From Pirellulales bacterium (GTDB lineage: Bacteria; Planctomycetota; Planctomycetia; Pirellulales; JACPPG01), in contig DASXEJ010000356.1 of assembly GCA_036490175.1 (NCBI GenBank), positions 1-35,081 of the forward strand: a DNA stretch of 35,081 bases, in the 5' to 3' direction. Below the pieces are notes generated by a model that did no database searches, was not told the DNA's origin, and worked only from the letters and a program-made list of their open reading frames with translations. Each line of letters begins with the position of its first letter. The first letter of the stretch is position 1. This document shows positions 1 through 35,081 of the stretch, piece by piece. A program made the translations under genes and the position numbers.

Positions 1-326
1 ACCGTGGCCGCGGGCTCATTTTTCGGGTCGTGCGGCTGAAAGAACCAAGCGCAGATGCTGGGCAGCACGATCACGGCGGCAGCAACCAGTGCCACGTCTC
101 GGCCACTCCACGGGACCGATGTGCGCTTTTCATAGGGAACCAGTTCACGTCCTGCCGAGTGCAACGCAAAAATATGGTTCCACAGCAGAATGCTCGCCAG
201 CACGATGGCCAGCAGAATTCCCAATTGCAGCGCCGCGAAAGGAAACATAGTGATCGCGTAACCGTCAGCGCCCTCGGTTCGTAACACATCGCCTGCCACG
301 GTCGCCACAATCGCTGGCAAGCCCAT
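1..326 (-). CDS. Probable CPBP-family intramembrane protease, N-terminal part (partial)
   Basis: An open frame starts at ATG 326 and runs off the left edge, giving about 108 residues. It begins MGLPAIVATVAGDVL. A strongly hydrophobic helix follows at about residues 32-49 (FAALQLGILLAIVLASILLW), then a polar loop containing LVPYEKRTSVPWSGRDV, and a second hydrophobic helix (VALVAAAVIVLPSICAWFF). The 'VPYE.R..VPW' loop between two helices resembles the N-terminal part of planctomycete CPBP-type membrane proteins; that is family recollection. The catalytic EExxxR and H motifs would lie outside the window. The start lies 12 nt after the pgsA stop on the same strand, so it is probably the third gene of a rimO-pgsA unit. 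The frame is convincing and the family name is tentative. Confidence 0.6.
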   Translation of the reverse strand, partial: MGLPAIVATVAGDVLRTEGADGYAITMFPFAALQLGILLAIVLASILLWNHIFALHSAGRELVPYEKRTSVPWSGRDVALVAAAVIVLPSICAWFFQPHDPKNEPAAT

Positions 327-338
327 CCGGCAGGCAAT

Positions 339-935
339 CTACGATTGCCCCTCGAGCAGATTCACGGCCGTCCGAATGTAGGCCACGCCGGAATAGATAG
401 TCAGTGCCACGGCGGACCATACACTGGCGATCAATAACCATTCGATGGCCGCCGGCACGGCGTCCGGCGGATAGGAAAGATAAAACAGCGACACGCCGAT
501 AGCGACGCATTGCAAGACCATCTTCAACTTGCCCGACATCGCGGCAGAAAAGTCCGCTCCGCGCTGCTCCAAAAAGCTCCGCAGCGCCGTGACCAGCAGC
601 TCGCGACCGACGATGACTACGACCATCCAGGCCTGCACGTAATCGTGCAACTCTGGAATGGCCGCTAGAAAAATGAAGCTGCCGCACACGATGATTTTGT
701 CGGCAAAGGGGTCGAGAATCCGCCCCAATGTGGTCACCATGCCATAGCGCCGTGCCAGATAGCCATCGACCCAATCGGTCGAGGCCGCGATCAGAAACAC
801 GACAAACGAGGCCAGATACAGCTTCCAGACAATCAACACGAACAACACGACTGACAATGCCAGCCGCATGGCTGTCAATTGATTCGGCAGATTGAAGGCC
901 GTGGCCCGGGCTATGTTCTTTGTGCTCACCGTCAT
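339..935 (-). CDS. pgsA: CDP-diacylglycerol--glycerol-3-phosphate 3-phosphatidyltransferase
   Basis: This integral membrane enzyme makes phosphatidylglycerophosphate from CDP-diacylglycerol and glycerol-3-phosphate, the committed step to phosphatidylglycerol. The CDP-alcohol phosphotransferase signature D-G-x2-A-R-x8-G-x3-D-x3-D is complete: D57, G58, A61, R62, G71, D75 and D79 (DGYLARRYG ... GRILDPFAD). Hydrophobic segments lie near residues 24-52, 81-93, 102-118, 137-154 and 163-183. I chose ATG 935 (MTVSTKNIA) because a GAGG Shine-Dalgarno lies about 9 nt upstream and because it begins just after the rimO stop. The frame stays open up to 1010 inside rimO, but that extension is Arg/Gly-rich and reads as shadow. 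At 198 residues it has the usual family length. Confidence 0.93.
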   Translation of the reverse strand: MTVSTKNIARATAFNLPNQLTAMRLALSVVLFVLIVWKLYLASFVVFLIAASTDWVDGYLARRYGMVTTLGRILDPFADKIIVCGSFIFLAAIPELHDYVQAWMVVVIVGRELLVTALRSFLEQRGADFSAAMSGKLKMVLQCVAIGVSLFYLSYPPDAVPAAIEWLLIASVWSAVALTIYSGVAYIRTAVNLLEGQS

Positions 936-946
936 GGCGATGATCC

Positions 947-2365
947 TCAGCGCGGTTTGCCGACGGCCGCTGCCACCAGGTCGTACCCGTGCGCAGCCAC
1001 TACCTCGCACTCGACTAGCTGACCGGCTCGCAATCCTCTACCTGAAACATAGACCACGGTATCCACGTCGGGGGCGTCCGCATAGGTGCGGCCAATCCAG
1101 GCCCCTTTTTCCTCGGGCACGGCCCTGTCCAACAGCACGTCGTACTTTTGGCCGACGCGTGTCGCACTGAAATTCAGGGCAATCTCTTGTTGCACGCCCA
1201 TCAACTCATCGCGACGTGCTTCCTTGACTTGCTCGTCAATGTGATCAGGCAGCCGCGCGGCCGGCGTGTCGGGCTCGAACGAATACGTAAACACTCCTAG
1301 CCTCTCGAAGTGTTGCTCGCGGACAAATTCCACGAGCTCGGCGAATTGCTCGTCGGTCTCGCCCGGAAAGCCTGCTATGAACGTCGTGCGCATGACCAGG
1401 TCGGGAATGGCGCCCCGCAGCTTCTTCAACAGCTCTTCCGTCTCGCTGCGCGCGACGCGCCGTTGCATCCGCTTCAACATCGTGTCGTTGATGTGTTGCA
1501 GCGGCATGTCCAAATAGGGGACGATTCGCTTCGCGCCGGCCAGCACGTCGATCAATTCATCGCTGAAGTACATAGGGTACAAGTACATCACGCGAATCCA
1601 ATCGAGCCCTTCGATCTTGTCGAGTTCCGTCAGCAATTCAGGCAAACGGGGCCGCCCGTACAGGTCCAGACCGTAGTAGGTCGTGTCCTGGGCCACGATG
1701 TTCAGTTCGCGCACGCCATCGGCCACGAGCTCGCGTGCTTCGTCAAGGACCTCTTCGATCGGCTTGGTGGCGTGCTTCCCGCGCATTTTGGGGATCGCGC
1801 AGAACGTACACAGCCGGTCGCATCCCTCGGAGATCTTCAAAAAAGCAAAATGCCGCGGCGTGATGCGCAATCGCGAACGATCCGGTAGCGGCGAGGCGGG
1901 CGCCGGCTGAAACACGCTGCGTTGCTCGTGCAAACCGCCGATCAACCGGTCGGCTACCTTGGTCACCGATTCCCGGCCGAAAACACCCACCAGACAGTCG
2001 ATCTCGGGGCATTGCTCGAGCAGCGCCTCTTTCTCGCGCTCGGCAAGGCAGCCCGAGACGATTACGCCCCGGATACGGCCGCGGCGCTTGAGGTCCAGCA
2101 TTTCGCGGATAGCGCCGTACGATTCCTGCCGCGCCTGCTCGATGAAGCCGCAAGTGTTGACCACGACCAGGTCGGCTCCGTCGGGCTCACTCACCAGCCG
2201 ATAACCGTCCAACTGCAACAGGCCGAGCATTCGCTCGCTATCGACCAGATTTTTGGGGCAGCCGAGACTCACAAACGAGTAGGTCCCTTTTTCCGTGCGC
2301 GGTGCGGTGTCGCGAGGGGGTGCAGCGGCACTCGACTTTCTCGGCTGGTCAACAATGGGCAACAA
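947..2365 (-). CDS. rimO: Ribosomal protein S12 methylthiotransferase (radical SAM)
   Basis: RimO adds a methylthio group to the conserved aspartate of ribosomal protein S12, using two [4Fe-4S] clusters and SAM. An N-terminal MTTase domain begins [19 protein letters not shown], with cluster cysteines C36, C72 (VVNTCGF) and C106 (VSGCLAERE). The radical-SAM CxxxCxxC is C182, C186 and C189 ([19 protein letters not shown]). A C-terminal TRAM-like segment follows ([12 protein letters not shown]). 'KNLVDSE' and '[16 protein letters not shown]' favour RimO over MiaB. No ATG precedes the conserved domain. I chose TTG 2365 because GGAG sits 9 nt upstream; TTG 2434 in the same frame adds 23 unconserved residues and has a poorer ribosome-binding site. 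It is the first gene of a tight rimO-pgsA unit with a 12-nt gap. Confidence 0.93.
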
Positions 2366-3026
2366 CGTGATCCACTCCAGAGGCAAAGACCGCAAGGACG
2401 GCAACCGCGACGAGAACCCGCCTGCGAGCCACAAATGCTACCCAATGGCTGGCAAACTGGCGAGCCGGAACTCATCCCATTGTCGGTCAGGCAAGGAACA
2501 TGACAAGGGACTGCTCCCCCAGTTCAGGTTAATTTATCTCGGCTAAACTCGACAATATGCCAATCGGACTGGGCCTGCCGACCCGTTTTTGCCATTCGTG
2601 AGTTTCGTGTGTCGGTCGCGCCTGTCCTCTCGTCGAAAACTCCCTATTACACCGATCCAGGATCTCGCAACAAAATTCGTTCCGCCGCACATCGACCGCA
2701 AATGCGTTTCGCGCGTTCGGAACAAATTTCAAATCCCCTTTGACATTCAGCGGGCATTCCGCCGATTGCCTTCGCGACACATCGCCGTTCGTGCCGTACA
2801 TTCAATCACTTTCCGGCCATGGCGGATCCTTCTGCCTTTGATCTTGAGCGTGGCGAGACGCAATGACCACGCGCGTTTCCTACGCTCTATGGCGCTAGGC
2901 CACGTTCCTTCCCCTGCTGGAACGCGGCGCGTGCTGACCATAATGAGAAACTGGCCAAAGATTCTGCTGGCAGATCGCATGGTTGCTAGATATAGTGTAC
3001 AAAAGTACACATATCCGAGGGGCAAG
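2366..3026. other. Intergenic region between rimO and the ImmA-like gene
   Basis: About 660 bases between two divergent genes. The ImmA-like reading frame is open upstream as far as 2589, but that extension lacks family sequence and has no ribosome-binding site, so I treat it as non-coding. The only feature I can support is the palindrome at 2995-3010. I see no RNA gene here. Confidence 0.5.
2995..3010. promoter_or_regulatory. Perfect 6-bp inverted repeat, operator-like
   Basis: GTGTAC-AAAA-GTACAC is a perfect palindrome with a 4-bp spacer. It lies 17 bases before the ImmA-like start and just upstream of the GAGGGG ribosome-binding site. TATAGT at 2991-2996 could be a -10 box, in which case the palindrome would cover the transcription start; I find no convincing -35 box. 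Binding by a repressor is inference. Confidence 0.5.
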
Positions 3027-3839
3027 ATGCTTCCCGACATACCCGCCGACGAACTGGCAGCCTGTCTCGACCGCACGGCCTCTCGACTCCTGCGCCGGGC
3101 TGGCGTCCGCACTCCCCCGGTCGATGCCCTGCGCATCGCGACCACACTCGGAATCCAGACCGCCGTCGACGCCAGTCAGTCCGCGCGGGCCCGCTATGTC
3201 GAATTGCGTGCGATCCGGGGCCGAACCGCACGTCCGGCTATTTTGCTCCGGCCCGAACCGCGGGCCGAGCGCCGCCAATGGGCCGTGGCGCATGAACTTG
3301 GCGAGCGTGAAGCGGCAACCATATTTCGTCGCTTGTCGGTCGACCCCCGCGCGGCCCCGCCAACAGCCCGCGAATGGGTCGCCAATCAATTGGCCAATCG
3401 AATCCTTTTGCCAACACGCTGGCTGTTGCGGGGCGGCAGCGCCACCGCCTGGGACCTGTTAGCTCTAAAAACCCGTTTCAGCACAGCCAGCCACGAGCTG
3501 ATTTTGCGAAGGATGCTGGACTTCTCGCTGCCAATCGTCGTGACGATTTTTGATCATGGGGTACGGTCGTTCCGTCGCGGTAACGTCGGGGGCCGACTGG
3601 CACTGACGCCCGAGGAGCGCGCCTGCTGGCTGGCAGCGCACGTTAGCGGCCAAGTACACGAGCGGGCCACAGCGACCTCATCGATACGCTGCTGGCCCGT
3701 CCACGAGCCAGGCTGGAAGCGAGAACTTTTGAGGCTGGAGCTTCAAGAAGGGTTTGATGAAGGACCCGCCGAGGAGTGGCAATCCGACGATACCTCCGTC
3801 GAAGACCAAGAGGACCAGTGGCTGCGCGAAGATCTTTAA
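3027..3839 (+). CDS. ImmA/IrrE-like metallopeptidase-fold protein with altered zinc motif
   Basis: A 270-residue protein with the ImmA/IrrE (DUF955) layout. An N-terminal helical part (residues 5-45) precedes the zinc-site helix at 84-101 (QWAVAHELGEREAATIFRRL). The helix REWVANQLANRILLP (115-129) carries the family's E-x2-A-N pattern, with E117 as the expected third ligand. Relatives cleave or bind DNA-binding repressors. The usual HExxH motif reads HELGE here: H89 and E90 are kept, but the second histidine is Glu93, so peptidase activity is uncertain. The C-terminal 30 residues are very acidic. I chose ATG 3027 because GAGGGG lies 6 nt upstream. No XRE-type partner gene is adjacent, which is unusual for this family. 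It converges with the gene ending at 3890. Confidence 0.78.
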   Translation: MLPDIPADELAACLDRTASRLLRRAGVRTPPVDALRIATTLGIQTAVDASQSARARYVELRAIRGRTARPAILLRPEPRAERRQWAVAHELGEREAATIFRRLSVDPRAAPPTAREWVANQLANRILLPTRWLLRGGSATAWDLLALKTRFSTASHELILRRMLDFSLPIVVTIFDHGVRSFRRGNVGGRLALTPEERACWLAAHVSGQVHERATATSSIRCWPVHEPGWKRELLRLELQEGFDEGPAEEWQSDDTSVEDQEDQWLREDL

Positions 3840-3889
3840 CGACCAACGGCATTAACGGCCCCAACACAACGAGACCAACGGGGAAGCCG

Positions 3890-4750
3890 CTACATTCCAT
3901 CCCGCGCAACATGTCGCTCAAGGGTCTCCTGCAAATCGCTGACGGAAAGTGGCTTTGATAGCACTCCGCGTGCACCGCATTCCAAGACAGCTTGGCGATC
4001 TTCGTCCCGAGGGAAATTCAAAAGCGCAAACCACGGAATGTCCGGGCGATGCGCCGCCAATTCTCGCAAGATCGTAAATCGATCCGCGTCGGTATTTGAA
4101 AAATCGCAGACTCCAGCCGTCAGCGAAACGGATGCCAACGCCGCGACGGTGCCGATCGGCGCTACTTCATACCCGCAGGCTCGAAAAACCTCGGCAAGCA
4201 TGTCGCGGGCTTCAAGTTCGGCACTATAAATGGCAATCGTGCCGTGTGCATGGTCGCGCGCCGACTCTGCTGTGCAGAGCATCCGCTCCTCTTCGGTCGC
4301 GGTTACGGGCAAAGTGAGTGTGCCCACGCTATGACGTTCGAGTCCTGTCATTTCGCGCTCAAACCAAGCGGGCCACTGATGCCAGTAGATGCGCGGCACG
4401 GCCGGCCATGGGCGACCCGTCCGCGATTCTCCTTCGCACCAGGAGCCCGTAAGGGCGACGATTCGCGCCAGCGGCGCCCAAGACCACAGCCGCTCGACCT
4501 CTCCGGCGGCGAACTCGCCGGGACGTCCTGCCAGCAGGACGATCAAATCGGGCTCGTAAGCCATTGATCCGAGCGCTTCGTCGAGGCGAACAATCTCGAT
4601 GGCCTGCGTGCGGGATCGAATCTGGGCCACGCACTCACGGAATTCACGGCGCGCCGCGTCACCAATCAACAAAACGTGCAGAGGCCATCGCGCGGGCAAA
4701 CCTCCGGAAACCTCTGTCCAGGCAACTTCTGACTGCGATAAGTCGATCAT
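3890..4750 (-). CDS. Tandem receiver-like (pseudo-receiver) protein
   Basis: A 286-residue soluble protein with two receiver-like halves. The first, about residues 23-125, has beta-strand patterns LHVLLIG and PDLIVLLAG but no phosphorylation site. It ends in a distinctive segment (GSWCEGESRTGRPWP then IYWHQW) that I associate with planctomycete proteins of this kind. The second, about 171-282, is a better receiver: strand TIAIYSAE where the acidic pair should be (lost), then GVCDFSNTDADRF with a possible phospho-acceptor D216, and LSKPLS with the conserved Lys266-Pro. Phosphotransfer is therefore doubtful. ATG 4750 begins one base after the stop of the HTH-EIIA gene, so translation is probably coupled. 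Function is unknown; a signalling or regulatory role with its neighbour is inferred. Confidence 0.75.
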   Translation of the reverse strand: MIDLSQSEVAWTEVSGGLPARWPLHVLLIGDAARREFRECVAQIRSRTQAIEIVRLDEALGSMAYEPDLIVLLAGRPGEFAAGEVERLWSWAPLARIVALTGSWCEGESRTGRPWPAVPRIYWHQWPAWFEREMTGLERHSVGTLTLPVTATEEERMLCTAESARDHAHGTIAIYSAELEARDMLAEVFRACGYEVAPIGTVAALASVSLTAGVCDFSNTDADRFTILRELAAHRPDIPWFALLNFPRDEDRQAVLECGARGVLSKPLSVSDLQETLERHVARDGM

Positions 4751-4751
4751 C

Positions 4752-5465
4752 TTAATTCGGAAGGGCTCCCTCCCCTGCCGCGATGACCTGCTGTACCTCG
4801 ATGGCATTCTGAGCGCCGCGCAATTCAGGCAAGAACGTCGGCAGTGCCAGCAGCCGACTCAACCGCGCTAGCGTTCGCAAATGTCCCCGGTCGTCCGTAG
4901 AGCAGATCAAGAAAAACACGTCGGTCAAGAATCCGCGCCGGCTGGCAAAGGGGATGCCGCGGTCCGTTCGTCCCAGCGCCAAGAACGGGCGATCGAGTAT
5001 GCTCGCTAGGGGCCGTCGGGGATGCAGCATGGCGACGCCGTTCTCCAATGCCGTGGGATACAAGTCCTCGCGGCTGCGGACGGCCTCAGCCATCTTGTCC
5101 GGGTCCCACAGCCAACCGGTGCGGACCGCCACTTCGATCATGGAGCTGATCACCGAATTACGCGTCCGCGACGCCAACGGAATTTCTATCGCAGACCGCG
5201 GCAACATCTCGGCCAGCGAAACGGAGGTCTCCTCGTCGGTCGCGGCGCTGCGATCCAGGGCGACTTCAACTCGCGCAAGTTCTTCGGCGTCGGAGAGTCC
5301 GATCCGATCTTCTAACCAATGATGAATCTCGGCCGCCGAGAAACGCCAGGCTCCAGTGACTCTGCGCCCGGGCAGCTTGCCTCGGTCTGCCAGCTTTGCA
5401 ACTTGCCCAGCATCCAAGTGCAAATAATTGGCAAGGCTCTCAATGTCGAAGTCTTCGTCCGGCAT
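4752..5465 (-). CDS. Excisionase-type HTH fused to PTS EIIA (PtsN-like) domain
   Basis: A 237-residue two-domain protein. Residues 7-52 form an excisionase/MerR-like winged helix (ESLANYLHLDAGQVAKLAD, then GAWRFSAAEIHHWLED). Residues 81-235 match the mannitol/fructose EIIA fold of PtsN. H148 in ENGVAMLHPRRP sits where the family phosphohistidine is, and the strand VFFLICSTDD and the C-terminal LARLSRLLA helix match as well. In the PTS, HPr or NPr would phosphorylate this histidine. No other PTS gene lies in the window, so I infer a DNA-binding sensor of phosphotransfer state rather than a sugar importer. ATG 5465 has no clear Shine-Dalgarno. It is the first gene of a two-gene unit with the pseudo-receiver protein. 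Confidence 0.85.
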   Translation of the reverse strand: MPDEDFDIESLANYLHLDAGQVAKLADRGKLPGRRVTGAWRFSAAEIHHWLEDRIGLSDAEELARVEVALDRSAATDEETSVSLAEMLPRSAIEIPLASRTRNSVISSMIEVAVRTGWLWDPDKMAEAVRSREDLYPTALENGVAMLHPRRPLASILDRPFLALGRTDRGIPFASRRGFLTDVFFLICSTDDRGHLRTLARLSRLLALPTFLPELRGAQNAIEVQQVIAAGEGALPN

Positions 5466-5853
5466 ATGGCGCGGCGTGGGCTAGCAGGAGGTCGAGCGCA
5501 AGATAGAGAGGAAATCAATTCGGCAAACTGGGCGATACTGATGACATTATTGTTTCGTTATCTTACCGCGTTTGTCTACCCCAAGGCGTTCTCAAAGATG
5601 TTGCGGTACCGACCTTGACACAGAACCAGAATTTCGGAGAATCCCCGCCGCCAATCGACTGTTTGATCGGCAGGATTCACTTCGGTAATAAACCCTCTCG
5701 TCACAGCCTCGCGACGCCTGAGCCATCAACGTCGTCTTGGTAATCTCCCGCATGAAGCCAGCCAGGAAGGCAACGCTTTTTGTGGGAACTAGACGAGCGA
5801 TAACGTAAACAAGTCAAACGTCCACGCGACTGCCGGCACGGAGGCCGCACGTC
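5466..5853. other. Divergent intergenic region upstream of murE
   Basis: 388 bases between the HTH-EIIA gene and murE, which are transcribed away from each other, so both promoters should lie here. I see no conserved frame and no mraZ, rsmH, ftsL or ftsI remnant. The best plus-strand promoter candidate is listed separately. Confidence 0.5.
5615..5642 (+). promoter_or_regulatory. Candidate sigma-70-type promoter for the mur cluster
   Basis: TTGACA at 5615-5620 is a full -35 match. It is followed after 16 bases by GAGAAT at 5637-5642, which matches 4 of 6 bases of a -10 box. It would leave a leader of about 200 bases before murE. This is weak evidence, from pattern only. Confidence 0.3.
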
Positions 5854-7356
5854 ATGGAACGACGGACCAATTCGGTCCGCGGAGTCAGTCTTCGCGAGTT
5901 ACTGCCCGACGCGCAGTTGCTCGGCGCCGACGACGTCCGTGTGCATAGCTGTTCGAGCGATTCGCGCCATTGTCGTCGCGGCGACTTGTTCGTCGCGCTG
6001 CCAGGCTCGCAACGCGACGGACATGACTTCGCTGCCGATGCTGTCGCACGTGGCGCCACGGCCATCCTCGCCAGTCGCCCCTTGCCGGGCGTGACGGTGC
6101 CGGTCTGCTTTGTGCCAGATACGGCCGAGGCGCACGGACTGCTCTGCCAGGCCCTGGTAGACAACCCTAGCCGCCGACTGCGCGTCGTGGGAGTCACGGG
6201 CACCAATGGCAAAACAACTACAACACATTTAATTGCCGGAATTCTGTCAGCCGCGGGCTTTAGGCTGGGGATTCTCGGCACGTTAGGCTATTGCGATGGT
6301 TCCGTCGTGGCGCCGGCCGATCACACAACCCCTCCGGCCCCCGTGCTAGCCAGTTGGCTGGCGCGTATGGAAGCCGGCGGTTGCAGTCACGCCGTGCTGG
6401 AAGTTTCCAGTCATGCCTTGGCACAACGACGACTGTCCGGCGTGAACGTCGACGTCGCCTGTGTGACAAACGTCCGCCACGATCATTTCGACTTCCACGG
6501 CACACAACGACGGTACATTGCCGCCAAAAGCCGGTTGCTCGAGCATCTGGTCCCCGAAGGCGTGGCCATCATCAATGGCGACGACGCGGGCAGCGGCGCC
6601 TGTGCCGCGCGGTATGACGGTCCCTTGGTCACCGTGGGCATTGACGCGCCGGCCGAGATTACGGCCACGTTGCTTTCCCAATACCCCAGTGAACAGACAT
6701 TTTTGCTCGATACCGGCAGCGAATCAGTGCCAGTGCGCACGACGCTGATCGGCGCACACAATATCTACAACTGTCTGGTGGCCGCCGGCGTTGGTTTGGT
6801 TTACGGCATCGACCTGCCGACAATCGTCCGCGGCCTGGAATCCGTACAGTTCGTGCCCGGTCGCCTAGAGCGACTCGAGTGCGGCCAGCCGTTCAGCGTT
6901 TTTGTCGACTACGCCCACACGCCCGACGCCTTGGCAACCGTATTGGATACGTTGCGCAGCGTGACGCAAGGTCGCGTGTTATGCGTCTTTGGCGCGGGCG
7001 GCGATCGCGACCGCTCGAAACGTCCACTGATGGGGCGTGCCGTCGAATGTCGCGCCGACGTATCCGTCATCACCAACGACAACCCTCGCAACGAAGATCC
7101 CGACGAAATTGCTTCGCAGATTCTCGGCGGGCTCGACGATCCCACGCACGCTCAGGTAATCCTCGATCGTGCCGCGGCCATTCGCTGGGCCCTCAGCGAG
7201 GCCCGCGCAGGCGATTGCGTGGTGATCGCGGGTAAAGGACACGAAGACTACCAGATCATCGGCAATGATCGCGCGTATTTCGACGATCGCGAGGTTGCCC
7301 GCCATTGGCTATACGAGTCTTCACTCGTCGACGATCTCTCCCGCGCTAGCGCTTGA
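5854..7356 (+). CDS. murE: UDP-MurNAc-L-Ala-D-Glu:meso-DAP ligase
   Basis: MurE adds the third residue of the peptidoglycan stem peptide in an ATP-dependent cytoplasmic reaction. The 500-residue protein has the usual three Mur-ligase domains. The ATP loop is GVTGTNGKTT (113-122). The carbamylated lysine is K225 (AAKSRLLE). DYAHTPDAL lies at 352-360, and a C-terminal GKGHE motif at 460-464. The substrate loop reads DNPR (409-412), which is the meso-diaminopimelate signature rather than the lysine type. ATG 5854 has GGAGG 9 nt upstream. It is the first gene of the cluster and lies 24 nt before murF. The full ligase motif set argues that this organism makes DAP-type peptidoglycan. Confidence 0.97.
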   Translation: MERRTNSVRGVSLRELLPDAQLLGADDVRVHSCSSDSRHCRRGDLFVALPGSQRDGHDFAADAVARGATAILASRPLPGVTVPVCFVPDTAEAHGLLCQALVDNPSRRLRVVGVTGTNGKTTTTHLIAGILSAAGFRLGILGTLGYCDGSVVAPADHTTPPAPVLASWLARMEAGGCSHAVLEVSSHALAQRRLSGVNVDVACVTNVRHDHFDFHGTQRRYIAAKSRLLEHLVPEGVAIINGDDAGSGACAARYDGPLVTVGIDAPAEITATLLSQYPSEQTFLLDTGSESVPVRTTLIGAHNIYNCLVAAGVGLVYGIDLPTIVRGLESVQFVPGRLERLECGQPFSVFVDYAHTPDALATVLDTLRSVTQGRVLCVFGAGGDRDRSKRPLMGRAVECRADVSVITNDNPRNEDPDEIASQILGGLDDPTHAQVILDRAAAIRWALSEARAGDCVVIAGKGHEDYQIIGNDRAYFDDREVARHWLYESSLVDDLSRASA

Positions 7357-7380
7357 ACAACACGATCCGCAGGCCCTGCC

Positions 7381-8775
7381 ATGACTCAACTGACTCTTAA
7401 AGAACTCGAACAAATCCTGGTCGCCGACCGCGTCGTCGGCGGTCCGATTGACCGTCCCACTTTACGACTCGATCACGTACGCATCGACAGCCGAGAAGTT
7501 CATCACGGGGATATCTTCTGGGCGCTTCGTGGCAAGCACCATCATGGCGCCGCTTTCGTCGCCGATGCCTTTGATCAGGGTGCAGCCGGCGCGATTGTGG
7601 ACGTGCCAAACATCGAGGCTCCCCCCGGACGCTGGGTCATGCAAGTGGAAGACACCACACAGGCGCTACAACGTGCCGCCGATTGGCAACGCAGTTGCTT
7701 TACGGGCCGAGTGATCGCCGTGACAGGTAGCGCCGGCAAGACGACGACCCGGCAAATGATCGACAAAGTGCTCAGCAGCCGCTTCACCGGTACGGCTAGT
7801 CCGGAAAACTACAACAACCACTTGGGCGTCCCCCTCTCGATACTCCGCTGGCAAGAGTCCGACGCCTATGCCGTGTTAGAGATGGGCGCAAGTGCCCGCG
7901 GCGAGATTGCCGAGTTGTGTCGCCTGGCCCGCCCGAGCCTTGGCGTAATCACGAATATCGGCACGGCCCACCTGGGCAGCTTCGGCGGCCCGGCGGCGAT
8001 CGCGCAAGCGAAAGGCGAGTTGCTCGAGGCTCTGCCGCCCGACGGTTTGGCCGTGCTCAATGGCGACGACCGTCAGCTACGTCGCATTGCCGAACGTTCG
8101 CGGGCCGTGGTGGAATGGTGCGGGCGCAGCGGGGACTGCGACGTAATGGCCACAGACGTCCGCAGCGCGGACGGGCACTTACAGTTCGTCGTCGATCATC
8201 AACACTTCAGCATTCCAGTGTGGGGCCGACATCATCTGACAAGCGCCTTGGCGGCAGTGGCTGTCGGAAGAGCTTTCGGTATGTCGGTTTCCGAGATCAG
8301 CCAGGCCCTGTCCGATTTCGAGCCGCCGCCGATGCGTTGCGAGGTGAGCACATTCGGCGCGGCGCGCGTGATCAACGATGCCTACAATTCCAACCCTATC
8401 GCCATGCGGGCCGCGCTCGAAGTCCTCCGCGAAGATCCCTCGATGGGACAGCGGATCGTGGTCTGCGGCGATATGCGGGACCTGGGAAACGACGCGCCGC
8501 GATTGCACCGCCAAACCGGGGACGAGGTCGTAACCGTTTGCGGCGCCGACCTGCTCGTCGCTTGTGGCGAACATGCAAACGACATGGTCGCCGGCGCCGT
8601 GGCAGCGGGCATGCCATCGCAACGAACCATTGCTTGTCGAAACACGGAAGATGTCGAACCGGTGCTCGCCAAAATCGTAGGGCCCGGCGACGTCGTCTTG
8701 GTTAAAGGCTCTCGAGCCATGAATATGGAACGCCTGCTGGACCGATTCCGGCCACCAGCGCGGCGGGCTGCCTAA
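7381..8775 (+). CDS. murF: UDP-MurNAc-tripeptide--D-alanyl-D-alanine ligase
   Basis: MurF joins D-Ala-D-Ala, the product of Ddl encoded downstream, to UDP-MurNAc-tripeptide. It is 464 residues with an N-terminal MurF-type substrate domain (IDSREVHHGDIFWALRG). The ATP loop is GSAGKTTT at 116-123, the central domain includes ENYNNHLGVPLS, and the NDAYNSNP motif is diagnostic of MurF. It ends VLVKGSRAMNMERLLD, as usual for the family. The start is ATG 7381, 24 nt after murE. It is followed not by the next gene but by a 385-base non-coding stretch rich in long stems (see 8841-9069). Confidence 0.97.
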   Translation: MTQLTLKELEQILVADRVVGGPIDRPTLRLDHVRIDSREVHHGDIFWALRGKHHHGAAFVADAFDQGAAGAIVDVPNIEAPPGRWVMQVEDTTQALQRAADWQRSCFTGRVIAVTGSAGKTTTRQMIDKVLSSRFTGTASPENYNNHLGVPLSILRWQESDAYAVLEMGASARGEIAELCRLARPSLGVITNIGTAHLGSFGGPAAIAQAKGELLEALPPDGLAVLNGDDRQLRRIAERSRAVVEWCGRSGDCDVMATDVRSADGHLQFVVDHQHFSIPVWGRHHLTSALAAVAVGRAFGMSVSEISQALSDFEPPPMRCEVSTFGAARVINDAYNSNPIAMRAALEVLREDPSMGQRIVVCGDMRDLGNDAPRLHRQTGDEVVTVCGADLLVACGEHANDMVAGAVAAGMPSQRTIACRNTEDVEPVLAKIVGPGDVVLVKGSRAMNMERLLDRFRPPARRAA

Positions 8776-8840
8776 GCGGGTAGTGCGAATCGATATCCGT
8801 CACGTCTTTGTAATCACAACGAAACACTTCAAATAGTTGC

Positions 8841-9069
8841 AAGCTCCATCGTAAGTGCGTTGGTTTGCGGGAACCTGCGCGCTGCCCACTCTCCTGGGTA
8901 GGAGCATTTAACTTGTTGGAATCAGCGGTTACTGGGTCAACCGCTCCGACAAGTGCTTCGCGATGGAGCTTATTACTGAGCGCCGGAGCGGCTGCGAGCC
9001 GCTCCGGCTGCTCAGGGAACACCAATCGACACCGGTCGCGGCAAAAACAGGCCCGGCCGGTGTCGGTTG
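8841..9069 (+). ncRNA. Candidate structured RNA element between murF and mraY
   Basis: This lies in a 385-base gap (8776-9160) inside an otherwise tightly packed operon. Stems read directly from the sequence: an 11-bp perfect closing stem (8841-8851 with 8961-8971) encloses three hairpins. These are 8854-8865/8872-8883 (one mismatch, two wobbles, 6-nt loop), 8891-8895/8900-8904 (GGGT loop), and a bipartite hairpin 8911-8919/8946-8954 plus 8924-8930/8939-8945 with a 4-nt bulge. Then come an 18-bp hairpin (8976-8993 with 8997-9015, one bulged base, GCG loop) and a 13-bp stem (9023-9035 with 9057-9069, one wobble). None is followed by a U-tract, so they are not terminators. I recognise no known riboswitch or RNA class. 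It could be a leader controlling mraY, an RNA processing site, or a folded repeat/MITE-like insertion. The strand is inferred from the operon. Confidence 0.55.
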
Positions 9070-9160
9070 CGTTGAGAGGAGACCTGATTCTCGCGCCTTC
9101 GGGCCAGGTCGACGCGATTCGTTCCTGTCGACCCCCATGCTCGCCAGCGCCAGGTCCTCT

Positions 9161-10294
9161 ATGTTCGAGTGGTTCTTCAATTATCTCGCTTGCGGCCCGT
9201 TGTTCGGCGCGACACCGTTCGCAACATCGCCGCTCGACTTGGGTTTTCGCAGCATCGCCGCGGGCGCGCTCGCCATGATCCTTGTTCTGCTGGGCGGTCC
9301 AGCGGGCATTCGTTGGCTCAAGGCGCGTTTTTGCGATCCGCTGAAAAGCGGCTCAGCAGAGCTCGACCGGTTGCACCGCGCAAAAAACGCGACGCCCACG
9401 CTGGGCGGAATCTTGATCGTGGCCGTGGTAACAGTCATCGCCCTGTCGCTGACCGATTTTGTGAATCGCCTGGTGCTGTTGGCACTGGCGAGCACGGTCG
9501 GCCTGGCGCTGGTCGGCGTGATCGATGATCTCGTGAAACTGCGCACGCGCGCCGCCGGCCTCGGCTGGAAGGCAAAGCTGTTGGGCCAGTGCCTCGTGGC
9601 GGCTATTCCCGCCAGTTGCTTCTTCGGCGGCTGGTGTACGCCGTCCCCGATGATTCTGTCGCCGGTCGCTAGCAACGTTCTCATTGCGATGCCGTTGGTG
9701 ACAATCCCCTGGACGATGTTGGTAATCGTCGCCACTTCGAACGCCGTCAATCTAACCGACGGGCTCGATGGACTGGCCGCTGGTTGCCTTGCCCTGGTCG
9801 CCGCGGCGATGGGCGTGGTGGCCTATGTTGGCGCAGAAGGTCCTGCACGGGAACTCGTTGTCGTCACCGCGGCACTTGTGGGCGGCTTGCTGGGTTTCTT
9901 GCGATTCAATCGGCACCCGGCCCAGGTCTTTATGGGCAACGTGGGATCGGTGTCGCTCGGCGGATTGTTGGGCTTTCTCGCTGTGGCCACAGGCACCGAG
10001 CTATTGCTGCCGCTCGTAGGCGCCATACTTGTCGCGGAAACCGCCAGCGTGATTCTGCAGGTCGGAATGTTTCGACTCAAACGGCGGCGGATTTTTCTTT
10101 GTGCCCCGCTGCACCACCATTTCGAGTTTTTGGGCTGGCCCGAGCCGATGATCGTGCGCCGTTTCTGGGTCGTAACCGCCGTGTCCGCCACGATCGGCGT
10201 GGGCGCAGCGCTGGGCGGCCTGGCAACAAGCAGGCCAAGCCCGGCTGCGCCATCGACACTCGTTGCTGCCGGCGATGCGGCACTGCCGAGATGA
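9161..10294 (+). CDS. mraY: Phospho-MurNAc-pentapeptide transferase (MraY), with Asn at a catalytic Asp position
   Basis: MraY moves phospho-MurNAc-pentapeptide onto undecaprenyl phosphate to make lipid I at the inner membrane. The 377-residue protein shows about ten hydrophobic helices. Family motifs seen: RAKNATPTLGG (73-83), the Mg-binding pair D122-D123 (VGVIDDLVK), SNAVNLTDGLDGLA (193-206), and PLHHHFEFLGWPEP (317-329). In the third catalytic motif, VFMGDxGS in other MraY proteins, the sequence is VFMGNVGS, so N260 replaces the aspartate; the codon is AAC. I chose ATG 9161 (MFEWFFNYL), with AGG 6 nt upstream; ATG 9137 would add 8 residues. The stop overlaps the murG start as ATGA. Confidence 0.95.
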   Translation: MFEWFFNYLACGPLFGATPFATSPLDLGFRSIAAGALAMILVLLGGPAGIRWLKARFCDPLKSGSAELDRLHRAKNATPTLGGILIVAVVTVIALSLTDFVNRLVLLALASTVGLALVGVIDDLVKLRTRAAGLGWKAKLLGQCLVAAIPASCFFGGWCTPSPMILSPVASNVLIAMPLVTIPWTMLVIVATSNAVNLTDGLDGLAAGCLALVAAAMGVVAYVGAEGPARELVVVTAALVGGLLGFLRFNRHPAQVFMGNVGSVSLGGLLGFLAVATGTELLLPLVGAILVAETASVILQVGMFRLKRRRIFLCAPLHHHFEFLGWPEPMIVRRFWVVTAVSATIGVGAALGGLATSRPSPAAPSTLVAAGDAALPR

Positions 10295-11553
10295 TTATGC
10301 CGTCTAGCCAAGAATACGTGCCACATATCGTCTTCGCCGGAGGGGTGACTGGAGGTCACCTTTTTCCAGGGTTGGCGATTGCCGAGCAGCTGGCTGCGAC
10401 AAGACCAGGAGTACGCATCACTTTCCTCGGAGCTGGCACGGCCTTCGACCGCACCTACGTCGCAAGGGCCGGTCACCGTTACGTCCACATCGACTGCCCA
10501 CGGTCGCCTCGCCAGGTACTGGAAACCGCCAAGTTTGGCTATCGGATGCTGCGCGGGTTTCGCGCGGCAACAGACTTCTTACGTAGCCAGCGTGCGTCGC
10601 TGGTAGTTGGGCTGGGCGGTTTCGCCAGTCTGCCCACCGGACTGGCGGCGGCGCGCCTCAAGCTGCCCCTGGTACTACTTGAACAGAATATGATCGTCGG
10701 TCGGGCCAATCGACGACTCGCTGCGTGGGCCCACGCGTTGTGCCTGAGCTTCGAGGACACACGCTGGTCGCCAGCTCACGCCGGAATTCCCGCTCGATAT
10801 CCCACGGTCGTAACGGGTACGCCAGTTCGCAGGCGTTTCTTGCAAGTCGCCAACGACCACAGAAAAGTTGCCAAGCGGCAGCAACTTTCTGGCGACAACA
10901 TGCCGTCGGAGCGCACTTTTGATTCGGAAAAGCCGATCCTGCTCGTGTTGGGTGGCAGCGGCGGCGCACGGCTGTTGAATCAAACTATGCCAGCGGTCGT
11001 CACCGCCCTGCGCGACAAGTTGCAGCACTGGCAGATTGTGCATCAAACAGGCCCTGGCCAAGTGGCGATGACGCGGGCCGCCTATGCGTCGGCGAGAATT
11101 GCCGCCACGGTCGAACCGTTTTTCGACGACGTGCCCACGTTGCTGGCCCGAGCGCGATTCGTGGTCTGCCGACCGGGAGGGTCGACTTTGGCTGAGCTCT
11201 CGGCGCTCGGTGTTCCTGCCATCCTGATCCCCTTTGCCGCAGCTACCGACGATCACCAACGACACAATGCCCTGGCCTTCGCGGCCGCGGGAGGGGCCGT
11301 CGTGGTTGATTCCGACAACCGGGAACCAGCCGCACTGACTGAGCAGCTGGCCCGCGCAATCCGCGAACTGATCGCGAATCCTGGGCGGTGTCTGGCGATG
11401 GCCGAGGCCCTCGAATGCCTATCGCACCCCCACGCGGCCCGGCATATAAGCGAAATCGTCAGGCAATTCTCCGGAAAACTTGCCCGCATTAACGACCAAC
11501 AATCACCAGCCCCCCCTGCCCCTCCACCTTACATTGACTCTCGGGCGGCCTGA
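10291..11553 (+). CDS. murG: UDP-GlcNAc:lipid I N-acetylglucosaminyltransferase
   Basis: MurG is a GT-B glycosyltransferase at the inner face of the membrane that converts lipid I to lipid II. The N-terminal glycine-rich loop is AGGVTGGHLFPGLAIAEQL (16-34), with Val in place of the usual Gly in GGGTGGH. Other motifs are VVGLGGFASLP (105-115), LEQN (130-133), LVLGGSGGARLLNQ (218-231), and the UDP-GlcNAc region CRPGGSTLAELSALGVPAI (293-311) with E302. At 420 residues it is longer than typical MurG (about 355-380). The excess is a charged linker near 187-213 and a Pro-rich C-terminal tail. The ATG overlaps the mraY stop (ATGA), so the two are probably translationally coupled. murD and ftsW, usual between these genes, are missing. 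Confidence 0.95.
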   Translation: MIMPSSQEYVPHIVFAGGVTGGHLFPGLAIAEQLAATRPGVRITFLGAGTAFDRTYVARAGHRYVHIDCPRSPRQVLETAKFGYRMLRGFRAATDFLRSQRASLVVGLGGFASLPTGLAAARLKLPLVLLEQNMIVGRANRRLAAWAHALCLSFEDTRWSPAHAGIPARYPTVVTGTPVRRRFLQVANDHRKVAKRQQLSGDNMPSERTFDSEKPILLVLGGSGGARLLNQTMPAVVTALRDKLQHWQIVHQTGPGQVAMTRAAYASARIAATVEPFFDDVPTLLARARFVVCRPGGSTLAELSALGVPAILIPFAAATDDHQRHNALAFAAAGGAVVVDSDNREPAALTEQLARAIRELIANPGRCLAMAEALECLSHPHAARHISEIVRQFSGKLARINDQQSPAPPAPPPYIDSRAA

Positions 11554-11629
11554 GTCGTACCATCCCCGGTCATCGCTTGCAGTCGTTAGGGCACCACGCG
11601 CCCCAATGCGCTCACCTCCGCACGAATGA

Positions 11630-13102
11630 TTGAACCCGCCCTCGCATCCGCCAACAGCCGATAGAACCTTGATCGTTCCGCTAACCACCGCTTTGCCTTG
11701 CTTGGCGCATCATCCGGCGCTCGCGCCGCGCGCCCATATGGTCGGCGTCGCCGGAGCAGGTATGCAGGCGCTGGCCCAAGTACTGCTCGAACGCGGCTGG
11801 CGCATTTCCGGCACCGACGCAAATCCACCGCCTGCCTATTGGATGCGCGATTGGGATGTGCCCTTATTTGTAGGCCACGACGACCGACAGATCGCCGGTG
11901 ACGAGCAACTGGTCATCTTCAGCGACGCCATACCGGCAGACAATGTCGAGCGACGTGCGGCGAGCCATCGCGGGCTGAGACAACAAAGCTATGCCCAGGT
12001 CGTTGGCGCCTTGATGACCGAGTGCCGGGGCATGGCCGTCGCCGGCACGCATGGCAAGAGCACAACCGCGGCGATGATCGCCCAAGTAATGAGCGGCGCG
12101 GGATTTGATCCTACCGTCATCTACGGCGCCGCACCGCTCGAAGGATCCAATGGCGGCCGGGCCGGCGATGGCGAGTGGATGGTGGCCGAGGCCTGCGAGT
12201 ATCGCGCCAACTTTTGTCATCTGCGCCCGGAAATCGCGCTGGTACTGGGAATCGAACCTGACCATTTCGACTACTACGCCACACCGCTCGACCTGGAAGC
12301 TGCCTTTGCCCGGTTTCTAGGGCAAGTGGATCGCGACGGCGTGATCATTGCCAACGCCGATTGTCCCGTCACGAGGCGAGTGCTAACCGATACATCGGTA
12401 CGGCTGGTCGCATTCGGATTTTCGCCCGACGCGGATTGGCGACCTGGCCGAATCGAACACGCGCTGGGACGGCACCGCTTCGACATTCAATTCCAGGGTC
12501 AGAATTTTGGGCGGGTTACGTTGCGCGTGGCCGGCCGTCATCAAGTTGCGAACGCCCTGGCCGCGGCGGCCGCCTGTCATGCGGCCGGTGTTGGGCACGA
12601 CGAAATCGTAGACGGTCTAAACCAGTTCGCCGGGCTACGTCGCCGGTTGGAGCACGTGGCCACCGTCGCCGGTATCGAGGTACTCGACGACTACGCCCAT
12701 CATCCGACCGAAATCCACGCCGCATTGGACGCTACAAAGTTGATGTATCCCGGCCGCCGGATCTGGTGCATCTTTCAGCCGCATCAGGTCTCGCGCACCG
12801 CGGCGCTGCTAGACGAATTCGCAGCCAGCCTGCACAATGCCGATCGGGTGGCCGTGACCGACGTATTTGTTGCCCGCGAAAATCCCGCGGTCGCCCCACG
12901 GGTCATGGCCGAGAATCTGGCTGAGCGCGTGCGGGTCCTGGGGGGCACGGCCTTGCCGGATTGCAATGCAGAGACGATCTTGAACAAAATAGCCGCCGCC
13001 GTGCGAGCGGGTGACGTTGTGATCACCCTGGGTGCCGGCGACATTCGGAAACGATGCGATGAGCTTGTTAACAGGATTCGAACCTATCGTGCGTCAGAGT
13101 GA
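11630..13102 (+). CDS. murC: UDP-N-acetylmuramate--L-alanine ligase
   Basis: MurC adds L-alanine to UDP-MurNAc. The 490-residue protein contains a Rossmann-like N-domain (HMVGVAGAGMQALAQVLL, 36-53), the ATP loop AVAGTHGKSTTAAMI (136-150), the acidic motif VAEACEYRANFCHLRP (185-200), GRHQVANALAAAA, and the C-domain motif LDDYAHHPTEI. The first usable codon is TTG 11630. The 35 residues before the Rossmann domain are poorly conserved and there is no good Shine-Dalgarno, so the exact start is uncertain. It follows murG by 76 bases, and its 3' end overlaps the start of murB by 44 bases. Confidence 0.95.
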   Translation: MNPPSHPPTADRTLIVPLTTALPCLAHHPALAPRAHMVGVAGAGMQALAQVLLERGWRISGTDANPPPAYWMRDWDVPLFVGHDDRQIAGDEQLVIFSDAIPADNVERRAASHRGLRQQSYAQVVGALMTECRGMAVAGTHGKSTTAAMIAQVMSGAGFDPTVIYGAAPLEGSNGGRAGDGEWMVAEACEYRANFCHLRPEIALVLGIEPDHFDYYATPLDLEAAFARFLGQVDRDGVIIANADCPVTRRVLTDTSVRLVAFGFSPDADWRPGRIEHALGRHRFDIQFQGQNFGRVTLRVAGRHQVANALAAAAACHAAGVGHDEIVDGLNQFAGLRRRLEHVATVAGIEVLDDYAHHPTEIHAALDATKLMYPGRRIWCIFQPHQVSRTAALLDEFAASLHNADRVAVTDVFVARENPAVAPRVMAENLAERVRVLGGTALPDCNAETILNKIAAAVRAGDVVITLGAGDIRKRCDELVNRIRTYRASE

Positions 13103-13937
13103 GCCGCTCGCGCAACATACCTGGTTTCGCCTCGGCGGAGCCGCTGAGTACTTTGCCGAGCCGCGCACGACCGACGAGTTGCAGGCGCTGGTGCGCCGTT
13201 GTGCCGAGGAGGGGATTCAAATCCGCCTGCTCGGTGGCGGCTCGAACGTGCTGGTGCGCGACGAAGGTGTGCCTGGCATGGTAGTGAGCTTGTCCGAACA
13301 AGCCTTCGGAGCCATCGCCGCCAAAGGTCGCAAGATCACGGCCGGCGCCGGGGCAAAGCTGGGACATTTGATCTCGGTTGCGGTGCGCGAGGGATTGGCC
13401 GGCCTCGAGCCGCTCGTCGGTATTCCGGGCAGCGTTGGTGGCGCCCTGCACGGCAATGCGGGGAGCCGCGGCGGCGACATTGGCCAATGGACGTGTCGCG
13501 CCAGCGTGATGACCCGCAGCGGCGAGATTCTGGAACGCGACCGCGACGACCTGACATTCGCTTATCGCGAAAGCAGCCTCGACGAGCTCGCCATCCTGCA
13601 GGCCGAGTTCGAACTCGAGAAAGAAGACCCTGAAGAACTCACCAAACGGATGCAGAAGTACTGGATCGTGAAAAAGGCCAACCAGCCGCTAGGGCACCAG
13701 AGCGCAGGCTGCATTTTCAAGAATCCACGCGGTATGAGCGCCGGCATGCTGATCGACCAGGCCGCACTAAAAGGAAGCCGCATAGGCGGCGCGGAAGTAA
13801 GCGACGCCCATGCCAATTTTATTGTGGCCGATTCCTCGGCATCCAGTCACGACGTACTGCGACTGATCGATCTGGTGCGCAGCCGCGTCGCCGAACGACT
13901 AGGGGTCGAGTTGGAAACCGAGATCGAAATCTGGTGA
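13059..13937 (+). CDS. murB: UDP-N-acetylenolpyruvoylglucosamine reductase, Cys in place of catalytic Ser
   Basis: MurB is an FAD/NADPH enzyme that reduces the enolpyruvyl group to give UDP-MurNAc. The protein is 292 residues: FAD-binding LLGGGSNVLVRDEG (57-70), GLEPLVGIPGSVGGALHGNAG (within 115-135), the YRES loop with R170, and SAGCIFKNP (215-223). At the proton-donor position of that last motif most family members have Ser (GSxF); here it is Cys218. AALKGSRIGGAEVSDAHANF is typical of the short type II MurB. I chose ATG 13059 (MSLLTGF); GTG 13032 in the same frame would add nine residues. The start overlaps murC. Confidence 0.94.
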   Translation: MSLLTGFEPIVRQSEPLAQHTWFRLGGAAEYFAEPRTTDELQALVRRCAEEGIQIRLLGGGSNVLVRDEGVPGMVVSLSEQAFGAIAAKGRKITAGAGAKLGHLISVAVREGLAGLEPLVGIPGSVGGALHGNAGSRGGDIGQWTCRASVMTRSGEILERDRDDLTFAYRESSLDELAILQAEFELEKEDPEELTKRMQKYWIVKKANQPLGHQSAGCIFKNPRGMSAGMLIDQAALKGSRIGGAEVSDAHANFIVADSSASSHDVLRLIDLVRSRVAERLGVELETEIEIW

Positions 13938-13939
13938 TC

Positions 13940-14000
13940 TGGCACTGGCCCCACAAAGGTGCCACGTACCGATAAACAGGAACAACTGGCGGAGCCAGTT
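13940..14000 (+). other. Two hairpins between murB and ddl
   Basis: TGGCAC (13940-13945) pairs with GTGCCA (13959-13964). AACTGGC (13984-13990) pairs with GCCAGTT (13994-14000) around a GGA triloop. No U-tract follows directly; a T-run occurs at 14028-14033. They may be a processing or translation-control site before ddl, and the function is unknown. Confidence 0.35.
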
Positions 14001-14062
14001 ACGCACACGCCCACCAAGAGTTGACATTTTTTCAGTGGTCTGCCGTCAAGGAGGATGGCGCG

Positions 14063-15013
14063 ATGGTTCATGTTTCTACACAAGCGGGCTTGCGCGTGGT
14101 CGTGCTCGCCGGCGGTGATTCCCCCGAACGTCCGGTTAGTCTGGCAAGCGGTGAGCAAGTCGCCGCGGCGCTAGCCCAGGCTGGCCATCGGGCAGACATT
14201 TGCGATCCCGCGGCCGAGAGTCTCGAAGCGTTTCCCTGGACGGAATACGACGCCTGCTTTCTGGCGTTGCACGGCGGCGCCGGTGAGGACGGGCATGTAC
14301 AACAACGCCTGGCGACGCTCGGCGTGCCGTTCACCGGCAGCGATGCGCGGGCCTCGCGACTGGCGATGTGCAAAAGCGCCAGCAAAGAGCGGCTTTTTCA
14401 AGTCGGTGTGCCGACGCAACCTTACGTTCTGTTGCACCAAGCCGACTCCGCGGCCGATATCGCCAGCAAGACTGCTTCGTTGCGGTTCCCGGTAATCGTC
14501 AAGCCCGATAGCCAAGGATCGAGCCTCGGTTTGGGAATTGCCCGCACCGGCGACGAGTTGCAATCAGCCGTCCGGGCGGCATTGGCAATCGATCCCTTCG
14601 TCATCGTCGAACCGTTCATCGTGGGACGCGAGTTCACGGTGGCTATTTTGGGTCGCCAGACTTTGCCGCTGCTCGAGATTGTCGCGCCGGCAGGCCTGTT
14701 CGATTACGAAGCGAAATACGAAAGCGCCATTACCGAATATCGGTTTGACACGGGTTTATTGCCGGAAACGGTCGCAGACATCGAGCACGCGGCGGTCGCG
14801 GCCGCCGAGGCACTGAATACGTCGGGCCTGGTGCGCGTCGACCTTATTCTCGATCGCATGGCCCGTCCTTGGATTCTCGAAGTAAACACGATTCCCGGCA
14901 TGACGCCCCACAGCCTGGCGCCCAAGGCCGCGGCACGGGGAGGCATGAATCTGGCGGCGCTTTGCGAATGGATGTTGGAAGACTGCCTGGCCACAAGCGA
15001 GGTCCTGCAATGA
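14063..15013 (+). CDS. ddl: D-alanine--D-alanine ligase
   Basis: Ddl is an ATP-grasp enzyme that makes D-Ala-D-Ala for MurF. The 316-residue protein has the N-terminal VVLAGGDSPERPVSLASGE motif, the family LHGGAGEDGHVQQ (69-81), the ATP-grasp loop IVKPDSQGSSLGLGIA (145-160), the omega-loop region FDYEAKYE (213-220), and the metal-binding end LEVNTIPGMTPHS (272-284). The E-V-N-T-x-P-G-M-T string is diagnostic of the family. I chose ATG 14063 because AAGGAGG lies 8 nt upstream; an in-frame TTG at 14021 lacks a ribosome-binding site. The stop overlaps the ftsQ start as ATGA. Confidence 0.96.
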   Translation: MVHVSTQAGLRVVVLAGGDSPERPVSLASGEQVAAALAQAGHRADICDPAAESLEAFPWTEYDACFLALHGGAGEDGHVQQRLATLGVPFTGSDARASRLAMCKSASKERLFQVGVPTQPYVLLHQADSAADIASKTASLRFPVIVKPDSQGSSLGLGIARTGDELQSAVRAALAIDPFVIVEPFIVGREFTVAILGRQTLPLLEIVAPAGLFDYEAKYESAITEYRFDTGLLPETVADIEHAAVAAAEALNTSGLVRVDLILDRMARPWILEVNTIPGMTPHSLAPKAAARGGMNLAALCEWMLEDCLATSEVLQ

Positions 15014-15942
15014 GTCAGACCAAGAACGTCGAGGCCAAGAAACCGCCACCCGCACCTTCGTCCCCATTGCGCCAGCTGCTCCGAGCGCATGCCCGCCGGC
15101 TGGTTCTGGTGGCGCTATTGTGCGCCGCCACGGGGGGTGGAATCTATGCACTCTGGCGTTCGGTCGCGCACGACGTGCTGCACCATGACCAGTATCGGCT
15201 CACGCTCGATCAACTGACGATTACGGCCCCCCCTGCTTGGTTGCACACGACCGACGTTCGCGAGCAGGTCTTTCGCGAGGGTGGGCTTGCGAACAACGTC
15301 TGGCTGCACGACCCGCATCTGGCCGAACAGGTCAGCAAAACCTTTGAATTGCACCCCTGGGTCGCCAAAGTCAAAAGGGTGAGCGTGCGCGGCGCGAAAG
15401 TCGACGTCAATCTTGAGTACCGCCGGCCCGTCTGCATGGTCGAGGTCGCGCCCGGCCTGGTGCAGCCGGTCGACGTCGAAGGCGTCATCTTACCCCGCGA
15501 TGATTTCACGCCAGCCGAAGCCCGACGCTACCCACGGCTGGCTGGCGTCACGCGTATGCCGGTCGGTCTGGTCGGCGAGCCATGGGGCGATTTGCACGTC
15601 GTCGGTGGTGCGGAGATTGCCGCCGCGCTGGCCGATTTTTGGGAACAGCTTCGATTGGACCATATCGGCGTGATCACCACCGGAACGCCGGAGATCCTCT
15701 TTGAACTGGCCGTCCGTAGCGGCACCAGCCATGCCGCCGACAAAATCACGTGGGGACACGCTCCTAGCACCAGCGAGCCGAACGAACCTGCCGTTGAGCA
15801 AAAGATTGCTCGGCTGAAGGTTTTTCTTGACGACGCCACGACCGACGCCGTTTCGGCAGGACGCCGTGATCTTGACCTCCGCCGTGAAGCCGCACCACAC
15901 ACGGCCATGAATCCGGACGATACCGGCACTGCCGTGCAGTAA
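15010..15942 (+). CDS. ftsQ: Cell division protein FtsQ/DivIB-like
   Basis: A single-pass membrane protein of 310 residues. It has a Pro/Lys-rich cytoplasmic tail (1-30), one transmembrane helix (RLVLVALLCAATGGGIYALW, 30-49), then a large extracytoplasmic part. Residues about 66-140 read as a POTRA-type domain: LTLDQLTITAPPAW, then ELHPWVAKVKRVSVRG followed by VDVNLEYRRPVCMVE. That HPWV..V.V strand pattern is typical of FtsQ/DivIB, as is the following VDVEGVILP. The last gene position after ddl is also the classical place of ftsQ. The acidic/charged C-terminal 60 residues show no recognisable domain. FtsZ, FtsA, FtsI and FtsW are not encoded nearby, so the FtsQ complex must differ from the model one. 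Confidence 0.85.
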   Translation: MSQTKNVEAKKPPPAPSSPLRQLLRAHARRLVLVALLCAATGGGIYALWRSVAHDVLHHDQYRLTLDQLTITAPPAWLHTTDVREQVFREGGLANNVWLHDPHLAEQVSKTFELHPWVAKVKRVSVRGAKVDVNLEYRRPVCMVEVAPGLVQPVDVEGVILPRDDFTPAEARRYPRLAGVTRMPVGLVGEPWGDLHVVGGAEIAAALADFWEQLRLDHIGVITTGTPEILFELAVRSGTSHAADKITWGHAPSTSEPNEPAVEQKIARLKVFLDDATTDAVSAGRRDLDLRREAAPHTAMNPDDTGTAVQ

Positions 15943-15976
15943 TACCACGATCTACGGTGCGCACGAAGCGGATACG

Positions 15977-16249
15977 CTAGCCGCCCGACGTCGCATCGCA
16001 GAGTTCGATGACATGCCGCTCGACGACGAGATCGGATGTAACGAGCTCTGATGTGCTGTCGCCGTCTTTGGCATGCGCTCGCGGTTGCCCTTTGCCGTCG
16101 CCGTGCAACAGCTCCTCGCGAACGATCGCCATTTCAGCCGGCGCCTCGATACCGATGCGGACGCTTCCTTGGGCCAATCGGACCACGGTGATCGTGACCT
16201 TCTCTCCCACGACGATCCGCTCGCCCACCTTCCTGGATAAGACAAGCAT
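15977..16249 (-). CDS. csrA: Carbon storage regulator CsrA
   Basis: CsrA is a small dimeric RNA-binding protein that blocks or stabilises mRNAs at GGA motifs. The N-terminal 50 residues are canonical: MLVLSRKVGERIVVGEKVTI, then VRIGIEAPAEMAIVREEL with the RNA-binding VRE. At 90 residues it is longer than the common 60-75, with a charged tail rich in Asp/Glu/His. I chose ATG 16249 because MLVLSRK is the family start and AAGGGA lies 8 nt upstream. That ribosome-binding site itself contains GGA, so autoregulation is plausible. It converges with ftsQ, 34 bases away. Confidence 0.95.
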   Translation of the reverse strand: MLVLSRKVGERIVVGEKVTITVVRLAQGSVRIGIEAPAEMAIVREELLHGDGKGQPRAHAKDGDSTSELVTSDLVVERHVIELCDATSGG

Positions 16250-16301
16250 GAGTTGAGTCCCTTCGCAGTTGCTAGCCAAGTCGTCTTTGGAATGTAGTCA
16301 C

Positions 16302-16321
16302 TGCCCAAAAATCCGTGGGCA
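16302..16321 (-). promoter_or_regulatory. Hairpin with GGA in its loop upstream of csrA
   Basis: On the minus strand TGCCCA-CGGATTTT-TGGGCA forms a 6-bp stem whose 8-nt loop carries GGA. It lies about 50 bases upstream of the csrA start. A second GGA lies in the csrA Shine-Dalgarno (16258-16263). CsrA dimers are known to bridge a loop GGA and one at the ribosome-binding site. Whether this leader is transcribed is not shown. Confidence 0.4.
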
Positions 16322-16541
16322 AGACACAACGCGGCGATTCCTGGTTCGGCTCCCTCAAATACACCAAGCTGGCAGCGAAAGCATACCGATGCCAGCAACC
16401 CGGAGCAAGCGAAGTTTCTCGGCTTAAAAAGATCGCAGAATCCGTGCAATCTTGCGCGAAAATAAGAAGACTAGGGCGTCTGGCGAACGCCGAGTCGTTG
16501 GATACCTCTCACGGCAAAACATAAGCATTCTGTCGAGGCAT

Positions 16542-17744
16542 CTACCTCGCCCTGAAGGCATCATTGGCCGCAGCCACGCTGGCCCCATGCTCGAATTTGA
16601 CCCCCTGCTCGGCCAGCAGTTGCTCGAGAGCGCCTAGCAGCACGAGCACGTTATTGGCGCGCGAGGCGTGCCCCATCAAGCCGATGCGCCACGCGCGTCC
16701 CTTGAAGTCGCCCAATCCGCCGCCGATCTCGATGCCGAATCGGTTCAACAGACCGTTCCGCACCGTCACGTCGTTGACTCCCTCAGGAATCCAAACGGCG
16801 TTGAGCATCGGCAATTGGTGCCCTTCGGCACTTGCGTATCGGATCCCGATGGCCGCCAGCCCCGCCTTGAGCGCGCGATGATTCAGCATGTGCCGGGCGT
16901 GGCAGGCTTCGAGCCCTTCTTCCAGCACCAACCGCAGAGCCTCGTACAGGGCGTACGTCATGTTGATCGGCGCCGTGTGATGATAGACCCGCTCCTCACC
17001 CCAATACTTCGCCAACATCGACACGTCGAGATACCAACTCTGTACTTTCGTCTTGCGAGCAAGCACGACATCCATCGCCCGCTGGCTGAACGTCACCGGC
17101 GCGAGGCCGGGCGGACAGCTCAAGCATTTCTGCGTTCCGGAATACAGAGCGTCGATTTCCCACCTATCGACCTCGACCGGAATGCCGCCCAAGGCCGTCA
17201 CCGCGTCGACCAATAACAGGGCGCCGGCGTCGTGCACGAGGCGTGAGATTTCTTCGATCGGCTGCCAGGCGCCCGTCGAGGTTTCGGCCATGACAATGCC
17301 GACGACCTTTGGCTTCGCCTTGGCGAGGGCGTCTTTCAAGTCGGCCGGGCTGAAAACCTCGCCCCAGGGGCGGTCCACCCGCGTGACGCGCGCTCCGGCG
17401 CGCTCGGCCACGTCGAACATGCGCCCCCCGAAGACGCCGTTGACGCATACCACCATCGAGTCACCGGGCTCGATCAGGTTCACGACCGTCGCTTCCATGC
17501 CGGCGCTACCAGTGGCGCTGACGGCCATCGTCATGCGGTTGGTGGTGCGCATCACTTTGCGCAACATCTGCTGCATGTGGTTCATCAGCTCTAGGTAATA
17601 CGGATCCAGATGGCCAACCGTGCTGGCCGACAGCGCGCTTAAAACGCGCGGCGGGATTTCGCTGGGACCTGGCCCCATCAAGAGACGCACTGGGGGCTTC
17701 AGTTCGGGGGCCACGGCATCGCAGGCAACAACATTGTCAGACAT
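16542..17744 (-). CDS. PLP-dependent aminotransferase, alanine--glyoxylate / serine--pyruvate type
   Basis: A class V aminotransferase of 400 residues. Motifs are [18 protein letters not shown] (21-38), [11 protein letters not shown] (44-54), the cofactor ring contact [10 protein letters not shown] (76-85), D180 in [13 protein letters not shown], and the Schiff-base lysine K206 in [17 protein letters not shown] (201-217). This pattern is typical of alanine--glyoxylate and serine--glyoxylate aminotransferases and of PucG-like ureidoglycine aminotransferases. The amino donor cannot be told from the sequence. It likely converts glyoxylate to glycine in central nitrogen metabolism. The gene follows the isochorismatase-family gene by 31 bases on the same strand, so they may be cotranscribed. 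Confidence 0.92.
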
Positions 17745-17775
17745 AAGGATTAACCAGCAAGTGAGGAGTAAAACA

Positions 17776-18384
17776 TCAGGCGTCAGCTGGCGGCTTTTCC
17801 TGCACCAGCGCGCTAATTTGCTTGAACGGCATCGTGCCGGAACGCTCGCACCATTCGAACAGCGCTGCTTCGGTCGTCGTCAGTGTGGCCCCGGCCGAAT
17901 CCATGCGTCGCAGTGCGATCTGGTAATCGATATCGTGTCGAGCGCCGATTGCATCCACGGCCAGATAAACCCTGTATCCGGCTGCCAGCAGATCGAAGGC
18001 CGTTTGTTGAATGCACACGTGCGCTTCGATGCCGACCAACAAGACGCGACAGATATCCTTCGCCTTCCAACTCGCCATGATTTCGGTGCAGGCACAGCAG
18101 CTGAAATCCGTCTTGGCCGCGATGGGCCCCAGTCGCTCGACCAGTTCCGGCACGGTGGGGCCGAGCCCCATGGGATATTGCTCGGTGGCGGCAATCGAAA
18201 CGCCCAGCGCTTTCGCGCCGTCGATCAGACGGCGAATGTTCCAGATAATGCGACGATGCCCTGGCACGAGCGTGATAAGTTTTCCTTGTACGTCGACGAC
18301 CAATAGCGCCGTGTCGGCGGCCGACATCAATTCGGGACTGCGCGCCAACGACGATATCGATGTAGTCGATGAATTCTCGTTCAT
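17776..18384 (-). CDS. Isochorismatase-family cysteine hydrolase
   Basis: A 202-residue hydrolase with the cysteine-hydrolase triad: D31 in [13 protein letters not shown]91 in AAKTDFSCC, and the nucleophile C124 in [15 protein letters not shown]. The cis-peptide region GIEAHVC is typical of the isochorismatase/nicotinamidase superfamily. Members with this short form (YcaC-like) act on small amides or unknown substrates. I chose ATG 18384 (MNENSS). ATG 18327 ([11 protein letters not shown]) would also give a complete fold, and no clear Shine-Dalgarno decides between them. It lies 150 bases from hslV, divergently transcribed. The catalytic residues look intact but the substrate is unknown. Confidence 0.88.
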
Positions 18385-18534
18385 AACGAGCAGCTTAACG
18401 CATCGCATTGCAACGGGCTAGCCGCGCGGCAGTGCGGCGTTGTTGGCCCTGGTGCGACCTCGCGCTTTTGGCGAGAATGACAGGCACGCTCTCGCCGCGC
18501 GACCGATTGTCGAGCCGCCACACCACGGACACGC

Positions 18535-19080
18535 ATGATGAAAACACGATCGACGACGATCCTTACCGTCAGGCATCGCGGCCATGTGGCCATCGGTGGC
18601 GACGGGCAGGTTACGCTCGGCACCGTCATCATGAAGGGAGACGCGGTCAAGATCCGTCGCCTTTTGGAAGGCAAGGTCATCACTGGCTTCGCCGGCAGCA
18701 GCGCCGACGCCTTCGCGCTGTTAGAACGCTTCGAGGCCAAGCTCAAGGACTACCCGTCGAATGTCCCCCGGGCCGCCACGGAACTGGCCAAGGACTGGCG
18801 CACGGACAGGGCCTTGCGCCGGCTCGAGGCACTGCTGGCCGTTGTCGACTCGCGCAATACGCTGCTCGTAACCGGCAATGGCGACGTAATTCAGCCGACC
18901 GATGGCGTACTGGGCATTGGTTCGGGAGGGAGCTACGCGGTGGCCGCGGCACGCGCGCTGGTCGCGCATAGCGACCTTTCGGCCGAGCAGATCGTGCGTG
19001 CAGCACTCGAAATCGCCGCCAGCATCGATATTTACACAAACGAGAACATCACGGTGGAGGTGCTCGCGTGCACGACCTGA
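18535..19080 (+). CDS. hslV: ATP-dependent protease subunit HslV
   Basis: HslV is the proteolytic N-terminal-threonine subunit of the HslVU protease. Family motifs are [42 protein letters not shown] and [19 protein letters not shown]. Unlike E. coli HslV, where the catalytic Thr directly follows Met1, five or six residues (M-M-K-T-R-S) precede the TT pair, so a short propeptide must be removed to expose the nucleophile (T7). The length, 181 residues, is normal. ATG 18535 is followed at once by ATG 18538; the GGA upstream fits either. Its 3' end overlaps hslU by 13 bases. Confidence 0.95.
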
Positions 19081-20405
19081 CCCCTCGCGAGATCGTTGCC
19101 GAGTTGGATCGGCACATCGTCGGACAGGCCGATGCCAAGCGGGCCGTGGCCGTGGCTATTCGCAATCGTTGGCGCCGCCAACGGCTGGGCGACGATATGC
19201 GCGCCGAGGTCGCGCCGAAGAATATCCTGATGATCGGCCCCACTGGCGTGGGCAAGACCGAGATCGCGCGCCGCCTGGCGAAGCTGACCGGCGCGCCGTT
19301 CATCAAAGTCGAAGCGACCAAGTACACCGAAGTCGGCTACTACGGTCGCGACGTCGAAAGCATGGTCCGCGAACTGGTCGAAAACGCCATTGGCTTGGTG
19401 CGCGAGTCGGAAAGGGCCAAGGTCGAGCAGGAAGCCCGTCGTCGTGCCGAAGAGCGACTCTTGGATATGCTAGCCCCTCCGCCGGTGAGCTACGAAATCG
19501 GCACCGACAGCCCCGACTCGCCCGAGCGCTACGAGCGGACGCGAAAAAAAATGCAAGACATGCTGGCCGCCGGTGCCCTCGACGAACGCAAGGTCGAGCT
19601 CACCGTCGAGCAAAAGAGCATGCCCATGATGTTCACTGGCATGGGCATGGAGCAGATGGATATGGACCTGCAGGGCATGTTCGAGAAAATCCTGCCCAAG
19701 CAATCATCGCGGCGCGAGGTCTCTGTCGCCGAAGCCCGGCGGGTACTGTTCGAACAGGAATGCGAGGCACTGATCAATCAAGAAAAGGTGAACGCCGCGG
19801 CGATCAAACTGGCCGAAAATCTGGGAATTATCTTTCTCGACGAAGTCGACAAGGTTGTCGCCAGTGAAAACACCAAGGGAGCCGATGTCTCGCGACAGGG
19901 CGTACAACGCGACTTGCTGCCGATCGTCGAGGGAACCACGGTGCAGACGAAATATGGCTACGTCACCACGGATCATGTGCTGTTCATCGCCGCTGGGGCT
20001 TTTCACCGTGCCAGCCCCAGCGATTTGATGCCCGAGTTGCAGGGCCGGTTCCCGATTCGCGTGGAGCTGACAGACCTGACCAAAGATGATTTTGTCCGCA
20101 TCCTGACCGAGCCCAAGAACGCGCTCACCAAGCAATACACGGCGCTCTTATCCACCGAAGGGGTAACGCTGGAGTTTGCTCCAGACGCCGTCGAATTGCT
20201 GGCCGACTATGCCTTTAAGGTGAATCAGTCGACACAGAACATCGGCGCTCGTCGCCTATACACAATTATGGAACGGCTGCTCGAACAGCTGAACTTCGAA
20301 GCTTCCGAGATGCGTTCTGGAAGCGTGCTGGTCAATGCCGCGTACGTCCGTGAAAAGCTGGACGAAATCACGCAGGACGAAGACCTTAGCCACTTCATCC
20401 TCTGA
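19068..20405 (+). CDS. hslU: HslU, AAA+ ATPase subunit of the HslVU protease
   Basis: HslU unfolds substrates and feeds them to HslV. It is 445 residues from a GTG start that overlaps the end of hsl[21 protein letters not shown] (16-35), Walker [11 protein letters not shown] (56-65), pore loop TEVGYYGRD (87-95), Walker [10 protein letters not shown] (about 254-262), then GAFH and [15 protein letters not shown] (sensor 2). The C-terminus DEDLSHFIL matches the family tail that inserts into HslV. The pore loop reads GYYG instead of the common GYVG. The intermediate (I) domain lies at about 110-240. The overlap suggests translational coupling with hslV. Confidence 0.96.
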
Positions 20406-20493
20406 GAGCGATTCTCTAGCAGCACCGTCCGGCGCCCGGAAATCCTGGCGCTTGCTGAACGATTACTCCATCGCTCAGTCGCGCAATCGATGA

Positions 20494-23400
20494 TCACCGC
20501 GGCCGACGCTTCTGCTCAGCCGCGCGCTTGTTACGCGTCTGCTGCTCTCGCGCCAATTGTCCGGGCCGTTGCCCTAATAGCGGTAGTGCCAGGATGGCGG
20601 CGACTGCTGCAGCTTGCTGCGAAATGCGCGCGTCGTTAGCAGGTTCTGCCGCCACGGCCGGCTGCGGCGAATCATTCGACGATGCGGTTGCATCACCCTG
20701 CAGCAGGACTTCCCCCTCCGCATCAAACGCGTCGAGTTCGGGCGTCCACCAGGCCTCGGGCGAGGCCCAGAACGAATCCAAACGGCTCGAGTCATTCACA
20801 GCCGCGCCGCCGGAGCGCTGGATCTGGCTGGAGTCATTGCGCGAATCGGCACCTCGGTTGTCGTCGAAGGTCTCGAACCTGCCAGCCGGCTGCACTTCGC
20901 CCCTGTCGGACGGCTGTCCCTGGTCCGACTGGCCTCCCCCGCTCGAACCGCCATAGCGCGCCAGTTCCAGTTCCATACCATCAATATTGTGCGGAATGCC
21001 CGAATCGAATCCGATCACCATGTCGACAATCCCAGCAGCCAAGTGTCCGGCCGCGCCCGCGTCGATCGACGGCGATCCGGCAGGAATCATGCCGGCCAAT
21101 TGTTGCAGCGCCGCGGGTTGCGCCGGCAGTCCGCCTGGTTGTGTGGATCCGAACGGCGTTAGGGACAACGATCCGTTGGCGTTAAAACCCGTGTCGATCG
21201 CCACACCCAGCGCGAACGGCCCCAGTTCGACGCCCGAGGACGTGTACAGGTCGAAGCCGGTCAAGCCGGCCTGCACGGTGACCGCGACGGATTCCGTCGC
21301 GCTCAGCCCTTGGCCGCCGACTTCGGTGGCGCGTACGGGAATGTTCGTCGTGCCGGTTGCAAAGTTGGCCGGGACACTCCAGGTGATTAATCCCGTCTGC
21401 GGATTGATCACAGCCCCCTGCGGCGCGCCAGGATCAAGACTATAGACAAGTTGTTGCGCGGGGAGGTCCGGGTCTTGGGCCGTCACTTGGATTTGGGACG
21501 AGGTCCCGGTTTTCACCGTGATCGCGCCTGGCGGGGTGAACACCGGAGGCGAATCGACTTCGTTCACCGTCACCTGAAACGATTCGGTGGCCGCCAAGCC
21601 GCTATCGCCGGTCGCCTTCAGCAGAATCGTGTAAACGCCAGGTCCCTGTGCTTCGCTCGGCGTCCAGGTGAACACGCCATCAGTGGTCACCAGCGTACCA
21701 GGCCCGGGCGACGTGCCCGTCGAGGCAACCGCGGCTCCTGCCGGCGCAGCCCCGGCAATGCTCAACGTCACCTGACCAGGATCCGTGATCGAGTAGGGGA
21801 CCGAGAGCGTTGTCTGCTCATCGACCGTTTGATCCGGAATCGGCGCGAACACTGGGGGCGCTGTAACCAGGATATTGATGGGGCCCGAGGAAGCCGTCTG
21901 CCCACTGGCATCGCTAACATTGATTGTGATCTGGTGCAGACCCGCGGCATCGGCGGCCGTGGGAGTCCAAGTGAACTGACCGGTCTGCGGATCAATGGTC
22001 GCATCCTGCGGCGCTCCTTGCGCCAGGCTATATGTCAGCGGCGTGTCGATGCTGGTTACAGTGGGAGAGATGACCAGTGTGTCGCCCTGGTTCACCGATT
22101 GATCCGCGATGGCAGCAAACTGCGGTGGCCCGTCGACGCCGACAGAAAGCGTCTTTTGCGATGTATTGCCGGCCGGATCCGTGACGACGACCGTGACCTG
22201 TTGGAATCCAACTTGCCCGCTGGTAGGTGCCCATGTCAAAACGCCCGAACCGGGACCAATCTGCAAACCCGAGGGGGCCGACCCTAGGCTGAACAGGGCC
22301 CCGTTATCATTGCTCGTAACGGTCGAGGCGTAGGGCGCGCCGACAGTGGCATCGGGCAGCATGCCCGAGGTGATTTGCGGGGCCGTGGTATCGATGACCA
22401 CACTTGCCGCGGCCGATTGTGGACTGGCAAAACCCGCCAACGTTTGCATCGCGGCGATTGCATGCGTCCCTTCCGACAGCGGCACCGAATTCGTGATCGT
22501 CACGCTGGATCCGTTGGCCGTCGCCGAGCCAATTACGGCGTTGTTATGGTTGGTGTCGATCAGTTGCACCGTTGCACCGGATTGTACGCCCGAGACCGTC
22601 AATCCGAGCGTGGTCAGATTCGTCAGTTGATCCGAGTGGCTGGCGCCGCTGTCGAATTGCGACGGGAGGACAGGCGCCAAGGGCGCGGCAAGCGTCAACG
22701 TCATGCCGAAATTGGCGCTGCCGGACGCTTGACCGTTGGTCACCGTCACGGATTGAGACGCGGGCGTCGTCAGGGTCCAATTCGGCGGCGGCAGCGCGCG
22801 GATTACCGCGGTGCCATCGGGCACATTCTGCAATGTGTATTGGCCGCTGGCGTTGGTCGCCGTCGAGGTCTCACCCGGATCGAGTTGTCCATTGTTGTTG
22901 GAGTCGAGATAAACGGTAACATTTGGCGCGCCTTGGTCGCCGGCGTCTTGCGTCCCGTTATCATTCAGGTCGCCATAAACCGTACCGCCGACGGTGGGAA
23001 CCGTGACGTTGACGCTATTCAGGATCACCAGATTATTGATCGTGATAGGCGCTGGCGACGCCAGGTTGAAATTCGAAAGGGGCGTCGACGCCAGGCTTGC
23101 CACGGTCGACTGGTCGGCAGATGACAGATTGTCATACACGTTGCTGATGTAGCCCGACGTGTCGGACCCCGCCAGATCATTCAAGGTCGACAGCTGATCA
23201 ATCTGCGTGACGATGCTCAGGCCGTTGCCGAGCAGTTGACCGAACACGGCGTAGCCCACTCCCTGCTGCTGCGCGGGGCTGAGCGCCGTGGAATTATCGC
23301 TGACGTTGAAGAACCACTCACTGGTGCCGCTGTCGGCGACAGGCGTGCCATTGCTGTCGCTGGTCAGCGCCATGGCGAGCGTACCCGGCGAATCAGGCAA

Positions 23401-23868
23401 GGTTGAGGAATACTCGTTCGGAAGTGAGCTCTGATGGCTCGTGTCGATATGGGTCGGTCCGTTGACCGGAGAATAGATTGAAAAGGGGGCGCCGGCCGCG
23501 CTGAAGCCGCCTCCCTGCACAATCTGAAACGCCGACGCCGTAGCGCTGGCGGCGTCGTCGACGATGCGATGAAAGAACGTATTGTCGTATGCGCCGCTGT
23601 TGACGTAATTCAGAAAGTTCGCCACCGTCTGTGGCGCGGCGCTATTGAAGAGCTCGACCTGAAACGATTCTGGCTGACCAGCCACAGTCACATTGAACGT
23701 GACCACAGTATCACCGGGGGTCACCGACAACATCAACCGCGCATCGAGCGGCTCGAACCGCAGCATGCGGTGGTGCAAAGCACTGCGGTGCCAATCGTGG
23801 CGGTGCCGGTCCTGATGGTGCACACTCGTATGAGTTGCACTGGGTAATCGTCTTCGATAGTTCTGCAT
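20494..23868 (-). CDS. Large secreted surface protein: cyclophilin-type PPIase fused to SdrD-B and cadherin/Ig-like repeats
   Basis: A 1124-residue protein. Residues 1-34 are His/Arg-rich. FEPLDARLML (38-47) resembles the planctomycete LEPR-x-LL secretion/anchoring motif. Residues about 52-275 form a cyclophilin domain: TFFHRIV with the catalytic Arg101, FQIVQGGGF with Q118, GTLAMAL and TSEWFFNVSDN. About 293-395 is an SdrD B-like domain (GTVYGDLNDNGTQDAGDQG, then YLDSNNNGQLDPGE). About 400-895 holds a Bacterial-Ig-like domain and several putative-Ig/cadherin repeats with the recurring phrases 'ATIDPQTGQFTWTP' and 'AVINPQTGLITWSV'. The C-terminal 120 residues are acidic and low in complexity, ending in a hydrophobic stretch (AAAVAAILALPLLG) and a basic tail. 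No Shine-Dalgarno is visible at ATG 23868. It is probably a cell-envelope protein. Confidence 0.88.
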   Translation of the reverse strand: MQNYRRRLPSATHTSVHHQDRHRHDWHRSALHHRMLRFEPLDARLMLSVTPGDTVVTFNVTVAGQPESFQVELFNSAAPQTVANFLNYVNSGAYDNTFFHRIVDDAASATASAFQIVQGGGFSAAGAPFSIYSPVNGPTHIDTSHQSSLPNEYSSTLPDSPGTLAMALTSDSNGTPVADSGTSEWFFNVSDNSTALSPAQQQGVGYAVFGQLLGNGLSIVTQIDQLSTLNDLAGSDTSGYISNVYDNLSSADQSTVASLASTPLSNFNLASPAPITINNLVILNSVNVTVPTVGGTVYGDLNDNGTQDAGDQGAPNVTVYLDSNNNGQLDPGETSTATNASGQYTLQNVPDGTAVIRALPPPNWTLTTPASQSVTVTNGQASGSANFGMTLTLAAPLAPVLPSQFDSGASHSDQLTNLTTLGLTVSGVQSGATVQLIDTNHNNAVIGSATANGSSVTITNSVPLSEGTHAIAAMQTLAGFASPQSAAASVVIDTTAPQITSGMLPDATVGAPYASTVTSNDNGALFSLGSAPSGLQIGPGSGVLTWAPTSGQVGFQQVTVVVTDPAGNTSQKTLSVGVDGPPQFAAIADQSVNQGDTLVISPTVTSIDTPLTYSLAQGAPQDATIDPQTGQFTWTPTAADAAGLHQITINVSDASGQTASSGPINILVTAPPVFAPIPDQTVDEQTTLSVPYSITDPGQVTLSIAGAAPAGAAVASTGTSPGPGTLVTTDGVFTWTPSEAQGPGVYTILLKATGDSGLAATESFQVTVNEVDSPPVFTPPGAITVKTGTSSQIQVTAQDPDLPAQQLVYSLDPGAPQGAVINPQTGLITWSVPANFATGTTNIPVRATEVGGQGLSATESVAVTVQAGLTGFDLYTSSGVELGPFALGVAIDTGFNANGSLSLTPFGSTQPGGLPAQPAALQQLAGMIPAGSPSIDAGAAGHLAAGIVDMVIGFDSGIPHNIDGMELELARYGGSSGGGQSDQGQPSDRGEVQPAGRFETFDDNRGADSRNDSSQIQRSGGAAVNDSSRLDSFWASPEAWWTPELDAFDAEGEVLLQGDATASSNDSPQPAVAAEPANDARISQQAAAVAAILALPLLGQRPGQLAREQQTRNKRAAEQKRRPR

Positions 23869-24209
23869 AACAAGGGGCGCTCGTCGCGATCGTCAAAGCG
23901 CGATTATCAAAACAATGTTGGCCCGGCGCCGCCCGAAACGCGCGCTAGGACGGCACCGAGCGATGTCATCCCCACACTCCAGTAGACTCGACGGCAGCAT
24001 CCATAGCAATCAAAAACGAGCTCCCTTTCTCGTCCCCTTGTAGACATGTTCGAATACCGCCAGACATCACGGTACTTGCCGCGGCGGACCACCATACTGA
24101 GCCCTTGTTGATCTCGGCAAAGTGGGTAGTCGCTAATGGCAAATCTGAAGATTTTGCAACACCGAAGGTAGCGACCAGTTCGGCGACGCTCGCGAACGCC
24201 CGGCTTGCG
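23869..24209. other. Intergenic region between tsaE and the surface-protein gene
   Basis: About 340 bases with lower GC than the flanks. A minus-strand 94-codon frame (23966-24250) exists, but it overlaps tsaE and shows no family features. The only structure I see is the nested inverted repeat at 24129-24175. The surface-protein promoter is probably here, but I cannot place it. Confidence 0.4.
24129..24175. repeat. Nested inverted repeat downstream of tsaE
   Basis: GTCGCTA (24129-24135) pairs with TAGCGAC (24169-24175). Inside it GCAAATCT (24139-24146) pairs with AGATTTTGC (24149-24157) with one bulge. No T-run follows on either strand. It could be a transcript-end structure for the thiL-tsaE unit or a protein-binding palindrome. 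Confidence 0.4.
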
Positions 24210-24695
24210 TCAGTTGGCTCTCTGCGCGCGCCAGGCGCGGAGTTCGCCAATCACGGGCTCGTACGTCGCGCCGATGGCCGTGATCGTGAAGCGACGCGAG
24301 CTTGCGCCGGTTTCATCGATCGCGATTTGCAATCGCGAGTCCGGCAAGCACCGGGCAATGCGCTCGGCCCATTCGATGAATACGATCGCATCGCTCGCGA
24401 AGAGTTCTTCTCCGCCTAGCGCCAAAAACTCGTCCTCGTCGCGCATGCGGTAAGCATCCACATGCACGATGCGGCGCGTGCCCTGGTATTCTTGCACTAG
24501 CACAAACGTCGGACTCACAGGTACGCCAGCTGCCACGCCACTGGCTGCGGCGATGGCTTGCACCAATCGCGTTTTGCCGGCACCCAATGTCCCTTGCAGA
24601 GCAACCATTGTGCCGTCGGGCAAACTCTCGGCCAGCGCGCAACCCAACGCCACGGTCGCTGCTTCGTCTGGGGCGTCGATCACAACCTGCTGCAT
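24210..24695 (-). CDS. tsaE: tRNA threonylcarbamoyladenosine biosynthesis ATPase TsaE
   Basis: TsaE is the ATPase partner of TsaB/TsaD in making t6A on ANN-decoding tRNAs. The 161-residue protein shows the Walker A loop LQGTLGAGKTRLVQAIA (33-49), SPTFVLVQEY (61-70), the HVDAYRM motif (78-84) and the Walker B-like IVFIEWAERI (104-113) with the catalytic E108-W. I chose ATG 24695; TTG 24707 in the same frame would add four residues. It lies 29 bases after thiL on the same strand, so the two are likely cotranscribed. Confidence 0.95.
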   Translation of the reverse strand: MQQVVIDAPDEAATVALGCALAESLPDGTMVALQGTLGAGKTRLVQAIAAASGVAAGVPVSPTFVLVQEYQGTRRIVHVDAYRMRDEDEFLALGGEELFASDAIVFIEWAERIARCLPDSRLQIAIDETGASSRRFTITAIGATYEPVIGELRAWRAQRAN

Positions 24696-24724
24696 GGTAG
24701 TACGCAAGAGTCGAGGGTCCAGAT

Positions 24725-25636
24725 TTAATGTTGAAAGCCGTGCGGGACCAGCGGCGTTTGCTTGCCGTCTACGTCAAGCTGCCACAAACCTGCGGCCTCG
24801 ACGAACTCGCCGATGGCCGTCAGCGGCACGCCTAGCGGCTGGTCCGCCAGCATCCGCCGCGCCGACCCCGGTGGCACTGCTAATACCAGCTCGAAGTCCT
24901 CGCCATCACCCAGGGCGTGCGCCAGCGGCGCTACGCCATCGCGCCGCGCAAGCTCTTCAGCGGCCGGGTTGATCGGTATCGCATCCAGCCGCAATTGTGC
25001 GCCGCAGCCACTTTCGGCCGCCAGCCGCGACAAGTCGAGCGACAGTCCGTCGCTTACGTCGATCCCTGCATGTAGATCATAACGGTCGTGCAGTAGCAGG
25101 GCTTCGCGTACGCGCGGTTCAAAGTCAAATTGATGCCCAAGAATGCTGCCGCCGAACGAACCGGTGACAATGACCACGTCCCCCGGTTTGGCCCCCTTAC
25201 GACGTAATGGCCCTCGTAGCGTGGGCTCGCCCAGGATTGTCACGCTGATCACCAGCGGACCATCCCAACTGTTTGTATCTCCTCCGGCAAAAGCCACGTC
25301 GAACTGCTCGGCCAGCGGAATCATCCCTTCGGCCAACTCCTGGGCCAGTCGCAAGCCGTCGGTGCGGGGCAATACCACTCCCACGACCACGGCCAGCGGC
25401 CGCCCGGCCATGGCGGCCATGTCGCTGAGATTCACCGCCAGGGCCTTGCGGCCGATGCGCCGCGCATCGACTTCGTCGACACGAAAATCGACACCGTCGG
25501 TCAACACATCCACCGAAACGAGCAGTTTGCCACCGGACGCCATCTGCACCAGTGCTGCATCGTCTCCGACGCCGACAGCTAGCCGCTCGTGTCGCGGCAA
25601 GCGATCTCGCAACCAGGCGATGAATTCGGATTCCAT
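24725..25636 (-). CDS. thiL: Thiamine-monophosphate kinase
   Basis: ThiL phosphorylates thiamine monophosphate to thiamine diphosphate, the active cofactor. The 303-residue protein has the ThiL/PurM fold motifs: FIAWLRDRL, VGVGDDAALV (21-30) with the Mg-binding aspartates, SVDVLTDGVDF (41-51), ALAVNLSDMAAMAGRP (65-80), GGDTN, and GIDVSDGLSLDLSRLA. I chose ATG 25636 (MESEFIAWL), the family-like start. The frame is open 15 codons further upstream, but that sequence is not family-like. No other thiamine gene is nearby. It is followed by tsaE. Confidence 0.94.
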   Translation of the reverse strand: MESEFIAWLRDRLPRHERLAVGVGDDAALVQMASGGKLLVSVDVLTDGVDFRVDEVDARRIGRKALAVNLSDMAAMAGRPLAVVVGVVLPRTDGLRLAQELAEGMIPLAEQFDVAFAGGDTNSWDGPLVISVTILGEPTLRGPLRRKGAKPGDVVIVTGSFGGSILGHQFDFEPRVREALLLHDRYDLHAGIDVSDGLSLDLSRLAAESGCGAQLRLDAIPINPAAEELARRDGVAPLAHALGDGEDFELVLAVPPGSARRMLADQPLGVPLTAIGEFVEAAGLWQLDVDGKQTPLVPHGFQH

Positions 25637-25915
25637 ACGCGGTGCAAACGGAGACCAGTGGGAGAAATGGCGCACGGCCAATGGACAAACAAAGATGCGA
25701 TCGCACCGCCATGAACATTCGAGCAGCGTGAGCGCCGGCAGCCCATTATGAGTCAGAAGCGACCAATCACCAAGCGGCGCGGAGGAGATTGCGTGCTTCC
25801 CGTGCTACAGAAGCGATTGATATCGCCTGATGAGGGAATGTGTCATCCGGCCGCCTGGCCACCGGCGTTTGCCGCTGCCATGTCGAGTGTAACACGGCTC
25901 GTGCCAGGCTGCGGT

Positions 25916-27259
25916 CTAAGGAATGCGCCGCTGGGCAACGGTCAGCTGACCCGACAGCGTCTCGTTGCCGCGAACGATATAGAATTTCAGTGGCTCCAAC
26001 CGACTGAATTCCGGACGTGCCAACACATAGGACACGTGGTCCATCTTGGTGGTCTCCCACTTGTGCATGCCGACCAGAATGTCGCCGCGACGAATCCCCT
26101 GCCGCGCGGCGGGACTATCTGCCCGAACTGCCGATACGTTCAACCCGCCGCGATAGCGGGTCCCCAAGCGACTGAACTGCGATTCCGGCATGGGCGACAA
26201 TTTCATGCCCAACAGCTCCCAGGCTGAGTCATCCGTTCGCTGACGTTCCGGCAGCGTGGCCAGCGCGAGTTTAAACTCCAACGGCTGCTGATTACGCTCT
26301 AAATTCAACGGCACCTCGTCCCCTGCTTTATGCTCCAACAGAGCCCGCTCGAGATCAACCTGTCGCGCAACCGTATGGCCATCGACACTCTTGATCAGAT
26401 CTCCGGACTGCAAACCCAGGGTAGCCGCGGGGCTGTCGTCGTCGACTTCCGCGATCAGCAGGCCGCCTTCGTGCGGTTTCGCTACCACGCCATGCCAGGT
26501 TTTCTTCAGTCGCCGTGTGCTCAACAGGTCGGCCGCGATCGTCATCACGTTATCGACCGGGATCGTAAACCCGATCAACTGGGCGCCCGCGCGAACGGCC
26601 ACGTTCACCCCGATCATCTCTCCATCGATATTCAACAGCGGTCCGCCGGAGTTGCCGGGGTTGATCGCGGCATCGGTCTGGATGAGATCGTCGTAGCCTT
26701 GCATATCGCTTACCTGGACCGAGCGGTGCAGTGCGCTGATGATGCCGTGCGTGACAGTATGCGAGTAGCCATAGGCGTTACCCACGGCGATCACGGTTTC
26801 GCCAATCATCAGGTCGGCGGAAGAACCGATGGGTATCACGGTCAGTGGCCGACCGGTGTCGATCCGAATGATTGCCAGGTCGGTCGCAGGGTCGCTGGAG
26901 AGTAACTTCGCGATGTACGTCGTCTCGTCGGACATTGTCACCTGGATCTTCGGCACCCCATCCACCACGTGATGGTTCGTGACGATATAGCCACGCTCGT
27001 CTATGACGACGCCGGTTCCCATGCCGTTCACGCGGCGCAGATTCTCGGGCTGGCCGGCCTTGGTATCGTCGACCGGAACACTTTTTTCGCCGTGAATGTT
27101 CACGATCGCAGCGCGAGCGCGGTTCACCGCTTGGACAATCGGCGAACGACGGGCATCCGTGGCAGAGGCCGAGGTCGCTTGGCCAAGGAGCAATGCCCCG
27201 ACCAGTCCAACCCCAAGCACGCGCACAGGCCAGCACGAGCGAGAAAATCGATGATGCAT
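25916..27259 (-). CDS. HtrA/DegP-type periplasmic serine protease with two PDZ domains
   Basis: A 447-residue exported protease that probably handles misfolded envelope proteins. A signal peptide covers residues 1-34 (VLGVGLVGALLLGQATSASA). The trypsin-like domain (about 40-245) carries an intact triad: H97 in VTNHHVVDG, D127 in TDLAIIRI, and S204 in NPGNSGGPLL. PDZ1 spans about 262-335 (GGLLIAEVDDDSPAATLGL) and PDZ2 about 350-447 (GGLNVSAVRADSPAARQGI, then RRGDILVGM). The start ATG 27259 directly gives the signal peptide. It stands alone on the minus strand, 279 bases downstream of thiL, with the pyrophosphatase gene diverging from it. Confidence 0.95.
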   Translation of the reverse strand: MHHRFSRSCWPVRVLGVGLVGALLLGQATSASATDARRSPIVQAVNRARAAIVNIHGEKSVPVDDTKAGQPENLRRVNGMGTGVVIDERGYIVTNHHVVDGVPKIQVTMSDETTYIAKLLSSDPATDLAIIRIDTGRPLTVIPIGSSADLMIGETVIAVGNAYGYSHTVTHGIISALHRSVQVSDMQGYDDLIQTDAAINPGNSGGPLLNIDGEMIGVNVAVRAGAQLIGFTIPVDNVMTIAADLLSTRRLKKTWHGVVAKPHEGGLLIAEVDDDSPAATLGLQSGDLIKSVDGHTVARQVDLERALLEHKAGDEVPLNLERNQQPLEFKLALATLPERQRTDDSAWELLGMKLSPMPESQFSRLGTRYRGGLNVSAVRADSPAARQGIRRGDILVGMHKWETTKMDHVSYVLARPEFSRLEPLKFYIVRGNETLSGQLTVAQRRIP

Positions 27260-27933
27260 GGAAAGTCGATCGTGGGTCAGGAGGCGGTTAAGGCGCGGGC
27301 CGCGGACGGCTCCAGGGGCGCTTCAGCTCAGCCGCTGTCGGGATGGCGGTGAACCTATGGAAGCTAAATCGGAACGACCGCTAACTTCGCTCCAGGTGGG
27401 CAGGCCGCAACCACTACACTCTTCCTAGTCTCGCGCGGCCAACGTCGCCGCGACGTCCTTGACGGCCCGCGAAGCCACAATCTCACCCGAGAATGCCTGT
27501 CCCACCCCCTAATTCGCAGGCATAAGCAGGCGTAAATGGTTGACAGGCAGCGCGGCGCTCAATTAGACTCCTCCGTTTTACTTAAGCGTTTATCTGCCGA
27601 CGGGTTGTGATGGGCATGCCGACTCCCAGGTCGGGTGCGCAACGGCGGAACTCGTCGAGGTTTTCCCCAGGCTGGGGGCCATACTTCAGCCGGGATTATG
27701 CTGGCTGACAGCATGAATCTGTCGGTAGGGTGATGGCCGTCGAGGATGGGCCATGCCAGTATGGAGAGGGCGAGCACGCCGCCACCATGGTGCGGCCCAC
27801 GGGTCCAGACCACCAACGACGGTGGCCAACATGAGCTTGGAGGGGTAAGCACAGTTGCCGGCCGCAACGCTGCCGTGCGACTGGCGATTGCGGGACCGGG
27901 AAGGCTCCCCTTGTACAAAAAGCGAAGATGTCT

Positions 27934-27960
27934 AGATTAACCGTTTCTTAATCTTTTTTT
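27934..27960 (+). terminator. Intrinsic-terminator-like hairpin in the pyrophosphatase leader
   Basis: AGATTAA (27934-27940) pairs with TTAATCT (27948-27954) around CCGTTTC, followed by six T, C, then four T. It faces the plus strand but no plus-strand gene ends nearby. It therefore marks either the end of an unannotated RNA or a control point in the leader of the gene at 28227. The stem is AT-rich, so its strength is uncertain. Confidence 0.45.
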
Positions 27961-27964
27961 CTTT

Positions 27965-28071
27965 TCGGTCGCGCATGTGGCCCGACCGACTCGCAGGCGT
28001 GAGGGGACCGTGAAGAAAATCTTGACATGGGTTGCGACCGTGGCTGCCGCCGGGGCACGTTTCGGCCACGG
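27965..28071 (+). other. Two stems in the pyrophosphatase leader
   Basis: TCGGTCG (27965-27971) pairs with CGACCGA (27983-27989). CCGTGGC (28038-28044) pairs with GCCACGG (28065-28071), with an inner TGCC/GGCA pairing. They lie between the terminator-like element and the GTG start at 28227. Their role is unknown. Confidence 0.35.
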
Positions 28072-28226
28072 CCAGCCTATCGAGCCCTCCTGAGTTGGGG
28101 ATCCCCCGCAACGTTTCGAGTGTACGTCCTGGAATTTGGTAACAGTGTCGCCGTGTTGAGTTGCGGCGCCGTTTGATCGCACATAACCGAACACGTCCAA
28201 GTCAATCACAGTACCGGAGACAAGCC

Positions 28227-30725
28227 GTGACATCGTTTCGCATTTTACCCACAATCGCGATTCGCCTGCTTCTCGCCTCGGCGGCGATATTCCTGTTGGG
28301 CTCGACTGCAATGGCGGGCGAAGCCGATTTGGCAATTCCCGATTTGAGCTTAGGTAGCTTCACGATTGCTGGGCAAAAGATCGACGCCTGGAGCCTGCTG
28401 TTTTACGGATCGTTCGTCATCGTGGGCACGCTAGGAATTAGTTTGTTCCTGCGGAGCCAAATCAAGAATCTACCCGCGCACGAATCGATGCTGGGTATCT
28501 CCGAGATCATCTTTCAGACCTGCAAGACCTACCTGATTCAGCAGGGCAAGTTTTTGATGATGCTATTCGCCATCATCTCGGTGGCAATGATGTATTATTT
28601 CGTGGGCTTGCAGCATAAAACCGTCGGGACCGCGCTCACGGTGCTGGCCTTCGCCCTGGTCGGCATCGTGGGATCGTACTGGGTGGCCTGGTACGGAATC
28701 CGTGTCAATACGTACGCTAACTCCCGCACCGCGTTCGCGTCGTTGCGTGGCGAGCCGTGGGATGTGGTGAGCATTCCGCTTCGTGCCGGCATGTCGATCG
28801 GATTGTTCTTGATCTCGCTTGAACTTGTGATGATGGTCATCATCTTGTTGTTCGTGCCGCGCGAAATCGTCGGCATCTGCTTCTTGGGATTTGCCATCGG
28901 CGAGTCGCTGGGGGCCTCGGCACTGCGAATCGCCGGCGGTATTTTCACCAAGATCGCCGACATCGGTGCTGACTTGATGAAAATCGTCTTCAACGTCAAG
29001 GAAGACGATCCGCGTAACCCGGGCGTGATCGCGGACTGCACCGGCGACAACGCCGGTGACTCAGTCGGTCCGACGGCCGACGGTTTCGAGACCTATGGCG
29101 TAACGGGCGTGGCCTTGATTTCGTTCATTGTGCTCGCCATTCCCGAGGAACGCTCAGACCTGCAGGCCAAGTTGATTGTCTGGATTTTTGCCATGCGGTT
29201 CTTGATGGACTTCATGTCGGGCGTGTCGTACTTCATTAATCAGACGATTTCCGAGAAGCAATACCGCGGTCTCAAGGAATTCGACTTCGAAGTGCCGCTG
29301 ACGCGTTTGATCTGGATTGCCGCCACGCTGTGCATTAGCACCTCGTTCTTCATGAGCTGGCTGTTGATCGGTGATCTGGTCGTGGCTGATAAAGCCATGC
29401 CCTCGCTATGGTGGCAGTTGGCCTCGATCATTAGCTGCGGCACGTTGGCCGCGGTGCTGATTCCTGAGTTCACCAAGGTCTTTACCAGCTCGCATTCCAA
29501 GCACGTGCACGAAATCGTCACCGCCTCGCGTGAAGGTGGCGCCTCGTTGACGATCCTCTCCGGCATGGTCGCCGGTTACTTCAGCGCGTTCTGGATGGGT
29601 CTGCTGATTGCCGGCCTGATGGGAGGCGCTTTCTTCGTTAGCCAGCAAGGCCTGGATAGCATTATGCAGGTGGCGCTGTTTGGTGCTGACGCGCCGCTGG
29701 TGGGCGTTGGATCGATTTTCGCATTCGGCCTCGTGGCCTTCGGCTTCCTCTGCATGGGGCCGGTCACGATCGCCGTCGATAGCTACGGCCCGGTGACCGA
29801 CAACGCTCAATCGGTTTTCGAGTTGTCACAGATCGAATCGATCCCCGGCATCAAGGAAAAGATTAAAACACAGTTCGGCTTTGTGCCCGACTTCGAAGGG
29901 GGTAAGCACTACCTCGAGGCCAACGACTCGGCGGGAAATACGTTTAAAGCGACGGCCAAGCCGGTGCTTATCGGGACGGCCGTCGTGGGCGCTACCACGA
30001 TGATTTTCTCGATCATCCTGATGCTGGGTAAGGCCGGCCTGCTGCACATCAGCCTGACCGACGCCCCGGTGCTGCTCGGCTTTATCTGCGGTGGCACCGT
30101 AATCTTCTGGTTCTCGGGTGCCTCGATGCAGGCGGTCACGACCGGTGCCTATCGAGCCGTCGAGTTCATCAAGCAAAACCTCGATCTCAATAAGACCGAG
30201 GCCGACATCGAAGATTCCAAGACGGTCGTGCGTATCTGCACGCAGTACGCCCAGAGCGGCATGTGGAATATCTTCATCGCTCTGATGTCGATCACGCTGG
30301 CCTTCGCCTTCTTCGATCCGAACTTCTTCGTCGCCTATTTAATCTCGATCGCGGTCTTCGGTCTGTTCCAAGCCATCTCGATGGCCAACACGGGCGGCTC
30401 GTGGGATAACGCCAAAAAATACGTCGAGGTCGACCTTCGTGAGAAGGGCACACCGCTGCACGCTGCAACGGTTGTGGGCGACACCGTGGGCGATCCGTTC
30501 AAGGACACCACTTCGGTGGCATTGAATCCGATCATCAAGTTCTCGACGCTATTCGGCTTGCTGGCTGTCGAGATCGCTGTCGAGATGAAGGAAGCGGCGC
30601 ATTTGAAAGAGACCCAGGACTACACGCCGATTGTCGGAGTTGTCTTTCTGGTGATCGCCTTGGTCTTCGTCTGGCGTTCGTTCTACGCCATGCGAATTCC
30701 GCAGAAGCCTGGCACCGCGCATTAG
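28227..30725 (+). CDS. hppA: Membrane-bound proton-translocating pyrophosphatase (divergent)
   Basis: An ion pump that hydrolyses pyrophosphate to move H+ (or Na+) across a membrane. It is 832 residues from GTG 28227, with GGAGA 7 nt upstream and an N-terminal hydrophobic segment with a possible signal cleavage site (STAMAGEADL). Many transmembrane helices follow. The catalytic signatures are DIGADL (245-250), KEDDPRNPGVIADCTGDNAG (258-277), GPTADGFE (281-288), and a C-terminal GDTVGDPFKDTTSVALNP. The usual GADLVGKVExGIPEDDP reads GADLM-KIVFNVKEDDP, one residue shorter and without the Glu. K574 in GNTFKATAK occupies the position that marks K+-independent enzymes. An insertion of about 20 residues precedes it. 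TTG 28161 is an alternative, less likely start. A strong terminator follows. Confidence 0.92.
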   Translation: MTSFRILPTIAIRLLLASAAIFLLGSTAMAGEADLAIPDLSLGSFTIAGQKIDAWSLLFYGSFVIVGTLGISLFLRSQIKNLPAHESMLGISEIIFQTCKTYLIQQGKFLMMLFAIISVAMMYYFVGLQHKTVGTALTVLAFALVGIVGSYWVAWYGIRVNTYANSRTAFASLRGEPWDVVSIPLRAGMSIGLFLISLELVMMVIILLFVPREIVGICFLGFAIGESLGASALRIAGGIFTKIADIGADLMKIVFNVKEDDPRNPGVIADCTGDNAGDSVGPTADGFETYGVTGVALISFIVLAIPEERSDLQAKLIVWIFAMRFLMDFMSGVSYFINQTISEKQYRGLKEFDFEVPLTRLIWIAATLCISTSFFMSWLLIGDLVVADKAMPSLWWQLASIISCGTLAAVLIPEFTKVFTSSHSKHVHEIVTASREGGASLTILSGMVAGYFSAFWMGLLIAGLMGGAFFVSQQGLDSIMQVALFGADAPLVGVGSIFAFGLVAFGFLCMGPVTIAVDSYGPVTDNAQSVFELSQIESIPGIKEKIKTQFGFVPDFEGGKHYLEANDSAGNTFKATAKPVLIGTAVVGATTMIFSIILMLGKAGLLHISLTDAPVLLGFICGGTVIFWFSGASMQAVTTGAYRAVEFIKQNLDLNKTEADIEDSKTVVRICTQYAQSGMWNIFIALMSITLAFAFFDPNFFVAYLISIAVFGLFQAISMANTGGSWDNAKKYVEVDLREKGTPLHAATVVGDTVGDPFKDTTSVALNPIIKFSTLFGLLAVEIAVEMKEAAHLKETQDYTPIVGVVFLVIALVFVWRSFYAMRIPQKPGTAH

Positions 30726-30781
30726 TCCTGATAGCACGGGCGAGTCGATGCGATTCACCCGTCAAGTGCTGTTGGAATTCC

Positions 30782-30818
30782 AAGGCGGCCGGTCACAAAT
30801 GTGGTCGGCCGCCTTTTT
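30782..30818 (+). terminator. Rho-independent terminator after hppA
   Basis: A stem of about 15 bp: AAGGCGGCCG (30782-30791) pairs with CGGCCGCCTT (30806-30815) and is extended inward by GTCAC/GTGGT with two wobbles, AAAT loop. A TTTTT run follows the GCC. It lies 57 bases after the hppA stop. The 250 bases up to the next gene hold nothing else I can identify. Confidence 0.85.
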
Positions 30819-30974
30819 GTTGCGCCGTCGCCGTTTGAACCTGCAATGCGAGCTGCCTACGCGTCATGCCAGTGCCGCGGCGATTTCGGCTGTGCCAGGC
30901 TACAGTCAGCGTCTACCCTGCGCGGGCGCAACTGCCTGCCAACCCTCAGGCGATATCAGCTGCATTGCGTGGGG

Positions 30975-32141
30975 CTATTGCTCGTCGTGCGGAAAGACTA
31001 ACTTCAACGATTGCATCAGCAGGAATAGCCCGAGAATGATCAGGATCAGATACGGCGCGTAACCGAAAAAGGCGTTGCCCGTTAGCTTCGCCAAAGTGGC
31101 GCCAATCACCAGTACCATCAACGAGGCCACGAGTAGCCCGCAGCCCAACGACGTCATCGTCCCTTTGAAGGTGCCGTGTTCCGAGTGCTCCTCGTCATGC
31201 AGTTCGATCGTACGGCCTTTGGCCAGGCTGCGGGTAATGGCCTCGGTCAATTCCACGTCGCGACAGGCGTCGGGCCAACTGGGGACTGGCATCTGGCCGG
31301 CCATGGCGCGCTCCAGCTCGGCCACTGCGGCAGCCGCCGGGCTCCAGGCCGGAAACGCTTCCTGCGAGGACTTGCCGCCAACGATCAGTTGCAGCGTTGT
31401 CGGTTGACCGGCGTCGACCAGTTCCAACGTTGCCTTGCCTGCCGCGCCGCGTAATGTAATCTTGGCACCCGCCTCGTGCTCTATCGCCCCCACGCTCCAG
31501 CGCACCAGGATGCCCGTCTCGCCTGTAAGTTGCACTCCCAAATTGCCGTACTGCGCTTCTTCCTTGCCGCCGGGAGCGAGCGCTGAAATGCTCGTCAGGT
31601 CGCCCGCTAACCCACGCAACAATTCGACGTCGCGGGCAAACTGCCTTTGCACGAGGGGCTGCGTGCGCTCGGACATCGCGCGTTCCATCACCACTTGCTC
31701 GGTGACACCGATTTCCGAAGTCGCTCCCGACGCCATCAACGCGGCCAGCCGTTGCACCCCCGCGTGCCAACGGTAGGGAACGTACGGGACCATCGCGCAG
31801 TTACTTTCGCGGCGAATCATATCGAGCTCGTAACTGATGAGCATCGAATCATCGATGGGATGAACGAGCAACAACGGCACTCCCGCCTGAACCAATTTGC
31901 GCAATTGATCGGCGCGTTCGTCCGCGTTCGCGCCGCGCGACACGATCACCGCATCGGCCGTCGAGCCTGCCAACAACGTTTCCCAGAATGTCGATATCTG
32001 GATCTTGGGGGCGAACGATTTGAGAGTGGCGACGGCCGCATCCGCTTCGCACGCCCAGACGAGCTCGTGTACCCGACTGCCTGCGACCCATTGGGCCAAC
32101 TCCAGCGAATCGGCGTCGACACCGAGCAATGCGAATCTCAT
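30975..32141 (-). CDS. Gfo/Idh/MocA-like oxidoreductase with C-terminal membrane hairpin
   Basis: A 388-residue protein. Residues 1-120 look like a Rossmann nucleotide-binding domain of the Gfo/Idh/MocA kind: MRFALLGVDADSLELAQW, a strand-helix repeat, then DAVIVSRGANADERADQL and GVPLLLVHP. The glycine pattern is weak (GVDADS instead of GxGxxG), so cofactor binding is not assured. The middle (about 125-300) resembles the substrate-binding half (GETGILVRWSVGAIEH, ITLRGAAGKATLEL). Two hydrophobic helices follow at the C-terminus (about 328-352 and 361-382), an unusual membrane anchor for this family. No clear Shine-Dalgarno precedes ATG 32141. Substrate and role are unknown. Confidence 0.75.
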   Translation of the reverse strand: MRFALLGVDADSLELAQWVAGSRVHELVWACEADAAVATLKSFAPKIQISTFWETLLAGSTADAVIVSRGANADERADQLRKLVQAGVPLLLVHPIDDSMLISYELDMIRRESNCAMVPYVPYRWHAGVQRLAALMASGATSEIGVTEQVVMERAMSERTQPLVQRQFARDVELLRGLAGDLTSISALAPGGKEEAQYGNLGVQLTGETGILVRWSVGAIEHEAGAKITLRGAAGKATLELVDAGQPTTLQLIVGGKSSQEAFPAWSPAAAAVAELERAMAGQMPVPSWPDACRDVELTEAITRSLAKGRTIELHDEEHSEHGTFKGTMTSLGCGLLVASLMVLVIGATLAKLTGNAFFGYAPYLILIILGLFLLMQSLKLVFPHDEQ

Positions 32142-32533
32142 AAGGCGGTTCAGCGGCTGTTGACCGATAGGCGGGGCTTGTCACAACTAACGACTTCTGG
32201 CGCTCATTGTACCACGTCGCCCCCGGCGCCAAATCACACGACGGCCGTACTGGACGGTCACCCGCTAACCGACCTTTTTGGCCCTGGCGACCGTCGAGAA
32301 CTTCTCATGGACCGCGACCAGCGCATTCAACGCAGTAGATTCGCGCAAATGCGCGAAGAGGACGTCATCAGGTCGTCTGTCACCAAGCCGAGGGCCTCGC
32401 GCAGCGCGTTACCCGCGCGAAACACCGAGGGCCCGCGGCATGCAACCGTAAAGATCGACGGGCCACGTGATCGGCGATTTGGCGGAGCAGCCAATCGACG
32501 GCGGGCATTTGTCCTGGGCGCGACGGAACGACC
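32142..32533. other. Intergenic region with short coherent minus-strand frames
   Basis: 392 bases. A plus-strand frame crosses it, but it is antisense to the neighbouring gene for most of its length. On the minus strand two overlapping frames read sensibly for 40-60 codons: one includes FRAGNALREALGLVTDD and another ALNALVAVHEKFSTVARAKK followed by a stop. Neither has a clear start. This may be a decayed gene; I cannot call one. Confidence 0.3.
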
Positions 32534-33163
32534 CTAATCGGCCTGCAAAACATCCGTGCCTCTGATCGTGTCGCTGTCCTTGGCTGGCTGCAAGATTACC
32601 ACCGACTCGGGAAACGCCTTGCCATAAGCGAGCATATCCTCGGATGAAAACTTGTCGGCTGGCAATCGGATCACGTAGGTCGGTTCACTCTCCCATCGTG
32701 ACCAGACGGTTCGCAACGACAAGTCGAGACTTCGTCCATTTGCTCTGAATGTCACGCCATCCGCGTGGCGCAGACGTTCACGATCCTTGAATTGCGACTG
32801 TGCCACCGCAGCGACTCCGCCCAGCGCCATTGCCGTGGTGAGCAAGATTGCGCAACCGACTTTTAACCACGGACCGCGGAGACCGCGCGACGCGCCTGCG
32901 TTCACTTCGCGGCGAACAATGCCTAGATCACAGAAATCGAGCGGCCCGTCGTCGTAATCGACATCGCAGCGAATTCTGCGCGGCGTGCCGGCTGCAAAGG
33001 TATCGCCCCACAAAGCGCTACCTCCGAAGGAGCTGTCATTGACGGCGCTGCTTGCAATGGCGCCGTTTCTAAAAGCCCGATCGCGGGTTTGATCCCGGGA
33101 TGCACGAGCTATGTACGATCCGTCTGCCGAGGCGCGATCGCGCCCTTCGATGCCGCTTCTCAT
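32534..33163 (-). CDS. Unknown single-pass membrane protein
   Basis: A 209-residue protein that I do not recognise. The N-terminal 90 residues are polar and rich in Arg, Asp and Gly, without an evident fold. One transmembrane helix lies at about 99-122 (WLKVGCAILLTTAMALGGVA). The remaining 85 residues would be extracytoplasmic and contain strand-like segments (TYVIRLPADKFSSEDML, then FPESVVILQPAKD). ATG 33161-33163 has GGAG 5 nt upstream on the minus strand, which supports the start. The 100 bases upstream are AT-richer, as expected of a promoter region. The short FPES-VVIL segment recalls FPEA-IITV in the partial gene at the right edge. Confidence 0.55.
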   Translation of the reverse strand: MRSGIEGRDRASADGSYIARASRDQTRDRAFRNGAIASSAVNDSSFGGSALWGDTFAAGTPRRIRCDVDYDDGPLDFCDLGIVRREVNAGASRGLRGPWLKVGCAILLTTAMALGGVAAVAQSQFKDRERLRHADGVTFRANGRSLDLSLRTVWSRWESEPTYVIRLPADKFSSEDMLAYGKAFPESVVILQPAKDSDTIRGTDVLQAD

Positions 33164-34076
33164 TGTTGCTCCACTAAAACGGAGTTCCGGGTCCGTCTAT
33201 GAAAGTAAAGTTTACCGCTTTGGACACGATCGCAGTAGTCTCGGTTCGGTGTATTTATCGAAATCTAATAATGCACCACGACAAGTGACGCGCGCACGGC
33301 GCAAGAATCGCGCTGACTTATGCTGTGAGCAGCGGGAGCGACAAATACGCAGAAACGACTAGACGTGTCGCACAAATTTGCGAGACGCAATGCAAAGTAG
33401 TTAGCGCCTCCAAACGTTTGATAACTAACCATGTCGTCGACATTCGCGCGCCGCGCACTCGTTTCGACGACGAGATGTCGCTGGGTCTGCCATGCTGCGC
33501 CACGCGCTCTCAATGCAACAGTCGTTGATGCAGCGTGTCGAAAGCCTCTGCGCGCACGTTGCTTAGCCAACCGGCCGCATTCCTGCAGAATACAGGCGCT
33601 CGCGCGCGTGCTCGGCGAACCAGAAGCCGCGCATCGGCGGCAGAATTGGGCTGACGTAGCGATGTGTGGTCGTCGCGAACAGCCGCCATCCCTTTCTTCC
33701 TCAATGAACCCCTGTGGGAGTGAAAAGTATCGATCGCATTCATTGGGCCGTCCCCAACGTGGCGTCATGAAACGAACCCATTGTGGGGAGTAGCGGCGTC
33801 GCCCGAAGTTTGCCGCGCAATATTCATTCGCGGACAGACCGCAAATATTTGGCGCATTCGCACCAAGGCGAAGGGAGCAACAACGCCGCGGCGTCGCGAA
33901 TCACTCACAGCCGGCGAATATGAAAGACAGAAATACCATTCTCGACGGTATCTGCACGGTGTCTCGAAGCGTATTTTCTCGGACAATCAAGCATCGACGA
34001 TTGCCGACGTCGATGGATCCGACAGCGCTTTTGGTAACGGTTCAGGTAACACCCCCAGGATGCACCCATCGCGTCA
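33164..34076. other. Gene-poor stretch
   Basis: About 900 bases with several overlapping 60-170 codon frames on both strands, all rich in Arg, Ser or Cys and without recognisable domains. The only frame with strong codon-position bias is the fragment at 33563-33700. I see no tRNA, terminator or repeat here. Confidence 0.4.
33563..33700 (-). pseudogene. Probable gene remnant without a start codon
   Basis: This 45-codon minus-strand frame lies between an in-frame TGA (33701-33703) and a TAA (33563-33565). Its third codon positions are almost all G or C, and the peptide reads like real protein (KGWRLFATTTHRYVSPILPP, then MRGFWFAEHARERLYSAG). It has no ATG, GTG or TTG near its upstream end. The parent family is unknown. 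A short gene with an unusual start, or a frameshift, is the alternative. Confidence 0.35.
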
Positions 34077-34307
34077 GTGAGTGACTTTCGATCCAAGATG
34101 CGTCGCATCCCGCGGACCATGATGCCGCGATTCAGCCACGACATCGCCGATGAACTCGCTGTGGAACTGACTCGCCTTATCGACGAAGCACTTCGCGACA
34201 TGGCACGGTGGCGTCCCACACGGGATCCAGACGATCGCGATGTCGACGAGCCGATACCATTTGTGCTTTTTGAAGAAGATGACGCAAATGGTCGCGATAC
34301 CCGCTGA
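34077..34307 (+). CDS. Small hypothetical protein
   Basis: A 76-codon frame from GTG 34077 (ATG 34098 in frame is an alternative). It contains a likely amphipathic helix, FSHDIADELAVELTRLIDEA, followed by a very acidic C-terminal third (PDDRDVDEP, FEEDDANG). It has no recognisable family. It lies 34 bases before another small plus-strand gene, and the shared terminator at 34596 suggests a two-gene transcript. Confidence 0.45.
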   Translation: MSDFRSKMRRIPRTMMPRFSHDIADELAVELTRLIDEALRDMARWRPTRDPDDRDVDEPIPFVLFEEDDANGRDTR

Positions 34308-34341
34308 CAGCACTTAAACCCGAACCCGAGTTGCCGTTCAC

Positions 34342-34575
34342 ATGCCCAAGAACTTTTCCGTCTTCGACGCCGCGGCTTACAGCTACAAGCGCGCGATCTC
34401 GCACGAGGATAAGTGCGAGGAGCAACTCGATCGCAGCATAAAGCTTGCATTGCCAGGACATGTGCTGAGCGGAACTCAGGCAGCCTACGATTCCGCTGTT
34501 GATGCGAGAGTCGCAGCGCGCAGGCACCTTAAGAACGTCTGTGATCGGCACGATCGCCGGCTTCTGGCACGCTAG
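34342..34575 (+). CDS. Small hypothetical protein
   Basis: A 77-codon frame from ATG 34342 (MPKNFSVFDAAAYSYKRAIS). It is predicted mostly helical and charged, with two cysteines (C25 and C66), a basic C-terminus (CDRHDRRLLAR), no membrane segment and no signal peptide. I do not recognise a family. A strong hairpin follows the stop by 20 bases, which supports its being a real transcription unit. Confidence 0.5.
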   Translation: MPKNFSVFDAAAYSYKRAISHEDKCEEQLDRSIKLALPGHVLSGTQAAYDSAVDARVAARRHLKNVCDRHDRRLLAR

Positions 34576-34595
34576 ATGCGGCATCACTTGGTAAA

Positions 34596-34640
34596 CGACC
34601 CCAGGTCACCGGACTCCGGTTGCCTGGGGTCGCTGTGTTT
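34596..34640. terminator. Hairpin terminator, possibly bidirectional
   Basis: CGACCCCAGG (34596-34605) pairs perfectly with CCTGGGGTCG (34623-34632), with an inner CCGG/CCGG stem. The downstream T-tract on the plus strand is short (CTGTGTTTG). On the minus strand TTTAC follows. It separates the plus-strand gene ending at 34575 from the minus-strand gene ending at 34750. Confidence 0.55.
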
Positions 34641-34749
34641 GAACGAGTTCAATCTGGCTAATCGCGGCCAGAAACGTCAACTAAGGCCGGATGCGGGTAA
34701 CGTCTTAGCATTGTGTCGCCGGGGAAGCATGGACTTTTGAGTTCAAATC

Positions 34750-35081
34750 TCAGCGGCCGTCAGCGTTTTCAAGCATTTGTGATTTCCAGGGATTCTCGGG
34801 ATACCACGTGTACCGAAGAGCGCGGCCGTGAAAGTCATACTCTCGGACTGTAATTATAGCCTCGGGAAACAGTTCCCTGGCACGAGTCACATCTTCTCCA
34901 GGCTTGCTCCTGTCAAAACTATCTTCATCACCGAATCCAGGGATTCTCACCCGAAGGCGCGTCTGTCCGCGTTCCCCCAGTAGCCAAAGCAATCTAGGTG
35001 CTATGGCCATCCCATCGGTCGAGTAAGGCCCTTGCGGCGCAGAGGGATTGCCAGCCAAGTAATGACGTCGCTGTTCAATCC
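34750..35081 (-). CDS. Unknown protein, C-terminal part (partial at right edge)
   Basis: The frame is open through the right edge, giving at least 110 codons, so the true start lies outside; the TTG at 35058 is only an internal codon (RRHYLAGNPSAPQGPYS is continuous). The visible part contains IAPRLLWLLGERGQTRLRVRI, an acidic loop GFGDEDSFDRSKPGED, and strand-like segments LFPEAIITVREYDFHG and RALRYTWYPENPW. There are no membrane segments. The family is unknown. Confidence 0.5.
   Translation of the reverse strand, partial: IEQRRHYLAGNPSAPQGPYSTDGMAIAPRLLWLLGERGQTRLRVRIPGFGDEDSFDRSKPGEDVTRARELFPEAIITVREYDFHGRALRYTWYPENPWKSQMLENADGR

Follow-up and report, generated by a model that had tools for sequence, protein, structure and literature searches.

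A single-copy structured RNA next to murF in Pirellulales is most probably an orphan noncoding RNA gene

Comparative analysis strongly supports the presence of a multi-branched structured RNA of no known class in the gap between murF and mraY of the analyzed window, a stretch of 35,081 nucleotides from a Pirellulales bacterium. With high probability, the element is an orphan structured noncoding RNA gene that occurs in one copy per genome, had its ancestral place between murF and mraY, and probably acts in trans. Comparison among loci and genomes shows its fold, strand, single copy, long retention, and independence from mraY and the mur genes. In lineages where the RNA has been relocated, the comparison also shows a predicted sigma70-type promoter of its own in front and a predicted intrinsic terminator behind.

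Fold, strand and conserved loops

The murF–mraY gap spans 385 nt (8776–9160; murF ends at 8775 and mraY starts at 9161), the length given in a previous sequence-only reading of this DNA. Its minimum free energy is −191.6 kcal/mol compared with a mean of −141.7 kcal/mol for shuffled sequences (z = −10.3; 0 of 100 shuffles as low), and the folding-energy check proposed in that reading thus places the gap far below the controls. Using MraY as the query, the equivalent gap was collected from related genomes, and apart from the window, 15 loci had the same RNA in their murF–mraY gap. The resulting 16 loci, window included, were aligned by sequence with MAFFT (alignment A1). Whole genomes were searched with a covariance model (R1) and with a broader one (R2), and 86 members were fitted to the model structure (alignment A3). 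The conserved RNA (8838–9021) comprises a four-way junction, which stem P1 closes and from which the arms P2, P3, and P4 extend, and a separate 3′ hairpin, P5. The features of the locus are as follows.

8838–9021, + strand: conserved noncoding RNA, core of covariance models R1 and R2 (cmsearch 200 bits with R1 and 187 bits with R2; 86-sequence covariation; z −10.3)
8841–8971, + strand: four-way junction closed by P1, with both-side changes in 10/10 P1 consensus pairs and 99% of cells paired
8841–8852/8960–8971, + strand: P1, 12 bp
8854–8883, + strand: P2 arm (8854–8866/8871–8883), with the near-invariant apical sequence TTTGCGGGAA at 8864–8873
8884–8899, + strand: P3 arm (8884–8888/8895–8899), with a C/U-rich loop and both-side changes in 4/4 pairs
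8901–8959, + strand: P4 arm, with the apical loop ACTGGGTC at 8931–8938
8901–8905/8955–8959, 8911–8920/8945–8954, and 8925–8930/8939–8944, + strand: P4 stems
8976–9021, + strand: P5 hairpin and tail, with both-side changes in 17/17 pairs
8976–8993/8997–9015, + strand: P5 stem, 18 bp with one bulge; basal CTGAG/CTCAG conserved; tail GGGAACA
9023–9069, + strand: genus-level hairpin, an inverted repeat whose stem is also present in L117 and L119 and which stands where other lineages have an intrinsic terminator, but lacks a U-tract here
7381–8775, + strand: murF, the conserved upstream neighbor (Pfam Mur_ligase_M, Mur_ligase_C)
9161–10294, + strand: mraY, the variable downstream neighbor (Pfam PF00953, Glycos_transf_4; context tally)

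The layout recognized in the sequence-only reading is retained with one change, and its 18-bp hairpin with one bulge corresponds to P5 (8976–8993/8997–9015). The change concerns the small hairpin with a GGGT loop (8896–8899; CTCCT/AGGAG): as an alternative fold, it could form in only 21 of the 86 relatives, compared with 81 that keep the pairing GGAGC/GCTTC at the base of P4. Because of this difference in comparative pairing, P3 and the long P4 arm are favored over the CTCCT-GGGT-AGGAG hairpin. The absence of U-tracts from the stems was correctly described for the window.

In A1, 32 of the 60 consensus pairs show changes on both sides and 96.6% of the cells are paired; none of 500 shuffles scored as high. 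In A3, which, unlike A1, was fitted to the model structure and leans pair counts towards it, pairing is kept with both-side changes in 58 of the 60 pairs, compared with 40.5 in column shuffles. The cells with both-side changes number 885 in A3 versus 194 in shuffles, 96.3% of the cells are paired, and slid controls are all far lower. Both alignments thus reveal the compensatory changes in relatives by which the original proposal was to be judged. Since G-U pairs far exceed A-C mismatches among the 86 members (580 versus 35), the strand of the RNA is that of murF. A coding sequence was considered and rejected, as the length of the element varies by single bases between relatives; in the ORF list of the window, an in-frame extension of mraY reaches up to ATG 8963.

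The letters of two apical loops are conserved throughout. UGGGUC of the P4 apical loop is present in 86 of 86 members and in 20 of 20 further class-level sequences, and each letter of GCGG at the apex of P2 occurs in 84–86 of the 86 members in A3. This pattern suggests a conserved partner, either protein or RNA, with contacts at the P2 and P4 loops. Just 5′ of P1, an A-rich motif of the form ACAAACCATT is found in most mur-adjacent loci and could be a processing or protein-binding site.

The P3 loop behaves differently. CCUCCU is the anti-Shine-Dalgarno tail of 16S rRNA, and the usual P3 loop, UCCCUCCU, resembles this 3′ tail. The element might therefore act in trans as a base-pairing sRNA, with the C-rich CCUCCU loop of P3 paired to the ribosome-binding sites of target mRNAs, and loops of this type indeed occur through most of the order and in class families f112 and f115. 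We consider this unlikely, because family f21 does not retain the loop, in contrast to the two invariant G-rich loops, and because the P3 loop of the window itself reads CTCTCC.

Distribution, gene neighborhood and transcription signals

The element is present in a single copy in its own genome, which was the outcome of the copy search suggested earlier. R1 matched 172 of 296 genomes of the order and R2 matched 234 of 297 near-complete genomes of the order (apparently Pirellulales), filtered for completeness, with exactly one match per positive genome in either search. At the class level, 115 of 248 genomes had an R2 match, again one each, and the distribution reached families f21, f112, f113, and f115. 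The phylum sample outside the class gave one marginal match (E 0.004), and a negative control of 72 mraY loci, mostly from other bacteria, gave none. As no copy was detected by R2 in families f8 and f6 of the order and in some genera, the RNA is not universal in the order.

These counts refute the folded mobile repeat that the sequence-only reading had named as its alternative: there is one copy per genome, inherited with murF/murE. P5 is the only part with look-alikes elsewhere in the genome, and these are weak and partial; a mobile or dispersed repeat is practically untenable given exactly one full copy in every positive genome, the conserved position after murF/murE, and the compensatory evolution of the stems.

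Gene context was tallied for 88 loci, a few of them duplicate entries from one genome. In at least 65, the gene immediately upstream is murE or murF on the same strand, and this mur ligase, typically 20–170 nt away, is the most constant neighbor. The downstream gene is mraY in 19 loci, murG in 14, murB in 2, and another gene or none identified in 53; in many loci it is unrelated, far off, or antiparallel. The order murE-murF-RNA-mraY recurs in class family f21, and the murF–mraY slot is therefore probably ancestral. The neighbors other than mur genes share no family (FliG, SDR, GFO/IDH, TPR, LRR, DHH, FHA, HrpB, UvrA-like, and others). In eight RNA-positive genomes from f112, f113, and f115, the MurF query found no Mur ligase at E 0.001, a search that very distant ligases would escape. 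Because the RNA is kept where mur neighbors or Mur ligase matches are absent, its use does not depend on peptidoglycan precursor genes nearby.

Two observations concern the flanking sequences. In the murF–RNA spacer of L034, a long inverted repeat, AAAAGGTGCC-GGCACCTTTT, occurs twice and resembles a dispersed palindromic repeat. When window positions 9161–11553 are compared with L005 and L006, identity drops steeply right after the RNA: within the genus, MurF is 84–92% identical, MraY 50–63%, and MurG about 51%, and MraY differs strongly between all members. The mraY and murG genes seem to be unusually fast-evolving or exchanged in this genus.

Promoters and terminators were compared between 26 loci without mur neighbors and the mur-adjacent loci, among which we grouped L128, L130, L141, L155, and L184, where the mur gene is on the other side or the choice of ORF is unclear. 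The custom scan required a TTGACA-like element (at least 5/6), a 16–18-nt spacer, and a −10 element starting with TA (at least 3/6), so that TATTTA-type sites, without the obligatory T at position 6, were admitted; shuffled sequences served as controls. Sigma70-type promoter-like sites are located upstream of the RNA in 13 of the 26 loci without mur neighbors (1.25 expected from shuffles), several of the 13 being close relatives of one genus, and in 2 of 81 mur-adjacent loci (3.6 expected). TTGACA is perfect in L209, L241, L243, and L250. An intrinsic terminator lies within about 100 nt on the 3′ side in 21 of the 26 loci without mur neighbors versus 25 of 80 mur-adjacent loci, with a rate of 6.6% in shuffled sequence; the terminator stem of L171 is bulged. 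Neither a recognizable promoter nor a U-tract terminator behind the RNA is present in the window and its lineage. A simple reading is that the RNA is either part of the mur transcript or an independent unit, and that the window would represent the first of these two modes.

A segment reading CGTATTTACTCCCCCGTCGC or GCTATTTATTGCCCCGC is conserved about 45 nt before P1 in two genera (L171, L173, L175, L180, L186, L196 and L161, L177, L182, L183). The folds of L171 and L161 contain an extra 5′ hairpin after this segment.

Context and transcription signals together bear on two cis-acting explanations. The sequence-only reading had proposed a leader that sets mraY-murG expression. A cis-regulatory leader of this kind, whether a riboswitch or a protein-binding element, would agree with the gene order in the window, where mraY follows the RNA, and in those of the 88 loci that have mraY (19) or murG or murB (16 more) on the downstream side, and the conserved loops of the RNA are aptamer-like. 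With regard to switch-type signals, the window is devoid of a U-tract terminator, and the alternative CTCCT/AGGAG hairpin can form in 21 of 86 members. We nevertheless regard a leader as quite improbable, and the proposal was not sustained: mraY follows the RNA in 19 of the 88 loci, most loci have a downstream gene that is unrelated, distant, or antiparallel, the spacing to mraY is variable, and terminators follow the RNA. Moreover, the RNA is kept where the MurF query finds no Mur ligase, and many such loci have their own promoter and terminator. The constancy of the upstream mur ligase, typically 20–170 nt away, could instead point to a 3′ UTR element that stabilizes or terminates the murE/murF mRNA. 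This is distinctly improbable as well, since it would leave unexplained both that the RNA is retained next to unrelated genes with a promoter of its own and that loop letters are invariant across the class.

Proposed mode of action of the RNA

The preferred reading is thus that of an independent noncoding RNA. In the lineage of the window, the RNA would be transcribed within the murE-murF-(mraY-murG) operon, freed by processing at the A-rich junction that precedes P1, protected at its ends by P1 and P5, and would act in trans after release. The four-way junction may hold out the UUUGCGGGAA loop of P2 and the CUGGGUC loop of P4 to a conserved partner, either protein or RNA. A protein, and hence a ribonucleoprotein, appears somewhat likelier than base-pairing with mRNA, because the invariant letters lie in the two G-rich loops and some lineages do not retain the CCUCCU loop. 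In the window lineage, a purely cis role between murF and mraY is possible, since that lineage has no recognizable promoter or U-tract terminator. We tentatively propose, as a plausible but far from secure model built from comparison, that the element is an uncatalogued core ribonucleoprotein RNA of planctomycetes, in which the junction presents two invariant G-rich loops and which alternates between operon-processed and own-promoter forms.

Relation to known RNA families

No Rfam 15 family matched the window or 13 diverse member loci at gathering thresholds, in agreement with the earlier statement that no known riboswitch class is recognizable, and relaxed thresholds gave chance-level matches only (E 2.6–4.2). 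Literature searches returned no description of this RNA in planctomycetes. OLE and GOLLD are orphan structured noncoding RNA classes and, like the element, conserved structured RNAs found by comparison with no function assigned. No sequence or structure that they share with the element is recognized, and the element has no Rfam match. The mraW motif is a leader RNA linked to the mur/dcw genes and, like the element, a structured RNA inside a peptidoglycan gene cluster. In contrast to mraW-type leaders, the element is tied to its upstream gene, is kept without mur genes, and is often followed by a terminator.

In a 2010 listing (Weinberg et al., PMC2864571), the Rhodopirellula-1 motif is given for Proteobacteria and Planctomycetes and is marked as cis-regulatory and as an uncertain RNA. 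It is likewise a candidate structured RNA in Planctomycetes; set beside the element on the description in that listing alone, it may be identical with it. We filed the element as a new family among orphan structured noncoding RNAs.

Catalogs of noncoding RNAs are thin beyond model bacteria: in a survey of Rfam, the entire PVC group accounts for 8 distinct sRNAs (PMC9029176). An RNA kept in one copy in most of an order and several class families, with over 50 covarying pairs, has a conservation comparable to that of known housekeeping RNAs. Its survival after the loss of neighboring peptidoglycan genes makes a cell-wall-independent function directly testable, and the covariance model permits its annotation in hundreds of genomes.

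The single copy, the size of about 180 nt, and the strong structure would also suit a diverged version of one of the known housekeeping RNAs (6S, SRP, tmRNA, or RNase P). This is highly improbable, because neither the window nor the 13 divergent members match Rfam, the four-way junction is unlike the folds of these four RNAs, and 6S RNA was found at another locus in carriers of the element (G013, G036, and G037). In addition, RNase P, SRP, and tmRNA are already assigned in Thermogutta terrifontis, the annotation of which lists these RNAs by Rfam, three riboswitches elsewhere, and nothing of the element's kind (PMC5673643). This species presumably carries the RNA, at about 681557–681745 of its chromosome. 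Where PMC5673643 cites a survey of 6S RNA, Pirellula and Rhodopirellula are given as lacking it.

6S RNA (RF00013) resembles the element in being single-copy, independently acting, structured, and about 180–190 nt long, but it forms a long hairpin with a central bubble, whereas the element has a four-way junction with a 3′ hairpin and lies at a separate locus. As a candidate identity, 6S RNA was rejected: RF00013 and the element are on separate contigs in G013 (C95 versus C53), G036 (C160 versus C14), and G037 (C115 versus C68). The 6S matches above the Rfam cut-off in these three genomes of the order are G013:C95:5993-6185, G036:C160:1497-1689, and G037:C115:4679-4877.
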